Shown: positions 1-64,000 of the stretch, in pieces
Layout: the number at the start of each line of letters is the position of its first letter
Position numbering within the stretch: position 1 is the first letter of the stretch
Assembly (NCBI GenBank): GCA_020849295.1
Contig: JADLGN010000033.1
Span: forward strand, 1 to 64,000
Reading direction: 5' to 3'
DNA length: 64,000 nucleotides
Source: Bacteroidia bacterium
GTDB lineage: Bacteria; Bacteroidota; Bacteroidia; NS11-12g; UBA9320
Notes under the pieces: model-generated
The model's database searches: none
Seen by the model: only the letters and a program-made list of their open reading frames with translations
Told to the model about the DNA's origin: nothing
Program-made: the position numbers and the translations under genes

Positions 1-69
1 AAAACAATTAAAAAAATATAATCATAATTTTATCTTAAAACTTATTAAAGATTATGAAGATAATTCTTA

Positions 70-123
70 ATGACCTGTCATCTCGCCTCTGGCGAGACGG
101 GTTCGAGTCCCGTCCGACCCGCT
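70..123 (+). pseudogene. tRNA 3'-half remnant
   Basis: Bases 97-113 form a perfect T arm (ACGGG, loop TTCGAGT, CCCGT), followed by CCGACCC and a G. This is the layout of a tRNA acceptor 3' strand plus discriminator with no encoded CCA. Just before it, TCTCGCC/GGCGAGA (81-97) makes a 7 bp stem around TCT, resembling the long variable arm of a class II tRNA; a G discriminator would fit Ser. The expected 5' acceptor strand GGGTCGG and a D arm are absent from 1-80, which is nearly pure A/T, so no whole tRNA can be folded. CTGTCAT (75-81) looks like an Asp anticodon loop, but the spacing to the T arm does not fit. It may be an attachment-site remnant, a decayed gene or an assembly junction. Confidence 0.45.
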
Positions 124-217
124 AAAAAGGACAAACACAAAAAATTTGTGATTTTTTAATTGTAATTATTACTTTTTTTATTTCTCTTTGTGCCAAACAT
201 AAAATAAACATATAAAT

Positions 218-309
218 ATGAAAAAAAATCTATCCTTTTAACAGCCTTACTTTTAACAGGCATTTTTGCACAAGCTCAATTTCCATTTCATCTACAAATC
301 CCTTATGAT
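218..309 (+). other. Out-of-frame signal-peptide segment of the next gene
   Basis: ATG at 218 is followed by eight A (221-228). In the ATG frame translation stops after MKKNLSF. The frame starting at 229 reads SILLTALLLTGIFAQA and continues without a stop into the ATG at 310. A single extra A would therefore give MKKKSILLTALLLTG..., a normal Sec signal peptide with an AQA cleavage site, joined to the mature protein. The true gene start is very probably 218. The break is a one-base indel in a homopolymer: either a sequencing or assembly error, a real mutation, or a slippage-controlled site. Confidence 0.75.
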
Positions 310-1575
310 ATGGATGATAACTACGGTGACGGTACCAAAAACATGATTGGGCAGCGCCATTATTTTTGGGATGTAAACACCGTAAAATGGACTAATGGCG
401 ATACTTTCAATATGAGTTATAACAACCAAAATCTGATGGTTCGCACCAACTGGCATAAAGCAGATGGTCCCTGGAAACTTAAATTGACTACAAAACAAGA
501 TTATGATGCAAACAAGAGGCTTAGTGTTAGAATTGATTCTGCTTTCAGTTCTTCCATCTACGGAGTAAAGTACACATTTACTTATGATGCCAAAGGCAAT
601 GAAATTCTTGCACATCAGTATCTTTTTAATCTACCTTCAATATCAAACTGGACTGATGAATATAGACGCACAACTACTTATACAAGTTTTGATAGTGAAA
701 ATACACAATTTGTCGAAAGCTATAATTTTACTAAAAGTGAATGGGGAAATTATAATCGTACCTTGCACAGTTACAACTCAAAAAACTATGATACAGCCAC
801 TACATATCAAGAATGGGACCCACAGAAAAACCTATGGAAGAAATTGAGTATGTATTTTTATAAATTTAATGCAAACGGACAAGAAACCGAAAGTTTATAT
901 CAGGAATATGATGATGTTACCCAAACTTTTAAGAACAAAGATTTAACTTACTATTCGTACGATGCCAGTAAACGGATTGCTACAAGGGAAGAATTGCAAT
1001 TTGACATTAAAGGCATTTGGGTATATAAATGGAAATATTACTACAGTTACAATGCTCAAGGTTTATTAGACAAAGTTCTTAGAAAGATATGGAACACTTA
1101 TGACGGTGTGTGGGAAGATCATTCTACGGTAAAATATACTTATGATGGCAACAACCGCCTTCAGGAAGAATTAGATCAATTAATGCAAAACAGTTCATGG
1201 AAAAACAGTAATAGACGCTCTTACACCCGCGATGCCAATGGGTACCATACCCGCATATTGTATGAAACTTGGAATAACAACACCCTTTCGTTCCAAAACA
1301 CTGGCGCTACCAATTTCTGGTACGAAACTAAAAAGGTAAGTGGCATACATGAGAAACCCGATGTGAAATTGAATGTTTACCCTAACCCAAGCAGCAACTC
1401 CTTAGTATTTATAAATGCCGATAAAAATATTGCTTACGAGATTTACGATTTGCAGGGCAAAGTGGTTCAGCAAGGCAAACTCCAACCCGGTACTAACAGC
1501 ATTATATTAAACGGAGCAAAAGGTAACTACATACTAAAAGCAGGGAACAGCAGTGCTGTATTGGTAATACAGTAA
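310..1575 (+). CDS. T9SS-sorted secreted protein, 5' end frameshifted
   Basis: This is a 421-residue open frame whose natural N-terminus (signal peptide from 218) is out of frame by one base. The body (about residues 30-340) is rich in Tyr, Trp, Asn and Thr, with loose repeats of YxYDAxG and YSYNAQG type reminiscent of YD/RHS-like beta repeats; I do not recognise a catalytic domain. Residues about 351-421 are a T9SS type A sorting domain (LNVYPNPSSNS, then YEIYDLQGKVV, ending NYILKAGNSSAVLVIQ). The protein would be exported by Sec and then moved across the outer membrane to the surface. It is followed by a strong terminator at 1598. Base composition is less AT-rich than genes after 5.8 kb. 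Without the frame repair, the ATG at 310 would give a cytoplasmic protein that could not reach the T9SS. Confidence 0.85.
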   Translation: MDDNYGDGTKNMIGQRHYFWDVNTVKWTNGDTFNMSYNNQNLMVRTNWHKADGPWKLKLTTKQDYDANKRLSVRIDSAFSSSIYGVKYTFTYDAKGNEILAHQYLFNLPSISNWTDEYRRTTTYTSFDSENTQFVESYNFTKSEWGNYNRTLHSYNSKNYDTATTYQEWDPQKNLWKKLSMYFYKFNANGQETESLYQEYDDVTQTFKNKDLTYYSYDASKRIATREELQFDIKGIWVYKWKYYYSYNAQGLLDKVLRKIWNTYDGVWEDHSTVKYTYDGNNRLQEELDQLMQNSSWKNSNRRSYTRDANGYHTRILYETWNNNTLSFQNTGATNFWYETKKVSGIHEKPDVKLNVYPNPSSNSLVFINADKNIAYEIYDLQGKVVQQGKLQPGTNSIILNGAKGNYILKAGNSSAVLVIQ

Positions 1576-1597
1576 GCAGCTTAATAAATATTTCTTT

Positions 1598-1629
1598 AAA
1601 ACGACCATTGCTTTGCAGTGGTCGTTTTT
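1598..1629 (+). terminator. Rho-independent terminator
   Basis: AAAACGACCATTGC (1598-1611), loop TTT, then GCAGTGGTCGTTTT (1615-1628) form a nearly perfect 14 bp hairpin with one T-G pair and a T run. It lies 22 bases after the stop of the T9SS cargo gene. No gene is seen between here and 1859. Confidence 0.85.
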
Positions 1630-1858
1630 GTTAATAAATACTTGCATGAGGGTAGTAAATATTCTGCTTGAGAATAAAAACAAAAAATAAAACGAAAATT
1701 AATTTTGCCAGGTAAACTAAAGCTGAAATTTTATATCAATAATACATCGGGTATAAGTAGCATCAGATTGCGAGTTTGTCATTATTAAATTAATGCACTT
1801 CAATTATCCACTTCAACATTCATAAGGCTATATTATAGGATGATGTACACACTTACTA

Positions 1859-3274
1859 TTAACTTGTCTCTACAAAATACATATCTATATCACCCTTATT
1901 CTTTGCCTTAATTTTTCCACGATGTACACACTTAAACTTGTCTTTCACCAATTCATAAGTAGTTCCGCTTATATTTATTTTTGCAGCTTCTGAATTTTGC
2001 TCCATGCGTGCTGCAATATTCACGGTGTCTCCCCAAATGTCAAAAGAAAATTTTTTAGTACCAACAACACCTGCTACCACGGGACCAGTGTGAATTCCTA
2101 TCCTCAGTTCAAAAGGAATTTCTCCTCTGGCTTCTTTTTCCTTTTTGTACTGAAGCATAAAATTGCGAATTTCAATTCCTGCAGCTACTGCATCGGTTGC
2201 ATGTGTATAGGTAAGTTCAGGCATTCCGGCAACACAGATATACGCATCCCCCACTGTTTTAATTTTCTCAATCTTATATTTATTGATAATTTTGTCGAAA
2301 CCGCTGAAGCAATAATCAATTTCTGATACCAACAGTTCAGGGCTTACTTTTTCACTCACTTTCGAAAAGTCCTTAAAATCTGTAAACAACACTGTCACCA
2401 TGCCATAAGTTTTAGCCTGAGCACGACCATGTTGCCTAAGTTCCTCTGCTGTTTCTTTAGGTAAAATATTCAATAACAATTCATCTGATTTTTTGAGTAA
2501 TAAATCTGTCTTCTTTTTTTCATGTTCTAATTCATTGGTTCTTATTTCCAGGTCTTTGGTGCGTTCTTCTACCTTTTGCTCAAGTATAATATTTTGTTCT
2601 TGCATGAGTTGTTCTTTTTCCAATTGGGCAACTTTTCTTGCTTTCCGCAAATGTTCAACGAAGCGAAGAAAACTAAGTAAGGTTGCAACTGCCGATATTC
2701 CAATTCCAACTTCAAATGCATTACTTGTAAAATGGTTATCAGGTAAAATATAAGCCATTCTCAAAAATTCAATTATAGATCCCACAGTGGCTGCCAAGTA
2801 ACTATAAACACCTACTTTCATTGCATTGCCTTTTTCCCATGATATAATCCAAATAATATAATGGGACAACTGCCAGATGGCAAGTAGTATAAAAAATGTT
2901 CTCTGAATAATAAATGTCATCTTAAAAAAGATTAAAATGGTTGAAACGACCAAGAGCAGTATCGTTACCCGCAGATACCATTTTATCACGTTTGGTACTA
3001 ACTCTTTAATATTGCCATAATTTAAGAAAACATAAGCCGTACTAAAAATAAATAATGACCATATTGCTGATGGAAAAATATTAAGTATATATATTATTCC
3101 AAAAACATTAGAAAATGCAACTCCCAGCAAATATATTTTCTTCTGGTTTGTCAAGTAATTTCCAATCCAAATAAAAGTAGAAAGTATGAGGATACCAATG
3201 ATTATTCCATGCAGAAAGGATGGTATAGATAGTAATGGTTCTGGTATGATGTTATTGAAAGATTGTTCTGCCAT
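1859..3274 (-). CDS. Membrane-bound class III adenylate cyclase
   Basis: The N-terminal half has six to seven hydrophobic helices (to about residue 210), followed by a coiled coil rich in E/K/Q (about 210-275) and a class III nucleotide cyclase domain to the end. Visible catalytic signatures are the metal-binding LFTDFKDFS, KTVGDAY and FDIWGDTVNIAARM. Lys before TVGD and Asp in FDIWG are the residues that select ATP in adenylate cyclases (guanylate cyclases carry Glu and Cys there), so cAMP is the likely product. The NILPKETAEELR linker before the domain is typical of this class. I prefer the ATG at 3274 over the TTG at 3289, five codons upstream. The gene stands alone between intergenic regions. 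The signal sensed by the membrane domain is unknown. Confidence 0.9.
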   Translation of the reverse strand: MAEQSFNNIIPEPLLSIPSFLHGIIIGILILSTFIWIGNYLTNQKKIYLLGVAFSNVFGIIYILNIFPSAIWSLFIFSTAYVFLNYGNIKELVPNVIKWYLRVTILLLVVSTILIFFKMTFIIQRTFFILLAIWQLSHYIIWIISWEKGNAMKVGVYSYLAATVGSIIEFLRMAYILPDNHFTSNAFEVGIGISAVATLLSFLRFVEHLRKARKVAQLEKEQLMQEQNIILEQKVEERTKDLEIRTNELEHEKKKTDLLLKKSDELLLNILPKETAEELRQHGRAQAKTYGMVTVLFTDFKDFSKVSEKVSPELLVSEIDYCFSGFDKIINKYKIEKIKTVGDAYICVAGMPELTYTHATDAVAAGIEIRNFMLQYKKEKEARGEIPFELRIGIHTGPVVAGVVGTKKFSFDIWGDTVNIAARMEQNSEAAKINISGTTYELVKDKFKCVHRGKIKAKNKGDIDMYFVETS

Positions 3275-3289
3275 ATTAACTTTAATCAA

Positions 3290-3654
3290 TTTTTATGTTT
3301 CTTAATTTGATATCAGTGTTATTTCTGATTAAAAGGCTGATATAACCTCGCTGCAAATTCGGAAATTAGCTTTTCCTTTTTTATTCTTTCAAACTAAGTA
3401 AAAAATAAGAATAAAAAATAATTTAAATAAAAAAAATTCTCCTGCTATGCTGAGTTTACAACTCAGAAATAAAACTTATGCAAAACATACCTTTGTATTA
3501 ATCATTTTACCACCATATTTTAATCTTAACTTTTCTTAAAATCAGAAGTTTTCAAAATTGTATTTCAAAAATAAGTAACTATTTATCAATCCTTCCACTA
3601 GATACAAATTCTACCTTATTTCCACTTTTTGTTGGGGACCCAAGTGCGTCCAAT
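3290..3654. other. Intergenic region with an open frame lacking a start
   Basis: No RNA gene, repeat or clear promoter is seen here. The first 200 bases are A/T-rich. On the plus strand the frame of the ORF at 3655 stays open from 3502 with no ATG, GTG or TTG. Its last part (from about 3601) reads DTNSTLFPLFVGDPSASN, which looks like coding sequence. The visible gene may therefore be the 3' remainder of a longer one. Confidence 0.5.
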
Positions 3655-4014
3655 ATGATGCAAAATAATCCTAATAGTAGCCCACTTACATTTACTGTAA
3701 AAGGTCATACTCGTGCAGCTAGAATAGTTATAGGTTCTAAGACTGCTAACCCTGCTACTTATAATCTATATGTTGATCCAGCTACAAAAATTTCCGGACT
3801 TGGACATTCTAACTACTGTACATTAACCAATACAAGACTTGCTAGTACTGGTTGCCCGGCGGGTACATTTATGACTCAAATTATTCCAGGCAGTGGTAGT
3901 AGTGCTATTGTTGCTAAATGTAGTTATTTAACAGATACTCTTTCAGATACATTAATTTCTCCAGGTGGAGTACCTTATAATATACAGAACGGAGACAGTT
4001 GTTATCTTAATTAA
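3655..4014 (+). CDS. Hypothetical protein, probably 5'-truncated
   Basis: A 119-residue ORF rich in Ser, Thr, Gly and Pro, with three or four Cys and no signal peptide; I do not recognise the family. Codon use favours GGT, GCT, ACT and TCT, unlike the AAA/ATA/GAA-rich neighbours, and base composition is less AT-rich, which hints at foreign origin. The in-frame stretch just upstream (TNSTLFPLFVGDPSASN) resembles a short motif seen in phage tail-fibre-like proteins, but this is a weak resemblance made by eye. No ribosome site precedes ATG-ATG at 3655. It has its own terminator. It could be a fragment of a laterally acquired structural or adhesin gene. Confidence 0.5.
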   Translation: MMQNNPNSSPLTFTVKGHTRAARIVIGSKTANPATYNLYVDPATKISGLGHSNYCTLTNTRLASTGCPAGTFMTQIIPGSGSSAIVAKCSYLTDTLSDTLISPGGVPYNIQNGDSCYLN

Positions 4015-4031
4015 ACAAAATTAGTTAAATT

Positions 4032-4055
4032 AAAATCCCCTATTGGGGATTTTTT
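4032..4055 (+). terminator. Rho-independent terminator
   Basis: AAAATCCCC (4032-4040), loop TATT, GGGGATTTT (4045-4053) followed by further T. It sits 18 bases after the stop of the ORF ending at 4014, which supports that ORF being, or having been, a transcribed gene. Confidence 0.8.
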
Positions 4056-4070
4056 ATATATAAATAAAAG

Positions 4071-4095
4071 TGCCTTGATGTAATACATCAAGGCA
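4071..4095 (-). terminator. Terminator of the T9SS cargo gene on the minus strand
   Basis: TGCCTTGATGT (4071-4081), loop AAT, ACATCAAGGCA (4085-4095): an 11 bp perfect hairpin. On the minus strand it is followed by CTTTTATTT and lies 22 bases past the stop at 4118. T-rich sequence follows on the plus strand too, so it may work in both directions between the converging genes. Confidence 0.8.
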
Positions 4096-4117
4096 TGTTT
4101 GTTTTAGAATTTTTGTA

Positions 4118-5569
4118 TTAATTCCTCAAGAACCGAATGTGCTGGTTGTTGAAAGAAATAATATAGAAACCGGGTTCCAATGTAGAAACATCTACACTGT
4201 TATCGGTTTTGCCCGTAAGAACGATTTGGCCCATTGTATTAGATACAACGTATTCAGTTGGCTTTTGCAGGCCAGTGATGTACACGTAGTCTGTAGCAGG
4301 GTTGGGATAGATACCAATGGTAGGCTTTGGATTAAGATAGGTACCAGTTGAACCTGTTTTCGTAACAAGTTTTGCAACTATGTGATTGCCAAACGCAAAC
4401 ACATTATTACTGTCTTGTTCGTAGATAAAGTCCAAGTTAGGTTGTTCACCGTGGCGTTGATAGAATTCTCCATCAAACTCCTCACTGAATCCAATCCCTA
4501 GCAATCTTGGGTCAGATAGCAGGTTTTTCACCTCCGTTTTATCTATCGGTGGACTTAACGTCATGTCATCGTTGATGAAATAGAATCTTCCTATGGTGCT
4601 GTGTGGTTCGCCAGGATTTATGTTTTCTCCTGTTGGGATGTATATTGCATTTATGAAAACATAAACAAGCACGTGCCCATCAACATCAGTAAGAGTAGCG
4701 GACCTTTGTATGATAGGCATCCATTTTCCATCTACATATTTCAATAGGGTTCCATCTAGATCATACTTTGGGGAATCATAAATAAATAAATAAGTTCCAC
4801 TTCCAATATTTTTCAAAGTACAACCCATAAAATTTCCTGTCCATTCAGGATCGTACACTTTACGTATGGCGCCTGTTTCAGTATTCAGAACCGCAACGCC
4901 AGACCCATCACTAGGTCCATAATAGCTGTATGTAAACCAGAGACTGTCACCAATCTCTGAGATAGAGGTTATTCTATCCACATCAAAGTCATTAACCTTA
5001 ATTGTTTTTATATACACACCCCTTTCTTCAAATATATGGATGTTGCATCCTGTGCCATTACTAGAGAAATATAAATAATTTTTACCTTTTGCGTATCCAT
5101 AAACTGTCATATCAAGACCACTGCTTCCCTGGAATATTTTGTCATAGTCAATAAATCTTGTTTCTGTGTCTATAGAGGCTTTGACTATTTTATATCCATC
5201 TGTGATGAAAAAGGTTAATGAGTCAAATTTGTAAACATATTTAGGGTGTATAGGAGGGTTACCGTTCCAATTACTTTCAAAAGTTAAAAATTTTAGACTA
5301 TCTTTGCTCCATATATTAATAGGAGCAATTGCTTGCTTACCAGCAACAATAGGTATTTTTTTACCTTCATCTAAATAAGTAATCATAATTATATAATCAC
5401 CTACCTCGGTGTAGTTCTTAGCCTCGTAATTACCTTCTGTTACAGACTGCCATTCTTTGGTGTAATAATCGTTCTCTTGAGCTGTCAAGGTACTGGGAAT
5501 CATTGCTATAAATAGCAATGCTACAATGCCCATAAGGCTCTTGTAGATTTTTTTATTTAAATTTTTCAC
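4118..5569 (-). CDS. T9SS-sorted secreted protein
   Basis: 483 residues. Residues 1-30 are a Sec signal peptide (basic KNLNKKIYK start, hydrophobic GIVALLFIAMIP, cleavage after TAQ). The body has repeated beta-strand-like units resembling a WD/PQQ or sialidase-like beta-propeller (GDSLWFTYSY, NYLYFSSNG, GTYLFIYDS), with no catalytic motif I recognise. The last 69 residues are a T9SS type A sorting domain (PTIGIYPNPATDYVYI, EYVVSNTMGQIVLTG, ending HIRFLRN). The product should be exposed at or released from the cell surface. It is flanked by a terminator downstream and 218 bp of very A/T-rich DNA upstream, with no clear TAnnTTTG box. Composition resembles the first cargo gene more than mutL. 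Confidence 0.9.
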   Translation of the reverse strand: MKNLNKKIYKSLMGIVALLFIAMIPSTLTAQENDYYTKEWQSVTEGNYEAKNYTEVGDYIIMITYLDEGKKIPIVAGKQAIAPINIWSKDSLKFLTFESNWNGNPPIHPKYVYKFDSLTFFITDGYKIVKASIDTETRFIDYDKIFQGSSGLDMTVYGYAKGKNYLYFSSNGTGCNIHIFEERGVYIKTIKVNDFDVDRITSISEIGDSLWFTYSYYGPSDGSGVAVLNTETGAIRKVYDPEWTGNFMGCTLKNIGSGTYLFIYDSPKYDLDGTLLKYVDGKWMPIIQRSATLTDVDGHVLVYVFINAIYIPTGENINPGEPHSTIGRFYFINDDMTLSPPIDKTEVKNLLSDPRLLGIGFSEEFDGEFYQRHGEQPNLDFIYEQDSNNVFAFGNHIVAKLVTKTGSTGTYLNPKPTIGIYPNPATDYVYITGLQKPTEYVVSNTMGQIVLTGKTDNSVDVSTLEPGFYIISFNNQHIRFLRN

Positions 5570-5787
5570 GTTTCAGATTTTTATTTGTTAGCTATATTTT
5601 ACCATTTGACAATCTTTAATTCCACAATATTACTAACAATATTAATATTTTTAAAATGTATTTTTTTTATTTATTTCTATTATAAAATTGCTTACTATTT
5701 GTTTTATTGTTTTTTTAATACAATTTTAAAAACGTATTAATTATATAAAAACTCATTTAATTCATTCATATTAACTTTAATCAATTT

Positions 5788-7620
5788 TTAAAATTTCTTG
5801 TTTAGCAAATCGAGTATATTGCCATTTGAAAATTTAATAAATACTGGTTTTCCGTTTGGTAAATAGTTTGGTTGTTCGCAATTGAAAAGATCAGTAAGAA
5901 GTTCTTCAATTTCAATATTACTTAATATATCATACATTTTTATTGAAGTGTTTTTCGACATACTCAATGCAAGATTTTCTTTTTTACTTATATCTGGTTT
6001 TTGTTCGTTTATTCTGTAATTTTCTATTAGTCCTTCTAAAGTTAACTGAGGGTTTGTTTTATCATTTATAGTTGGCACACCATTTACAACAAAATTATTA
6101 TTACCGAACGGGCTAATATCAAAACCAATTTGCCTAATCTCATCAAGCAAAGAATTTATAAGTTCAAAATCAGCATGCTTAAATTCAATAATTCTCGGGA
6201 AAAGCAAAATTTGTATTGGAATTCTGTTTAGACTATCACTTTTTAAAAATCTTTCATATAAAATTCTTTCATGTGCTGATTGTTGGTTAATAATAAACAA
6301 TTCATCTTCCCTTGATGCAATTATGTAGCCACCTTTCAATTGAAAAAAGTTATCAAAAATATATCTGAATTCCTTTTCAAAAAGCTGTTTTTCTACTGTC
6401 TGAGGTTTAATATTCTCTTCTCTTTCAGGTTTAATTGTTTCTATTATATCGGTATTAAATCCCTCAAATAATTTTTCAAATGATTGTTTTTTATTTTGTT
6501 TAATATCTCCTTCAAAGGGGTTGAATTTGGTTTTCGTTCTAAAATCAGTAAATTTTGAAATCAATTCATGTTCAGGTTTGGTTGATGCTTCAAATTTGAA
6601 CATTGAATTTTCATCTAATTGGGGCGAAATTATATATTTTCCTATTGCTTTTTTTACAACAGAAAGCAAAATGCTGTATATATATTTACTGTCTTCAAAT
6701 TTAACTTCAGTTTTTGTTGGATGAACATTTACATCAATTTTTGAAGGGTTTATCTCAAAAAAAAGCACATAAAATGCGAAATTGTCAGCAGGAATCAATC
6801 CTTCAAAGGCAGTTTGTATTGCATGGTTAAAATATGGTTCTTTAATATATCTGCCATTAATGAAAAAAAATTGCTCACCTCTATGTTTTTTAGCCATTTC
6901 GGGACTTCCCACATAACCTGTAATTTTAATTATCTCTGTTTCTTCTTTTACTTGCAAAAGTTCTCCTTTTGAGTTTTTACCGAGTATATCAATAATTCTG
7001 TTTTTTATATCTGTTTTTCGAAGATTTATTATTTCTTTTTCATTATTATAAAAAACAAACTCGATATCAGGATTTGGTAGTGCTATTCTGTAAAATTCAT
7101 CAAAAATATGTCTTGTTTCAATATTCTGTGATTTAAGAAAATTTTTACGTGCAGGTATATTAAAAAAAAGATTTTTTACAGTGATAATAGTACCAACAGA
7201 TGAATTAGTCGGCTCATGATAATTTACAATTCCTGCTTCAATCTTTATTTCAGTTCCGAGAGCTTGGTCATTTTTCTTTGTTTTCATTTCTACTTGCGAA
7301 ACAGAGGCAATACTTGCAAGTGCTTCGCCACGAAATCCCAAAGTATTTATTTTATAAAGATCTTCAGCATTTTTAATTTTTGAGGTAGCATGGCGTTCCC
7401 AGCACATTCTTGCATCAGTTTCGCTCATTCCTGCACCATTATCTTTTACCTGTATAAAATTTATTCCACCATCTTTTATACTTAATATTATTTTATCTGC
7501 CCCGGCATCAATTGAATTTTCCAAAAGTTCTTTTACAACAGAAGCTGGTCTTTGTACAACCTCACCTGCAGCAATTTGGTTTGCTATGTTTTCCGGCAGA
7601 AGATTTATTATATCAGACAT
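5788..7620 (-). CDS. mutL: DNA mismatch repair protein MutL
   Basis: 610 residues. The N-terminal GHKL ATPase shows ELLENSIDAGA, DNGAGM and LGFRGEALASI, followed by the transducer domain (IKEPYFNHAIQTAF, DVNVHPTKTEVKF to about 320), a Lys/Glu/Phe-rich linker (about 335-420) and the C-terminal dimerisation domain. MutL couples MutS mismatch recognition to strand incision. In the C-terminal domain the endonuclease motif DQHA(X)2E(X)4E is degenerate here (NQQSAHERILYE), and the later zinc-site motif reads CEQPNYLPNGKPV rather than C-P-HGRP, so nicking activity is uncertain. It lies 36 bases downstream of the thioredoxin-like gene and probably shares its promoter. Confidence 0.97.
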   Translation of the reverse strand: MSDIINLLPENIANQIAAGEVVQRPASVVKELLENSIDAGADKIILSIKDGGINFIQVKDNGAGMSETDARMCWERHATSKIKNAEDLYKINTLGFRGEALASIASVSQVEMKTKKNDQALGTEIKIEAGIVNYHEPTNSSVGTIITVKNLFFNIPARKNFLKSQNIETRHIFDEFYRIALPNPDIEFVFYNNEKEIINLRKTDIKNRIIDILGKNSKGELLQVKEETEIIKITGYVGSPEMAKKHRGEQFFFINGRYIKEPYFNHAIQTAFEGLIPADNFAFYVLFFEINPSKIDVNVHPTKTEVKFEDSKYIYSILLSVVKKAIGKYIISPQLDENSMFKFEASTKPEHELISKFTDFRTKTKFNPFEGDIKQNKKQSFEKLFEGFNTDIIETIKPEREENIKPQTVEKQLFEKEFRYIFDNFFQLKGGYIIASREDELFIINQQSAHERILYERFLKSDSLNRIPIQILLFPRIIEFKHADFELINSLLDEIRQIGFDISPFGNNNFVVNGVPTINDKTNPQLTLEGLIENYRINEQKPDISKKENLALSMSKNTSIKMYDILSNIEIEELLTDLFNCEQPNYLPNGKPVFIKFSNGNILDLLNKKF

Positions 7621-7656
7621 TCGAATTTATGCAAATTCGTTGTTTTAATGATTGTT

Positions 7657-8130
7657 TTACTTGTTGTGTTCAGCTATTATTCCTTTAAGTAATGTTTCAA
7701 ATTTTTCTGCTTCAATATATCCGGCTTCCTGATACATTATATTTTTTTTTGTAAGATAAAAATATGTTGTAGGATATCCTGAATGTTTACCACCACTTAT
7801 AGCTCCAAGCAATTCTCTGCCATTAAGTGTGTCGTTTCCGTTAATATACTTTTTATCAAGTTCAGGATTAAATTTTATTGGTACAAAATTTTTATTAATT
7901 AATTCTATTATTGCCTGATTGGAATATGTTTTATTGTCCATCACTTTGCACCAATAGCACCAGTCGGTATATGTATCAATTAATGCAATTTTACCTTCAT
8001 TTCTGGCTTTGGTTACACCTTCGTTCCAATCGTACCATTTTATTTCTTCACTATTATCAGATTTTATAATACTAAATGAACTGATAACAAATATCAAAGC
8101 CACAAATACTAAAAATTTATTTTTAAACAT
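7657..8130 (-). CDS. Exported thioredoxin-family protein
   Basis: 157 residues. A hydrophobic N-terminus (residues 5-22) acts as signal peptide or anchor. The thioredoxin fold carries the redox motif WCYWC (Cys58, Cys61) after LIDTYTDW, and a cis-Pro in SGYPTTYF near residue 119. It resembles the thioredoxin_7/DUF255-like group, which reduces or isomerises disulphides in the periplasm. No partner such as DsbD is in the window. It is the first gene of an apparent pair with mutL (36 base gap), an association I read as co-transcription rather than shared function. Confidence 0.85.
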   Translation of the reverse strand: MFKNKFLVFVALIFVISSFSIIKSDNSEEIKWYDWNEGVTKARNEGKIALIDTYTDWCYWCKVMDNKTYSNQAIIELINKNFVPIKFNPELDKKYINGNDTLNGRELLGAISGGKHSGYPTTYFYLTKKNIMYQEAGYIEAEKFETLLKGIIAEHNK

Positions 8131-8162
8131 GATTTTATATTTTTAAAACTACGAAAATAAAA

Positions 8163-8170
8163 CAAAAATA
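8163..8170 (-). promoter_or_regulatory. Possible -7 promoter box (TATTTTTG)
   Basis: The minus strand reads TATTTTTG, matching the Bacteroidetes TAnnTTTG -7 element, 32 bases before the thioredoxin-like gene start. I see no convincing -33 TTG at the usual spacing. Confidence 0.35.
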
Positions 8171-8224
8171 ATGCCCTAATTGTATAAATTATTATTGAAA
8201 TTTGCATTTTATCTTTTTTTGCAA

Positions 8225-8830
8225 ATGGCTATGAAAAAGTTTAAAATTGATGGGGAAATAGAAAGTAAATCAAATGAACTTGTAATTGAGGAAAATAAAA
8301 TTTCTTCAATTAATAAAAAGTATTACAATTTGCTTTTGATATTATCAGTTTTACTTTTTGCTCTTGTACTATTTTTTGCTTTTAATTATTATAAAACAAA
8401 AGAAAACTATACGCTAATGCGTGATAAGATTAAAAAAGCCGAGAATATACTTAATGAAAACGATGCATATAAAGAAGCAAATGATACTTTACAAAAAAAA
8501 ATATTAAAGCTTAAACACGAAAATGATATTTTAGCAGAAAACAATGACAGTACAAATGGAGTTTTTTTTGAAGTGCAAATTGCCAATTTTTCAGAATTTA
8601 ATATTGATGAATATGTAAATGAACTGCGAAATTTAAGACAAGAAAAATCTGAAAAAGGAAATAAATTGTGTATTGGCAGATTTCGTTCTTATCGAAAAGC
8701 TCTTTTGTTTGAAAGTGATATAAAAAAGATGGGATTTACAAATGCTTTTCTTGTTGGTCGAATAGATGGAAAATTAGTAGATTTTCAAACAGCATTAGCA
8801 GAATATCGCAGAATTAATATAGAACAATAA
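8225..8830 (+). CDS. Single-pass membrane protein with coiled coil and SPOR-like C-terminus
   Basis: Read from ATG 8225 (a TTG 15 codons upstream is less likely) the protein has 201 residues. There is a short charged cytoplasmic N-terminus, one membrane helix (LLLILSVLLFALVLFFAF, about residues 35-55), a Lys/Glu coiled coil (about 60-105) and a C-terminal domain of about 85 residues (FFEVQIANFSEF...IGRFRSYRKALLFESDIKKMGFTNAFLVG). That last pattern, with strands and a helix around GRF-SYRKA, resembles a SPOR-type fold. It precedes the DUF4175-like gene by 57 bases. A role at the cell envelope is inferred only from topology. Confidence 0.75.
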   Translation: MAMKKFKIDGEIESKSNELVIEENKISSINKKYYNLLLILSVLLFALVLFFAFNYYKTKENYTLMRDKIKKAENILNENDAYKEANDTLQKKILKLKHENDILAENNDSTNGVFFEVQIANFSEFNIDEYVNELRNLRQEKSEKGNKLCIGRFRSYRKALLFESDIKKMGFTNAFLVGRIDGKLVDFQTALAEYRRINIEQ

Positions 8831-8887
8831 TATTAGCTTTATAAAAAAAATCGTTTACTTAAAAGAAACAAAAAAGATATAAAATAA

Positions 8888-11800
8888 TTGTATTCAGAAA
8901 ACAGGATAAATAATGATGACATACTTATAAAGCTTGAGAGTTTTATTAAAAAGTATTACAAAAATCAATTGATTAGAGGTGCTATATTATTTACAGGAGC
9001 CTCATTTTCATTCTTTTTATTAATTTCTCTTCTAGAATATTTTGGTCATTTCAGTACTACTTTTCGCACTATACTTTTTTATAGTTTTATTTTATTCAAT
9101 ATAGCAATATTGACCAAGTTTATAATAATTCCCCTGTTTAAACTGAATAAAATTGGTTCAAGGCTTGATTTTGAAAGTGCTTCGATAATAATAGGTCAAC
9201 ATTTCGGCAATATCAAAGATAAACTGCTTAACACATTACAACTTCAAAAACAATATCAAAATCAACTAGACAATTTATTTCTTGCAGCATCTATTGAGCA
9301 AAAAACCAAAGAACTAAAACCGGTAAAATTTACTAAAGCAATAAACCTTAAAAAAAATTATAAATATATAAAATATGCTGCCGGTCCATTTATAATACTT
9401 GTTATAATAATGATTATTGCTCCCGGTTTTAAAGATACTACTACCAGACTAATTAATCATAACAAACACTTTGCCGTTCCGGCTCCTTTTCAATTTAAAT
9501 TAATAAATAAAAACCTGAATGCCCTGCAAAACGAAGATTTTGAAATAGAACTTAATATTAATGGCAAAACTCTTCCTGAAGAAGTGTATCTGGTAAGTGA
9601 AGGAAGTCGTTTTAGGATGAAAAAAGAAAATATTTCAAACTTTAAGTACAAACTTATAAATATACAAAAAACCATAAACTTTCATTTTGAAGCTAACAAT
9701 TTTAGTTCAGATGAATTTAAACTTATAGTCAAACAAAAACCCGTATTGCTTGATTTTTCTATTAAGCTCGATTATCCTGATTATACCAAACGAAAAGATG
9801 AAACTCTTGAAAACATTGGTGATATAACAATTCCTTCAGGCACAAAAATTTCATGGGTTTTTAATACAAAAAATGTAGATACAGTAAAACTAAAATCTCA
9901 AAACACAATTTTTGAGGCAAAACGCGAAAGTGACAATCGTTTTACATTTTCAAAAGTGTACAAAACAAGTGATTTAATTAAACTAAGCACAGCTAACAGA
10001 AGTACCGGCAATAAAGATTCAATAGTATTTCAAATTAATACAATTGCAGACGTTTACCCTCAGATAGAATACAAAGAAAGTGAAGACAGTTTAACTTCAA
10101 AAATCAAATATTTTGCAGGAAATATTAAAGATGATTATGGTTTTACAAAGCTTGTTTTTGCTTACAAATTCATATATTCTGATGATGAAACAAGAAAACT
10201 AAATGTTATGTACAGCAAGCAAATTTCAATAATAGTATCTCAAAATGTACAAAATTATTTTTACGAATGGGATATGACAGAACTTGCAATAAAACCTGGA
10301 GAAAAAATTGAATACTATTTCGAAGTTTGGGATAATGACGGAGTAAACGGAGCAAAATCAACCCGAACAAGTAATGGAATTTTTGCAGCACCTACTTTAG
10401 AGCAAATTGAAAAACAAACCGACAAATCAAACAAAGAAATAAAAGATAAAATTGAGGAAACTATTAAAGACACAAAAGATATTGAAAAAGAAATTAAAAA
10501 AATTGAAGAAAAACTAACCGAAAAAAATAACCTTGACTGGGAAGACAAAAAGCAAATAGAAGATTTATTAAGAAAACACGAAGAACTTCAGGAAAAAATG
10601 AAGGAAATCATTGAAAAAAATCAAGATAAAGATAAGAAAGAATCAGAATACAAAAACATTGACAGCGAAATAAAAAACAAGCAAGATGAAATACAGAAAC
10701 TGATGAATGAAATGATGGATGATGAGATGAAAAAGTTATTAGAGCAGCTTAAAGATTTGCTTGAAAAAAACAAAAAAGATGAGCTAAAAGAAAAAATGGA
10801 CAAGTTTAAATTTAACGACAAAGAGCTAAAGAAGAAAATGGAAAGAACTTTAGAACTATTGAAACAACTTGAACTTGAGAAAAAAATGAAAGAAACTATA
10901 GAAAAGCTTGATCAACTATCGAAAGAACAAGAAAAACTTTCAGAAGACTCAAAAAACAACAAAAATGATTCTGAAAATTTGCTTAATAAACAAGAAGAAT
11001 TAAATAAAAAATTTGAGGACATAAAAAAAGAACTTAATGATATTAAAGAAAAAAATGAAAAATTAGAAAAACCAAACAATATACAAGACACCAAAAACAG
11101 TGAGGAAAAAATAGACAAAGAGCAAAAGGAAAGCAAAGAAGAACTTGAAAAAAAGCAAAATAAAAAAGCTGCTCCACATCAGAAAAAAGCTGCTGACGAA
11201 ATGGATGAAATGTCAGAAAAAATGCAAAAAGAAATGCTCGAAATGCAAATGCAAAGGCAAGAAGAAGATTACAATACCCTAAGACAAATTCTTGAAAATC
11301 TTATTCAGGTATCGAAAGATCAAGAATTTTTGATAAAAGAATATAAAGCATTGGGTGGTTATAATCCAAAATTTGTTGAACTTTCTCAACAACAAAAAAA
11401 ATTGAAAGATGATACCAGAATTATTGAAGATTCACTTTTTGCACTAAGCAAAAGAGTGGTTCAGATAAAATCATTTGTAAATAAAGAAATTGCTCTTGTA
11501 AACAAAAACATGGAAAAAGCCATTGAAAATATTGGGCTTAGAAATATTCCGGGTATTGTAAACAACCAGCAATATGTAATGACAAGTATTAATAATCTTG
11601 CATTGATGCTAAGTGATGTGCTGAAAAATATGCAAGACCAAATGAAAAATGCTCAACCTAACCCAAATTGTAAAAACCCTAAAAAAGGCAAAAGCAAAAA
11701 ACCAAGCATGAGTGAAGTAAGAGAAATGCAGGAAAAAATGAACAAAGAAATGGGTGAAATGAAAAAAGATGGCAAAAGACCAAGCTCAAAACAACTTGCC

Positions 11801-12211
11801 GAAATTGCTGCAAAACAAGCAGCACTAAGAAAAAAATTACAAGACTTGCAAAAAGAACTTGAAAAAGAAGGAGACGGAAACAAACTTGGAGATTTAGAAA
11901 AAACAAGAGAGCTAATGGATGAGGTAGAAAAAGATATTGTAAACAAAAAAGTAACTGAAGAAACACTCAGACGACAACAAGAAATACTTACCAGATTACT
12001 CGAACACGAAAGAGCAGAAAAACAACAGGAACAGGAAGAAAAACGAACTTCAAATGAAGGAAAAGATATAAAACGCGAACTTCCTCCTTCACTTATGGAA
12101 TATCTTAGACAGCAGAAAAAAGGACAAGATTTGCTACAATCTGTATCGCCCGATTTGAATCCTTATTTTAAACAAAAAGTAAAAGAATATTTAAATTCAT
12201 TAGATAAATAG
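8888..12211 (+). CDS. DUF4175-like membrane protein with very long coiled coil
   Basis: 1107 residues. Two hydrophobic helices near the N-terminus (about 28-50 and 58-85) and a third at about 160-180 anchor it. Residues about 180-510 look like Ig/beta-type extracytoplasmic domains (IKLDYPDYTKRKDETLEN, GTKISWVFNT, IKDDYGFTKLVFAYKF, the last ending in YYFEVWDNDGVNG). From about 515 to the end it is Lys/Glu-rich coiled coil with Met-rich patches. This matches the DUF4175 family, common in Bacteroidetes and alphaproteobacteria, whose function is unknown. The start is TTG at 8888; no ATG lies nearby in frame. The biotin-carrier gene follows after 3 bases, so the two are probably translated together. 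Confidence 0.85.
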   Translation: MYSENRINNDDILIKLESFIKKYYKNQLIRGAILFTGASFSFFLLISLLEYFGHFSTTFRTILFYSFILFNIAILTKFIIIPLFKLNKIGSRLDFESASIIIGQHFGNIKDKLLNTLQLQKQYQNQLDNLFLAASIEQKTKELKPVKFTKAINLKKNYKYIKYAAGPFIILVIIMIIAPGFKDTTTRLINHNKHFAVPAPFQFKLINKNLNALQNEDFEIELNINGKTLPEEVYLVSEGSRFRMKKENISNFKYKLINIQKTINFHFEANNFSSDEFKLIVKQKPVLLDFSIKLDYPDYTKRKDETLENIGDITIPSGTKISWVFNTKNVDTVKLKSQNTIFEAKRESDNRFTFSKVYKTSDLIKLSTANRSTGNKDSIVFQINTIADVYPQIEYKESEDSLTSKIKYFAGNIKDDYGFTKLVFAYKFIYSDDETRKLNVMYSKQISIIVSQNVQNYFYEWDMTELAIKPGEKIEYYFEVWDNDGVNGAKSTRTSNGIFAAPTLEQIEKQTDKSNKEIKDKIEETIKDTKDIEKEIKKIEEKLTEKNNLDWEDKKQIEDLLRKHEELQEKMKEIIEKNQDKDKKESEYKNIDSEIKNKQDEIQKLMNEMMDDEMKKLLEQLKDLLEKNKKDELKEKMDKFKFNDKELKKKMERTLELLKQLELEKKMKETIEKLDQLSKEQEKLSEDSKNNKNDSENLLNKQEELNKKFEDIKKELNDIKEKNEKLEKPNNIQDTKNSEEKIDKEQKESKEELEKKQNKKAAPHQKKAADEMDEMSEKMQKEMLEMQMQRQEEDYNTLRQILENLIQVSKDQEFLIKEYKALGGYNPKFVELSQQQKKLKDDTRIIEDSLFALSKRVVQIKSFVNKEIALVNKNMEKAIENIGLRNIPGIVNNQQYVMTSINNLALMLSDVLKNMQDQMKNAQPNPNCKNPKKGKSKKPSMSEVREMQEKMNKEMGEMKKDGKRPSSKQLAEIAAKQAALRKKLQDLQKELEKEGDGNKLGDLEKTRELMDEVEKDIVNKKVTEETLRRQQEILTRLLEHERAEKQQEQEEKRTSNEGKDIKRELPPSLMEYLRQQKKGQDLLQSVSPDLNPYFKQKVKEYLNSLDK

Positions 12212-12214
12212 AAA

Positions 12215-12706
12215 ATGTATAAAATATCAGTAAACGAAAAACCCGAATTAGATGTAAAAATTGAAAATGGTAAGTATTACTTAAACGGACAAGCCATTGA
12301 TGTAGATATAATAAAAAATAATGATGGTACTTTTCACGCTTTGCACAATGGTTTTTCTTATAATATAAAAGTAATAGAAAAGCAAAAACACAATCTTATA
12401 ATAGAAGTAAATAATAAAAAACATAACATTAAACTTAAAAACGACCTTGAAGATTTACTTATAAAAATGGGTATGGACAACCTAAATGAAAACAGGATGG
12501 ACGAAATAAAAGCACCCATGCCGGGTTTAGTTTTAAAAATACTTGTTAATGAGGGTAACGAAATAAATAAAGGAGATAGTTTAATAATTCTTGAAGCAAT
12601 GAAAATGGAAAATGTTATTAAAGCTACAGGGGATGGAATAGTAACTTCAGTAAAAGTAAAACAAGGCGAAAAAGTAGAAAAAAATCAGGTTTTAATAAAG
12701 TTTTGA
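12215..12706 (+). CDS. Biotin carboxyl carrier protein-like protein
   Basis: 163 residues. The C-terminal 75 residues are a biotinyl/lipoyl domain with IKAPMPGLVLKI and the biotinylation motif EAMKM, target Lys130. The N-terminal 90 residues form small beta strands (YYLNGQAIDVDI, FHALHNGFSYNIKVI), a layout found in the carrier subunit or C-terminal region of acyl-CoA carboxylases and decarboxylases. The carrier would shuttle carboxy-biotin between a biotin carboxylase and a carboxyltransferase, but neither is in the window. It begins 3 bases after the DUF4175-like gene and ends 4 bases before the converging FkbM gene. Confidence 0.9.
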   Translation: MYKISVNEKPELDVKIENGKYYLNGQAIDVDIIKNNDGTFHALHNGFSYNIKVIEKQKHNLIIEVNNKKHNIKLKNDLEDLLIKMGMDNLNENRMDEIKAPMPGLVLKILVNEGNEINKGDSLIILEAMKMENVIKATGDGIVTSVKVKQGEKVEKNQVLIKF

Positions 12707-12710
12707 TACT

Positions 12711-13451
12711 TTAAAATTTTACAACAATATTTTTATACTGTCCCCATTCCCATGTTTCATATTCTTCTATGCTTGAATAATCAAAAACAGATAAATTGCC
12801 TTTTTCTAGAAAATATATTTTCAAACCATAAGAAATAATCATATCACAAAACTCTTTTGTGGTATGCCCTGCCGCATGTAAACCGAAGGGCCAAAACTCA
12901 AGCAATAATGTAATTTTAGGATTTCTTTTAATTGTATTTGCCATACCTTTCAGTGCTGAAATTTCATATCCCTGAATATCCATTTTTATAAAATCAACTA
13001 TGTAAGCAGAGTTTATATAATCATCAATACTTATTGCTTCTATCTCTTCTATTGACTCATAATTTTCAATAGGATAAGTGCGATGGTCAACATTCAGATC
13101 TTTTGATTTATAAACTTTTATTATATCATGTTTTTCGCTTACAGCCTTATTGTTCAGCACTACATTTGTATAGCTTCTAAGATTTTTTTTTAGGTAATTA
13201 AAATTAATTTTATCAGGTTCAAATGAATGTACTTTGCCTTCATTGCCTACAATTTTTGATAAGATTTTTGCATAAAAACCTATATTAGCTCCAATATCAA
13301 GTACTATATTGCCTTTCGTAATATTTTGTTTTAGAAATTCTATTTCTTCTGCATCTTGATTTTTCTTAAAAACAGGATAAATAATATTATAAACAGGAAA
13401 CAAATTTTTATACAAAAAATTACCTATCTTTAATGAAAGAGGCTTTGACAT
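12711..13451 (-). CDS. FkbM family SAM-dependent methyltransferase
   Basis: 246 residues from ATG 13451 (a GTG two codons upstream is possible but would overlap the promoter box). The SAM-binding motif is GNIVLDIGANIGFYAKIL, followed by VHSFEPDKINFNYLKKNL and the family signature DFIKMDIQGYEISALKGM. FkbM enzymes O-methylate sugars and other small-molecule hydroxyls, often in glycan or natural-product modification; the substrate here is unknown. It stands alone, with a TATTTTTG box just upstream, and converges on the biotin-carrier gene with a 4 base gap. Confidence 0.9.
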   Translation of the reverse strand: MSKPLSLKIGNFLYKNLFPVYNIIYPVFKKNQDAEEIEFLKQNITKGNIVLDIGANIGFYAKILSKIVGNEGKVHSFEPDKINFNYLKKNLRSYTNVVLNNKAVSEKHDIIKVYKSKDLNVDHRTYPIENYESIEEIEAISIDDYINSAYIVDFIKMDIQGYEISALKGMANTIKRNPKITLLLEFWPFGLHAAGHTTKEFCDMIISYGLKIYFLEKGNLSVFDYSSIEEYETWEWGQYKNIVVKF

Positions 13452-13456
13452 AGGCA

Positions 13457-13464
13457 CAAAAATA
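13457..13464 (-). promoter_or_regulatory. -7 promoter box (TATTTTTG) for the FkbM gene
   Basis: The minus-strand match to TAnnTTTG ends only 5 bases before ATG 13451. If used, the transcript would be nearly leaderless, which would rule out the GTG at 13457 as the start. Confidence 0.35.
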
Positions 13465-13479
13465 AACTCTATATTTCAT

Positions 13480-13487
13480 TATCTTTG
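13480..13487 (+). promoter_or_regulatory. -7 promoter box (TATCTTTG)
   Basis: Perfect match to TAnnTTTG followed by C, 26 bases before the cyclophilin start at 13514. It would drive the cyclophilin-pgk pair. It lies back to back with the FkbM box at 13457-13464. No TTG at the normal -33 spacing. Confidence 0.45.
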
Positions 13488-13513
13488 CAAAACTTATTTT
13501 CAAATTAAAAAAT

Positions 13514-14182
13514 ATGAAATTGTCAAAAATATTAATGATTTTTTTTGGGTTTATTTTTATAATATCCTGTACTCAAAAGCCAGAATCAACAAATGATGAA
13601 GATGAAATAATTGAAGATGAAATAATAAAAATTGATACTACTGATGGTTTATATGCCCTAATAAACACATCAAGAGGTTTAATGATTGCAAAACTATTTG
13701 AAGATAAAGCACCAATGACAGTAGCTAATTTTATAGCACTTGCCGAAGGTAAAATGCCTAATACATTCAGAAAACCTGGTATGCCATTTTATGACAGCTT
13801 GAAATTTCATAGAGTAATTAGCCTATCAAACGGCGATAAAGAAAATTTTATGATACAGGGTGGCGACCCACTGGGAAATGGACAAGGAGGTCCTGGATAT
13901 CAATTTAAAGATGAGTTTTCAGACTTAAAACTTGATCGTGCAGGATTGCTGGCAATGGCAAATTCAGGACCAGGCACAAACGGAAGCCAGTTTTTTATTA
14001 CACTAAATGCAACACCATGGCTTGACGGAGTGCATACAATTTTTGGTGAACTTATTTCTGGCAACGAAATACCTTTTATTGTTAAAGCAAATGATATTAT
14101 TTACTCAATAAGAATTTTAAGAAAAGGTGATAAAGCAATTAAGTTTGATGCTATGAGCGAGTTTAACAAAAGAAAAAAATAA
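13514..14182 (+). CDS. Lipoprotein cyclophilin-type peptidyl-prolyl isomerase
   Basis: 222 residues. Residues 1-19 are a lipoprotein signal peptide with lipobox FIISC (Cys19), so the enzyme is probably anchored in the periplasm or outer membrane. An acidic spacer ([14 protein letters not shown]) leads into a cyclophilin domain (about 48-205) with [42 protein letters not shown] and [11 protein letters not shown]. These cover the active-site Arg and the FMIQGGD and GSQFFI core. It catalyses prolyl cis-trans isomerisation to help envelope proteins fold. pgk follows after 16 bases. Confidence 0.95.
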
Positions 14183-14198
14183 AAAAGAAAATAAAAAA

Positions 14199-15389
14199 GT
14201 GATAACAGTAGCAAACATAAATTTTAATAACAAAAAAGCACTAATACGAGTTGATTTTAATGTTCCTTTAAACGAAAAATTTGAAATAACTGATGATTCG
14301 CGAATAACTGCCGCATTACCAACAATAAAAAAAATATTGGCAGATGGAGGTTCTGTAATACTTATGTCACATCTCGGAAGACCAAAAGAAGGTCCAACAG
14401 AAAAGTATTCCCTAAAACATTTAGTTAATCATCTCAGTAATTTATTAAATACATCGGTACAATTTGCTGATGACTGCATAGGGGAAAATGCAATTGAATT
14501 ATCTAAAAATCTAAAAAACGGGGAAGTTTTGCTTCTCGAAAATTTAAGATTTTATAAAGAAGAAGAAAAAGGAAATATCGAATTTGCAGAAAAACTTTCA
14601 AAATTTGGAAATTTTTATGTAAATGATGCTTTTGGAACAGCACACAGAGCACATGCAAGTACAGCTGTAATTGCTGATTATTTTAAAAATTCAAAATGTT
14701 TTGGATTTCTTATGGCTAAAGAAATAGAAAATGCTGAAAAAGTTATAAAAAACCCTCAAAGACCTTTTACCGCAATAGTTGGAGGAGCAAAAGCAGGCGA
14801 TAAAATATTAATTCTTGAAAATCTGATTAACATTGCCAATAATATTATTATTGGAGGCGGTATGTCTTACACTTTTATTAAAGCTATGGGAGGAAATATC
14901 GGAAGTTCATTATTAGAAAATGACAGAATTGATCTTACAAAAGAAATATTAGCAAAAGCTAATGAAAAAGGTGTAAAAATTTATTTACCTCAAGACTCTG
15001 TAATAGCTGATAATTTTAGTAATGATGCAAAAATTTCAAATTCTGCAAGCAATGAAATACCTGAGTCTTGGATGGGACTTGACATTGGCAAAGAAGCAAT
15101 AGAAACATATAAAACTGCTATAGCTGAAAGTAAAACAATTTTATGGAATGGTCCTATGGGAGTTTTTGAAATGAGTAATTTTGAAAACGGAACTAAACAA
15201 ATAGCGTATTCGCTGGCAGAAGCTACTCAAAACGGAGCTTTTACTTTAATTGGTGGAGGCGATTCATCAGCAGCAATACATAAATTCGGGCTTGAAAACA
15301 AAGTAAGTTATGTATCAACCGGAGGCGGTGCTTTGCTTGAATATTTTGAAGGAAAAGAACTTCCGGGAATTGCAGCAATCAATAATTAA
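14199..15389 (+). CDS. pgk: Phosphoglycerate kinase
   Basis: 396 residues, normal length, from GTG 14199. It shows the signature RVDFNVPL, the substrate-binding [35 protein letters not shown], the hinge region [18 protein letters not shown] and the nucleotide-binding tail GGGDSSAA...[18 protein letters not shown]. It transfers phosphate from 1,3-bisphosphoglycerate to ADP in glycolysis, in the cytoplasm. It is preceded by the cyclophilin gene (16 bases), and its stop codon overlaps that of the converging DUF4349 gene within TTAA at 15386-15389. Confidence 0.98.
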
Positions 15390-16279
15390 TTATTTTCCGT
15401 ATTTTTATTTTTTCTAAATCTAAAAAAATTAAAACCTTTTTTTCTTTTTTTAATCCAGTAAATAAGTAATGCTATAATTACCCAAAGTGGCCACAAGTAA
15501 ACAAGTCCAATTATAAAATTAATTACTCCTTCCCAACCTTGCACTATTCCTTTCCATATCCTGGTTAAAAAACTAGGACCTGACGGCGGAGTATATTGTG
15601 TATCTAAGGTTTTATACATACTTAGCTGTATTGTGCTGAACGATACCTGATTGTCAAGATATTTAATTCTACCCTCGGCAGCCTCTATTTCTTCTCTTAT
15701 TACTCTTAATTTTTCCTCTACTTCAAGTATATCTGTTATTTTATTAGCTTTCGACAATATATCAAGATATCTTTTTTCTACGGCTTTTTTGGTTGCCATT
15801 CGCGTAGTAAGATCAGCGTACTCTTCTCCTACATCTGTTACTTCTATTCTTTTACTATCAGTTTTTATTGATTCATTTATTATTAGCTCCATAACTTTAT
15901 CAAAGTTTGCAGAAGGAATTCTTATTGTTAAATCATTTGTTAGCCTATATGTTTCGTTAGTTTCAGATTCGTTTCCTATATATCCCCCGTTTTGTTTTAC
16001 TATATCACTTATTTTCTTACGTGTTTCTTTATATTTATCAACTTCAATAGTTAAATATCCGTTTCTAATTAGTTTTTGAACAGATTTGTTTAGGTCTTTT
16101 TGTGCATCTGGCTCTGAGTTTTTGTTTGCATCTGTTGCAGCCCATTCAGAAGTTTCGCTTATAGAAGATTCGTCTGACACCTCAGGCGGAGTAAAACTAA
16201 CTTTACTATCAACATTACGAGATGCATTTCCGCATGAAATTATAGAAAACAAAATAGTTATAAGCAATAAATTTTTCAT
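15386..16279 (-). CDS. DUF4349-type lipoprotein with C-terminal membrane helix
   Basis: 297 residues. The N-terminus is a lipoprotein signal with lipobox SIISC (Cys16). Residues about 65-235 fit the DUF4349 pattern: [55 protein letters not shown], then a coiled coil (about 155-205) and the strand [16 protein letters not shown] hydrophobic helix (about 245-275) followed by KKRKKG is near the C-terminus. The family's function is not established. It shares TTAA with the pgk stop. The subtilase gene lies upstream on the same strand after a 94 base gap. Confidence 0.85.
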
Positions 16280-16373
16280 ATATAAATTTTTTAAAATTGA
16301 TACTTAAAAAAAAGAAAAAGTAAACTTATCAGTTTTTATAAAAAAATAAAAAATAATAATAATTAAATCATGT

Positions 16374-17966
16374 TTAATACTTACTCATTTTATCAGCCAT
16401 TTTCAAAGCTTTATATGCATTAACAAAACCACCGGTTACTGATATTTTGCTAAGTTTGGTCATTTTTTCACTACCCGGAAGATTTACTTTTCCTTTAATT
16501 TTTACAGTTGATTTTAATAATATTTTTTTTACTTGTACAGCTGTAAGGTCAGGATAATATGACCTAATAAGAGCGGCAACACCGGCAGTACATGGCGAAG
16601 CCATACTTGTACCGTCAAACGATTCGTAGTTAGAACCCGGAGTTGTAGAATATATGCTAACTCCCGGAGCAAATACATCAACATTTTTTTTGCCATAATT
16701 TGAAAAATTTGCAATTTTATTTTTGTTGTTGTTTATCCATGAGTAAGCCCCAACTTCAACCCAATTTTGAGCTTTTTTGTTTTCGTTTTGATAATTTGGA
16801 TTAGGATAATTAATATTTTCATCTATATTTTTTCCGTCATTTCCGGCTCCATGAACGAGAAGAACATCTTTTGATTCTGCATATTTTACTGCATCATCTA
16901 CTATTTTTTTGCTCCAAGGAAATGCTTTACCGAAACTCATATTTATTACTTTGGCACCATTATCAACAGCGTAAATAATAGCATTTGCTACATCTTTATC
17001 TCTTTCGTCGCCATCAGGTACGCATCTTACCGACATTATTTTTACATTATTTGCAACGCCTTTAATACCAATATAATTGTCTCTTTGGGCTGCAATAATA
17101 CCTGCCACGTGAGTACCGTGAGCCGCATCAGGTCCAGTAACATCATTATTCCCATAATATTTTTCTGTCTGGTCATTGTAATTATCCCCAACTATATATC
17201 TTGGGTCAAAATCGAGATTGTATGCATAATTAGCCAGTTTATCATAATAGTCATACGTACCTAAAAGCTCTTTTTTTAAATCAGAATATGTTATTCCTGA
17301 CTCAATGAAGCTAATAAGTTTCATTTTAATTGCATTTTCTTTTGTACCGGATGGATTGTAATTTTTAAGGTCATTTAATGTTAAATTTTCGCCTTTACCT
17401 ATGGCTTCTTCTATAGCTTCAAAATTCTTTTTCGACTTAGACATAATTTCAAACATTGTTTTTGCCTGTATGCTTTTTTCAATAAATTCTGCTTTAATTT
17501 TTAAAAACTCTTTATATTCTTCCTTTTCTGCATCGGTCATTGAAGACTCTAGCATATTTTTGAATTTTTCATTTTTAACTTTAAAAATTCTTGTTATTTC
17601 ATAAGAGTCTTTATCTACATTTTTACCATCTTTACCTCCTAAAAAATTCCAACCGTATATATCATCTATGTATCCATTTTTGTCATCATCAATTCCGTTT
17701 CCTGCTATTTCATCTTCGTTTATCCACATTACATTTTTCAAATCTTCATGGTCTTCATCAACACCGCTATCCAAAACACCTACTATTATTGTAGTTGATT
17801 TTTTATTAATTAACAGCTTCTTGTATGCTACCTCTGTACTCATACCTTGTACTTTATCTTCTTTTTTATCAAGATTAAACCAATTTTCGGGAGCAGAATT
17901 TTGTCCGCTAACTAGTTTTGATAATGCTACAAGTACTAAAACCCATGTTATTTTTCTTATATGCAT
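16374..17966 (-). CDS. Secreted subtilisin-like serine protease (S8)
   Basis: I take ATG 17966 (MHIRKITWVLVLVAL, signal peptide) as the start; ATG 17999 lies 11 codons upstream. Numbered from 17999, the triad is Asp77 (GVLDSGVD), His294 (HGTHVAG) and Ser465 (GTSMASP), with oxyanion Asn387 (GAGND). About 215 residues separate Asp from His, far more than in subtilisin. This insert starts with a Ca-site-like GNGIDDDKNGYIDDIYGW and continues as charged helices. No T9SS sorting domain is seen; the protein ends soon after the catalytic domain, so it is probably periplasmic or secreted by another route. Such inserts are common in Bacteroidetes subtilases. Its substrate is unknown. Confidence 0.93.
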   Translation of the reverse strand: MHIRKITWVLVLVALSKLVSGQNSAPENWFNLDKKEDKVQGMSTEVAYKKLLINKKSTTIIVGVLDSGVDEDHEDLKNVMWINEDEIAGNGIDDDKNGYIDDIYGWNFLGGKDGKNVDKDSYEITRIFKVKNEKFKNMLESSMTDAEKEEYKEFLKIKAEFIEKSIQAKTMFEIMSKSKKNFEAIEEAIGKGENLTLNDLKNYNPSGTKENAIKMKLISFIESGITYSDLKKELLGTYDYYDKLANYAYNLDFDPRYIVGDNYNDQTEKYYGNNDVTGPDAAHGTHVAGIIAAQRDNYIGIKGVANNVKIMSVRCVPDGDERDKDVANAIIYAVDNGAKVINMSFGKAFPWSKKIVDDAVKYAESKDVLLVHGAGNDGKNIDENINYPNPNYQNENKKAQNWVEVGAYSWINNNKNKIANFSNYGKKNVDVFAPGVSIYSTTPGSNYESFDGTSMASPCTAGVAALIRSYYPDLTAVQVKKILLKSTVKIKGKVNLPGSEKMTKLSKISVTGGFVNAYKALKMADKMSKY

Positions 17967-18095
17967 AATTGTTGTTTTTTTAAGGGTTTCAAAACTCATT
18001 AATAATTTTATATAAAAAAAATATTTTTATGATTTTCTGTTGAATAGGTATAAATAAACTTTGAATTTAAAAATTAAATTATTTGGGTAAAGAAA

Positions 18096-18431
18096 TTACA
18101 CATCAAGCTCGATAGATGGGTCCCAAAAGACATTTTTAAAGTTCTGGATAGTATCATTTTTAATAATCAAACCTTCATTTTCAAGTAAAATTTTCATTTG
18201 CTCGGGGTTTGCAAAATGAGCTTTTCCTGTCAACATTCCGTTTCTGTTTACTACACGGTGTGCCGGTATTTTTTCAGTTAAAAAATGAGATTGATTTAAA
18301 GCCCAACCTACCATTCTGCTCGATTTTGCAGTACCTAAATATTTAGCAATTGCACCATAACTTGTAGCTCTTCCTTTTGGAATTAGCTTTACAACCTCAT
18401 AAACCGATTCGAAAAAACTTATTGATTCCAT
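18096..18431 (-). CDS. Alkyltransferase-like protein (ATL), Cys replaced by Ala
   Basis: 111 residues from ATG 18431; the open frame runs on upstream to 18512, but MESISFFESVYEVV fits the family start. It is the DNA-binding domain of O6-alkylguanine-DNA alkyltransferases: TSYGAIAKYLG helix, Arg finger in SSRMVG (Arg39), and an active-site loop reading IPAHRVVN where true enzymes have PCHRV. With Ala57 in place of the nucleophilic Cys it cannot accept the alkyl group. ATL proteins bind O6-alkylguanine and hand the lesion to nucleotide excision repair. It is divergent from the TlpA-like gene at 18524. Confidence 0.93.
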   Translation of the reverse strand: MESISFFESVYEVVKLIPKGRATSYGAIAKYLGTAKSSRMVGWALNQSHFLTEKIPAHRVVNRNGMLTGKAHFANPEQMKILLENEGLIIKNDTIQNFKNVFWDPSIELDV

Positions 18432-18495
18432 ACTTAGGCACAATTTTTGAATTTTATAAATTTTATAATTACAAAAATATGTTAACATCATTTTA

Positions 18496-18503
18496 TAAAT
18501 TTG
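18496..18503 (+). promoter_or_regulatory. -7 promoter box (TAAATTTG)
   Basis: TAAATTTGC, a perfect TAnnTTTG match, 20 bases before ATG 18524. It supports that start over the upstream in-frame ATGs, which would lie before the promoter. No -33 TTG at the usual spacing. Confidence 0.45.
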
Positions 18504-18523
18504 CATCTTCATTTAAAAATAAC

Positions 18524-19969
18524 ATGATTAAAAAAATATTTTTTCTATCAACAATATTAATTTTATCAAACACAGTTTTTTCTCAAGGGTATAAAATCAC
18601 TATAAAAATTAAAGGATTAAAGGCAAATTCAACTTGTTTGCTTGCAAACTACTATGCCGATAAAAATCAATTAAAAGACTCAGCAAAAACAGATAAAAAC
18701 GGAGTAATGGTTTTTAAGGGAAAAAACATTTTGCCTAATGGTATATATCTGCTTGTAACACCTGATCACAATTATTTTGAATTTGTAATTTCTAATAAAG
18801 AGCAAGAATTTACACTAGAAACTGATACACTTTTTGATATTGACAATTTTGTAATAAAAAACTCTGAAGAGAATCGTGTATTTTTTGATTTTAACAAATT
18901 TGCTAGTCAAAAATCAGTAGATTTTGAAGTTTTAAAAGAAAAAATGAAGTTTGCTAAAACCAAAAAAGATACTCTTAAAATTCAAGCTCAATACAGAGTT
19001 ATAGACAGTTTGATTCAAGACAAAAGAAAAACTCTGAGTGAAACAAACCCAACACTTTTTATATCAAAAATATACCGCTCGTTTATTGATGTTCCCACTC
19101 CAGAACCATTGCGCAAACCTGACGGCTCACTTGTTGATTCTAATTATAAATATAATTTTTATAAAAACCATTATTGGGATAATATAGATTTGGGCGAAGA
19201 CGGATTGTTGCGTTCACCTGTATTTCATAATAAATTGAAATATTTCTTTAGCAGTGTATTTGTACAAGTGCCTGATACAATTATAAAAGAAACAGATAAA
19301 CTACTAAAAAAAATAGAAACTGCAGGAGCTAAAGACTTATTCAGATATTCGGTTTCATGGATTACAAATCATTTTGAAGATTCAAAAATTGTTTGTATGG
19401 ACAAAGTGCTTCATTATATGGGTACTAATTATTATTGTGCCGGCAAAACACCTTGGGCTGATACAGCTATGGTAAGAAAAATGTGTGAACATATAGTAAA
19501 AATAAGACCTACACTTTGTGACGAAATTGCACCTCCTATTACAAACTTATTTGACAGTACTTACAATAAACAAATAGATTTGTATTCAATAAATTCACCA
19601 TTTATTGTTCTTATTTTTTGGGATCACCAGTGTGGACATTGCCAAAAATCTATGCCAAGACTAAATGTTCTTTACGACTCATTGAATAAAGCCGGACTAA
19701 AATTTGAAGTTTACTCAGTTTATACTCAAGACGACTGGGCAGGGTGGAAAAAATACTTAAAAGATCACAAACTTAAATACATAAATGTGGCAAATATGTA
19801 CGGAACAAGCACATATCGCCGTAATTATTTTTTCATTTCTACTCCTCAAATTTTTATACTTGACAAAGACAAAAGAATAAAACTAAAAGGTATTGATGTA
19901 GAAAACCTGCCAAATATTTTAGAGTTGTTGTACAAAGACGAAAAATTAAATTCTCACAAAAAGAAATAA
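18524..19969 (+). CDS. TlpA-like thiol-disulphide protein (DUF4369/DUF5106 type)
   Basis: 481 residues from ATG 18524, which opens a clear signal peptide (MIKKIFFLSTILILSN, cleavage near VFSQG); the open frame extends upstream but without coding character. Residues about 22-130 resemble the DUF4369 beta domain (YKITIKIKGLKANSTCLLANYY). A helical middle region (about 150-330) resembles DUF5106. The C-terminal thioredoxin domain carries CGHC (Cys370, Cys373) in LIFWDHQCGHC, with cis-Pro in ISTPQIFILD. It likely acts in the periplasm on disulphides. A -7 box at 18496 and a terminator at 19993 make it a single-gene unit. Confidence 0.88.
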   Translation: MIKKIFFLSTILILSNTVFSQGYKITIKIKGLKANSTCLLANYYADKNQLKDSAKTDKNGVMVFKGKNILPNGIYLLVTPDHNYFEFVISNKEQEFTLETDTLFDIDNFVIKNSEENRVFFDFNKFASQKSVDFEVLKEKMKFAKTKKDTLKIQAQYRVIDSLIQDKRKTLSETNPTLFISKIYRSFIDVPTPEPLRKPDGSLVDSNYKYNFYKNHYWDNIDLGEDGLLRSPVFHNKLKYFFSSVFVQVPDTIIKETDKLLKKIETAGAKDLFRYSVSWITNHFEDSKIVCMDKVLHYMGTNYYCAGKTPWADTAMVRKMCEHIVKIRPTLCDEIAPPITNLFDSTYNKQIDLYSINSPFIVLIFWDHQCGHCQKSMPRLNVLYDSLNKAGLKFEVYSVYTQDDWAGWKKYLKDHKLKYINVANMYGTSTYRRNYFFISTPQIFILDKDKRIKLKGIDVENLPNILELLYKDEKLNSHKKK

Positions 19970-19974
19970 ATTTG
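19967..19974 (+). promoter_or_regulatory. Possible -7 box (TAAATTTG) overlapping a stop codon
   Basis: TAAATTTG overlaps the TAA stop of the TlpA-like gene and lies 57 bases before the M1 peptidase start. If active, its transcript would carry the hairpin at 19993-20021 in its leader. The match may be chance, since any TAA followed by ATTTG creates it. Confidence 0.3.
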
Positions 19975-19992
19975 TAAATATCTTTAAAATTT

Positions 19993-20027
19993 AAAGCCTA
20001 CAAATTACATTCGTAGGCTTTATTTTT
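19993..20027 (+). terminator. Terminator hairpin abutting the next start codon
   Basis: AAAGCCTAC (19993-20001) pairs with GTAGGCTTT (20013-20021), then ATTTTTAT. It ends the TlpA-like transcript, yet ATG of the M1 gene is only 10 bases after the stem, so the hairpin would lie in that gene's leader unless transcription starts inside it. Confidence 0.75.
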
Positions 20028-20031
20028 ATAT

Positions 20032-22470
20032 ATGAAAATCATAAAATTAGTAATTATGCTTTCTGTTTTTGCCTTATATGGCAATGCACAAAATGATGTA
20101 AAAACCTATATTAACGATCCGTACGACCACTCTCGTGAGCACTCTGCCGACATAACAAATATGAAAGTTGAAGTTTCGTTTGATTGCCCAAATGGCAAAG
20201 TTACAGGTAAGGTTACTCATACTTTTATAGCATTAAGGAACAATATTGATACATTATTTTTTGATGCCCCTCAAATAAAAATACTATCAGCAATTATAGA
20301 CGGTAAAGAGTGTAAATTTAGTACAAATACAGATGGGGTTACGGTTTACTTTAATCAAAAATTATCAAGTGAAAATATATACAATCTCACATTTACTTAC
20401 GAAGCTACTCCTAAAAGAGGAATTTATTTTATAGGTTGGAAAAATCAAAACATTACTGATGCACGAAATCAAACCAGAAAACAAATATGGACTCAAGGGC
20501 AAGGCATAGACAATCGACACTGGATACCGATGTACGACAATATGAATGATAAATTTACAACAGAAACCATAGTTACTTTTGACAAAGAATACAACGTACT
20601 TTCAAATGGAATATTGAAAAGCGTAAAAAACAAAAATGACAAAACTAAAATTTGGCATTATGCAATGACAAAACCTCATGCCGGATACTTGCTAATGCTT
20701 GCAATTGATAAATATTCTGTTAAAAAAACAAAAACAAAAACAGGTGTACCTGTATCGTTCTGGTATTATCCTGAGTTGCCGGAAAAAGTAGAACCTACGA
20801 GTATTCATACTGAAAAAATAATAGAATTTTTTGAGTCGGAAACCGGAATTGCATATCCTTGGGAAAGCTATTCGCAAGTTATGGTTCAAGATTTTATTTA
20901 TGGAGCAATGGAAAATACAACTGCTACAGTTTTTGGCGATTTTTTTAATGTTGATAGCAAAGCCTTTGAAGACAGAAATTATATAAGTGTAAATGCTCAC
21001 GAACTTGCACATCAATGGTTTGGAGATTTGATAACAGCCCGTACAGGAACAGATGCTTGGCTTCAAGAAAGTTTTGCAACATTTTATTCAAAGCGATTTT
21101 TTAGTTTAATAGAAGGCTCAGACAAAGAAAAATTTATAAACAAACAAGAAATTATTTCTGCCATTAAAGCTTCAGAAAATGATAATTTTCCAATAAGACA
21201 TTCGTCGGGAGGAACTTCAAGAGTGTACCAAAAAGGCAGTTCTGTTCTAAGTATGTTGCGTTACGTTATGGGAGATGAAGCATTTAAGAAAACTATTAAA
21301 TATTATCTTACACAATATTCTTATAAAAATGTAGAATCAAAAGATCTCGAAAAATCTATTCAAGATGCAACCGGATTAAACCTTGATTGGTTTTTTGACC
21401 AGTGGATATATCGAGGAGGCGAGCCACATTACAAAATATCATATAACAAAGTAGAAGGATTTACAAATATTAATGTTGAGCAAATTCATAAAATAAATGA
21501 ATTAATTAAAGTGTTTAAAATGCCAATAAATTTTGCTGTTTATTATAAAGATGGAAGTGTATCAAGAAAACAATTTTGGATTGATAAACAAACTCAAACT
21601 GTAGCTATTCCTAATGAATACAACAAGCAAATAGCTTTTGTACTTTTTGATGAAAATTGTGAAATCACAAAAAAAGTAACCTTTAATAAAAGCAATGAAG
21701 AACTGCTTGCTCAATTTTTAGAAGCAGACAGTATGATAGATAGATATGACGCATTACTTGAATTGAAAAACACAAAAACAGAAACAAAAAGAATTGCACT
21801 GATTGAAGCCTATAAGCGTGAAAAATTTGTACCAATTAAAGCTGAAATTATAGCACAACTTGCTATTGACGAAAGTTCGCAAGATTTTTTAGTTTCTGAA
21901 GCGGCAGGATTTAATTCTGAAATTGCAAAACCATTTATAAATAATATAAAGAATATAGCACCTGACTTAAAGAAAATTCTTGTTAGGTACATAGAAACGG
22001 GTTCTTACGATATTATTGAAAAGTCATTATTAAGGCTGTGTTCTGATTTTAAAAATGAAGCAATAGATTACTTAAAGAAAATTGAAGATTTATATATAAA
22101 TAAAAAAATATATGGTCAAAATAATAACTTGTATATAAAATTTCTAGAACTTTCAGTTTTGAACAATTACAATGCAATTGAAAATACTGCTACACTCGAA
22201 CAGTTATCGTCAGATTTATATGAGTTCCGTACCAGAATAGCTGCAATGGAAGCACTAAAAAGACTTGGAATTTGCAATCAATCTTCAATTTCAAAAATGC
22301 TTGATGCTGCACTTAGCAACAACGGGCGGCTGGCTGCTCCAGCCAAAAATATCCTTAAATATTTTGCTGAACAAAGCAAGTATAGAATATTAATAAAAGA
22401 TAGCATTGATAAAACAAATTCTTATACTGACGCAGACAAAAAAATTTTTAAAGATGGCGGGTTTTATTAA
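20032..22470 (+). CDS. Secreted M1-family metallopeptidase
   Basis: 812 residues with a signal peptide (MKIIKLVIMLSVFALYGNAQ). M1 signatures are all present: GAMEN at 291-295, zinc motif HELAH (His323, Glu324, His327) and the third ligand Glu346 (WLQESFATF), with a further Tyr in the VYQKGSSVLSML region. After the catalytic domain (to about 475) there is a long helical C-terminal part like the ERAP/TAF2 repeats. It should be a zinc aminopeptidase in the periplasm or outside the cell, cutting N-terminal residues from peptides. No T9SS sorting domain is present. The lipoprotein gene follows after a few bases. Confidence 0.95.
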   Translation: MKIIKLVIMLSVFALYGNAQNDVKTYINDPYDHSREHSADITNMKVEVSFDCPNGKVTGKVTHTFIALRNNIDTLFFDAPQIKILSAIIDGKECKFSTNTDGVTVYFNQKLSSENIYNLTFTYEATPKRGIYFIGWKNQNITDARNQTRKQIWTQGQGIDNRHWIPMYDNMNDKFTTETIVTFDKEYNVLSNGILKSVKNKNDKTKIWHYAMTKPHAGYLLMLAIDKYSVKKTKTKTGVPVSFWYYPELPEKVEPTSIHTEKIIEFFESETGIAYPWESYSQVMVQDFIYGAMENTTATVFGDFFNVDSKAFEDRNYISVNAHELAHQWFGDLITARTGTDAWLQESFATFYSKRFFSLIEGSDKEKFINKQEIISAIKASENDNFPIRHSSGGTSRVYQKGSSVLSMLRYVMGDEAFKKTIKYYLTQYSYKNVESKDLEKSIQDATGLNLDWFFDQWIYRGGEPHYKISYNKVEGFTNINVEQIHKINELIKVFKMPINFAVYYKDGSVSRKQFWIDKQTQTVAIPNEYNKQIAFVLFDENCEITKKVTFNKSNEELLAQFLEADSMIDRYDALLELKNTKTETKRIALIEAYKREKFVPIKAEIIAQLAIDESSQDFLVSEAAGFNSEIAKPFINNIKNIAPDLKKILVRYIETGSYDIIEKSLLRLCSDFKNEAIDYLKKIEDLYINKKIYGQNNNLYIKFLELSVLNNYNAIENTATLEQLSSDLYEFRTRIAAMEALKRLGICNQSSISKMLDAALSNNGRLAAPAKNILKYFAEQSKYRILIKDSIDKTNSYTDADKKIFKDGGFY

Positions 22471-22491
22471 ACCTTGCAATATTTTGTGAAT

Positions 22492-23151
22492 ATGACAAAA
22501 TCATTATTATTATTAATGCTACTAACATGTCTTTCGTCATGTTTTGAGATTTTAGAAGATATTAGTTTTAAAAAAAACGGTTCAGGAACTTTTAAATATG
22601 TTATTAATTTAAGTGAAAGTAAAACAGAAATAAACTCACTAATGAAACTTGACAGTAACTCAGGTTTTAAAATACCCAAAATAAAAGAAATAAATGATAA
22701 ACTGAATAAAGTAGAGCAAACATTAAAAAACTCAGAAGGGCTTAGCAATATTATTGTTAAACGCGATTTTAAAAACTGGATTTTTGAAGTAAAAACCGAC
22801 TTTGACAATTGTCAAAATCTTGAAAAAGGTATAAGTAATTCATTGAATAATATTGACAAAAGAAGCAAATTAATTCTTAATAATATTTTTAGATTTGAAA
22901 CTAATAAAATGCAAAGAAACACAACAGAAATTGACAAAACAGAAATTAAAAAAATGAATAAAAATACTGTTAAAAAAATATTTTCTAAAGCAAAATACAC
23001 CGCTATTTACAGGTTTGAAAACACGATAGAAACTTACAGTAACAAAAACTCAAAAATTTCGGCAAGCAAAAATGCAATAATGATAAGTTGTAATTTGCTA
23101 AATTTAATAAACGGAAAAGAAACTATATCAAACATTATAACAATAAAATAA
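22492..23151 (+). CDS. Hypothetical lipoprotein
   Basis: 219 residues from ATG 22492 (a TTG six codons upstream is less likely). Residues 1-18 are a lipoprotein signal ending in LSSC. The rest is a mixed domain beginning with FEILEDISFKKNGSGTFKYVINLSE, a pattern of strand and turn seen in several Bacteroidetes lipoproteins of unknown function, and then Lys/Asn-rich helices. It follows the M1 peptidase closely, and its stop codon is immediately followed by the ATG of the next gene, so the three are probably one operon. Confidence 0.8.
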   Translation: MTKSLLLLMLLTCLSSCFEILEDISFKKNGSGTFKYVINLSESKTEINSLMKLDSNSGFKIPKIKEINDKLNKVEQTLKNSEGLSNIIVKRDFKNWIFEVKTDFDNCQNLEKGISNSLNNIDKRSKLILNNIFRFETNKMQRNTTEIDKTEIKKMNKNTVKKIFSKAKYTAIYRFENTIETYSNKNSKISASKNAIMISCNLLNLINGKETISNIITIK

Positions 23152-25179
23152 ATGAAAAAATATCTAATTTTAATTTTATTATTAATTTCAATCATTGCCC
23201 ATTCGCAAACTCCCGAAAAACTCGTACCTGCAAATGCTGACTTTGTAATTTCGATAAATCTTGCATCTCTTTCACAAAAAATTAATTTTAATGATTTGGG
23301 AAATTACTCCTTTTTACAAAATAAAAATAAAGACAATACGGTAAATACACAGGCTTTTATTAAAGAATTATTTAGGATGCCTGAAAAAGCCGGTTTTAAT
23401 GTAAAAGGAAAAATTTTGTTATTTAGCGAAAACCACGACTCAATAAGTAATTTTACTTATGTTGTTTCAATAACAAATAATAAACTTTTTAAAAAACGAG
23501 TAACTGAAATATTGGGGACAATAAAAAATGAATTGAAATTTTCTAAATACGGTAAATTCGAAATATTAAATTACAACAACAGTTTAAGTATTTCTTGTTC
23601 AAAAAATGTAGCATTGATTTCAATATGGAGCCGTCCATACTACTACTCATACAATGACGAAGAGCTTTATAACATAGAAAGAAACAAAGTAATTAATATT
23701 ATAGACAGTATTAGATATTCAAAAAACCAAATTCCACCGGATTTAAACGAAGTAATTAAATCTGACACTATATTGGATAAAAAAAATGAGGAAAATTTTG
23801 ACTCAAATGAAATAATTGATTCTACTGTAATAGAAGAAGTATTGCCAGACGTGCCTTATTACGATTACGATTATAGTAATGATTCATTAATTAAGCAATT
23901 TGAAAGAAACTGGACAGCTAAACTAAGAGAAAAGGAAGCAAAATTTTGGCATTTGCATGATGAAAAAATGTCTCAAAACCATATAAAGTTATTTACACAA
24001 AAAAATAACACACAAATGATAGCAGACAAGGGATTTGCCGATGTTTATAATACAGGAAATGATTTTACCCTGTGGATACCATTAAGTGTTTACTCAAAAA
24101 AACTAATTTCGATGTTTGATAAGAGAAAAAATTATTATCAAAATAATGATACAGCAAAAAATAAGAAAGAAATTGTTGTTGAAAAACAAAACACACTCTC
24201 TGAATTATTTGATAACAATAAGTTTTTTGGAATTGGAAACTTTGAAAAAGGTAAAATAGAAATGAATTTTAATTTCGAATTCAATAATAAATTAAAAGCT
24301 CATATTGAAAAGATAAATAACGGCAATATAAATCCTGAATTTTTCAAATATATTAAATCTGATAATCTTATGGGACTTACCTGTATGAGTATAAATGTAG
24401 AAGCATGGTCAGATTTTTACATTGATATTTTTAAAAGGGCTATAGAAAGCAACAATAATGCAGATAAAAAATTTGCAATTGGGCTTGAATTACTTGATTT
24501 GTTTATAAACAAAGATGTAATTTTTCACACTTTTAAAGGTGATGCTGCACTTGCATTTACCGGAATGAAATCTTATCTTAAAACATTCAATACGTGGGAG
24601 TATGATTCTTTAACTTTTGAGAGCCGAATTGTACAGCAAACCAAAACTAAATATATTCCTGAGTTTGTATATATTCTCACAATTGAGAATAAGTCAAATC
24701 TCGATAAAATTATTTCATTGCTAAACCGACTTGAAGCTATAAAAGAAAACGGTAAAAATATTTGGACTATTAATTCAGGTAAAAATGAAATAGACAGTAG
24801 CTTTTTTATTGTTACCAAAGACAATTTGTTCTTTATAACTAATGATAAAAAGCTTGCTAAAGAACAAATTTACGGAAACCTTTCATCAACAAGGGTAGTT
24901 GCAAATACATACAATTCGTATTTATCAAGTTCAAGTTTTGGTTTTTGGGACGCTTCAATAATGTTTAAACTTATGGCAGAAAACAATGAAACCAAAGAAT
25001 TTGGCAATTCTGCATTTCTTAATAAACTTGGCGAAAAAATTAACAATGGATTTTATTATGCCAAACCAATAAAATCTAACCAAAGTGAAACATCTGTTTC
25101 GATTGAACTTAAAAACCGAGAAAACAGTAGTTTACTTGAAATTTTAAACTTATTCGATGATTTGAATAAGATTAAATAA
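23152..25179 (+). CDS. Secreted protein, DUF4836-like
   Basis: 675 residues with a signal peptide (MKKYLILILLLISIIAHSQ). The start of the mature part (LVPANADFVISINLASLSQKI) and the repeated ferredoxin-like strand/helix pattern resemble the DUF4836-type Bacteroidetes proteins of unknown function. An Asp/Glu/Tyr-rich linker (about residues 195-260, including PDVPYYDYDYSND) separates two halves. The start codon directly follows the upstream stop. I see no catalytic motif and no sorting domain. Its first 130 residues align by eye with the next gene's product (PANADFVISIN against PKDVSFCITIN; AGFNVKGKILLF against SGFNPLGNFVVF). Confidence 0.75.
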   Translation: MKKYLILILLLISIIAHSQTPEKLVPANADFVISINLASLSQKINFNDLGNYSFLQNKNKDNTVNTQAFIKELFRMPEKAGFNVKGKILLFSENHDSISNFTYVVSITNNKLFKKRVTEILGTIKNELKFSKYGKFEILNYNNSLSISCSKNVALISIWSRPYYYSYNDEELYNIERNKVINIIDSIRYSKNQIPPDLNEVIKSDTILDKKNEENFDSNEIIDSTVIEEVLPDVPYYDYDYSNDSLIKQFERNWTAKLREKEAKFWHLHDEKMSQNHIKLFTQKNNTQMIADKGFADVYNTGNDFTLWIPLSVYSKKLISMFDKRKNYYQNNDTAKNKKEIVVEKQNTLSELFDNNKFFGIGNFEKGKIEMNFNFEFNNKLKAHIEKINNGNINPEFFKYIKSDNLMGLTCMSINVEAWSDFYIDIFKRAIESNNNADKKFAIGLELLDLFINKDVIFHTFKGDAALAFTGMKSYLKTFNTWEYDSLTFESRIVQQTKTKYIPEFVYILTIENKSNLDKIISLLNRLEAIKENGKNIWTINSGKNEIDSSFFIVTKDNLFFITNDKKLAKEQIYGNLSSTRVVANTYNSYLSSSSFGFWDASIMFKLMAENNETKEFGNSAFLNKLGEKINNGFYYAKPIKSNQSETSVSIELKNRENSSLLEILNLFDDLNKIK

Positions 25180-25221
25180 AATTACATTATAAAATTTTAT
25201 AGTATTATTGTTTTTGTTTTA

Positions 25222-25243
25222 AATAAAAACGCATGTTTTTATT
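25222..25243 (+). terminator. A/T hairpin directly before a start codon
   Basis: AATAAAAAC (25222-25230), loop GCAT, GTTTTTATT (25235-25243); ATG of the next gene is at 25247. It could be a weak terminator for the gene ending at 25179 or a leader structure occluding the start. All but one of the nine pairs are A-T, so stability is low. Confidence 0.4.
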
Positions 25244-25246
25244 GCT

Positions 25247-26485
25247 ATGAAAAAGAAAATTATATATATCATTTTTGGGCTTTTTGTATTGGCAATAGTC
25301 GGATATTTTATATATACATTTTACATATCAAGAATAGATGTTTTAACACACATACCTAAAGATGTAAGCTTTTGTATAACCATAAACAAGAAAAAAATAT
25401 CAGAAGAAATTACATATCTTGATTTATTAAAAAGAGATACTCTGGTAAAAACGGCAAAAAGCGGAATTATTGTTCAAACACAAAAGATAATAGACGTCTC
25501 TGGGTTTAATCCACTCGGTAATTTTGTAGTTTTTGGCAAGAATACTTATTATTCTGTTGCTTGGTGCGGAGTTTCTAAAAAAGCTTTTTATAATTATCTA
25601 AAAAAGAAAAATCAAAAAATTGTTACAAATAAAAATTTCGAATATACTGTATTAAAAAACAATTATTTTCTATGTTTTGATTGGCCTATGATATTATTAA
25701 GCAACAAAATGCCTGATGTCCAAAACGGATTTTTTTCGAATAATTCAAATAAACTATCTACAGATGAACTAAAAGATGAGACAAATAAAAAAAGTACAAT
25801 TTATGGTTTTATAAAACCTGATACTAATTTATTTCCACTTTTAAATATTCTTCCAATAAAAGAAAAAGCATTTATATCAATAAATATAAGTGAAGATGAA
25901 ACTATAATAAGTCTGATACAAAAAAATTACAAACCAAATGGTAATAATTTTATACCCGAAATTAACCAAAAATGTATAATGAAATTGAGCTGTCCATGGG
26001 TTTTTAGTAATATTGATTCATTTAAAATTTTACCTTCAGAAATTAAAAATTCTTTTAAAAATATTATGGCTAAACCAGTAAATCATGTGAATTTAGAAGT
26101 ATTGGATACTATAACATCAAACGAGCAAGTGATTACTTACGATATGGATGCTGATTTTAAGCTTACTCAAAAAATCAATGTAAGGCAAAAAGTTTATCCT
26201 GGCTTATATTTAGAGCTTTTTAAAAACAAAACAGATAGTGTAAATGCTGTGATAAAAAGCGATTTTTTTAAGTTTAACTTATATGAAACGCCGAATTCAT
26301 ACATCTTAAAAAGTGGTGAAAAATCATTTAAAACTTTGCCATTTTGTTACCTATACGCAAATGTAGAATTATTGCAATATGACCCTTTCTGGAAAAATTA
26401 TTGTATTTCGGCAATAAAAAAAATAATTATTTTTACTTCTGCTCAAAAAAAGGGTAGCAAAATAAAAATAAAAATTACCTATTAA
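25247..26485 (+). CDS. Membrane-anchored protein, distant paralogue of the preceding gene
   Basis: 412 residues. One N-terminal membrane helix (IIYIIFGLFVLAIVGYFIYTF, about 4-25) without a cleavage site suggests an inner-membrane anchor with a periplasmic body. The body begins LTHIPKDVSFCITINKKKISEEI, matching the start of the mature part of the upstream protein, and later shares the SGFNPLGNFVVFGK pattern. No known domain is recognised with confidence. Its stop shares TTAA (26482-26485) with the converging beta-helix gene. An A/T hairpin sits just before its ATG. Confidence 0.75.
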   Translation: MKKKIIYIIFGLFVLAIVGYFIYTFYISRIDVLTHIPKDVSFCITINKKKISEEITYLDLLKRDTLVKTAKSGIIVQTQKIIDVSGFNPLGNFVVFGKNTYYSVAWCGVSKKAFYNYLKKKNQKIVTNKNFEYTVLKNNYFLCFDWPMILLSNKMPDVQNGFFSNNSNKLSTDELKDETNKKSTIYGFIKPDTNLFPLLNILPIKEKAFISINISEDETIISLIQKNYKPNGNNFIPEINQKCIMKLSCPWVFSNIDSFKILPSEIKNSFKNIMAKPVNHVNLEVLDTITSNEQVITYDMDADFKLTQKINVRQKVYPGLYLELFKNKTDSVNAVIKSDFFKFNLYETPNSYILKSGEKSFKTLPFCYLYANVELLQYDPFWKNYCISAIKKIIIFTSAQKKGSKIKIKITY

Positions 26486-27861
26486 TTTTTGATAAACCTT
26501 GAATGAACGCTTTTATTTTGAGAGTAAATATTGATTAAATAAATACCTGCAGGAATTGTTGACACATCAATCATTAAATTAAAATTACCAAATAAAATCA
26601 ATTCTCCGTTTATACTAAAAATTTTAAAACTGCCATTTTTCATATTTTCAATAAAAACATTATCTGAAGCAGGATTAGGGTATATTTTTATTATTTTTTT
26701 AAGTTTTGAATTATTGTAAACAGAAGAACAATATTCATAAGCTCCTATGTCTAATGTAGAATTACTGCATCTGTTATCTTCAGAAACTGGATGTACATAA
26801 ATTTTATCAGGCAATAAAGAAAAACTACCTTCTTTTCCGGGATCAGTACCTTTGTTTAATGCATTTGTACTATTTTTGGTTAGGTTAAAATCAAAATTAT
26901 CAAAATCTATAAACAAAGTGTACGGACTTATATTTGAGGCCGAGTCAAGTATATTTGGCAATGTACCTGTAGTGAATTTAATAGTTCCATAGAAAATATT
27001 ATTATATGCTTTCAGGTAATCAGTTCCGGCTTTAAAATCGAAAACTGAACCACTATTCTTCTTATTTACAATAGTATTATTAATAGAAAAAACCTTATGA
27101 CTTCCCGGATTAGAAAGACCTTCAAGCCCAAACCCAATCATGTTTGAGTTTTGAGAATTTGCACCTTGTTCTATAATATTACCTATTATAAAAGCTCTGC
27201 CACCATTTGGCAAATCAATATTTCTACTGTCTTTGCCTTTTTCTGATGAAATACGATTGTATAAAATATAATTGTTGTATGCACGGCTTTTTACTTCATG
27301 TCCTACATCGGCATCGTGAGAGTAATTGTATCTGAATAAAAAAGTATCAATATGGTTTACATAAATATTGTGAGAGTATCCGTCACCATATCCATTATAT
27401 GAAAATTCAGAATGTTCAACAATTAGCTTACAATTTGCAATATCTCCAACCAAAAATCCCATTTCGTTATGATGAAAAAAACAATTTATTACTGTAAGAT
27501 TTGCAGCTTCCAATCTTATACCAGCTCCATTATGGTCAGGTACTCTACAATTGAAAAATTCAATATTTTCTACTTTTGTATTTTTACCTGCTATTACCCA
27601 AATTGCCTTGTCTCCATAGCTTTTACCTTGAGCATCAAGTCTTGCCCTGCCATTTATACCTCTAAGTAGCAAATCAGTTGCTGTCCATTTTGCAACATCC
27701 ATTGTGTAAAGTCCTGAATCTATATCAACAGTATCACCATTTGAAACTAAAGTACTTACTTTGCTTGGACTTGTATAAGTTCTTGTTTTCCCTACTTTCC
27801 ATATTTTTGAATAACTATGAAAAGTTAAAAAAACTAAATAAAATAAAATAAATTTTTTCAT
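26482..27861 (-). CDS. T9SS-sorted right-handed beta-helix protein
   Basis: 459 residues with a signal peptide (MKKFILFYLVFLTFHSYS). Residues about 60-330 show the repeated short-strand pattern of parallel beta-helix (NosD/pectate-lyase-like) proteins: NTKVENIEFFNCR, NLTVINCFFHHNEMGF, KLIVEHSEFSYNG, NIYVNHIDTFLFRYNYSHD. The last 70 residues are a T9SS type A sorting domain (KIYPNPASDNVFIEN, ending SRFIKN). It is likely a surface polysaccharide-binding or -cleaving protein; catalytic residues cannot be assigned. Its stop codon overlaps the stop of the plus-strand gene ending at 26485. Confidence 0.9.
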   Translation of the reverse strand: MKKFILFYLVFLTFHSYSKIWKVGKTRTYTSPSKVSTLVSNGDTVDIDSGLYTMDVAKWTATDLLLRGINGRARLDAQGKSYGDKAIWVIAGKNTKVENIEFFNCRVPDHNGAGIRLEAANLTVINCFFHHNEMGFLVGDIANCKLIVEHSEFSYNGYGDGYSHNIYVNHIDTFLFRYNYSHDADVGHEVKSRAYNNYILYNRISSEKGKDSRNIDLPNGGRAFIIGNIIEQGANSQNSNMIGFGLEGLSNPGSHKVFSINNTIVNKKNSGSVFDFKAGTDYLKAYNNIFYGTIKFTTGTLPNILDSASNISPYTLFIDFDNFDFNLTKNSTNALNKGTDPGKEGSFSLLPDKIYVHPVSEDNRCSNSTLDIGAYEYCSSVYNNSKLKKIIKIYPNPASDNVFIENMKNGSFKIFSINGELILFGNFNLMIDVSTIPAGIYLINIYSQNKSVHSRFIKN

Positions 27862-27930
27862 ATTTTCTTGATTTGCAATACAAATTAAATAAAATGTATT
27901 AAATATCCAAATTTAAAAAAAAGGAGTTTT

Positions 27931-28686
27931 TTAAATAAAAAAATTAAAACTATCGCCCCTCAAACCTAATCTAAGAGTTTCAAGTGGGATTACTTCATTA
28001 GGAGCTATATTTCCAAGATTTACATTTGCACCATATAGTTTGATAAACCAAACTTGTTGTGATTTTTGAGGAGATTCCCAAATTATTTTTTCCTGAGGTA
28101 CTTTTGTAAGGATTTCTTCTACAAGACCCGAACGAACTTCGCCGCTTCCTCTAAAAATTCCGACATTTCCGCTTTCTCTTGCTTCGGCTATTACTTTCCA
28201 AACACCGGCATCAAGTTCTGACTGCATCATTTCTATCCATTTGTATGGTGGTATAATTTTTTCTGCATCTTTTGAGCCTACTTCCGATAGTACAGTTACA
28301 TATTTTGAAAGCTGCTTAATGTATTTACATTTTTGTTCTTGCGATATTTCTATTGACCCATCACTTATTTCACAATGTGTTAGTTTATATTTATCTAGCA
28401 AACTTATATAATCGTCAAGCTGGCCTCGTATTACAAATGCTTCAAATAAAGTACCTCCAAAATATACAGGTATATTAGCTTGCTGGTAAAGTTTGATTTT
28501 TTCTTTCAGATTTGGTGTAACATAAGATGTACCAAAGCCCAGTTTTACTAAATCGGTATATGAAGATGCAATTGATAAAAAATCTTCAACTTCTCGCATA
28601 CTTAAACCTTTATCCATAACCATAGTAAGTCCTTTTTCTCTTGGTTTGGCTGTTCTGCGGGGTATTTTGCTTAATTTATAATTCAA
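27931..28686 (-). CDS. comA: Phosphosulfolactate synthase (ComA family)
   Basis: 251 residues, the family's usual length. Recognisable stretches are GLTMVMDKGLSMREVEDFL, YTDLVKLGFGTSYV, IPVYFGGTLFEAF, CEISDGSIEIS, VLSEVGSKDAE, ESGNVGIFRGSGEVR and IIWESPQKSQQVWFIKLYG, which cover the barrel with its Mg and phosphoenolpyruvate sites. In archaea ComA joins sulfite and phosphoenolpyruvate for coenzyme M. In Bacteroidetes the homologue's role is less clear; a link to sulfonate or sulfonolipid metabolism is inference. It begins 3 bases after the TPR gene stop, so it is co-transcribed with it. No comB/comC is in the window. Confidence 0.92.
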   Translation of the reverse strand: MNYKLSKIPRRTAKPREKGLTMVMDKGLSMREVEDFLSIASSYTDLVKLGFGTSYVTPNLKEKIKLYQQANIPVYFGGTLFEAFVIRGQLDDYISLLDKYKLTHCEISDGSIEISQEQKCKYIKQLSKYVTVLSEVGSKDAEKIIPPYKWIEMMQSELDAGVWKVIAEARESGNVGIFRGSGEVRSGLVEEILTKVPQEKIIWESPQKSQQVWFIKLYGANVNLGNIAPNEVIPLETLRLGLRGDSFNFFI

Positions 28687-28689
28687 TTT

Positions 28690-30102
28690 TTACGTTAAAT
28701 GATTTTTGGGATTATATAATTCAATCAACTCATTTATCTCAGATGAATTGATAAATTCGGGTGCAAATTTAAAAAACAAATCTTTCTTATTGAAATTTAA
28801 TGCTAATGCTTTTTCGAGAAATGATTTTCCGGTTTTAATTTTTTTGGTTAAAAGACAAAATGCAGCAAGTTGATATAAAAGTTCTGCATTAAATTCTTCA
28901 TTTATTATAGCGTATTTAAGCATTGATATTGCATTTGGTTTATCGTCATTACACCAAATCATATACGACCAATCTATCCACAACTGCGGAGTTGAGTTAT
29001 TTTCAAACAATATAGATTTATAAATATTTAATGATTGGTCTTCCTGTCCGAGGTAAAAATATATTTTAGCTAAGAGTAATTGTTTTTCATCTGAGTCAAA
29101 ATCAATTTCAACAGCTTTTTTCATATAATGCAATGCTTTTGTATATTCTTCATTTTCCATATAAATATTAGCTATACCTGCCCAAGCGTCAGGGTCTTCT
29201 TTATCATGTTTTAAACATATTTTAAAGTTTTTAAGTGCTTCCTGTAAATTTCCTGTTTTCAGATAGCAGGTAGCCAAATTGCTATATGCATCACTGTTTA
29301 AATTATTCAATTCAATTGATTTTGTAAGACATTCAATGGCCTTAATATACTCTTCATCGCTAATCAAATAAATACCCTTCTTATTCCATGCTTCGTAAAA
29401 TTCATCATTTATTAATATTGAGTATTCCATTGCTTGTACAGCTTTTTTATAGTTTTTAATACTAAAATACGACTCTGCCAATGCAAACCATCCTACGCTT
29501 GAATATGGGTATTCATCGGTATATTTTGTAAAAAAATTAATACATTCTTCCTCCATTTCAAGCAATTGATAACCTAACATGGTGTCAAAAATTGAATGAT
29601 TATCTAATTCAGTTTTAGGATTTACTTTGTTCAACCAAATTTTTGCTTCTTTTACATTTCCATCATGTTTATAACATAATGAAATATTTAAAATAAACTT
29701 AGTTGTTTCAATTTTTAAATTCAAAGCTTCTTTATAAACCTCTATTGCCTTTGAGTACCTGTCAAACGATTCGTAAATTTCTCCTTTTTGCTCATAATAC
29801 AAAGGATTTGATGGTTCAAGTGAAATTGCAATTTCAATTACTTTTATTGCTTCTTTCATTTTGCCTTGTTCTGACAGAATTAATGATTTAATATAATAAA
29901 AGTAAGAATCATAAGGAAATTGTAATATAGAATTTTCAATAGCAAAAAGAGCCTGAGCATTTTTATTATTTACATAATAATAATTTACAACCTCTTCAAG
30001 TTCATCATCACTCATTAATATGCCACTACCTTGTTTCAATAGTGCTTCATATTTTTTTACAATATCTTTTATATCATTTTCATCATTGGTTTCAAATTCC
30101 AT
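28690..30102 (-). CDS. TPR repeat protein
   Basis: 470 residues with no signal peptide, so cytoplasmic. About ten tetratricopeptide repeats are visible from residue 35 to 440, with the pattern W/L-G-Y-A-P: PLYYEQKGEIYESFDRYSKA, EAWNKKGIYLISDEEYIKA, DAYSNLATCYLKTGNLQEA, DAWAGIANIYMENEEYTKA. Such arrays mediate protein binding. The ATG at 30102 is 17 bases after a -7 box. comA follows after 3 bases; the TPR protein may be a scaffold, but nothing in the sequence names the partner. Confidence 0.92.
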   Translation of the reverse strand: MEFETNDENDIKDIVKKYEALLKQGSGILMSDDELEEVVNYYYVNNKNAQALFAIENSILQFPYDSYFYYIKSLILSEQGKMKEAIKVIEIAISLEPSNPLYYEQKGEIYESFDRYSKAIEVYKEALNLKIETTKFILNISLCYKHDGNVKEAKIWLNKVNPKTELDNHSIFDTMLGYQLLEMEEECINFFTKYTDEYPYSSVGWFALAESYFSIKNYKKAVQAMEYSILINDEFYEAWNKKGIYLISDEEYIKAIECLTKSIELNNLNSDAYSNLATCYLKTGNLQEALKNFKICLKHDKEDPDAWAGIANIYMENEEYTKALHYMKKAVEIDFDSDEKQLLLAKIYFYLGQEDQSLNIYKSILFENNSTPQLWIDWSYMIWCNDDKPNAISMLKYAIINEEFNAELLYQLAAFCLLTKKIKTGKSFLEKALALNFNKKDLFFKFAPEFINSSEINELIELYNPKNHLT

Positions 30103-30119
30103 ATAATTAAAAATTTATA

Positions 30120-30127
30120 CAAAAATA
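30120..30127 (-). promoter_or_regulatory. -7 promoter box (TATTTTTG) for the TPR-comA pair
   Basis: Minus-strand TATTTTTG, 17 bases before ATG 30102. A CAA (minus TTG) lies at 30155-30157, with a longer than usual 27 base spacer. Confidence 0.35.
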
Positions 30128-30161
30128 AACTTTCTTTCACTTAACTTGATTTTTCAATTAG

Positions 30162-30169
30162 TATTTTTG
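30162..30169 (+). promoter_or_regulatory. -7 promoter box (TATTTTTG) for the M1-barrel gene
   Basis: Plus-strand TATTTTTG, 25 bases before ATG 30195, divergent from the box at 30120-30127. A TTG at 30146-30148 has a shorter than usual spacer of 13 bases. Confidence 0.35.
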
Positions 30170-30194
30170 AAAAAATAAATATTAAAAAAAATTA

Positions 30195-33170
30195 ATGAAA
30201 TTTTATCACTTTCTAATTGCTGTACTTTTTGCTTTTGCATTTAATAAAGTACAGTCTCAATCTGTTTTTCAAGCAAAATGGCAACAAACAGTAAATTACA
30301 AAATAGATGTATCGCTTGACGAATACAATCATTTATTGCGAGGTTTTGAAACCATAGAATATCAAAATAACTCACCTAATGTAATAAATGAAATTTATAT
30401 ACACTTATGGCCCAATGCTTATAAAAACAATTCTACTTCATTTGCTTTAAATTTACAGGAAGAGGGAAATTTTAATTTCAAAAATTCTACTGATATACAA
30501 AAAGGATACATTGACTCATTAGATTTTTTTATAGATGGGAAAAGTACAGTTTGGTCTTTTGATACCAAAAATGTTGATGTTGCTAAAATTACACTAAACA
30601 AGTCTCTTCAAAGCGGGCAAAAGTGTATTATTTCAACTCCTTTTTTAGTTAAAATACCTGATATTTTCTCAAGATTTGGTCATTATGGCAATAGCTACAA
30701 TATCACACAGTGGTATCCAAAGCCTGCGGTTTATGATACAAATGGTTGGAACATTATGCCATATTTGAATCAAGGAGAATTTTACTCAGAATATGGAAAT
30801 TTTGAAGTGAATATTACATTGCCAAAAAATTACGTAGTTGCAGCTACTGGTAAGCTACAAGATAATTATGAAGTGCTATTTAGAAACATGAAAGGCAAAA
30901 CTACCGGGGTAATTGAAAATACCTTTTGTAAAACCCCTCTAAAAACTTTAAAATTCAAACAGGAAAATATTCACGATTTTGCATGGTTTGCTTCAAAACA
31001 ATATGGAATAAGATATAGTAATTTAGAAATAGGTGGTAAAACCATAGACACATATATTTTTAGTGAAGATTACAAAGACTTGTCGTATGAAAATATGGAA
31101 TCTATTAAAAAAGCTGTAATGTATTACTCTGACAAGGTTGGATATTACCCTTATGAACACGTAACAGTAGTTCGCAGTAAACTAAAAGCTGGCGGAGGTA
31201 TGGAATACCCTATGATTACAGTTTGTGATATTCTGAATGAAGAAATAATTATTCACGAGGTTGGACACAACTGGTTTTATGGAATAATAGGAAGTAACGA
31301 AAGAAGATATCCATGGATGGATGAATCAGTAAATAGTTATTTTACCGAAAAAACTATTACAGACTATCGCAAAAAAAGATTTATTGAATTAAAAAATCCG
31401 ATTATGGCTGATTTGAATTCAATAGCTTTATATCAAATGGCTATAAATGCACTACGTGAAAACAAATCTCAATCAATTACTCTTAATTCTGCTGATTATA
31501 GTGAAACAGACTACGGTACTGTAATATATGGCAAAGGTGCTTATGTATTAAAGCATCTTGCTGACTTTCTCGGAGAAGATGTATATTTTAAATGTTATAG
31601 AAAGTATTTTGATCTATGGAAATACAAGCATCCCTTGCCCGGAGATATGCAAAAAATATTTGAAGCTGAATCAGGGAAAAATTTAAACTGGTTTTTTAAT
31701 GATATTTTAAACAATAAGCAAGAGATGGATTTTAAAATTAAAAGTATAAAAAAACAAAATAACATGTTTGCTATAAAGCTGAAAAAAAAGAATTACAGCA
31801 GTGTGCCGGTTTCTATTACATTTTATGAAAACAATAAAAAACTATGTAAAATATGGTCTTCGCAAACAGATACCTTGGTAAAATACGATTCTACTTATGG
31901 TTTTACTCATGTAATTATTGATGAGAGCAAAAATATTTTTGAATCAAACATAAAAAACAATGTATATATTAACAGAATTGCATTCAGACATATTTACAAA
32001 CCACAAATAAATCTCGGCTCTGGTCTTGATATTACTAATAAAACTATAATTTATGCCTTGCCTCTTATTGCTTATAATATTCATAATGGATTTATGCTTG
32101 GTGGGGCAATTCACAATTTTACTTTTCCTTATCAAAAATTTGAATATTGGTTTTCGCCATTTTATTCATTTCGCTCTAAAACATTAGATGGATACGCAAA
32201 CTTGAATTACAGATTAATCCCTAAAAAACATTTTCAATCTATAATTATTGGAATGAAAAACTCAAGTTTTGTGTATTTGCCTGCGGCTAATTCTGAAAAA
32301 TTCAAATATTATCGTTCAAAAATATATACCCAAATTAATTTCAAATCAAAAAATCCCAAAAGCAAAATTAATAATGCACTGTTAATTGAATACAACAATG
32401 TAAAGGCAATATGGCTAGAGAAAATATCAGAAGAACCAGACAGTAACAGAAAAAAACAATGGTTTATAAACAACACCGAAGATATTAAATACCACAATTT
32501 GAAATTTACTTTTAATCATTCAAATTCAAAAGTAATAAACCCTTATTCTTTTAAAATTTTTGTAGAAGCTGGCAAATACAAATCGTCAGATAGCGCATAT
32601 TTGAAACCTGGCTTAGAAGTAAACTATTTCAAAACTTATAAGAAAAAAAACAAAGGCTTTGCAGTGCGGTTTTTTACAGGAACTTTCTTTTCTAAGCAGG
32701 GATTTGACAATGGACTATTTATGTATCGTCTGGGCTCAAAAAATGGATTGTATGACTACAATTTTGATAATGCACTTGCAGGCAGAGGTGCAAACAGCGG
32801 ACTTTGGAGCAGAAATATTATAGCCGGAGAAGACAATATGAAACTTGTAGGCACATTAGGCAATTTTTCAAAAGCTTTTGCAACGCTTAACTTGAGTACT
32901 ACTATCCCAGGAAAAATACCTCTTAGATTTTATTCTGACTTTTGTTTTATGAGAGACTCGCTTCTGTACAATACAAAGGGTAATCCTCAAATGTTTATAT
33001 TTTCGTCAGGTATTGCTATTGATGTAATTCCTGATATTTTAATAATACACATTCCATTTATTCAGTCTGAGGCATTATCAAATAATAAATTCGGAGATAA
33101 TATTTGTTTCACTTTAAAATTAAATGAACTTGAACCTCACAATTTGATAAAAAAGATTAAATTGTTTTAA
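30195..33170 (+). CDS. M1-family metallopeptidase fused to a probable outer-membrane beta-barrel
   Basis: 991 residues with a signal peptide (FLIAVLFAFAFNKVQS). Residues about 25-560 are an M1-type peptidase: GGMEY (334-338), zinc motif HEVGH (His354, Glu355, His358) and third ligand Glu377 (WMDESVNSYF). From about residue 590 to the end the sequence changes to alternating hydrophobic/polar strands with aromatic girdles and Lys/Asn turns (PFYSFRSKTLDGYANLNYRL, GFAVRFFTGTFFSKQG, PLRFYSDFCFM), like a transmembrane beta-barrel. A peptidase tethered to the outer membrane by its own barrel is the simplest reading. The barrel call is by pattern only. Its stop overlaps that of the converging ABC gene in TTAA (33167-33170). 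Confidence 0.85.
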   Translation: MKFYHFLIAVLFAFAFNKVQSQSVFQAKWQQTVNYKIDVSLDEYNHLLRGFETIEYQNNSPNVINEIYIHLWPNAYKNNSTSFALNLQEEGNFNFKNSTDIQKGYIDSLDFFIDGKSTVWSFDTKNVDVAKITLNKSLQSGQKCIISTPFLVKIPDIFSRFGHYGNSYNITQWYPKPAVYDTNGWNIMPYLNQGEFYSEYGNFEVNITLPKNYVVAATGKLQDNYEVLFRNMKGKTTGVIENTFCKTPLKTLKFKQENIHDFAWFASKQYGIRYSNLEIGGKTIDTYIFSEDYKDLSYENMESIKKAVMYYSDKVGYYPYEHVTVVRSKLKAGGGMEYPMITVCDILNEEIIIHEVGHNWFYGIIGSNERRYPWMDESVNSYFTEKTITDYRKKRFIELKNPIMADLNSIALYQMAINALRENKSQSITLNSADYSETDYGTVIYGKGAYVLKHLADFLGEDVYFKCYRKYFDLWKYKHPLPGDMQKIFEAESGKNLNWFFNDILNNKQEMDFKIKSIKKQNNMFAIKLKKKNYSSVPVSITFYENNKKLCKIWSSQTDTLVKYDSTYGFTHVIIDESKNIFESNIKNNVYINRIAFRHIYKPQINLGSGLDITNKTIIYALPLIAYNIHNGFMLGGAIHNFTFPYQKFEYWFSPFYSFRSKTLDGYANLNYRLIPKKHFQSIIIGMKNSSFVYLPAANSEKFKYYRSKIYTQINFKSKNPKSKINNALLIEYNNVKAIWLEKISEEPDSNRKKQWFINNTEDIKYHNLKFTFNHSNSKVINPYSFKIFVEAGKYKSSDSAYLKPGLEVNYFKTYKKKNKGFAVRFFTGTFFSKQGFDNGLFMYRLGSKNGLYDYNFDNALAGRGANSGLWSRNIIAGEDNMKLVGTLGNFSKAFATLNLSTTIPGKIPLRFYSDFCFMRDSLLYNTKGNPQMFIFSSGIAIDVIPDILIIHIPFIQSEALSNNKFGDNICFTLKLNELEPHNLIKKIKLF

Positions 33171-34843
33171 AAGATTTCTATTGTTTTATCATTAATATTT
33201 ATCACATCCTTATCATGTGATACTATAATTGTAATTAGTTTTTCGTTTTTCGTAATATCTTTAATAAATGAAATTATATCATTCTTATTTTCAAAATCCA
33301 AAGATGATGACGGCTCATCTAATATCAATATATTAATTTTACGATACAAAGCTCTTGCAATGGCAAGCCTCTGCTTTTGTCCTCCGCTTATCATTGTTGC
33401 TCTATCTCCTATAATTGTATCAATTCCTTTACTTTGTTTATTTACCCATTCGTCCATTTTAACAGCCTTAATGCACCACATTATTCTGTTAATATCTATC
33501 GGTTCATTGCCAAATGCTATATTTTGCCAAACTGTTCCATAAAAGAAGAAAGGTTCTTGCATTACATAAGCAGTTTTTTGGAAAATAAATTCACTCCCAA
33601 AATTATTAATTGGTTTTTCATTAATAAGTATTTCGCCCGAATGAGTTTTAATCAAGCCCGAAATAATATTGATCAATGTGGTTTTTCCAGAGCCTGATTT
33701 CCCTGTAATCAATGTAATTTCGCCTATATTCAGTTTAAGTGAAATATCATTTATTACTTTATTTTCGCTGTACGAAAATGAAATATTTTTAAGTTCAATA
33801 GATTTAATTTGTTCATCTTCTATATTACTATCAACTGCTAATACGAATTGTTTTTTGTAAGTTGTATCAATAAAATCTATATAGTTTTTATAAATTTTCA
33901 GATAATTTATTCCAGAAATAATGCGGTTTACTGATGGAATTAATCTAAATGAAGCCGTAGCAAATGCAGCCATTAAGCTCGAAATATTTGTATAAATATC
34001 TAATTTTCGGGAAATAAAAAACAATACAATAATTCCAAAAATGACGACTAACTCTAAAACTTTAGAAGGATAGCTGTTTTCTAAAAAAATCACTTTTTTT
34101 GTATTGTGTAGTTTTGTGATATTAGCAGTAAACTCTTTAAAAAAATGATTAAATCTTCCTGAAATTTTAATATCGAAAATGCCATGCATTAGCGTAACTA
34201 CAGTTTGATGATAATTTTCATTGTAACGCATTAGTTCATTGCCTGAATTGCTAAGTTTTTTTCTACTGTTATAAATTAGTACTATAGAAATTGGCACTAA
34301 AATAAATACTAATAAAATTAAAATTTTATAGTTGAACAGTAATAGTAAAACTAAAATTATTGCTGACAAGATACTATCAGTAAACAATATGATAACCGTT
34401 TGAAAAATTAATTCCGAAAAAAAACCACCTATAGTAAATACTTTGTTTAAAATATCTGACATATTTTTGGCTTTTAGTTCTTCAAAGCGTAAAGAGTAGT
34501 AATACTTTATAAGATGTGAAGTAATTTTCTTATTAATACTAAAACAATATTTTATTTGTAATCTCGAATTGATAACTGAAAAAGCAAATTTGAACAAATA
34601 AAAAATTCCAAATAAAATTATACCATCTTGAATTGGAAATGTAATTACTCCAAACCATAATTCAAATGTTTCTTTACCTTGCAAAAGGCTGCTAATAACC
34701 AGATATAATAAGTATAGTCCGATTAAATCAATTATCATTGATAAAAATGAAACTAATAAAACAAAAGCAAACTTATGTTTTCCTGAATTATAAAAAAAAA
34801 TGAAAACTTTTTTTAAACTGTCAAAAAATGAAACCTGATTCAA
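33167..34843 (-). CDS. ABC exporter, fused permease and ATPase
   Basis: 558 residues. The N-terminal membrane domain (to about 330) has about six helices. The ATPase domain (about 345-558) has Walker [10 protein letters not shown] near residue 380, a Q-loop in [11 protein letters not shown], signature SGGQKQR near 486, Walker B/D-loop [12 protein letters not shown] near 511 and the H-loop VSHD near 542. It belongs to the MsbA/lipid- or glycan-exporter type and would act as a homodimer. The start is TTG 34843, overlapping the TGA stop of rmlA (TTGA), so translation of the pair is probably coupled. The pairing with a nucleotide-sugar enzyme hints at export of a glycan or glycolipid, by inference only. 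Confidence 0.93.
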
Positions 34844-35700
34844 CTTACTAAATTTTTAAGATAAATGCCATATCCACTTTTAATCAGAGGCTCGGCAATT
34901 TTTAAGAGCTGATTTTTATCTATAAAACCCATATTGAAGGCTATTTCCTCAATACAGCCAATTTTCAGTCCTTGTCTTTCTTCTATCATCTGTACAAATT
35001 GCGAAGCTTGCATTAATGAAGCAAATGTGCCGGTATCAAGCCACGCAGTACCTCGGTTTAATACAGCCACTTTGAGTTTCCCTTGTTTTAGGTATTCTTT
35101 GTTTATATCTGTAATTTCATATTCGCCTCTTGCTGATGGCTTAAGAGCTTTGGCTATTTTTACCACTTCATTGTCATAAAAATACAAACCGGGTACAGCA
35201 AAATTTGATTTAGGTTGTGTTGGTTTCTCTTCAATACTTATTACGTTATTATTTGCATCAAACTCCACTACGCCATATCTTTCGGGATCTGACACATGAT
35301 AAGCAAACACAACTCCTCCATCAGGATTTTTACTTAAAGCAAGCAATTCATTAAGATTGCTCCCAAAGAAAATATTATCACCTAAAATAAGAGCAACTTT
35401 ATCATTGCCTATAAAATCTTCGCCTAATACAAATGCCTGAGCAAGTCCATTTGGAACATTCTGTACTTTATATGAAAAATTACAACCCAAATTTCTGCCA
35501 TTTCCAAGCAATTTTTCAAATTTAGGCAAATCATCGGGTGTACTTATTATCAAAATTTCTCTTATCCCTGTCATCATAAGTACTGATAGAGGATAATATA
35601 TCATTGGTTTGTCATATACAGGCATCATTTGCTTGCTCATTGCTAATGTAAGTGGATGTAGTCTTGTGCCTGAACCACCTGCTAAAATTATTCCTTTCAT
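34840..35700 (-). CDS. rmlA: Glucose-1-phosphate thymidylyltransferase
   Basis: 286 residues, standard length. It has the nucleotidyltransferase start [16 protein letters not shown], the catalytic [70 protein letters not shown] and [19 protein letters not shown]. It makes dTDP-glucose from dTTP and glucose-1-phosphate, the first step to dTDP-rhamnose and related sugars. rmlB, rmlC and rmlD are not in the window. The stop overlaps the start of the ABC exporter gene. A TAAGTTTG box lies 10 bases before the ATG. Confidence 0.97.
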
Positions 35701-35710
35701 AATATTGTAG

Positions 35711-35718
35711 CAAACTTA
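35711..35718 (-). promoter_or_regulatory. -7 promoter box (TAAGTTTG) for rmlA
   Basis: Minus-strand TAAGTTTG ends 10 bases before ATG 35700, implying a leader of only a few bases. Confidence 0.4.
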
Positions 35719-35761
35719 CAATAAAAGCAAAATAAAAAAGCAGCCATTAAACAATATTAAT

Positions 35762-35769
35762 TAATTTTG
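35762..35769 (+). promoter_or_regulatory. -7 promoter box (TAATTTTG) for the polyprenyl synthase gene
   Basis: TAATTTTGC, 10 bases before ATG 35780. A perfect TAnnTTTG match with an implied very short leader. Confidence 0.45.
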
Positions 35770-35779
35770 CTATGCAAAT

Positions 35780-36754
35780 ATGCCTGTAACCCTCGATCAG
35801 ATAAAAGCACCTATTTCTGCAGAACTCGAAATTTTTGAAAGAAAATTTCGTGAAAACATGAAAAGCAAAGTTGCACTACTTGATGTAATTATGAATTACA
35901 TAGTTAAACGGAAAGGTAAGCAGATGAGACCGGTTTTGGTTTTGCTATCATCATATATTTTTGGAAATATTAATGACAAATCGTATAGAGGTGCTGCACT
36001 TGTTGAACTTTTGCATACTGCTACACTTGTACATGACGATGTGGTTGACGTTTCATATACGCGAAGAGGTTTTTTTTCAATAAATGCATTATGGAAAAAT
36101 AAAATAGCTGTACTTGTGGGTGATTATTTACTTTCTAAAGGTTTATTGCTTGCATTAAAAAACAAAGATTTTGATTTGCTCACTATCTTGTCAGAAGCAG
36201 TAGAAGCAATGAGCGAAGGCGAACTTACCCAGCTTGAAAAAGCTAGAAGACTTGATATAAATGAAAACATATATTATGAAATAATTACAAAAAAAACTGC
36301 TTCATTATTTGCTAGTTGTTGTGCTATAGGTGCTGCATCTGCTCTGGCAAATGATGAAGAAATAGAAAAAATGAAAAACTTTGGACTTAATGCCGGAATT
36401 GCTTTTCAGATAAAAGATGATTTGTTTGATTATGGCAATGATGATATAGGCAAACCGGTTTCTATTGATATTAAAGAACGCAAAATGACACTACCACTTA
36501 TTTACTCACTTAATAATACAGATTATAATACAAAAAGAAAGGTTATTAGAATTATTAAAAATAATAGTAAAGATAAAAACGACATAAATTATGTCGTTGA
36601 TTTTGTAATAAGAAGTGGTGGAATAGATTATTCAATTAACAAAATGAATGAATATAAAAATAAATCAATTGATATATTAAATTCTCTTCAAATACCCGAA
36701 AAGACACAATATTTAAATCTACTAGTAAATTATGTGGTAGAAAGAAAATTATAA
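35780..36754 (+). CDS. Polyprenyl diphosphate synthase
   Basis: 324 residues, typical for long-chain trans-prenyl synthases (IspB/HepT type). It has GKQMRPVLVLLSS, the first aspartate-rich motif HDDVVD (Asp86, Asp87, Asp90), the GDYLLSKGL segment, EGELTQLEKAR, and the second motif FQIKDDLFDYG. It condenses isopentenyl diphosphate units onto an allylic primer to make the quinone side chain, most likely for menaquinone. Chain length cannot be read reliably by eye. It stands as a single gene; hflX follows after 65 bases with its own box. Confidence 0.93.
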   Translation: MPVTLDQIKAPISAELEIFERKFRENMKSKVALLDVIMNYIVKRKGKQMRPVLVLLSSYIFGNINDKSYRGAALVELLHTATLVHDDVVDVSYTRRGFFSINALWKNKIAVLVGDYLLSKGLLLALKNKDFDLLTILSEAVEAMSEGELTQLEKARRLDINENIYYEIITKKTASLFASCCAIGAASALANDEEIEKMKNFGLNAGIAFQIKDDLFDYGNDDIGKPVSIDIKERKMTLPLIYSLNNTDYNTKRKVIRIIKNNSKDKNDINYVVDFVIRSGGIDYSINKMNEYKNKSIDILNSLQIPEKTQYLNLLVNYVVERKL

Positions 36755-36803
36755 CTATTAATTAAAAAAAAATTTAACACGATTTTTTGGAATCACATTA
36801 AAA

Positions 36804-36811
36804 TAAATTTG
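36804..36811 (+). promoter_or_regulatory. -7 promoter box (TAAATTTG) for hflX
   Basis: TAAATTTG, 8 bases before the TTG start at 36820. A TTG at 36787-36789 is present with a 14 base spacer, shorter than consensus. Confidence 0.4.
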
Positions 36812-36819
36812 TCAATACA

Positions 36820-38004
36820 TTGAAAGGAAGTTTTATAGACACAAAAATACAGAACGAAAAAGCTGTATTAGTAGGAGTTGATTTGGTTAGCTATAAAAAA
36901 GGCAAGTGTGCTGAATATCTTGAAGAGCTTGCATTTTTGGCAAAAACAGCCGGAGCCGATACAATAAAAACATTTAGTCAAAAATTAGAAATGCCAAACC
37001 CTCGTACTTATATGGGACAGGGTAAAATTGAGGAAATAGCTGAATATATAAAAGAAAATGAAATAGACCTTGCAATTTTTGATGATGAGCTTAGTCCATC
37101 GCAAATAAGAAATATTGAAAATTCTCTTAAATGTAAAATTATAGACCGCAGTATGCTTATACTTGATATTTTTGCAAAAAATGCACGTACTGCAATAGCT
37201 AAAACACAGGTAGAACTTGCACGAAACGAATATTTGCTCCCACGTCTTACCAGAATGTGGACACACCTTGACAGGCTCAAAGGTGGTATAGGACAAAGAG
37301 GTGCGGGAGAAAAAGAAATAGAAACCGATCGTAGAGCAATTCGCAATACAATTTCATTGCTAAAAGACAAACTTAAAAATATAGGAAATCAAAGTGCAGT
37401 AAGGCGTAAAAACCGCGATGCTATGTACAAAGTGGCAATTGTAGGATATACAAATGCCGGAAAATCTACACTTATGAACCTTGTAACAAAAGCAGGAGTT
37501 TTAGCCGAAGACAAACTTTTTGCAACACTCGATTCTACTTCGCGAAAAGTTGTATTTACGTCTTCTAATCATCAAAATAAACCTCTGGTTTTTATATTGT
37601 CTGATACAGTTGGCTTTATCAGAAAACTTCCACATCAGCTTATAGAAAGTTTCAAATCTACCCTTGATGAAGTTAGCGATGCCGACCTTTTACTTCATGT
37701 TGTAGATATTTCACACTATGGGTTTGAAGAGCATATTGATATTGTAAACAAAACATTATTTGAAATAAATGCAGCCCAAAAACCTGTAATAATTGTTTTT
37801 AATAAAATTGATAAATATAATCCTCAGCCAAGTAATGAAGATATTTTTGAAGACAAAACAATTTATGACATTGACCTGCTAAAGAAAAGTTGGATGTCTA
37901 AAGAAAACAATCCTGTTGTATTTATTTCAGCATCAAACAAAACAAATATTGACGAATTGAAAGATAAAATAAGTGAACAGTTATTGTTATTAAGCAATCA
38001 GTAA
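36820..38004 (+). CDS. hflX: GTPase HflX
   Basis: 394 residues from TTG 36820. The N-terminal HflX domain has PNPRTYMGQGKIEEIAEYI and IFDDELSPSQIRNIE, then the linker ILDIFAKNARTAIAKTQVELA and the glycine-rich GGIGQRGAGEKEIETDRR. The G domain has G1 GYTNAGKST near residue 209, G3 LSDTVGFIRKLPHQLIESF, G4 FNKIDK and G5 ISASNK. HflX binds the 50S subunit or 70S ribosome and helps split stalled or heat-damaged ribosomes. The gene sits just before the thrS cluster but has its own promoter box. Confidence 0.97.
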   Translation: MKGSFIDTKIQNEKAVLVGVDLVSYKKGKCAEYLEELAFLAKTAGADTIKTFSQKLEMPNPRTYMGQGKIEEIAEYIKENEIDLAIFDDELSPSQIRNIENSLKCKIIDRSMLILDIFAKNARTAIAKTQVELARNEYLLPRLTRMWTHLDRLKGGIGQRGAGEKEIETDRRAIRNTISLLKDKLKNIGNQSAVRRKNRDAMYKVAIVGYTNAGKSTLMNLVTKAGVLAEDKLFATLDSTSRKVVFTSSNHQNKPLVFILSDTVGFIRKLPHQLIESFKSTLDEVSDADLLLHVVDISHYGFEEHIDIVNKTLFEINAAQKPVIIVFNKIDKYNPQPSNEDIFEDKTIYDIDLLKKSWMSKENNPVVFISASNKTNIDELKDKISEQLLLLSNQ

Positions 38005-38036
38005 TTTTTCACTTTACAAACTCTAATCAAATAGAT

Positions 38037-38044
38037 TAAATTTG
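38037..38044 (+). promoter_or_regulatory. -7 promoter box (TAAATTTG) for thrS-infC-rpmI-rplT
   Basis: TAAATTTGC, 21 bases before ATG 38066. A perfect match; no -33 TTG at the right spacing. It would be the main promoter of the translation cluster. Confidence 0.45.
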
Positions 38045-38065
38045 CAATCTTTTTATTAAAAACAG

Positions 38066-39988
38066 ATGATTAATATTACACTTCCTGATGGCTCGGTAAG
38101 GCAATGTACTCCTGAAACAACTGCAATGGAAATAGCAAGACAAATAAGTGAGGGATTAGCTCGCAATGTTTTGGCAGCACTTGTAAATGATGAAATTTGG
38201 GATAGTTTCAGACCATTAAAAAAAGATTGTTCTCTAAAGTTACTTACTTGGGATGATAAGGAGGGAAAATATGCTTTTTGGCATAGTTCGGCTCACCTTA
38301 TGGCAGAAGCACTTGAGGCATTATACCCTGGTATTAAATTCGGAATAGGACCACCTATCGAAAATGGCTTTTACTATGATGTTGATTTTGGAGGAAAGCC
38401 ATTTACTGCAGACCAACTTGAAGCTGTAGAAAATAAAATGAAAGAACTAACTTCGGCTGACAATACTTACAGCAGACGTGAAGTATCAAAAAAGGAAGCA
38501 ATTGAATATTTTACCCAAAAAGGAGACCAATACAAACTTGAACTTATAGAAGGGCTTGAAGATGGTCAAATTACTTTTTATCATCAAGGAAATTTTACAG
38601 ATTTATGCAAGGGTCCACATATACCTTCAACCGGAAAAATAAAAGCCGTAAAACTCTTAAATATAGCTGGAGCATATTGGCGAGGTGATGAAAAAAACAA
38701 GCAGTTAACTCGTATTTACGGAATTACTTTTCCAAAGGCAAAAGAACTAAGCGAATATCTTTTTATGCTTGAAGAAGCTAAAAAAAGAGATCATCGTAAG
38801 CTGGGCAAAGAACTTGAACTTTTTATGTTTTCTGATAAAGTAGGGCAAGGGCTGCCTATATGGTTGCCAAGAGGCACAATGATAAGAGAACGACTTGAGC
38901 GATATATGCGTAAAGAGCAAACCGAAAGAGGGTATGTACAAGTTGTAACACCACATATAGGGAAAAAAGATTTGTATGTAACTTCAGGTCACTACGAAAA
39001 ATACGGTAAAGATTCTTTCAAGCCAATTCATACTCCCGAAGAAGGAGAAGAATTTTTCTTAAAACCTATGAATTGTCCTCATCATTGTGAAATATATGGC
39101 AACAAGCCTCGTTCTTACAAAGAACTCCCTTTAAGAATTGCCGAATTTGGCACTGTTTACAGATATGAACAATCAGGAGAATTAAACGGACTTACAAGAG
39201 TACGCGGATTTACTCAAGACGATGCACACATATTTTGTACTGACGACCAGATAAAAGAAGAATTTAAATCTGTAATAGACCTTGTAATGGAAGTATTTAT
39301 AAAACTCGGATTTGAAAATTACACTGCTCAAATATCATTAAGAGACAAAACAAACCGTGAAAAATATATAGGTAGCGACAGCAATTGGGACAAAGCAGAA
39401 AAAGCAATATCTGAAGCTGCTTTAGAAAAAGGGCTTAAAACTATTACAGAATATGGCGAAGCTGCATTTTACGGACCTAAGCTCGATTTTATGGTAAAAG
39501 ATGCTATCGGGCGTTCGTGGCAACTTGGTACAATTCAGGTAGATTATAATCTTCCCGAAAGGTTTGAACTAGAATATATCACATCAGAAAACACAAAAGC
39601 ACGTCCTGTAATGATACATAGAGCTCCATTTGGCTCACTCGAAAGATTTATCGGTGTTTTAATAGAACATTGTAACGGAAATTTTCCACTTTGGCTTACA
39701 CCTGATCAGGTAGCCATATTGCCAATAAGTGAAAAATATGAAGAATTTGCAAAAAATATTTTAAATTATTTAGAAAAATACGATATTCGCGGACTTATTG
39801 ACAACCGAAATGAAAAAATCGGCAGGAAAATAAGAGATGCGGAGATGAAAAAAATTCCGATTATGTTGATAATCGGGGAACAAGAGCAAGAAAACAACGA
39901 GCTATCGGTAAGAGAACACAGAACAGGTGATATTGGAAAAATGAAACCCGAAATGTTTGTTGAATATTTTAAAAATAAATTAATTTAA
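38066..39988 (+). CDS. thrS: Threonyl-tRNA synthetase
   Basis: 640 residues, normal length. An N-terminal TGS domain ([20 protein letters not shown]), an editing domain with [11 protein letters not shown] and later CKGPHI, and a class II catalytic core with motif 1 region, motif 2 ([22 protein letters not shown]), the zinc ligands in [10 protein letters not shown] and QDDAHIF, and motif 3 [15 protein letters not shown]. The C-terminal anticodon domain ends the protein. It charges tRNA-Thr. It is the first gene of the conserved thrS-infC-rpmI-rplT cluster. Confidence 0.98.
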
Positions 39989-40028
39989 TAAAAATATAGA
40001 AAACAAAGAACAAAATACAAACCCTGAT

Positions 40029-40622
40029 TTGTTAAAAAAAGAAGGTAGTGGTAATACACCTACACCTACAATACAAAATAGGTTTCAGGGTTTTAGAAGA
40101 CCACCTGTAAGGGAAGTGCTTCACAAAATAAATAACAATATAACCGCAGACCCCGTAAGGTTGGTTGGCGATAATATTGAACAAGGTATAATAAGCCTTA
40201 AAGAAGCGATAGAAATATCTGAAGAATTGGGGCTTGATTTGGTTGAGATTTCGCCAAAGGCAAATCCACCGGTTTGTAAAGTTGTTGACTACAATAAATT
40301 TCTTTACGACCAGAAGAAAAAAGCTAAGGAACTCAAAGCTAACACTAATAAGGCAGAGATAAAAGAAATAAGATTTGGTCCTAATACAGATGAACATGAC
40401 ATTGAGTTTAAAACAAAACATGCAATGAAATTTTTGGGAGATGGACACAAAGTAAGAGCTTTTGTTTTTTTTAGAGGAAGAACGATAATTTACCAAGAAA
40501 GAGGTTTAAAATTGTTAAATGAATTCGCAGACAGCCTTAGCAGTATAGCAAAAGTAGAAATGGAGCCAAAACTTGAAGGCAAAAAAATGTATATAATGCT
40601 TTCACCAAAATTGAAAAAATAA
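40029..40622 (+). CDS. infC: Translation initiation factor IF-3
   Basis: 197 residues as read from TTG 40029. The conserved part starts with HKINNNITADPVRLVGDN, followed by ALGLDLVEISPKANPPVCKVVDYNKF-like sequence (here EELGLDLVEISP), the linker helix and the C-terminal domain KEIRFGPNTDEHDIEFK...KVRAFVFFRGR. IF-3 binds the 30S subunit and checks start-codon pairing. No ATG exists in frame between the thrS stop and the conserved domain. Candidate starts are ATA 39996, TTG 40029 and GTG within the GAA-GTG-CTT codons before HKI. A non-AUG start is known for infC in enterobacteria, where it gives autoregulation. The rpmI gene follows after 18 bases. Confidence 0.96.
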   Translation: MLKKEGSGNTPTPTIQNRFQGFRRPPVREVLHKINNNITADPVRLVGDNIEQGIISLKEAIEISEELGLDLVEISPKANPPVCKVVDYNKFLYDQKKKAKELKANTNKAEIKEIRFGPNTDEHDIEFKTKHAMKFLGDGHKVRAFVFFRGRTIIYQERGLKLLNEFADSLSSIAKVEMEPKLEGKKMYIMLSPKLKK

Positions 40623-40640
40623 TAAAAAGGAAAATAGATT

Positions 40641-40835
40641 ATGCCAAAATTAAAAACAAATTCGAGTGCTAAAAAAAGATTTAAACTTACTGCAACAGGT
40701 AAGGTTAAGTATAAGCACGCTTTTAAAAATCATATATTAACCAAAAAAGACCATAAACGCAAAAAAGGTTTAGGTTCGCCGGCTTATGTTGACAAAACAA
40801 ATATGCCAAACGTAAAATTCATGTTAAATATATAA
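40641..40835 (+). CDS. rpmI: 50S ribosomal protein L35
   Basis: 64 residues, typical size. It shows [20 protein letters not shown], then [15 protein letters not shown] near the middle, the hallmark of L35, a small basic protein of the large subunit. It lies 18 bases after infC and 88 bases before rplT; the gap holds a possible regulatory hairpin. Confidence 0.97.
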
Positions 40836-40854
40836 TATAATTAAAGACTAACAC

Positions 40855-40899
40855 GACAGGCTCCCAAGATTGCTAAATAATAAAAAAGCAACGCCTGCC
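40855..40899 (+). promoter_or_regulatory. Structured leader between rpmI and rplT
   Basis: CAGGC (40857-40861) can pair with GCCTG (40893-40897), and inside it TTGCT (40870-40874) with AGCAA (40887-40891), leaving an 8 base bulge on one side. It lies 25 bases before the rplT start. In other bacteria L20 represses its own operon by binding an RNA that mimics its 23S site, so this position is suggestive. The structure is my own pairing and is not matched to a known family. Confidence 0.4.
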
Positions 40900-40923
40900 A
40901 TTAATCAATAATAAAAAAGAAAA

Positions 40924-41451
40924 ATGCCAAGATCAGTAAATCATGTAGCCTCAAGGGCTCGAAGAAAAAAAATCCTCAGTTTCGCAAAGGGATACTGGGG
41001 TCGTAGAAAAAATGTATGGACTGTAGCAAAAAATGCAGTTGAAAAAGGTTGGACTTATGCATATCGCGACCGTAAAACCAAAAAACGCAATTTCAGAGGA
41101 TTATGGATCCAAAGAATTAATGCAGCTACACGTACTTATGGAATGTCTTATTCAAAATTTATGGATTTGTTTCACAAAGCAGATTTGCAACTCAACAGAA
41201 AAGTATTAGCAGATTTGGCAATGAATCATCCTGATACTTTTAAAGCAGTTGTTGAATATGTTTCAAATCCTTCTTCAACAAAAAAATCAGCAAGTAAAAC
41301 ACCTAAAAAGGTTGCTGATAATTTAGAAGTTCCAAAAAAGAAAAATACATCAAAAAAAGTATCAACTACCGCAGCAGCCGAAACCTCACCTATAGTAAAT
41401 GATGAAACTGCTAGTAATAATGCTACAGACGATATAAAACCAGAAGAATAA
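40924..41451 (+). CDS. rplT: 50S ribosomal protein L20 with C-terminal extension
   Basis: 175 residues against the usual 115-120. Residues 1-115 are ordinary L20 ([62 protein letters not shown]). From about 116 to the end there is a low-complexity tail of some 60 residues, first Lys/Ser/Thr-rich ([24 protein letters not shown]) and then acidic ([17 protein letters not shown]). L20 is an early 50S assembly protein. The gene ends the thrS cluster and is followed by a strong terminator. Confidence 0.97.
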
Positions 41452-41473
41452 TTTTTGATTTTATAATAATATT

Positions 41474-41510
41474 AAAAGCCATCTTGTTTTGCAAGATGGC
41501 TTTTTTATTT
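41474..41510 (+). terminator. Rho-independent terminator of the thrS-rplT operon
   Basis: AAAAGCCATCTTG (41474-41486), loop TTTTG, CAAGATGGCTTTT (41492-41504) and further T. A 13 bp perfect stem 22 bases after the rplT stop, and just past the 3' end of the opposing tRNA-Cys. Confidence 0.92.
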
Positions 41511-41511
41511 G

Positions 41512-41582
41512 AGGTCCCGAGCGGATTCGAACCGCTGTAGCAGCTTTTGCAGAGCCGTGCCTAGCCACTCGGCCACAGGACC
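41512..41582 (-). tRNA. tRNA-Cys (anticodon GCA)
   Basis: On the minus strand the acceptor GGTCCTG pairs with CGGGACC (one T-G), followed by discriminator T as in bacterial tRNA-Cys; CCA is not encoded. The D arm begins GCC and ends GGC, the anticodon loop is CTGCAAA between CGGCT and AGCTG, and the T arm is AGCGG-TTCGAAT-CCGCT. Length is 71 bases. It stands alone, convergent with rplT. Confidence 0.95.
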
Positions 41583-41728
41583 TTTTAATTAAGGCTTGCA
41601 AAAATATTGTTTTCATTTTTCATTTTCAAATTATTAATCATTATTTTTTACTTGCTGTTAACTCTTTTTCATTTAAAAAATTTAGTGATTTTTTTAATTA
41701 TAAATTGCTTATATGTTAATATTGTAAA

Positions 41729-43666
41729 ATGTGTGTATTAAGAAATTGCTTATTTCTAATTGTTACAACAATTTCACTTTTTTCTTTTTCACAAAACGAT
41801 TATGAGCAAATAATTAAAAACGAAAAAAAAAAAATTGACAGTAAATTATTGTTTAAAAAATCAATATTAACTGAAAGTTATAATATAGTTTATCATCGTT
41901 TAGAGTTTGACTTGAAATTAGACAACAACTATCTTTACGGGAAAATTACAACTTATTTCAATCCATTAAAACCCGCATTTAATATTATTCAGTTTGACGC
42001 AGAAGATTATCTAAAAATAGACTCAGTAATTTATAAAAATGAAAAAATGAGTTTCATTCATTCAAACAAGCAGCTTACAATTAGTTTATCAAAAAATATT
42101 GAAATAGGAACGCTTGATTCGCTTTCTGTTTATTACCAAGGAAACCCTGGATTAAATAATCCTTATAAAAGTTTTGTATTTGACATGCATAATGCTAATG
42201 ACTTGCACCCGGTTGCATGGACATTGTCAGAGCCTTATGGTTCTAAGGGTTGGTGGATTTGCAAAGAATCATTATCAGATAAAATTGATTCAACAGATAT
42301 TCTAATTAAAGTAAAGAAAGGTAATACAGCAGTATCTAACGGTTTGCTTGTTTTTGAAAAATCAATAAACGATTCTCAGGTTTTATTTCATTGGAAACAC
42401 CGTTATCCTATTGCCACATACCTTATTGCAATAGCTGCAACAAATTATATAAGATATAGTGACAATGTAATTTATAATGTAAATGATACATTGCCTATCG
42501 AAAATTTTGTTTATCCCGAAAGTGAAAATGAAGCAAGAATTAAGACTCCTCAAACAATAAAAATGATAAAACTATATGATAGTTTGTTTGGAGTATTTCC
42601 TTTTAAAAAAGAAAAATACGGACATGCTCAGTTTGGTATAAGTGGTGGTATGGAGCATCAAACTATAAGTTTTATGGGAAGTTTTAATTTTGATCTTACT
42701 GCACACGAACTTGCACATCAATGGTTTGGTGATGCAACTACTTGTGGTTCTTGGAGCGAACTTTGGCTTAATGAAGGATTTGCAACATATCTGAATATGC
42801 TATGTTATGAAAATTTTGTATCAGGCAAAGAATTTACTTCTAAAATGGAAAACCTGAATGCAGATATTACGAAAGTGTCTGACGGCTCAGTATATATAGG
42901 CGACACAGCAAATACTAGCAGATTATTTAGCGGAAGACTAACATACTCAAAAGGTGCATTTTTGCTTCACATGCTTAGATGGAAAATAGGCGATAATGCA
43001 TTTTTTGGAGGGGTAAAAAATTATCTTCAAAATCCTAAATGTAAATACGGATTTGGTACTACCCAACTTTTAAAAAACGAACTTGAAAATAGTTCAGGAA
43101 AAAATCTTGATGAGTTCTTTAAAGATTGGTACACTGGTGAAGGTTTTCCGCAGTTTGATATAAGTTGGGGTAATAAAGGAAATAAAATTTGGATAAGAAT
43201 TAATCAAACACCAAGTCATCATAGTGTGCAATTTTTTAATATTCCGTTACCATTCTTAATTAAAGGAATAAGTAAGGATACAATTTTGGTTTTTGACCCC
43301 ATAAGTAAAGACAACACTTTTACCGAAACATTAGATTTTTTACCTGAAGAAATAATTTTTGATCCTCAAAAATGGATTTTAAGCAAATCATTCATAAGTA
43401 AAATAACTGATCAAACATTGCCTGAAGTAAGTATTTATCCGAATCCTGCTTATGATTTTTTGAACTTGTACTGTTACAAATCGCAAATTTTAAAAATTGA
43501 AGTTATTGATTTTTCAGGAAAAACGGTTTATAAAAATGATTATGAATCTGACAAAATAATTAAAAACCATAATTCAATTGATATAAGCAAATTTTGTGAA
43601 GGCATATACATAGCAAAAGTTCAAACATCAAATGGTAATGTGCCAATAAAATTCATTAAAAAATAA
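41729..43666 (+). CDS. T9SS-sorted M1-family aminopeptidase
   Basis: 645 residues. A signal peptide (CLFLIVTTISLFSFSQ) is followed by an M1 catalytic region: GGMEH, zinc motif HELAH (His326, Glu327, His330) and Glu349 (WLNEGFATYL), with SKGAFLLHMLRWKIG after it. The large helical C-terminal domain of longer M1 enzymes is missing. Residues about 560-645 are a T9SS type A sorting domain (VSIYPNPAYDFLNL, EVIDFSGKTVYKND, ending VPIKFIKK). It is therefore likely a surface or secreted zinc aminopeptidase. It is a single gene between tRNA-Cys and atpD. Confidence 0.95.
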   Translation: MCVLRNCLFLIVTTISLFSFSQNDYEQIIKNEKKKIDSKLLFKKSILTESYNIVYHRLEFDLKLDNNYLYGKITTYFNPLKPAFNIIQFDAEDYLKIDSVIYKNEKMSFIHSNKQLTISLSKNIEIGTLDSLSVYYQGNPGLNNPYKSFVFDMHNANDLHPVAWTLSEPYGSKGWWICKESLSDKIDSTDILIKVKKGNTAVSNGLLVFEKSINDSQVLFHWKHRYPIATYLIAIAATNYIRYSDNVIYNVNDTLPIENFVYPESENEARIKTPQTIKMIKLYDSLFGVFPFKKEKYGHAQFGISGGMEHQTISFMGSFNFDLTAHELAHQWFGDATTCGSWSELWLNEGFATYLNMLCYENFVSGKEFTSKMENLNADITKVSDGSVYIGDTANTSRLFSGRLTYSKGAFLLHMLRWKIGDNAFFGGVKNYLQNPKCKYGFGTTQLLKNELENSSGKNLDEFFKDWYTGEGFPQFDISWGNKGNKIWIRINQTPSHHSVQFFNIPLPFLIKGISKDTILVFDPISKDNTFTETLDFLPEEIIFDPQKWILSKSFISKITDQTLPEVSIYPNPAYDFLNLYCYKSQILKIEVIDFSGKTVYKNDYESDKIIKNHNSIDISKFCEGIYIAKVQTSNGNVPIKFIKK

Positions 43667-43688
43667 TTTGAAAATTAATTAAAAATAA

Positions 43689-45290
<1,602 letters not shown>

Positions 45291-45314
45291 TTTTTAATCA
45301 AAAGAAAACAAATA

Positions 45315-45545
45315 ATGTATATAGAAATAATAACTCCCGATACTAATCTTTTTGCGGGTGAAGCAATTTCGGTTAAATTCCCTGGTTCTGGCGGCAAGTT
45401 TGAAACTTTAAAAAATCATACTAATATTATTTCAAACCTCGAAAAAGGAAAAATTATTGTTAAAACTAGCGAAGGAAACAAAGAGTTTAATGTTAGTAGC
45501 GGTATAGTTGAATTTTTAAAAAATAAAATTATTGTTTTAGTTTAA
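45315..45545 (+). CDS. atpC: F1Fo ATP synthase subunit epsilon, short form
   Basis: 76 residues: only the N-terminal beta-sandwich (EIITPDTNLFAGEAISVKFPGSGGKF, LKNHTNIISNLEKGKIIVKT). The C-terminal two-helix domain that inhibits F1 in many bacteria (usual total about 130 residues) is absent. Short epsilon subunits are usual in Bacteroidetes. It couples the gamma shaft to the c-ring. It follows atpD and ends before a terminator. Confidence 0.95.
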   Translation: MYIEIITPDTNLFAGEAISVKFPGSGGKFETLKNHTNIISNLEKGKIIVKTSEGNKEFNVSSGIVEFLKNKIIVLV

Positions 45546-45571
45546 AATTTAACGAATATAAATTGACATAT

Positions 45572-45604
45572 AAAACCCTTCATAAAAAATATGAAGGGTT
45601 TTAA
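45572..45604 (+). terminator. Rho-independent terminator of atpDC
   Basis: AAAACCCTTCAT (45572-45583), loop AAAAAAT, ATGAAGGGTTTT (45591-45602): a perfect 12 bp stem with a T-rich tail, 26 bases after the atpC stop. Confidence 0.9.
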
Positions 45605-45671
45605 TTTTATATATAAATAACATACATTTTGTGAGATTGTTAAAACATATAAAATTTACAATATTTGAACT

Positions 45672-46730
45672 ATGAGAAAATTTAAAATAATTGTTTATGG
45701 AGCTTATGGATATACCGGCAAATTAATATCAAACCAACTAAAAGATAAGATACAAGATGTATTGCTTTGCGGAAAAAATGAAAACAAGCTAAGAGCTTTA
45801 TCAGACAATACCGGTTTCTCTTATTTAGCTATAGACTTACAAAACAAAAAAAATCTTACAGAACTATTTTCTCAAACAGAAATTGTTATTAATGCTGCCG
45901 GTCCCTTTATAAATACATGCTGTCAAATAATAGAAGCCTGTATTGAGACGAAGAGTCATTACATTGATATTAATGGCGATATTAAAGTTTTTGAAATTAT
46001 AAAAAGTTATGGAGAAAAAGCAACACAAGCAGGCGTGATGATCCTTTCCGGGGCAGGTTTTGATATAGTACCAAGCGATTGTCTTGCAGTAAAATTAATG
46101 AAAATGATGACAAACCCAACACATTTAAAAATAGCATTTGCTACAAGTGGCGGAGGTATATCTCATGGCACCGCTTTAACAGTATTGGGAAGAATGGGCG
46201 AAAAAGCACTTAAAAGAGAAGATGGAAAACTGAAACAAATTTCAATGGGTAAAAATAGTATGTGGGTTGATTTTGGGGTAGCAAAAAAATTCACTATTAA
46301 TATGTCGTGGGGAGATGTAAGTACGGCATACACAAGCACAGGAATTGAAAATATTGAAACATATATGGCTGTAAAACCAAAAATTTATTATTTTCTAAAA
46401 CTTCAATTTATTTTTAATTGGTTGCTAAGACTTGGGATTGTTAAAAATATGATTAAAAACTACATAGATAAAAATATTGTAGGACCCAACGAAATTTCAA
46501 GGGAAAAAGCATATTCATTATTCTATGCTGAAATTAAAAATAGTAGTGGGCATACAATGTCTGCAAGATTAAAAACCGATGAAGGATATAATCTCACAGC
46601 AAAAGCTACTGTTTTAATTGCAAAAAAGGTTTTAAACAATGATTTTAAAATTGGATACCAAACACCAGCAAAAGCCTATAGCGAAAACTTGATATTTGAA
46701 ATTGAGGGTACTGAAGAAATTTACAATTAA
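45672..46730 (+). CDS. Saccharopine dehydrogenase-like NAD(P)-binding protein
   Basis: 352 residues. The N-terminus is a Rossmann fold (KIIVYGAYGYTGKLIS), followed by VLLCGKNENKLRAL, EIVINAAGPFINTCCQIIEACIE, HYIDINGDIKVFEII and SGAGFDIVPSDCLAVKL. This is the trans-acting enoyl reductase branch of the saccharopine dehydrogenase family. The family includes enzymes on amino acids and lipid-linked enoyl intermediates; the substrate here cannot be told. It stands alone between the atpDC terminator and the MATE gene (56 base gap). Confidence 0.88.
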   Translation: MRKFKIIVYGAYGYTGKLISNQLKDKIQDVLLCGKNENKLRALSDNTGFSYLAIDLQNKKNLTELFSQTEIVINAAGPFINTCCQIIEACIETKSHYIDINGDIKVFEIIKSYGEKATQAGVMILSGAGFDIVPSDCLAVKLMKMMTNPTHLKIAFATSGGGISHGTALTVLGRMGEKALKREDGKLKQISMGKNSMWVDFGVAKKFTINMSWGDVSTAYTSTGIENIETYMAVKPKIYYFLKLQFIFNWLLRLGIVKNMIKNYIDKNIVGPNEISREKAYSLFYAEIKNSSGHTMSARLKTDEGYNLTAKATVLIAKKVLNNDFKIGYQTPAKAYSENLIFEIEGTEEIYN

Positions 46731-46771
46731 GAATTTATTGTTTTCACACATTTTCCTCAAACATTAAAAAC

Positions 46772-46779
46772 TACATTTG
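46772..46779 (+). promoter_or_regulatory. -7 promoter box (TACATTTG) for the MATE gene
   Basis: TACATTTGC, a perfect TAnnTTTG match, 7 bases before the GTG start at 46787. Confidence 0.4.
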
Positions 46780-46786
46780 CAAATAA

Positions 46787-48121
46787 GTGAGAGGAATACT
46801 TGAAATAAATTCGAGAGTAAAAAAAATATTAATTACTGGTTTGCCTATTATAGGAGGGCAAGTTAGCCTTATATTGATGGGTGTTGCTGATACAATAATG
46901 GTAGGCAAACTCGGACATAATGCAATAGCTGCGACAGGTCTTTCGGTAAGTATTTTTTTTCTTGTATCTGTGTTTGGCATTGGCTTACTTGCTGCAACTA
47001 CGCCCATGATTACATCGTACAGGGTTAAAAATGAGGAAAAAAATTTGCCTGTTTATTTCAGAGATTCACTTTTGATAAGTCAAATATTGTCACTAATACT
47101 TTTTATTTTTCTTTTGCTCATTGCTAAAGTACTACCTATGCTTGGACAAGATACTAATGTAGTAAAATTAGCTATACCTTTTCTTTTGCTTTTGTCTGTA
47201 TCTATATTCCCAATGAACTGGTATTTGTCCGGCAAAGGGCTATGCGACGGTTATTTTATCACTAAAATACCGATGATTATTACCGCTGCAGCATTGCTTT
47301 TAAATATATTTTTAAACTGGGTTTTCATTTACGGAAACTTAGGAATAAAAGCTATGGGACTTACAGGTGCAGGATTGGCAACGCTAATTGCAAGAATTTT
47401 TATGGCTATATGTATTTCAATATATATTTTCAAGTCAAGCAGAATTGCATATAGTATTAAAAAGGTTTTTAATTTTTCGGTTAATTTAAATTTTATAAAA
47501 CCTATATTAAAACTTGGTATTCCTGCAGGATTTCAATTCTTTTTTGAAGTTGTGGCATTTTCAGGTGCAGCCATAATTGCAGGCAAAATAGGTTCTATAC
47601 AGCAAGCCTCACATCAAATAGCAATGAATATAGCAAGTTTTACTTTTATGTTTGCAGTAGGTATATCTGTTTCAGGGAGCATGTATGTTGCTGAACATTT
47701 TGCAAAAAATGATTTGGCTAATGCCCGTAAATATGGATTATCTGCTTTAAAAATCATTATTTTCATAGAAATTCTATTTGCATTAATTTTTATCATTTTT
47801 AATAAAACATTAATACGTTTTTACACTAACGAAACCGAAGTGTTTACAATAGCATCTAAGTTGTTGCTAATTGCTGCAGTTTTTCAAATTGTAGATGGAA
47901 TGCAAGCAATTAGTTTGGGCTTGTTACGTGGTTTGCATGATACAAAAGTACCTTCATACCTCACCTTTATTGCTTATTGGGTTTTTGGAATTCCGCTTGC
48001 ATTGTTATTGGGATTATATAGTTCACTTGGCATATATGGAATTTGGTGGGCACTTACATTTAGTTTGTTTTTTATTTCAATAACTGCAACAAGACGATTT
48101 TTAAAAAAAACAACTGCTTAA
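46787..48121 (+). CDS. MATE family multidrug exporter
   Basis: 444 residues from GTG 46787, with about twelve membrane helices in two halves. Family patterns: LITGLPIIGGQVSLILMGVADTIMVGKLG near the start, IAATGLSVSIFFLVS, GAGLATLIARI, then in the second half KLGIPAGFQFFFEVVAFSGAAIIAGKIG-type sequence and IVDGMQAISLGLLRGLHDTKVP. It exports drugs or metabolites in exchange for H+ or Na+. The coupling ion cannot be read from sequence by eye. The following gene starts about 20 bases later and may be co-transcribed. Confidence 0.95.
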   Translation: MRGILEINSRVKKILITGLPIIGGQVSLILMGVADTIMVGKLGHNAIAATGLSVSIFFLVSVFGIGLLAATTPMITSYRVKNEEKNLPVYFRDSLLISQILSLILFIFLLLIAKVLPMLGQDTNVVKLAIPFLLLLSVSIFPMNWYLSGKGLCDGYFITKIPMIITAAALLLNIFLNWVFIYGNLGIKAMGLTGAGLATLIARIFMAICISIYIFKSSRIAYSIKKVFNFSVNLNFIKPILKLGIPAGFQFFFEVVAFSGAAIIAGKIGSIQQASHQIAMNIASFTFMFAVGISVSGSMYVAEHFAKNDLANARKYGLSALKIIIFIEILFALIFIIFNKTLIRFYTNETEVFTIASKLLLIAAVFQIVDGMQAISLGLLRGLHDTKVPSYLTFIAYWVFGIPLALLLGLYSSLGIYGIWWALTFSLFFISITATRRFLKKTTA

Positions 48122-48144
48122 TAAATTATATATTGCCAGTATTT

Positions 48145-48888
48145 ATGTATAGAATAGTATTATTATCAATTACAGTTTTCAGCTTTATTTTATCGTATAG
48201 TCAAAAGTATATAAAACCTTATATTGGTGTTAATTTCTCTAGCCGTATAATGGATTCTCAATATGAATTAAGGAAAGATTCGCTTGACAAAGCAGATAAG
48301 ATAAAAAAACTACCATGTGCAGGTGTTATACTTTTATTTGAAAAAAAATCCGGGCGAGAGTTCTATTTTGGAGTAGCATATAATGAAAGCGGCTTTGAAA
48401 GACAAAGGCTTAATTATAAATTTCAAGACACAGTTCATCCACAACTTGGTCAAATACACGACTTATCGCAAGCAGCACAAAAAAACGGATATTTCACATA
48501 TCACTTCAAATATCTCGAATTTCCAACCGGATATAATATTCAGATAACTCCACGACAGGAAATGCACCGCTTTACAGGCTGGTTCAATATTGGATTAAAT
48601 CCTCAGTTTTTAATTAAACAAAATATGACCATTTTTCTACAAGGTTTTACTATGAAAGGTAAAAATAAATTTAATTTATCAAATACCGGTTATAATGCTG
48701 CCAAAGTAAATGTAGCATTGCAAACCGGGGGCAGATTTGATGTGAACATAAAAAATAAATTTTGGGTAACAAGTGATGCTCTGTTCAAAATAAACCTAAA
48801 TAATAATGCTGAAAATTCATTTGAAAAACTTCGTATATGGTACTTATCCTTAAATATTGGTATAAGATATGAAATAGGTAGTTATTAA
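48145..48888 (+). CDS. Secreted outer-membrane barrel-like protein
   Basis: 247 residues from ATG 48145 (TTG 48133 is four codons upstream). Signal peptide MYRIVLLSITVFSFILSYSQ. The rest alternates short strands ending in aromatic residues (YIGVNFSSRI, FYFGVAYNESGFERQRL, YLSLNIGIRYEIGSY), the pattern of small Bacteroidetes outer-membrane beta-barrels. No enzymatic motif is visible. It is followed after 57 bases by another envelope protein and may form a set with it and the lipoprotein before gatB. Confidence 0.7.
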   Translation: MYRIVLLSITVFSFILSYSQKYIKPYIGVNFSSRIMDSQYELRKDSLDKADKIKKLPCAGVILLFEKKSGREFYFGVAYNESGFERQRLNYKFQDTVHPQLGQIHDLSQAAQKNGYFTYHFKYLEFPTGYNIQITPRQEMHRFTGWFNIGLNPQFLIKQNMTIFLQGFTMKGKNKFNLSNTGYNAAKVNVALQTGGRFDVNIKNKFWVTSDALFKINLNNNAENSFEKLRIWYLSLNIGIRYEIGSY

Positions 48889-48945
48889 TAAAAAACTATA
48901 CGAATTAGTGAATATTTTATCAATACTAATCAATAATATTGCATC

Positions 48946-49884
48946 ATGAATTTTTTATTATGCAATTTAAATAGGCGATTTATAGTTTTTTGGGTAATAT
49001 TATTTTGCTCTGCTTATATAAATTTACTTTCTGCACAAAGATTATTTCAGTTCTATTACAACATAATGAATCCAATGATGATGGATGCAGAGTCGTATCC
49101 CGGTCACTCTTTTGGATTTAATATTTTAAATGGAAAATTCGGATATGAACTCGATTATGCACGTACCGGCAAACGATTCGATAATCGCTACTTTTATATT
49201 AATCCACAGTTTAAGATTCTATTTAATAAAAAAGAAAAAAGTCAAATTTCTACATATAGGTACGCTACAGTTGGGTTTTACAGATTTACTGCAATAAAAA
49301 ACGGAACATATTCTGGCAGAGGTGACAAGCTACAATCACCATATTGGGATACTATGGAAAATGCAAAAACATATAATGAGTATAATGTAATGGCGAAAAT
49401 GAAAACTTCATTTATGCAAATGGGTTATGAAAGTGTAAAAGAAAAACATATAAAAGGAGTAGCATTTTCAAAAATGCCTATTTTAAACCCTTTTGGAATG
49501 ATTATAGGTTGGATTTCAAGTGAAAAGGGAGAGCCTTATAAACTTGATTATACAAGAACATTCAGATTTTCTATTTTTGCAACAGCTCCAAATTTTATAG
49601 AACTTGAACAAACAGGTTACGAGCCTTTAGGTGGCGAATATCTCAAAAATGAAATGCCTAAAGAAAATATTATTATAGAGCCATTAATGAAAAACCTTGT
49701 AGGTTGCAGGCTTGGAGTATTATGGACCTCATTAAAACCCTATGGTACTACTCTTGGGTTTGAAATAAGTATGGTACCGGGCATATATAATATTCCTGGT
49801 GTTTACGGCAGAAATTTTCCCGATGATAATATTTTTATAAAGGCAAATTTTGGTATGTCATTAGCAAATTCAAGTAAAAACTAA
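48946..49884 (+). CDS. Secreted protein of unknown function
   Basis: 312 residues with a long signal peptide (FIVFWVILFCSAYINLLSAQ, cleavage near residue 30). The mature part begins RLFQFYYNIMNPMMMDAESYPGH and has many aromatic residues and strand-like segments (GFNILNGKFGYELDYARTG, VGCRLGVLWTSL, TLGFEISMVPGIYNIPGVYG), suggesting another barrel or surface protein. I do not recognise the family. The next gene starts 3 bases after its stop. Confidence 0.7.
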   Translation: MNFLLCNLNRRFIVFWVILFCSAYINLLSAQRLFQFYYNIMNPMMMDAESYPGHSFGFNILNGKFGYELDYARTGKRFDNRYFYINPQFKILFNKKEKSQISTYRYATVGFYRFTAIKNGTYSGRGDKLQSPYWDTMENAKTYNEYNVMAKMKTSFMQMGYESVKEKHIKGVAFSKMPILNPFGMIIGWISSEKGEPYKLDYTRTFRFSIFATAPNFIELEQTGYEPLGGEYLKNEMPKENIIIEPLMKNLVGCRLGVLWTSLKPYGTTLGFEISMVPGIYNIPGVYGRNFPDDNIFIKANFGMSLANSSKN

Positions 49885-49887
49885 CAA

Positions 49888-50298
49888 ATGAAAAAATATT
49901 ATTATTTATATATTATCTTAATTTTTTTGGGTATGAACTCATGCGAAACAATTGAGCCACCTATTGCTGCACAAAATCCGATAATAAGTTTTTATTACGG
50001 AATTGATCCCTGGACATATCAAAAAACATTTATCTACTCTGATACAACCATTGTTGGCACAAAAAGAAAATATATAAGGGCAAATTTTGCAGCATCGGGC
50101 GTTATTAAAAATATTCTGGTAAAAAACAATAACAATGTTTTGTATGATAAAACTATTGAAAATTCAACTTCATATAATCACACATTTCAAATTGAACTTG
50201 CCCCGATTTCAACTCCCGAAACATATATTTTATATTTTAAAGTAGAAGATTATAATGGAAAAATCGATGAAAAAATATTAAACATAAAGTTTAAGTAA
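49888..50298 (+). CDS. Small hypothetical lipoprotein
   Basis: 136 residues. Signal peptide with lipobox GMNSC (MKKYYYLYIILIFLGMNSC), then about 115 residues of beta-strand pattern (NPIISFYYGIDPW, YILYFKVEDYNGKIDEKILNIKFK) that suggest a single Ig-like or fibronectin-like domain. It lies 3 bases after the previous gene and 13 before gatB. A partner role with the preceding envelope protein is likely from the tight spacing, but the function is unknown. Confidence 0.75.
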   Translation: MKKYYYLYIILIFLGMNSCETIEPPIAAQNPIISFYYGIDPWTYQKTFIYSDTTIVGTKRKYIRANFAASGVIKNILVKNNNNVLYDKTIENSTSYNHTFQIELAPISTPETYILYFKVEDYNGKIDEKILNIKFK

Positions 50299-50303
50299 AT
50301 TTG
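50296..50303 (+). promoter_or_regulatory. Possible -7 promoter box (TAAATTTG) for gatB
   Basis: TAAATTTGC overlaps the stop codon of the upstream lipoprotein gene and lies 8 bases before ATG 50312. It may allow gatB to be transcribed separately with almost no leader; chance cannot be excluded because the TAA is a stop. Confidence 0.3.
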
Positions 50304-50311
50304 CAGAATAC

Positions 50312-51754
50312 ATGTACAGCGATTTTGAAGTAGTAATAGGTCTTGAAATTCACGCTCAACTGCTCACAGTAAGCAAAGCTTTTAGTGCAGATAAAGCCGA
50401 ATATGGTAATTATCCTAATACAAACGTAAGTGTTATAAGTTTGGGGCATCCTGGTACTTTGCCTCGTCATAATAAAAAAGCAGTAGAAAAAGCAATTAGA
50501 ATAGGTTTGGCTTTTGGTAGCGAAATAGAAAAATACAACAAGTATTCGCGAAAAAACTACTTTTATGCTGATTTGCCCAAAGGCTATCAAATCACTCAAT
50601 TTGATACACCAATTTGCAAAGGAGGAAAGGTAAAAATTAAGCTAAAAGATGGAACAGTAAAAGAAATTCGCCTAATACGTGCACACATGGAAGAGGATAC
50701 TGGAAAAAGTATGCACGACCTGGATCCTCAAAGTTCTTTGATTGATTATAACAGAGCCGGTACGCCGCTAATTGAAATAGTTACTGAACCAGATATTAGA
50801 ACAGGAGAAGAAGCATATCAATTTTTGAGCGAGGTGAGAAAAACTTTGCGTTATTTAGATGTGTGCGATGGTAATATGGAAGAAGGAAGTTTGAGATGTG
50901 ACTGTAATATTTCTGTAAAACTTGTTAATAGCAGTAAACTCGGCACTAAAGTAGAGGTAAAAAATATGAACTCGATGAGCAATGTAAAGCGTGCTATAGA
51001 ATATGAAACCGAACGACAAATTAACGCAATAATAAAAGGAGAAAAAATTGTAGCCGAAACAAGAAGTTTTGACGCATTGCGAAACCTTACCTTTAGCATG
51101 AGAAGTAAAGAAATGGTAAACGACTACCGATATTTTCCTGAGCCTGACTTGCCTCCATTAATTATTAGCGATGAAATGATTGAAAAAGTAGCAGCTACAA
51201 TGCCTGAACTACCTGAACAACTTTACCAAAAATTTATTTCACTTTACGGACTCAGCAGTTATGATGCTGGAGTGCTTACAGAAACAAAAGAAATTGCTGC
51301 TTTTTTTGAAAAAATATGCACAGAATGCAACAATTACAAAGCTGCAGCCAACTGGACTATGGTTCATATAAAAGGTTACCTTAATGAAAATGCCCTTGAA
51401 TTTGGAGATATTAAACTTGAACCTGAAAAAATTGCTAAGCTCATACATCTTATTGATTCAGGAAAAATAAGCAACAGTGCTGCACAGAAAATATTTATCG
51501 AACTAACAAAGGATAATAGCAATAACCCCGAGCAAATTGCCGAAAAGCTGAATCTATTGCAAACTTCAGAAACATCAGAACTCGATAAATGGGTAGATTC
51601 AGTATTAGAAAAATATCCGGATAAAATTATTGAATATAAAAATGGCAAAATAGGACTACTTGGTTTGTTTATGGGAGAAGTTATGAAGTTGTCAGGTGGT
51701 AAAGCCGACCCAAAAATCACATCTTCATTGATTAAAAGAAAGCTGGAAAATTAA
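50312..51754 (+). CDS. gatB: Asp-tRNA(Asn)/Glu-tRNA(Gln) amidotransferase subunit B
   Basis: 480 residues, usual length. FEVVIGLEIHAQLLT opens the kinase-like cradle; LGHPGTLPRHNKKAV, RKNYFYADLPKGYQITQ, LIRAHMEEDTGKSMHD, DYNRAGTPLIEIVTEPDI and MEEGSLRCDCNISV are all conserved, as is FRYFPEPDLPP-like sequence (DYRYFPEPDLPP). The C-terminal YqeY-like helical domain ends the protein. With GatA and GatC it converts mischarged Glu-tRNA(Gln) or Asp-tRNA(Asn). gatA and gatC are not in the window. Confidence 0.98.
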   Translation: MYSDFEVVIGLEIHAQLLTVSKAFSADKAEYGNYPNTNVSVISLGHPGTLPRHNKKAVEKAIRIGLAFGSEIEKYNKYSRKNYFYADLPKGYQITQFDTPICKGGKVKIKLKDGTVKEIRLIRAHMEEDTGKSMHDLDPQSSLIDYNRAGTPLIEIVTEPDIRTGEEAYQFLSEVRKTLRYLDVCDGNMEEGSLRCDCNISVKLVNSSKLGTKVEVKNMNSMSNVKRAIEYETERQINAIIKGEKIVAETRSFDALRNLTFSMRSKEMVNDYRYFPEPDLPPLIISDEMIEKVAATMPELPEQLYQKFISLYGLSSYDAGVLTETKEIAAFFEKICTECNNYKAAANWTMVHIKGYLNENALEFGDIKLEPEKIAKLIHLIDSGKISNSAAQKIFIELTKDNSNNPEQIAEKLNLLQTSETSELDKWVDSVLEKYPDKIIEYKNGKIGLLGLFMGEVMKLSGGKADPKITSSLIKRKLEN

Positions 51755-51789
51755 ATAATTGTAATACTACTCTTTATAAAAAGGTAATT

Positions 51790-52674
51790 TTATGAATTGC
51801 TCATTGCTGCAGCACCACCTACAATTTCCGATATTTCTGTTGTAATTGCTGCTTGACGTGCCTGATTGTATTGTAATCTTAAATTTTTAAGCAGTTCTCC
51901 TGCATTTTCAGTAGCCTTGTCCATTGCCACCATTCTTGCTCCATGCTCTGAAGCTGAAGAATCTAAAACAGCTTTTAATAGTTGTGTTTTTATGGCTTGA
52001 GGAACTAATGACTGTAATATTTCTACTTTTCCGGGTTCAAAAATATAATCTATTGAGTGTGCTTTTTTACCTTTAATAAGATGTGATAAATCAACAGGCA
52101 TTAATCTTTCAACTTTTACTATTTGGGTAGCTGCGTTTTTAAACTGATTGTAAACTACTCTTACTTCATCATATTTACCTTTTATAAAATCATCTATGAT
52201 ATTATCGCCAACCTTAAAAACATTTTCAGCATTTTGATTTTGAAAAATATCTCTATAGTTTGTATCAAGGGTAAATTTTGAACCTTTAAAATTCTCAAAA
52301 CCTTTTTTACCCATAAACATTAGAGTTATATTTGAAGCGTCTAAGTCATTATATGTTGATTCTATAAGTGCTTTGGCAGCTTTTGAAATGTTAGCATTAA
52401 AAGGTCCGCAAAGTCCGCGGTCTGAAGTAACAACAATAATTAATGTATTTTTTACCATTCTTGATTGAAAGAATACTTTAAGATTATCATCATCGGCGCT
52501 TGAAGCAAGATTTGATAATATAGCACTTAATTTTTCAGAGTAAGGTCTCATTTGTATAATTGTATTTTGAGCCTTTCTGAGCTTTGTGGCAGAAACAAGT
52601 TTCATAGCTTTTGTAATCTGCTGTGTACTAATTGTAGAACTAATCCGTGTTCTTACTTCTTTTAAGTTTGCCAT
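51790..52674 (-). CDS. atpG: F1Fo ATP synthase subunit gamma
   Basis: 294 residues. N-terminal helix ANLKEVRTRISSTISTQQITKAMKLVSATKLRKAQ and C-terminal helix SEHGARMVAMDKATENAGELLKNLRLQYNQARQAAITTEISEIVGGA-type ending are the shaft; the middle has VTSDRGLCGPFNANI. It rotates inside the alpha/beta ring. It is the last gene of the minus-strand atp operon, 4 bases after atpA, and faces gatB with a 35 base gap and no obvious terminator. Confidence 0.98.
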   Translation of the reverse strand: MANLKEVRTRISSTISTQQITKAMKLVSATKLRKAQNTIIQMRPYSEKLSAILSNLASSADDDNLKVFFQSRMVKNTLIIVVTSDRGLCGPFNANISKAAKALIESTYNDLDASNITLMFMGKKGFENFKGSKFTLDTNYRDIFQNQNAENVFKVGDNIIDDFIKGKYDEVRVVYNQFKNAATQIVKVERLMPVDLSHLIKGKKAHSIDYIFEPGKVEILQSLVPQAIKTQLLKAVLDSSASEHGARMVAMDKATENAGELLKNLRLQYNQARQAAITTEISEIVGGAAAMSNS

Positions 52675-52678
52675 TAAA

Positions 52679-54259
52679 TTACTTTGTAAAACCTGCTGCT
52701 ATCTCTGCTCCAACACTTTCGAGAACAGAAGTAATTTCATCGTCAATTTTACCTGCAGCTATTTTGTCAAGAATATTTCTATGTTTTGATTCAAGCATTT
52801 GCAAAAATTCATTTTCAAAACTCTTTATTTTATTTACCGGCACTTTTGATAATAATCCTTTTGTTCCAAGATAAATAATCGCTGTTTGGTGTTCTACACT
52901 CATAGGTGAAAACTGAGGTTGTTTAAGTATTTCTACGTTTCTTGCTCCTTTTTCAAGAACAGCTTTTGTTGCAGCATCAAGGTCAGAACCAAATTTTGAA
53001 AATGCTTCAAGTTCACGATACTGTGCTTGGTCAAGTTTTAAAGTACCGGCAACTTTTTTCATTGATTTAATCTGTGCATTACCTCCTACTCTAGATACAG
53101 AAATACCAACATTAATAGCGGGTCTTACTCCTGAGTTAAATAAATTGCTTTCAAGAAATATCTGTCCGTCAGTAATTGAAATTACATTTGTAGGGATATA
53201 TGCAGACACGTCACCGGCTTGAGTTTCTATAATTGGTAAAGCAGTTAGCGAACCGCCACCTTTTACAAGATGTTTTATACTATCAGGCAAATCATTCATT
53301 TTTGAAGTAATTTCATCAGTACTATTCAGTTTACAAGCTCTTTCAAGTAAGCGAGAGTGTAAATAAAACACATCTCCGGGATAAGCCTCACGCCCCGGAG
53401 GTCTTTTTAATAATAGAGAAACTTCACGGTATGCAACTGCTTGTTTTGATAAATCATCGTAAATAACAAGTGCGGACAAACCTCTATCGCGGAAAAACTC
53501 ACCTATTGCCGCACCGGCCATAGGAGCATAAAACTGTAAAGGTGCAGGGTCTGCGGCTGTAGCTGCTACTACAATAGTGTAATTCATGGCACCTCTTTCT
53601 TCAAGTGATTTTACAACTTGTTTTACAGTAGAAGCTTTTTGGCCAACTGCTACATAAATGCAAAATACAGGCTTACCTTTCTCGTAAAATTCTTTTTGGT
53701 TGATAATTGTGTCAACCGCTACCGCACTTTTACCTGTTTGACGATCTCCAATTATTAACTCTCTTTGTCCTCTTCCAATGGGTATCATAGCATCAATAGC
53801 TTTAATACCTGTTTGCAAAGGCTCTTTTACAGGTTCGCGAAATAATACCCCTGGCGCTTTTCTTTCTATAGGCATTTCAAATTTTTCTCCTTCTATTGGA
53901 CCTTTTCCGTCAATAGGTTCGCCAAGAGTGTTTACTACACGTCCTAACATTCCGTCTCCTACAAGTATAGAAGCAATTTTGTTGGTTCGTTTTACCATAT
54001 CACCTTCTTTAACTTCATCACTACTACCAAGTAATACTGCTCCTACATTATCTTCTTCAAGGTTAAGAACTATGCCTTTTAATCCGTTTGAAAATTCAAC
54101 CAACTCTCCCGATTTTACGTTGTTCAATCCGTAAATGCGGGCAATACCGTCACCTACTTGCAATACTGTACCTACTTCTTCAAGTTCTGCTTGGGTTTTA
54201 AAGTTTGAAAGTTGTTCACGAATAATTGATGATACCTCATCAGGTCTTATCTGTGCCAT
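52679..54259 (-). CDS. atpA: F1Fo ATP synthase subunit alpha
   Basis: 526 residues. N-terminal [13 protein letters not shown], then [11 protein letters not shown], the P-loop [20 protein letters not shown]-like sequence ([16 protein letters not shown]), [45 protein letters not shown] and SISRVGG-like sequence ([13 protein letters not shown]). It forms the non-catalytic nucleotide sites and part of the F1 hexamer. It lies 10 bases after atpH and 4 before atpG. Confidence 0.99.
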
Positions 54260-54269
54260 TTTATTTTTT

Positions 54270-54803
54270 TTAATTTAATGATAATTTTAATTTATGTAAT
54301 TCACTTTTTATACTCATATCGAGTAGTTTATCTTTGTATTGTATAATCAACCCTCCAATAATTCCTCTATCAATTTTTATTTCAAGTTGTACATTGGACT
54401 TATTGATTGTTTTTGAAATATAGTTTTTTATTTTCTCAATATTAGATTCATCGAGTGGCAAAGCTGTAACAACTAAAGCCGGTGCAATTCCGTTAATATC
54501 ATTATACATATCAATAAAACTATTGCATACTTCGGGAAGAATGCTTTCGCGTCTGGCATTTACAATTATTGTTAAAAATTGTTTTGTAAGACTTTGGGTA
54601 TTATTAAATATTTTGATGATAATATCGTTTTTAACTTCTGATTTAATTATCGGACTTTTAATTAATGTATGAAAATCATGATTATTATTAGAAATATCAA
54701 GTATCATGCAAATGTCTTCATAAATCAAGTTAAGATTTTTTTGCTGTTGTGCAAGTTCAACAAGTGATTTTGCATATCTCGAAGCAATTCTTAATTCTGA
54801 CAT
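54270..54803 (-). CDS. atpH: F1Fo ATP synthase subunit delta
   Basis: 177 residues. [14 protein letters not shown] at the start, the six-helix N-terminal domain, and the C-terminal [28 protein letters not shown] are typical. It connects the b-subunit stator to the top of F1. It begins 3 bases after the atpF stop. Confidence 0.96.
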
Positions 54804-54806
54804 ATC

Positions 54807-55295
54807 CTAATTTAAAGTTGCTGATTTAAGATTTTCTTCAACTAATTTAATCTGGTTTTCTTTGCTTTCAAATTCTTTTTTGAGAAGTTTTTCTGCCATT
54901 TCAATACTTAATGATACAACATGAGACTTAAGGTCTGCTATAGCAGCAGATTTTTCATTTTCTATCTCATGCTTAGCTTTGCTTAGTATTCTCTGCTCTT
55001 CTTCTACTGATGCTTTTCTTGCTTTAGAAATAATATCTTCACCCATTTCTCTTGCCTCTTTCAATATTTTTTCTCTTTCAAGTCTTGCTTCTGTAAGCAA
55101 TATTTCATTTTCAGCTTTCAATTGCGAAAGTTGATTGTTTGCTGTTTCTGCAGATTTTATTGAATTTGCAATAAAGTCTTCACGCTCTTTAAGCGATTTA
55201 AGAATTGGTTTCCAAGCCATTTTTCCCAGCAAAAACAATACTGTAAGAAATGCTATGGAAGTCCAGACAATTGTTCCTAATCCGGCTGATAACAT
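54807..55295 (-). CDS. atpF: F1Fo ATP synthase subunit b
   Basis: 162 residues from ATG 55295 (MLSAGLGTIVWTSIAFLTVLF); the open frame continues to 55334, but the added residues (KCFKKKILKNKN) are not part of the family pattern. One N-terminal membrane helix (about 5-25), followed by KPILKSLKEREDFIANSI and a long charged helix that forms the peripheral stalk. It lies 65 bases after atpE. Confidence 0.96.
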   Translation of the reverse strand: MLSAGLGTIVWTSIAFLTVLFLLGKMAWKPILKSLKEREDFIANSIKSAETANNQLSQLKAENEILLTEARLEREKILKEAREMGEDIISKARKASVEEEQRILSKAKHEIENEKSAAIADLKSHVVSLSIEMAEKLLKKEFESKENQIKLVEENLKSATLN

Positions 55296-55360
55296 ATTTT
55301 TATTTTTTAATATTTTTTTTTTAAAGCACTTCAAATTTTAATCTGAATGCTTCAAAAATA

Positions 55361-55609
55361 TTATTTAAATACTACCAGCAGACAAATAATAATAGCAAAT
55401 AGAGCAACTCCTTCTACAAGTGCTGCTGCAACAATCATATTAGCTCTTAGGTCACCAAGTAATTCTGGTTGACGAGCCATTGATTGAAATGCCGAGTCTC
55501 CAATACGTCCGATGCCCAATCCTGCACCTACTACTGCCAATCCTGCACCTAATGCTGCTAATCCTGTTCCTGTAGAAACTGCTTCAAGTAAAATTGATAA
55601 TAATTCCAT
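55361..55609 (-). CDS. atpE: F1Fo ATP synthase subunit c
   Basis: 82 residues, two membrane helices. The first has the glycine-rich GAGLAVVGAGLGIGRIG, the loop is ARQPELLGDLR, and the second carries the ion-binding Glu66 in AAALVEGVALFAII. Residues after the Glu (Gly-Val) lack the Ser/Thr typical of Na+ c-rings, and no Gln is seen in the first helix, so H+ coupling is likely. Confidence 0.97.
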   Translation of the reverse strand: MELLSILLEAVSTGTGLAALGAGLAVVGAGLGIGRIGDSAFQSMARQPELLGDLRANMIVAAALVEGVALFAIIICLLVVFK

Positions 55610-55660
55610 TTTTTTGTTTTTTAAATTTATATTTATTTTATTTTTTAATTTCTAAATAAT

Positions 55661-56851
55661 TTAATGATGATGTGGTTCCTCAATTGCCGAACCAAAATAC
55701 ATAGCCGTTAAAAGTGTAAATACATAGGCTTGTAGAAATACTACAAGCAACTCTATGAAATACATAAATATCATAAATAATACAGAACCAACACCGGCTC
55801 CATATCCTCCCCCTGCACTTTGCTGCCCAAAAATAAATATCAGACATGTAAATGCAAGTATTATTATATGTCCTGCAGTAATATTTGCTGTCAATCGTAT
55901 CATCAATACCATAGGTTTCATAAAAATTCCTAAAATTTCTATTGGTACTAATATTAGTTTAATTGGGAATGGAACACCGTGTGGCCATAGTATATGTGTC
56001 CAATAATTTGATTTTCCATTGATATTTGTAATAATAAAAACAACTGTTGCAAGTACAATTGTAACACCTAATGTTCCCATAACATTAAAACCTCCTATAA
56101 ATGGAATAAGCCCTAATATGTTTGCCAGCCATATAAAAAAGAATGTAGTAAGCAAAAATGGAACAAACCTGTCTGCCTTTTCTTTGCCAATTGATGGAAT
56201 TGCAACTTCATCGCGAATAAATAATACAAGCGGTTCTAATAACGATTGCAAACCTGAAGGTGCTTTTATAGGGTTTTTCTTATATTTTCTTGCAGCCGAA
56301 CCAAAAAGCAAAGCAAGAATAATAATAGTAAGAAAAATACCAACTACCGATTTGGTAAGCGACAAATCTAATACTGTATCATTAGCTATTTTTCCACTTT
56401 CGTCAATATTAATACCATTGTCACCCTCTGCTTTATAAATTTTTTCATCAAACAATAAATATCCATCATGTAAATAATAATGTTTGTGTTTGCCGTCAAT
56501 TTCAGCAGTATAAGAATTATGATAAAAATGTGATGATGAAAATATCTTAAAACCATTTTCATCTTTTATAATTATAGGCAAATAAAGTGAAAAATGTTTT
56601 TCGTTCTCTTTTCCTTCATTTAAAGTAAAAAAATGAATTTCATGAGCATCTCCTATGTGATGCATAATAAATGAGCCTGCATCAAAACCTGTATTATGAG
56701 AAGATTTTACATTTGAAGAATCAGAATTTATAGTTTCTGATGCAAATAAATTGAGTGAAAAAAGCGTAAAAATTGCTAACAGAACTTTGTTTTTGATAAA
56801 CAATTTAAAGCTAAATTCCTTAATTTCAGCTATTTTAATTCCGATTGTCAT
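55661..56851 (-). CDS. atpB: F1Fo ATP synthase subunit a
   Basis: 396 residues, longer than the 250-270 of many bacteria because of an N-terminal part (about 1-165) with a signal-like helix (NKVLLAIFTLFSLNLFAS), a His-rich extracytoplasmic region (HHIGDAHEIHFF, HFYHNS, HKHYYLHDG) and then the membrane core. The core has FLLTTFFFIWLANILGLIPF and the proton-channel Arg in LMIRLTANITAGHII. This extended form is common in Bacteroidetes. It overlaps the upstream small gene by 17 bases and precedes atpE by 51. Confidence 0.97.
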   Translation of the reverse strand: MTIGIKIAEIKEFSFKLFIKNKVLLAIFTLFSLNLFASETINSDSSNVKSSHNTGFDAGSFIMHHIGDAHEIHFFTLNEGKENEKHFSLYLPIIIKDENGFKIFSSSHFYHNSYTAEIDGKHKHYYLHDGYLLFDEKIYKAEGDNGINIDESGKIANDTVLDLSLTKSVVGIFLTIIILALLFGSAARKYKKNPIKAPSGLQSLLEPLVLFIRDEVAIPSIGKEKADRFVPFLLTTFFFIWLANILGLIPFIGGFNVMGTLGVTIVLATVVFIITNINGKSNYWTHILWPHGVPFPIKLILVPIEILGIFMKPMVLMIRLTANITAGHIIILAFTCLIFIFGQQSAGGGYGAGVGSVLFMIFMYFIELLVVFLQAYVFTLLTAMYFGSAIEEPHHH

Positions 56852-57224
56852 TTTCTATATCGGCTCGCAATTTATATAGTAAATTTTTAATTTCAAATAC
56901 TGTGTAAAATAAATATAAAATAAAAAAATAAAATATAAAATTAAGGTCTGTTTTACCCTGTACAAAACGATAAATAATTATAAAAATAATACACAAAAAC
57001 AAACGAAGCCCTGTTAGTCCCATAATTGTTGTTACAAATCGCGAATTACTTTTATTGCGGGTTTTGAGAGCAATATTTGTAAATAGTATTGTAAGCAAAA
57101 CATAATAAAGTAATGCAATCCAGCCTACATTTCCTATTTTAGTAATGCTTTGATTTTCTAAAATAAAAAAAATCATGCTTAGAACAGCTGTAATTGATAT
57201 AAGTATCAGATAAAAATTCTTCAT
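56835..57224 (-). CDS. Small membrane protein in the atp operon
   Basis: 129 residues with four hydrophobic helices (FYLILISITAVLSMIFFIL, VGWIALLYYVLLTILFTNIAL, LTGLRLFLCIIFIIIYRFV, FIFYFFILYLFYTVFEI). Its position between the AtpZ-like gene and atpB, and its four-helix size, match the AtpI-type slot of many atp operons, where such proteins aid c-ring assembly or Mg handling. I do not see a diagnostic motif, so the assignment is by position. It overlaps atpB by 17 bases. Confidence 0.8.
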   Translation of the reverse strand: MKNFYLILISITAVLSMIFFILENQSITKIGNVGWIALLYYVLLTILFTNIALKTRNKSNSRFVTTIMGLTGLRLFLCIIFIIIYRFVQGKTDLNFIFYFFILYLFYTVFEIKNLLYKLRADIENDNRN

Positions 57225-57228
57225 TGTT

Positions 57229-57435
57229 TTACTTTTTAGAAAAGTCTTTAATAATTTTAATCAATATGCCAGTAAGGGCAAATAAAATCATAAATATTGT
57301 AATAAGAGGTGTTTTTAGTTTAAAATATTCATCTGCCTTTTTTCCAAGCCATGTAAACACTAACAATATTCCAATCATTTGAAAAGCAAGACTGCTATAT
57401 TTAATAAAATTATTGGGAGAATTGTGAATTTTCAA
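57229..57435 (-). CDS. AtpZ/AtpI family protein
   Basis: 68 residues with two membrane helices: NNFIKYSSLAFQMIGILLVFTWLGKKADEYF and PLITIFMILFALTGILIKIIKD-like segments. The SLAFQMIGILL...GKKAD pattern between them is the hallmark of the small AtpZ-type proteins encoded in front of Bacteroidetes ATP synthases. It lies 13 bases after the bactofilin gene and 4 before the next. Confidence 0.88.
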   Translation of the reverse strand: MKIHNSPNNFIKYSSLAFQMIGILLVFTWLGKKADEYFKLKTPLITIFMILFALTGILIKIIKDFSKK

Positions 57436-57448
57436 AATATAAAAAAGT

Positions 57449-57808
57449 TTATTGATTTGTCATTCGACAATTTCCATTGAATTCTCCTCCTGATTCCACT
57501 ATCATTTTTGAAGTTGTAATATTGCCGTCAACAATACCGGATGCTTTGAGAAATAAAATTTCGGTAATTGATAAATTTCCTTTAATTTTACCCGAAACAT
57601 CGCCGCTGTTTGCTGTAACATCTCCTTCAATAACACCGTTAGTGCCAAGTACCATTTTTGAATGTGTGTTTACATTTCCTTTTACTTTACCATCAATTCT
57701 AATATCACCTTCGGCAATAATATTACCTGTAATTTCAGTTCCTTCACCTACCAAGTTTAAAACTAAACCAGGATTGAAGGCAGAAGAATTTTCTTTTTTA
57801 TTAAACAT
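57449..57808 (-). CDS. Bactofilin
   Basis: 119 residues. After a short flexible N-terminus (MFNKKENSSAFNPG) comes the bactofilin core (about 18-115) with its beta-helix rhythm of G-x-(I/V) repeats: GTEITGNIIAEGDIRIDGKV, KGNVNTHSKMVLG, GVIEGDVTANSGDVSGKIKG, GIVDGNITTSKMIVESGGEF. Bactofilins polymerise without nucleotides into membrane-associated filaments that often position peptidoglycan hydrolases. It heads the minus-strand atp operon and lies downstream of an M23 peptidase gene. Confidence 0.95.
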   Translation of the reverse strand: MFNKKENSSAFNPGLVLNLVGEGTEITGNIIAEGDIRIDGKVKGNVNTHSKMVLGTNGVIEGDVTANSGDVSGKIKGNLSITEILFLKASGIVDGNITTSKMIVESGGEFNGNCRMTNQ

Positions 57809-57857
57809 GGCAGCGAATATAATAAATTTATGATTTTTGCTAATAAGTTACTAATCA

Positions 57858-57865
57858 CAAATATA
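57858..57865 (-). promoter_or_regulatory. -7 promoter box (TATATTTG) for the bactofilin-atp operon
   Basis: Minus-strand TATATTTG, 49 bases before ATG 57808, in the 69 base gap after the M23 gene. It could drive bactofilin through atpG, nine genes. Confidence 0.4.
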
Positions 57866-57877
57866 TTTTAAAAAAAT

Positions 57878-58732
57878 TTAAAACAGAATATAGTCAGTTG
57901 GATTTACTGGCATACCATTTTGCCAAAGTTCAAAATGAAGATGATAGCCTGATGATAATTCTCCGGTATTGCCTATAAATGCTATTGGTTCTCCTGCACT
58001 TACATAACTTCCGCTTTTTTTAAGCAATGCCGAACTATGTTTATATACCGAAATAAAATTATCAGCATGCTGAATAATTATTATGTTTCCGTTGTCTGGT
58101 GTCCATCCAACAGCTATAACAGTTCCATTGGCTATACTTTTTACTGCACTGTTTTTTGGTGCAGCAATATCCAAAGCGTAATGGTTGTTATACAAATTAA
58201 AGGTATCTGAAATAAAACCTTTGAGTGGTGTAAAAAATGTTTTTGAATCAAAAGTTGATATTTCTGCCAGATTCTGTTTGTTTTTTTCAAATTCTTCACG
58301 AAGTTTACTTTCTTCTTCACTTATTTCATCTGAATCAAATTTTACACTTACTTTGCTTGTATCAGGCAATGGCGCATTTTGATATATTGAATCATTCCCC
58401 ATTAAAATATTCACAAGATTTATTCTTTCTTTTTCAATGTTTTCTACTTTAAACTGTAATGAATCTTTCAAATAATTCATTTTTAAATACTCATTTTTAT
58501 AAAAACTTTCGTTTGCTGTTCCATATACATATTCTCTTAAAGGTGTACGAGTAAACAAAAACAAAATGATAAATGTAAAAAGCACAAAAATTCCGCTTAT
58601 CAACAATACTACATTGAGGGGAGTAAGTGTAATACTTAATTTATCTTCAAGAGTATCGCGATTTTTTAAAACAAGTACATACCTTGTATGGATTTTTATA
58701 GCCCATCGTTTTCTAAATTCTTTAAATTTCAT
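57878..58732 (-). CDS. Membrane-anchored M23 (LytM) metallopeptidase
   Basis: 284 residues. One membrane helix (VVLLISGIFVLFTFIILFLF, about 38-60) is followed by a coiled coil (about 75-165) and an M23 domain with His184 and Asp188 (HYALD) and HLH at 264-266. These are the zinc ligands and catalytic His of LytM enzymes, so it should be an active peptidoglycan endopeptidase. M23 genes next to bactofilin genes occur in several phyla and are tied to cell shape. It is divergent from the PorW/SprE-like gene. Confidence 0.93.
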   Translation of the reverse strand: MKFKEFRKRWAIKIHTRYVLVLKNRDTLEDKLSITLTPLNVVLLISGIFVLFTFIILFLFTRTPLREYVYGTANESFYKNEYLKMNYLKDSLQFKVENIEKERINLVNILMGNDSIYQNAPLPDTSKVSVKFDSDEISEEESKLREEFEKNKQNLAEISTFDSKTFFTPLKGFISDTFNLYNNHYALDIAAPKNSAVKSIANGTVIAVGWTPDNGNIIIIQHADNFISVYKHSSALLKKSGSYVSAGEPIAFIGNTGELSSGYHLHFELWQNGMPVNPTDYILF

Positions 58733-58784
58733 CTGTTAAACCATTTTTATTATTTTAAGATTAAAATTTTACATTGTAAAGAAA

Positions 58785-58792
58785 TATTTTTG
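58785..58792 (+). promoter_or_regulatory. -7 promoter box (TATTTTTG) for the PorW/SprE-like gene
   Basis: TATTTTTGC, a perfect match, 38 bases before GTG 58831. It is only 6 bases from the opposing box at 58799-58806. Confidence 0.4.
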
Positions 58793-58798
58793 CAGTTG

Positions 58799-58806
58799 CA
58801 AAGTTA
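58799..58806 (-). promoter_or_regulatory. -7 promoter box (TAACTTTG) for the M23 gene
   Basis: Minus-strand TAACTTTG, 66 bases before ATG 58732. The two divergent boxes nearly touch, so the two promoters would overlap each other's upstream regions. Confidence 0.35.
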
Positions 58807-58830
58807 TATACTATCATATAAATCTATCTG

Positions 58831-61419
58831 GTGAAGTTTAAAATAATTATTATATTGTCATTTTTTGTATCTGTTCAGGTATCTGCTCAAAAAAAAGACA
58901 AATGGTTGCGTAGAAACTGGAACAATATGGTTTCGCGGTACAATGTGTATTTTCATGCACAAAAAAAACTTAATGAAACAATAGAAGATCTTGTATTATT
59001 ACATAAAGACGATTTTAGCAAACCTATTCAGGTATTTCCTTATGGCGATGATGCAACTGCCACAAGCATAAAGCCCAAGATGGAAGAAGTAATGAAAAAA
59101 GCTTCCTTTGTTATAGACAAGCGTGGTCGAAGCAAATGGGTAGATGATTGCTATTTATTAATTGGAAAATCACATTTTTTTGGTGGAGATTACTTTTCGG
59201 CTGATGAAGCTTTTCAATTTGTAAATTCTCAATACATTGACAAACCAATAAATTATGAAGCAAAACTCTGGATACTAAAAACCTTAGCAAAACAAGGAAA
59301 ATATGAAGATGCTGAGGCAGTTTATAAAACTTTTATCAGAGAAGAAAAATTCCCTCCAAAAATTAATAACCAACTCTATCTTACAATTGGTGATATATAT
59401 ACAAGACTTGGATATTACGATGATGCACAAAAAAACCTTGAAGCCGGACTAAAGAAAACTAAAAATAAAGTTTTAAAATATAGAATTCATTTTTTACTTG
59501 GACAATTATATTTTATTACAGGTGATTATAAAAAATCAGCATTTCATTACAGTAAAGTTGCACGCTCAAGTGCTCCTTACGAATTTGCATTTCAGTCTAA
59601 TATTCAAATTGTAAAAGCAAACTCATTAAGCGGAAATTCTTCAACACGCGAAAGCAGAAAGAATTTGAAAAAAATGCTTAGAGATGATAAAAATATTGAT
59701 TATTTCAGTCAGCTTTATTATGAACTTGGAAATCTTGATTATGCTGATAAAAACTATAATAAATCAATAAAAAACTATCAAAATGCTGTAAAGTATGCCA
59801 AAGGAAACAATGTTATAAAAACTGATGCTTTTCTTAAAATAGCTAAAATTTATTATGAAAACAGAAACTATAAAATGGCTCAAAAATTCTTTGACAGCAC
59901 AGCACTTGTAATACCCGAAACTCATCCCGAATATGAAAAAATAAAACTTCAACAGGCTAATCTTACTAATCTTATTGACCAACTACTTGCAATAAAAAAC
60001 TATGACAGTTTGCTTCATCTTTCTTCTCTATCAAAAGAACAACTATATAGAGAAATAAACCGAATTATAGATAACAAAAATGCTGAAGCAAAGAAAAAAG
60101 CAAAAAAGAAAGCAAAAGATGAAAATCCAACACCTCCAGATATTTTAAATACAACACCCGGCCCTTCAGGACCTATAGCCGGAACAAATCAGTTTATTTT
60201 TGATAATCCAACATTGATGGGTACAGAATATAATGAGTTTATAAAAAGATGGGGAAACAGAAAACTAACTGACAATTGGAGAATTTCTTCTTCAAAGAAA
60301 AATAATGAACCAGATCCGGAAACAAAAGAAAACTACGACAATAATGACGGGAAAATATCTCCAGAAAACCAAAAAACAAAAGAATCAAGAGATGATGAAT
60401 TTAAACGATTACTTGCTAATGTTCCGTTAACAGAAAAAGACAAATCACTTGCACACTCCAAAATATTAACCGGTCATGTTGAAGCAGGAAAAATATACTT
60501 CGAAAAATTGAAAGAATATAACGAGGCTATTTCGCATTTTGATGCTGCATTGCAATTATATCCGGCTAATAAGTATGAAGCAGAAATATTGTATTATCTT
60601 TCAAAATGCTATTCTTCATTAAAAGATTCGTCAAAAAGTAATTACTACACAGATTTATTAAACAACAAATATCCGGATTCGGAATTTAATAAAGTATTTA
60701 AAAATAATTATAAAACAAATACTGACACTATTGCCAAACCAAAAGAAAATGCAATAAACGAAAAGCAAGAAGTTACTGAACTTTACCAAAAAATGTACAA
60801 TGCTTATCAGGCAAAAAATTACGAGCTTGTAAAGGCAATAAAAACAGAAGCAGACAAAAAATACGCCGGCAATGCAATTCAGGCAAAATTTGATTATTTG
60901 TATGCACTTACTATTGCACAAACAGAAAGTATTGAGAAATTTGCAGAATTACTTAAACAAATAAAGGAAAGCTATCCAGGTACCGAAATTGCTGAAATTG
61001 CTCAATACACCCTTGAGGTAATTGACAACCGTAACAAAGCTGCCAAGTTAGATCCAAAATCTATATATAAATACGACGCATCTTCATCTCATTTTTTTAG
61101 TATTGTTACTCCCGAAGGTCAGTCTGAAAAACTGAAAAATGCAATTTCAAATTTCAATACAAAATTTTTTAGCACTAAAAACTTAAAGATTAAATCATAC
61201 TTGCTTGGCAATAAAGATATGCTTGGAGTGGAACTTTTTGAAAATAAAAGTACAGCACTTGAATACTACAAATCTTTTTCAATAAACTTTAAAGAATTTA
61301 TGTCACCTATGCCCTCAGAAGCTAAATTTTTTGTAATTTCATCTGAAAATTTCCTCACCTTAATTCGTGAAATGAACGATGCTGAGTATATTTCTTTCTT
61401 TGAAAAGATGTATTTCTGA
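58831..61419 (+). CDS. PorW/SprE-like TPR protein of the type IX secretion system
   Basis: 862 residues from GTG 58831. Signal peptide FKIIIILSFFVSVQVSAQ, then the family opening NMVSRYNVYFHAQKKLNETI, HKDDFSKPIQVFPYGDD, KASFVIDKRGRSKWVDDCYLLIGKSHFFGGDYFSADEAF-type sequence, and TPR-like repeats (about 90-400 and 550-640). A Lys/Asn/Pro-rich disordered region (about 420-520) separates the halves. In Porphyromonas and Flavobacterium PorW/SprE is a lipoprotein needed for T9SS secretion and gliding; here no lipobox Cys is visible. Known partner genes are not in the window. It fits the T9SS cargo genes found nearby. Confidence 0.87.
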   Translation: MKFKIIIILSFFVSVQVSAQKKDKWLRRNWNNMVSRYNVYFHAQKKLNETIEDLVLLHKDDFSKPIQVFPYGDDATATSIKPKMEEVMKKASFVIDKRGRSKWVDDCYLLIGKSHFFGGDYFSADEAFQFVNSQYIDKPINYEAKLWILKTLAKQGKYEDAEAVYKTFIREEKFPPKINNQLYLTIGDIYTRLGYYDDAQKNLEAGLKKTKNKVLKYRIHFLLGQLYFITGDYKKSAFHYSKVARSSAPYEFAFQSNIQIVKANSLSGNSSTRESRKNLKKMLRDDKNIDYFSQLYYELGNLDYADKNYNKSIKNYQNAVKYAKGNNVIKTDAFLKIAKIYYENRNYKMAQKFFDSTALVIPETHPEYEKIKLQQANLTNLIDQLLAIKNYDSLLHLSSLSKEQLYREINRIIDNKNAEAKKKAKKKAKDENPTPPDILNTTPGPSGPIAGTNQFIFDNPTLMGTEYNEFIKRWGNRKLTDNWRISSSKKNNEPDPETKENYDNNDGKISPENQKTKESRDDEFKRLLANVPLTEKDKSLAHSKILTGHVEAGKIYFEKLKEYNEAISHFDAALQLYPANKYEAEILYYLSKCYSSLKDSSKSNYYTDLLNNKYPDSEFNKVFKNNYKTNTDTIAKPKENAINEKQEVTELYQKMYNAYQAKNYELVKAIKTEADKKYAGNAIQAKFDYLYALTIAQTESIEKFAELLKQIKESYPGTEIAEIAQYTLEVIDNRNKAAKLDPKSIYKYDASSSHFFSIVTPEGQSEKLKNAISNFNTKFFSTKNLKIKSYLLGNKDMLGVELFENKSTALEYYKSFSINFKEFMSPMPSEAKFFVISSENFLTLIREMNDAEYISFFEKMYF

Positions 61420-61424
61420 CAAAT

Positions 61425-61829
61425 TCACTCATCAACCAATATTCTATCTTTGCCATCAAAAAAAGGCGATTGGATTGAAATAACTTTTAATGGCTTTGTG
61501 CCCTGATTTGTTACTGAATGTATGGTTTTACAAGGTATTATTACTAAATCACCTTTTTTTATTTCAAATTCTTTGTCGCCAAGTTTCATTATAGCATTAC
61601 CATCCAATATATATATATTTTCGGTATGTGAACTGTGGTAATGCGATTTAACCTTGTCGGGTATAATTATTAAAAAAGTACAACTCAAACTATCGCACGA
61701 AAGTTTTATAACTTGAGTTTTTTCATTGTTTGTGGCACTTAATGTATCAGTATTTATATGTAGTTGAGCAAACAGTTTTGAAGGAATAAAAACTATAACA
61801 AAAGCTAAAAAACAAAACAGATTTTTCAC
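61425..61829 (-). CDS. Exported cupin-fold protein
   Basis: 134 residues with a signal peptide (LFCFLAFVIVFIPSKLFAQ). The cupin core shows motif 1 with His63, His65 and Glu70 (HYHSSHTENIYILDG) and motif 2 with His104 (GDLVIIPCKTIHSVTN), so a metal site is likely. Small periplasmic cupins of this type have varied or unknown roles. It lies 8 bases after the AhpD-like gene and is the last gene of the RND operon. It converges on the PorW/SprE-like gene with a 5 base gap. Confidence 0.9.
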   Translation of the reverse strand: MKNLFCFLAFVIVFIPSKLFAQLHINTDTLSATNNEKTQVIKLSCDSLSCTFLIIIPDKVKSHYHSSHTENIYILDGNAIMKLGDKEFEIKKGDLVIIPCKTIHSVTNQGTKPLKVISIQSPFFDGKDRILVDE

Positions 61830-61837
61830 AGTAATAA

Positions 61838-62281
61838 TTAATTTTTATAAACTAATTTAGTTGAAACAGCTATTCTGTTCCATGCGTTTATTGTTATTAT
61901 TAGCATTATAATTTGTGCGGTTTTGTTTGCTCCAAAAATTTCTATTGCACTATTATAAGTTTCGTCACTTAGCCCTTTTTCAGCTATTTTGGTAACTTCT
62001 TCGGTAAGTTGAAGTAATATTCTTTCATCGCCAGAAAACAAATGTGATTCATGCCAGACTGGTAAAGCAAAAATTCTTCTTTCACTTTCTCCATACTTCA
62101 AAGCATCTTCAGTGTGCATATCAAGACAGTAAGCACATCCGTTAATTTGTGAAGCCCTCATTTTAATAAGCTCTTTTTGGATATTGCTAAGTTGGCAACT
62201 TTTACCATAATTTTCTAAAGTAAGCATTGCTTCATAAGCAGCCGGCTCAAGTTCTTTTATAACAATTCTTTTGCTTTCCAT
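61838..62281 (-). CDS. Carboxymuconolactone decarboxylase / AhpD-like protein
   Basis: 147 residues, all helical. The key motif is CAYCLDMHTEDA with Cys49, Cys52 and His56, the redox-active arrangement of AhpD-type peroxidases. LIKMRASQINGCAYC matches the core of the family. It likely reduces hydroperoxides or acts in a thiol-based step; the physiological reductant is unknown. It lies 9 bases after tolC and 8 before the cupin gene. Confidence 0.93.
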   Translation of the reverse strand: MESKRIVIKELEPAAYEAMLTLENYGKSCQLSNIQKELIKMRASQINGCAYCLDMHTEDALKYGESERRIFALPVWHESHLFSGDERILLQLTEEVTKIAEKGLSDETYNSAIEIFGANKTAQIIMLIITINAWNRIAVSTKLVYKN

Positions 62282-62290
62282 TTTTTATTA

Positions 62291-63604
62291 TTATTTGATA
62301 ATTTTTCCGCAAATTTTTAATAATTCTGTTTCCGAAATTTTGACATTATACTTTGCTGTTGCAAGTCTGTTTACAACTTCTTCATAGCTTTGTTGAATAA
62401 GTTTTAATTCTAATGAAGTTGATATACCCAATTTGAATTGTTCTAATGCAATTTTTAAGGTTTGTTTTGCATACAAATAATTTTCTTCTTCAAGCTTAAG
62501 GATTGAAATATCGTCTTCATAATTTTTGAAAGATTTATATAGATTTAGTTGCACTTTGGTTTTAATATTTTCGAACTCATATATTGAATTTTGCTTTGCT
62601 AATTCTAAGTTTTTTGATGTGGTTCTATAATTAAAACCATTAAATATTGTAGAAGTAGCTGTAAAACCGAAATTAATACCTGAATTTTTATTCAACAATG
62701 AAAATCCTGCCTGATTTTGAGCTCTGTTGAACAAATAATTAGTATTAAGATTTACTTTAGGTAAAATACTTGAACGATTTTCGAGCATTAAATACTTATA
62801 AATTTTTATATTTTTTTCAGCAAAAATCAAATCACTGTTATTGCTTAGTATTAATTTTTGTAACTCATCATATTTGTATTCATGTATTAATTCTAAACTG
62901 TCGTCTATTTCAAATTCAAATTCAACCGGCTGCAATAGTAACTGGTTTAATTCTGCTTTTGCATTTTTAAGTAAGGTTTTTTGCCTTATCAAATTTGATT
63001 TCAAAATGTTTAAATCTACTTTAGCTTGCAATACTTCAAACTCAGAACTACTTCCTATATCTGATTTTTTCTGAGCAATTTTTAATCTTTCTTCTGATAC
63101 ATCAAAACTTTCTTCAAATCCCTTAATAATTTGTTTTTGTTTAGCAATAGAGTAAAAAGATTTGATAACTGATGTCAAAGTATTTTCAATCTGAATTTTT
63201 GCATTAAGCTTACCCATTTCTTCAAATTCGGCAAGTTTTTTTTGTGTAGCAAACATTTTTAGCCCATCAAAAATAGTCCAGGTAAGGTACGCTCCTGCTG
63301 CTATATTTTGCGAGCCAACTCCATTTTTATTAATAATTGTACCATTTGAAAATTCCTGTTGAACATTGTTGTTTGCAAGATTGGTTGAAGCATTTAAGTC
63401 TATACGCGGCAACATACCCGCATTGCCAAGTGAATTGTTGTTTGCAGCTTGCAATGTATTATTTTTCGCTATAAGAATATCGTAATTGTTTTTTAAAGCA
63501 GTAGCAATAGTTTGTTCAAGCGTAATTTTTGAATTTTGAGAAAATATTTTTCCTGTACTAAATACGAAAAACAATATCATTAAATAAATACTATTTTGTT
63601 TCAT
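62291..63604 (-). CDS. TolC-family outer-membrane efflux protein
   Basis: 437 residues with a signal peptide (SIYLMILFFVFSTGKIFSQ). The sequence shows the two-fold pattern of long coiled helices and barrel strands: LEQTIATALKNNYDILIAKN, GMLPRIDLNAS, YLTWTIFDGLKMFATQKK, then in the second half ILPKVNLNTNYLF and STIFNGFNYRTTSKN. It forms the outer-membrane channel of a tripartite exporter. It overlaps the upstream RND gene by 14 bases. No membrane-fusion protein gene is inside the window. Confidence 0.95.
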   Translation of the reverse strand: MKQNSIYLMILFFVFSTGKIFSQNSKITLEQTIATALKNNYDILIAKNNTLQAANNNSLGNAGMLPRIDLNASTNLANNNVQQEFSNGTIINKNGVGSQNIAAGAYLTWTIFDGLKMFATQKKLAEFEEMGKLNAKIQIENTLTSVIKSFYSIAKQKQIIKGFEESFDVSEERLKIAQKKSDIGSSSEFEVLQAKVDLNILKSNLIRQKTLLKNAKAELNQLLLQPVEFEFEIDDSLELIHEYKYDELQKLILSNNSDLIFAEKNIKIYKYLMLENRSSILPKVNLNTNYLFNRAQNQAGFSLLNKNSGINFGFTATSTIFNGFNYRTTSKNLELAKQNSIYEFENIKTKVQLNLYKSFKNYEDDISILKLEEENYLYAKQTLKIALEQFKLGISTSLELKLIQQSYEEVVNRLATAKYNVKISETELLKICGKIIK

Positions 63605-64000
63605 TTTTTCTGGATCTTGAAAGATAAGTATAAATAGCAGGAATTACATAAAGAGTTAAAATAAGTGAAAATAAAACACCGCCAACAATAACAATACCCA
63701 TTGATTTTCGACTACTTGAACCGGCTCCAAGTGATAATGCAATAGGCAAAGCTCCTAATGAAGTTGCAATACTTGTCATCAATATTGGGCGTAATCGCGC
63801 CACAGATGCTTCTCTTATTGCATCTTTGAGTGAATTGCCTTTTTCTTGCAATTGATTTGCAAATTCAACAATTAAAATTCCGTTTTTGGTTACCAAACCT
63901 ATCAACATTATAATTCCAATCTGGCTAAATATATTTAAAGTTTGATTGAAATACCAAAGTGATAATACTGCTCCGCAGAGTGCTAGAGGAACCGTTATCA
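63591..64000 (-). CDS. RND efflux pump, inner-membrane subunit (3' part)
   Basis: The open frame runs past the window end; 136 codons are visible. It reads ITVPLALCGAVLSLWYF at the edge, then NIFSQIGIIMLIGLVTKNGILIVEFANQ and RLRPILMTSIATSLGALPIALSLG, ending in IPAIYTYLSRSRKNETK. This is the C-terminal end of an AcrB/HAE-1-type proton-driven pump: the stretch before and after TKNGILIVEFA is its best-conserved part. It overlaps tolC by 14 bases, so the two are co-translated. The size and substrate range lie outside the window. Confidence 0.95.
   Translation of the reverse strand, partial: ITVPLALCGAVLSLWYFNQTLNIFSQIGIIMLIGLVTKNGILIVEFANQLQEKGNSLKDAIREASVARLRPILMTSIATSLGALPIALSLGAGSSSRKSMGIVIVGGVLFSLILTLYVIPAIYTYLSRSRKNETK

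Follow-up and report, generated by a model that had tools for sequence, protein, structure and literature searches.

We identified a module of three envelope genes (22492-26485) in the window, by which we mean the whole 64,000-nucleotide stretch of Bacteroidia DNA analysed here. The module encodes a lipoprotein (Lp), an exported DUF4836 protein (D) and an N-terminally anchored protein (T), and forms a tight unit that is conserved far beyond the genus. It had been suggested to be undescribed, and a literature search for DUF4836 or PF16120 gave no paper using either word.

The Lp, D and T gene module

The four plus-strand genes first described, for an M1 peptidase, a lipoprotein, a DUF4836 protein and an anchored protein, are present in the window (Table 1). 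The preliminary description joined all four into one cluster, which stands for Lp, D and T but is one gene too wide, as the M1 peptidase does not belong to it.

Table 1. Coordinates of the module genes, the upstream neighbour and the predicted hairpin of D
Feature	Position	Strand	Evidence or remark
M1 family metallopeptidase (812 aa)	20032..22470	+	PF01433 145 bits, E 2.9e-42; neighbour only, outside conserved module
Lp, 219-aa putative lipoprotein, LppM-like predicted fold	22492..23151	+	lipobox Cys17, AlphaFold, family alignments; no Pfam/NCBIfam family
D, 675-aa putatively exported DUF4836 protein, TP0453-like predicted fold	23152..25179	+	PF16120 58.7 bits, AlphaFold
D, predicted long beta-hairpin, residues 461-511	24532..24684	+	DSSP on predicted model
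T, 412-aa protein with putative N-terminal anchor, diverged D paralogue by profile	25247..26485	+	profiles; window T without Pfam match

Co-occurrence of Lp and D was counted in 295 genomes of the class. Matches were taken as strong at E <1e-30 for Lp (profile A3; 31 genomes kept of 52, 21 weaker dropped) and at E <1e-17 for D (profile A1; 31 kept of 44, 13 weaker dropped), cut-offs that were chosen after the lists had been inspected. Lp was found in 31 genomes, D in 31 and both in 30, with one genome encoding Lp alone and one D alone (Fisher p 9e-39, which is descriptive only, as the genomes are related). Outside f1 and f8, the families that supplied both profiles, D is present in 20 of 21 genomes with Lp. 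The sole D-only genome (G432) carries the ABC-linked DUF4836 type discussed below, as do the three inspected among the 13 dropped genomes (G019, G071 and G164). In the sole genome with Lp only (G075), a weak DUF4836 gene stands by itself on a different contig (L050). Searches with profiles A7 and A10 were left out of this count because these profiles were built from loci beside Lp, which makes such searches partly circular.

Gene order is also conserved. Lp lies directly before D in 29 of the 30 genomes that have both. Of 29 testable genomes, 23 have T directly after D, and six have no T there. The pairs of D and T span 8 families in the draw and also f2, which came from the order search; in that search, loci were read at 16 places, covering a part of the 30 genomes that gave a match. 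One genome (G474, L171) encodes D and T without Lp. Lp and D together were found in ten family-level groups within the class of the window, nine from the draw and f2. The spacing between Lp and D ranges from -118 to +51 bases over 49 loci and is 0 in the window. The gap between D and T is at most 112 bases in 39 of 40 pairs (67 in the window), and a second copy of D lies within the single larger gap.

Family assignment and the D and T paralogues

D is a clear member of PF16120 (DUF4836), with a score well above the gathering cut-off of 27 (E 6.8e-16). No Pfam match was obtained for the window T, which is not a PF16120 member by Pfam's rule, though it is profile-related; of 25 T homologues, nine match PF16120 with E no higher than 0.1, the best at 2.8e-15. 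For the Lp family, no Pfam model was matched by more than one of 32 members (the best, a lipid-attachment-site model, at 4.3e-4). An NCBIfam scan of eight proteins, the window trio with five homologues, gave no match at E 0.01.

D and T were initially linked by a pattern shared at their N-termini. The pattern is real, but it is significant at the level of the families and not in the two window sequences alone (BLASTP of window D with window T, E 0.10, insignificant). A motif regular expression run over D and T gave nothing useful. HMM-HMM comparison of 49 D with 41 T by hhalign gave 99.6% (E 5.9e-24), versus 0.5% for reversed columns and 0.0% for five column shuffles. These profiles show D and T to be homologous over most of their length and to be diverged paralogues, as had been proposed. 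Small profiles gave 43% for A1-A2 (genus-level D and T), 10.7% for A1-A4 and 0.9% for A2-A4, and are too thin to decide. The seven T of the genus align over their full length with 34 other T (97.9%, E 6.4e-13), and these 34 match DUF4836 proteins at 99.8% (E 1.1e-28). Compared directly with DUF4836, the seven genus T reach 87% (E 4e-6), in the N-terminal part only. Lp was considered as a relative of D or T and rejected (hhalign 1.6% and 0.9%).

The D set excludes a broken gene in G005, the second of the copies in G281 and any gene truncated at the end of a contig, and nine loci duplicating the same contigs were omitted from the counting of D and T. T was assigned first by position and length (390-560 aa), and then by profiles trained without a protein's own family, which recovered 41 of 41 at E <=5.5e-6 (for 5000 proteins). 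The values for the eight f1 members range from 1.3e-14 to 2.6e-6.

The homology of D and T extends to a C-terminal signature that the preliminary description did not contain (Y-D, then F and, 14 residues further on, P). In D, the signature falls in the predicted long hairpin (strands 461-485 and 490-511), and G463, Y484, D485, F489 and P503 are kept in 94, 94, 96, 71 and 96% of the 49 D. The T counterparts D301, F304 and P318 are kept in 95, 100 and 63% of the 41 T.

Predicted topology and folds

The topology of the trio was read from the sequences by eye. D probably has a signal peptide and no lipobox, and T a single hydrophobic stretch (residues about 5-25) that would serve as an N-terminal membrane anchor, in agreement with the original reading of both; almost nothing of T would lie on the cytoplasmic side. 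D also has a variable acidic insert at about residues 190-300. A lipobox-like stretch was flagged by a crude pattern in three distinct D homologues (L043, L068 and L148), and D is thus perhaps not soluble in all carriers. The putative lipobox of Lp ends at C17, a column occupied by cysteine in all 55 members of the family. It is followed by F-E-I-L-E-D, with GSG at 30-32; the family mostly has C-(F/I)-E-x-x-(E/D)-(D/E). Surface-export (LES) motifs after the cysteine are given in sections of PMC5080379 as K-(D/E)2, Q-A-(D/E)2 and SDDDD/SDDFE-like. No such motif was found just after the Lp cysteine, though there may be clade-specific signals.

Structure prediction, which had been proposed as a check for D and T, was run for D and Lp and produced AlphaFold models of both (D, pLDDT 79.7 and pTM 0.74; Lp, pLDDT 86.7 and pTM 0.82). 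The D model resembles TP0453 of Treponema (VIA: Z 11.1, rmsd 5.7, 237/247 residues), with the next protein at 6.9. Among the best 50 Foldseek matches for D, TP0453 chains are alone in reaching probability 1.00 before rank 6, with a best E of only 1.3e-3 and an rmsd of 19 over Foldseek's own alignment. The Lp model resembles LppM of Mycobacterium (2nc8; Foldseek E 3.6e-5, probability 1.00), and the VIA likeness is moderate (Z 9.0, rmsd 3.5, 144/171 residues, 4% identity), just one unit above FMO proteins (8.0). The fold tool's own note gives a best Z of 7-8 as typical for models without a clear match. PDB sequence searches at E up to 5 found no TP0453 chain with profiles A5 (D) and A7 (T), and no LppM chain with profile A8 (Lp). 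LolA and LolB are absent by name among the fold matches listed for D and Lp.

Possible functions and known systems

The predicted folds of D and Lp resemble lipid-handling proteins, and thus the trio may move lipids or lipoproteins between membranes. We tentatively read Lp, D and T, from fold and topology, as a relay for amphiphiles between both membranes, to which we give somewhat less than an even chance. T, tied to the inner membrane by its N-terminal anchor, would take up the amphiphile there (a phospholipid, a glycolipid or an acylated protein). D, as a soluble periplasmic protein, would carry the amphiphile or bridge, and Lp would receive it at the outer membrane. The direction of transfer and the membrane that holds Lp are guesses, and it is from the fold only that lipid handling is suggested. 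An MlaE permease and its ATPase, encoded about 2.7 kb past T in nine distinct loci of one clade and separated from T by two opposite-strand genes, point weakly the same way. No MlaE pair was seen in trio loci of other lineages (BLAST, E 1e-15). The ABC-linked DUF4836 type described below also counts in favour of the relay.

The topology is equally compatible with a sensor or scaffold, in which Lp, D and T would span the periplasm and report the state of the envelope, or position proteins, without moving lipid. This we consider unlikely. In its first half, D has fold matches to the C-terminal domain of RseB, an envelope-stress sensor (Z 5.2), and to TM1622 (Z 6.9), but the tool itself notes that unrelated folds commonly give Z values of 5-7. 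The well-kept D residues lie at the turn of the long hairpin, which fits a docking tip, and in G011 a co-directional sigma-70 gene comes after T. However, the latter was seen in one lineage only, among neighbours annotated in part of the loci, so that a regulator may yet recur; the near absence of a cytoplasmic part of T also counts against a sensor or scaffold. Another reading, quite unlikely in our view, makes DUF4836 proteins the periplasmic partners of mechanical ABC systems like FtsEX, which switch enzymes of the cell wall; the trio would then have lost its ABC part or would borrow one. There is indeed a second type of DUF4836 gene, with neither Lp nor T alongside; of 13 loci of this type that were read, 12 have genes for an ABC ATPase and for a permease of about 400 aa after it. 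Five of these permeases were scanned for the FtsX domain (three above the cut-off, one below, one without a score), but permeases with this domain also serve in LolCDE- and MacB-type transporters. FtsE was the best NCBIfam model for the single ATPase scanned, at 108 bits (cut-off 265), whereas FtsX models of that collection gave the single permease scanned with them at most 22 bits against 225-255. No FtsEX-like ABC pair was found immediately next to the trio.

M1 catalytic domains are marked by HExxH-x18-E and GxMEN; HELAHQW, a later E and GAMEN are visible in the translation of the neighbouring peptidase. A peptide-processing unit of all four genes, as in the earlier grouping, is very improbable. 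The peptidase ends 21 bases before the start of Lp in the window and lies upstream of Lp in G001 too, but among the seven genus genomes, all of which encode an orthologue, it adjoins the module in two; the orthologues of the other five (64-66% identical) are on other contigs. Among the 16 loci read for this comparison, the orthologue is in L037 alone, and L048 holds distant M1 relatives at about 6 kb from a DUF4836 gene of the ABC-linked type. Neighbourhood is thus not conserved for the peptidase, unlike for Lp, D and T, and we reject a conserved four-gene unit; a shared function in this species alone is possible. The peptidase is a passenger that takes no part in the module.

The amphiphile relay that we favour can be compared with several known systems. 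The ABC-linked DUF4836 type (118-181 bits) stands without Lp and T and would, in a more speculative and improbable reading, be an energised cousin of the trio, whereas D is longer, has the acidic insert and lies between Lp and T. One ABC-linked DUF4836 protein also matches PF11832 weakly, below the cut-off; DUF3352 was looked up because of this match, and a literature search for it found no paper. The Mla phospholipid transport system has its MlaE pair near the trio in the clade mentioned, but not adjacent, and by Pfam none of the three module proteins belongs to Mla.

TP0453, like the predicted D, is an envelope protein of a two-membrane bacterium. It is a lipoprotein of 287 aa, whereas D lacks a lipobox and has large insertions. 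Passages of PMC5421087 and PMC7521688 place TP0453 in the inner leaflet of the outer membrane, with amphipathic helices that insert into membranes, and propose it as a lipid or glycolipid carrier. It serves as a negative control in PMC3406077, and appears in PMC10353723 and PMC5956850 in the reference lists only. LppM (Rv2171) of Mycobacterium tuberculosis is a lipoprotein, as Lp appears to be, shares its predicted fold and, according to part of PMC6151718, binds phosphatidyl-myo-inositol mannoside. Through predicted folds, the module, whose Lp family has no Pfam model, is linked to TP0453 and LppM, both of them envelope lipoproteins associated with lipids and both from other phyla. With LolA and LolB of Bacteroidota the trio shares an idea only, periplasmic and outer-membrane handling of acylated cargo, as presented in portions of PMC11885536, where the lipoprotein route to the surface without LolA and LolB is an open question. 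We regard the trio as a concrete candidate for the transport of lipids or lipoproteins in Bacteroidota.

The Lp-D-T gene trio

We located all four genes that the preliminary description had placed in one cluster, on the forward strand of the AT-rich contig. Lp (lipoprotein) and D (DUF4836 protein) are separated by 0 bases, and D and T (N-terminally anchored protein) by 67; gaps among these genes are small across loci. The product of the convergent gene past T has a C-terminus that we take to resemble a type IX secretion sorting domain. The M1 peptidase protein matches three window genes, itself included, and seven in the whole genome.

Features of the window and transporter-associated loci (L, fetched locus)
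Feature	Position or loci	Strand	Remarks
M1 metallopeptidase, first gene	20032-22470	+	PF01433, E 2.9e-42
Lp, second gene	22492-23151	+	219-aa lipoprotein
D, third gene	23152-25179	+	675 aa, signal peptide; DUF4836 match, 58.7 bits
T, fourth gene	25247-26485	+	412 aa, single N-terminal hydrophobic stretch; no Pfam match
Convergent gene	26482-27861	-	end overlaps T end by 4 bases
M1 protein match	30195-33170		E 3.9e-8
M1 protein match	41729-43666		E 5.3e-35
ABC-linked DUF4836 loci	L046, L048, L049, L051, L179-L183, L185, L186, L190		ABC ATPase and permease after
Loci with MlaE permease and ABC ATPase past T	L052, L061, L064, L065, L066, L071, L131, L132, L135

Lp, D and T are present in all seven genomes of the genus, in constant order and orientation. 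The M1 gene adjoins them in only two (the window and G001); the other five carry a different gene pair upstream and have their M1 orthologue (64-66% identity) on a separate contig. Thus, the conserved unit is the trio, and the peptidase, contrary to what had been proposed, is not a member. In one genus genome (G005) the D gene is interrupted by a stop, giving 370- and 308-aa pieces (L041:9595-11649 = L057:5992-8046, one contig), and Lp and T are intact.

Beyond the genus, a ten-sequence Lp profile found a match of any strength in 52 of 295 class genomes, and an eight-sequence D profile did so in 44 genomes of a second draw, equal to the first in size and composition. With cuts set after the lists were seen (Lp < 1e-30; D < 1e-17), strong Lp occurs in 31 genomes of the class draw, strong D in 31 and both in 30. 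The single genome with Lp only is G075; the single one with D only is G432, the DUF4836 gene of which is of the ABC-linked type. When the families that supplied both profiles (f1 and f8) are left out, D is found in 20 of 21 Lp genomes. Lp lies directly 5' of D in 29 of the 30 genomes (loci read), the exception being G325, where Lp is separate and D and T are adjacent. T directly follows D in 23 genomes, counting G281, in which two tandem DUF4836 copies lie between Lp and T (L136:4537-9641). No T stands beside D in six (G059, G063, G122, G267, G321, G351), and G347 runs into a contig end there. The neighbourhood is therefore conserved as far as the Lp-D-T order goes, and not in the adjacency of M1.

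Within the window's order, D matches occur in 30 of 108 genomes. Among 16 order-level places fetched, family-level group f2 contributed seven loci with whole Lp and D; five have T and the other two stop at the contig end. A counter-example, G474 (L171), encodes D and T with no Lp within 14 kb. Flanking genes vary by lineage (a chaperonin gene upstream in Crocinitomicaceae-type loci, a different pair in the genus). At L157-L161 and L165-L170 we identified distant Lp-family lipoproteins beside which the D and T profiles match nothing; the family of the lipoprotein thus seems to extend beyond the trio.

Paralogy of D and T, and predicted folds

D and T are diverged paralogues, as the preliminary description had suggested. 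BLASTP of the window pair gave E 0.10, which alone does not decide the relationship. An hhalign comparison of the D family (49 aligned sequences) with the T family (41) gave 99.6% (E 5.9e-24), versus 0.5% for T reversed and 0.0% for five column shuffles. Within the T family, the seven proteins of the genus match the remaining 34 over their full length (97.9%, E 6.4e-13), those 34 match D (99.8%, E 1.1e-28), and the genus T match D directly in the N-terminal part (87%, E 4e-6). Profiles omitting each protein's own family recover every one of the 41 T (worst E 5.5e-6), and the Pfam DUF4836 model matches 9 of 25 T homologues at E <= 0.1 (best 2.8e-15). Family profile comparison ruled out Lp as a relative of either. 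Two anchored proteins of 909 aa (L187:1894-4623, L188:2431-5160) begin in a similar way, and their match to the T profile is confined to its first 46 positions; as whole proteins they matched neither the D model nor the T model.

A long β-hairpin, with strands at residues 461-485 and 490-511 in the predicted D model, bears a signature common to D and T. Conserved positions are G463 (94%), Y484 (94%), D485 (96%), F489 (71%) and P503 (96%) among 49 D, and D301 (95%), F304 (100%) and P318 (63%) among 41 T; the F-to-P spacing is 14 residues in both window proteins. The hairpin may serve as a docking point.

The AlphaFold models of D (pLDDT 79.7, pTM 0.74; about 192-238 poorly ordered) and Lp (pLDDT 86.7, pTM 0.82) predict folds with moderate matches to known structures. 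For D, TP0453 chains occupy the first five places in the Foldseek ranking (probability 1.00, E 1.3e-3 to 2.7e-3), every other row among the best 50 being at or below 0.63; VIA-align gave Z 11.1 (rmsd 5.7, 237/247 aligned), the next protein scoring 6.9. Lp best matches LppM (Foldseek E 3.6e-5; Z 9.0, rmsd 3.5, 144/171), a match weakened by the nearby FMO proteins (Z 8.0). PDB sequence searches found no sequence-level match for either likeness.

Possible functions and related systems

In a second setting, the DUF4836 protein (~510-720 aa) is either a lipoprotein or anchored, and genes for an ABC ATPase and a ~400-aa permease come after it in 12 of 13 loci read; in L050 it stands without the pair. 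The ten ABC-linked proteins compared are nearer D (E 3e-45) than T (E 1e-27). This setting makes envelope cargo handling by the trio more likely, by analogy. The ATPases scanned, three in number, all match PF00005; among five permeases scanned, three passed the FtsX-domain cut-off, one just missed it and one had no match. The trio could possibly partner FtsEX-like machinery. In one clade (nine distinct loci) an MlaE permease gene and its ATPase gene lie ~2.7 kb beyond T, with two genes of the opposite strand in between.

From the predicted folds and the topology, the likeliest reading is that the trio hands an amphiphile from membrane to membrane, although fold likeness is no proof of function. 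T would hold a domain at the inner membrane, D would be its free or bridging counterpart in the periplasm, and Lp, probably on the outer membrane's inner face because published surface export signals are absent, would present an LppM-like domain at its membrane. Such signals are published for three species (PMC5080379), and none of those is present in Lp, the family motif being mostly C-(F/I)-E-x-x-(E/D)-(D/E). Three proteins of this kind would most simply serve to pass an amphiphile between membranes. Counted against this relay are the moderate strength of the fold matches, the lack of a lipid anchor on D, the absence of T next to D in 6 of the 29 genomes in which this could be read, and the variety of the loci, where no transporter accompanies the trio throughout. 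A sensor or scaffold is also possible; in G011 a co-oriented sigma-70 gene (L043:6273-7136) comes after T.

The words DUF4836, PF16120 and DUF3352 occur in no openly licensed PubMed Central paper searched, and the literature may know the system by other names. TP0453 is described as tethered to the outer membrane's inner face, as inserting into membranes through its amphipathic helices, and as a proposed lipid and glycolipid carrier (PMC5421087, PMC7521688); LppM is described as binding phosphatidyl-myo-inositol mannoside (PMC6151718). Unlike TP0453, D has no lipid anchor. For lipoprotein traffic to the surface in Bacteroidota without LolA and LolB, the subject of a 2025 paper on F. johnsoniae (PMC11885536), the trio is a candidate route and no more.
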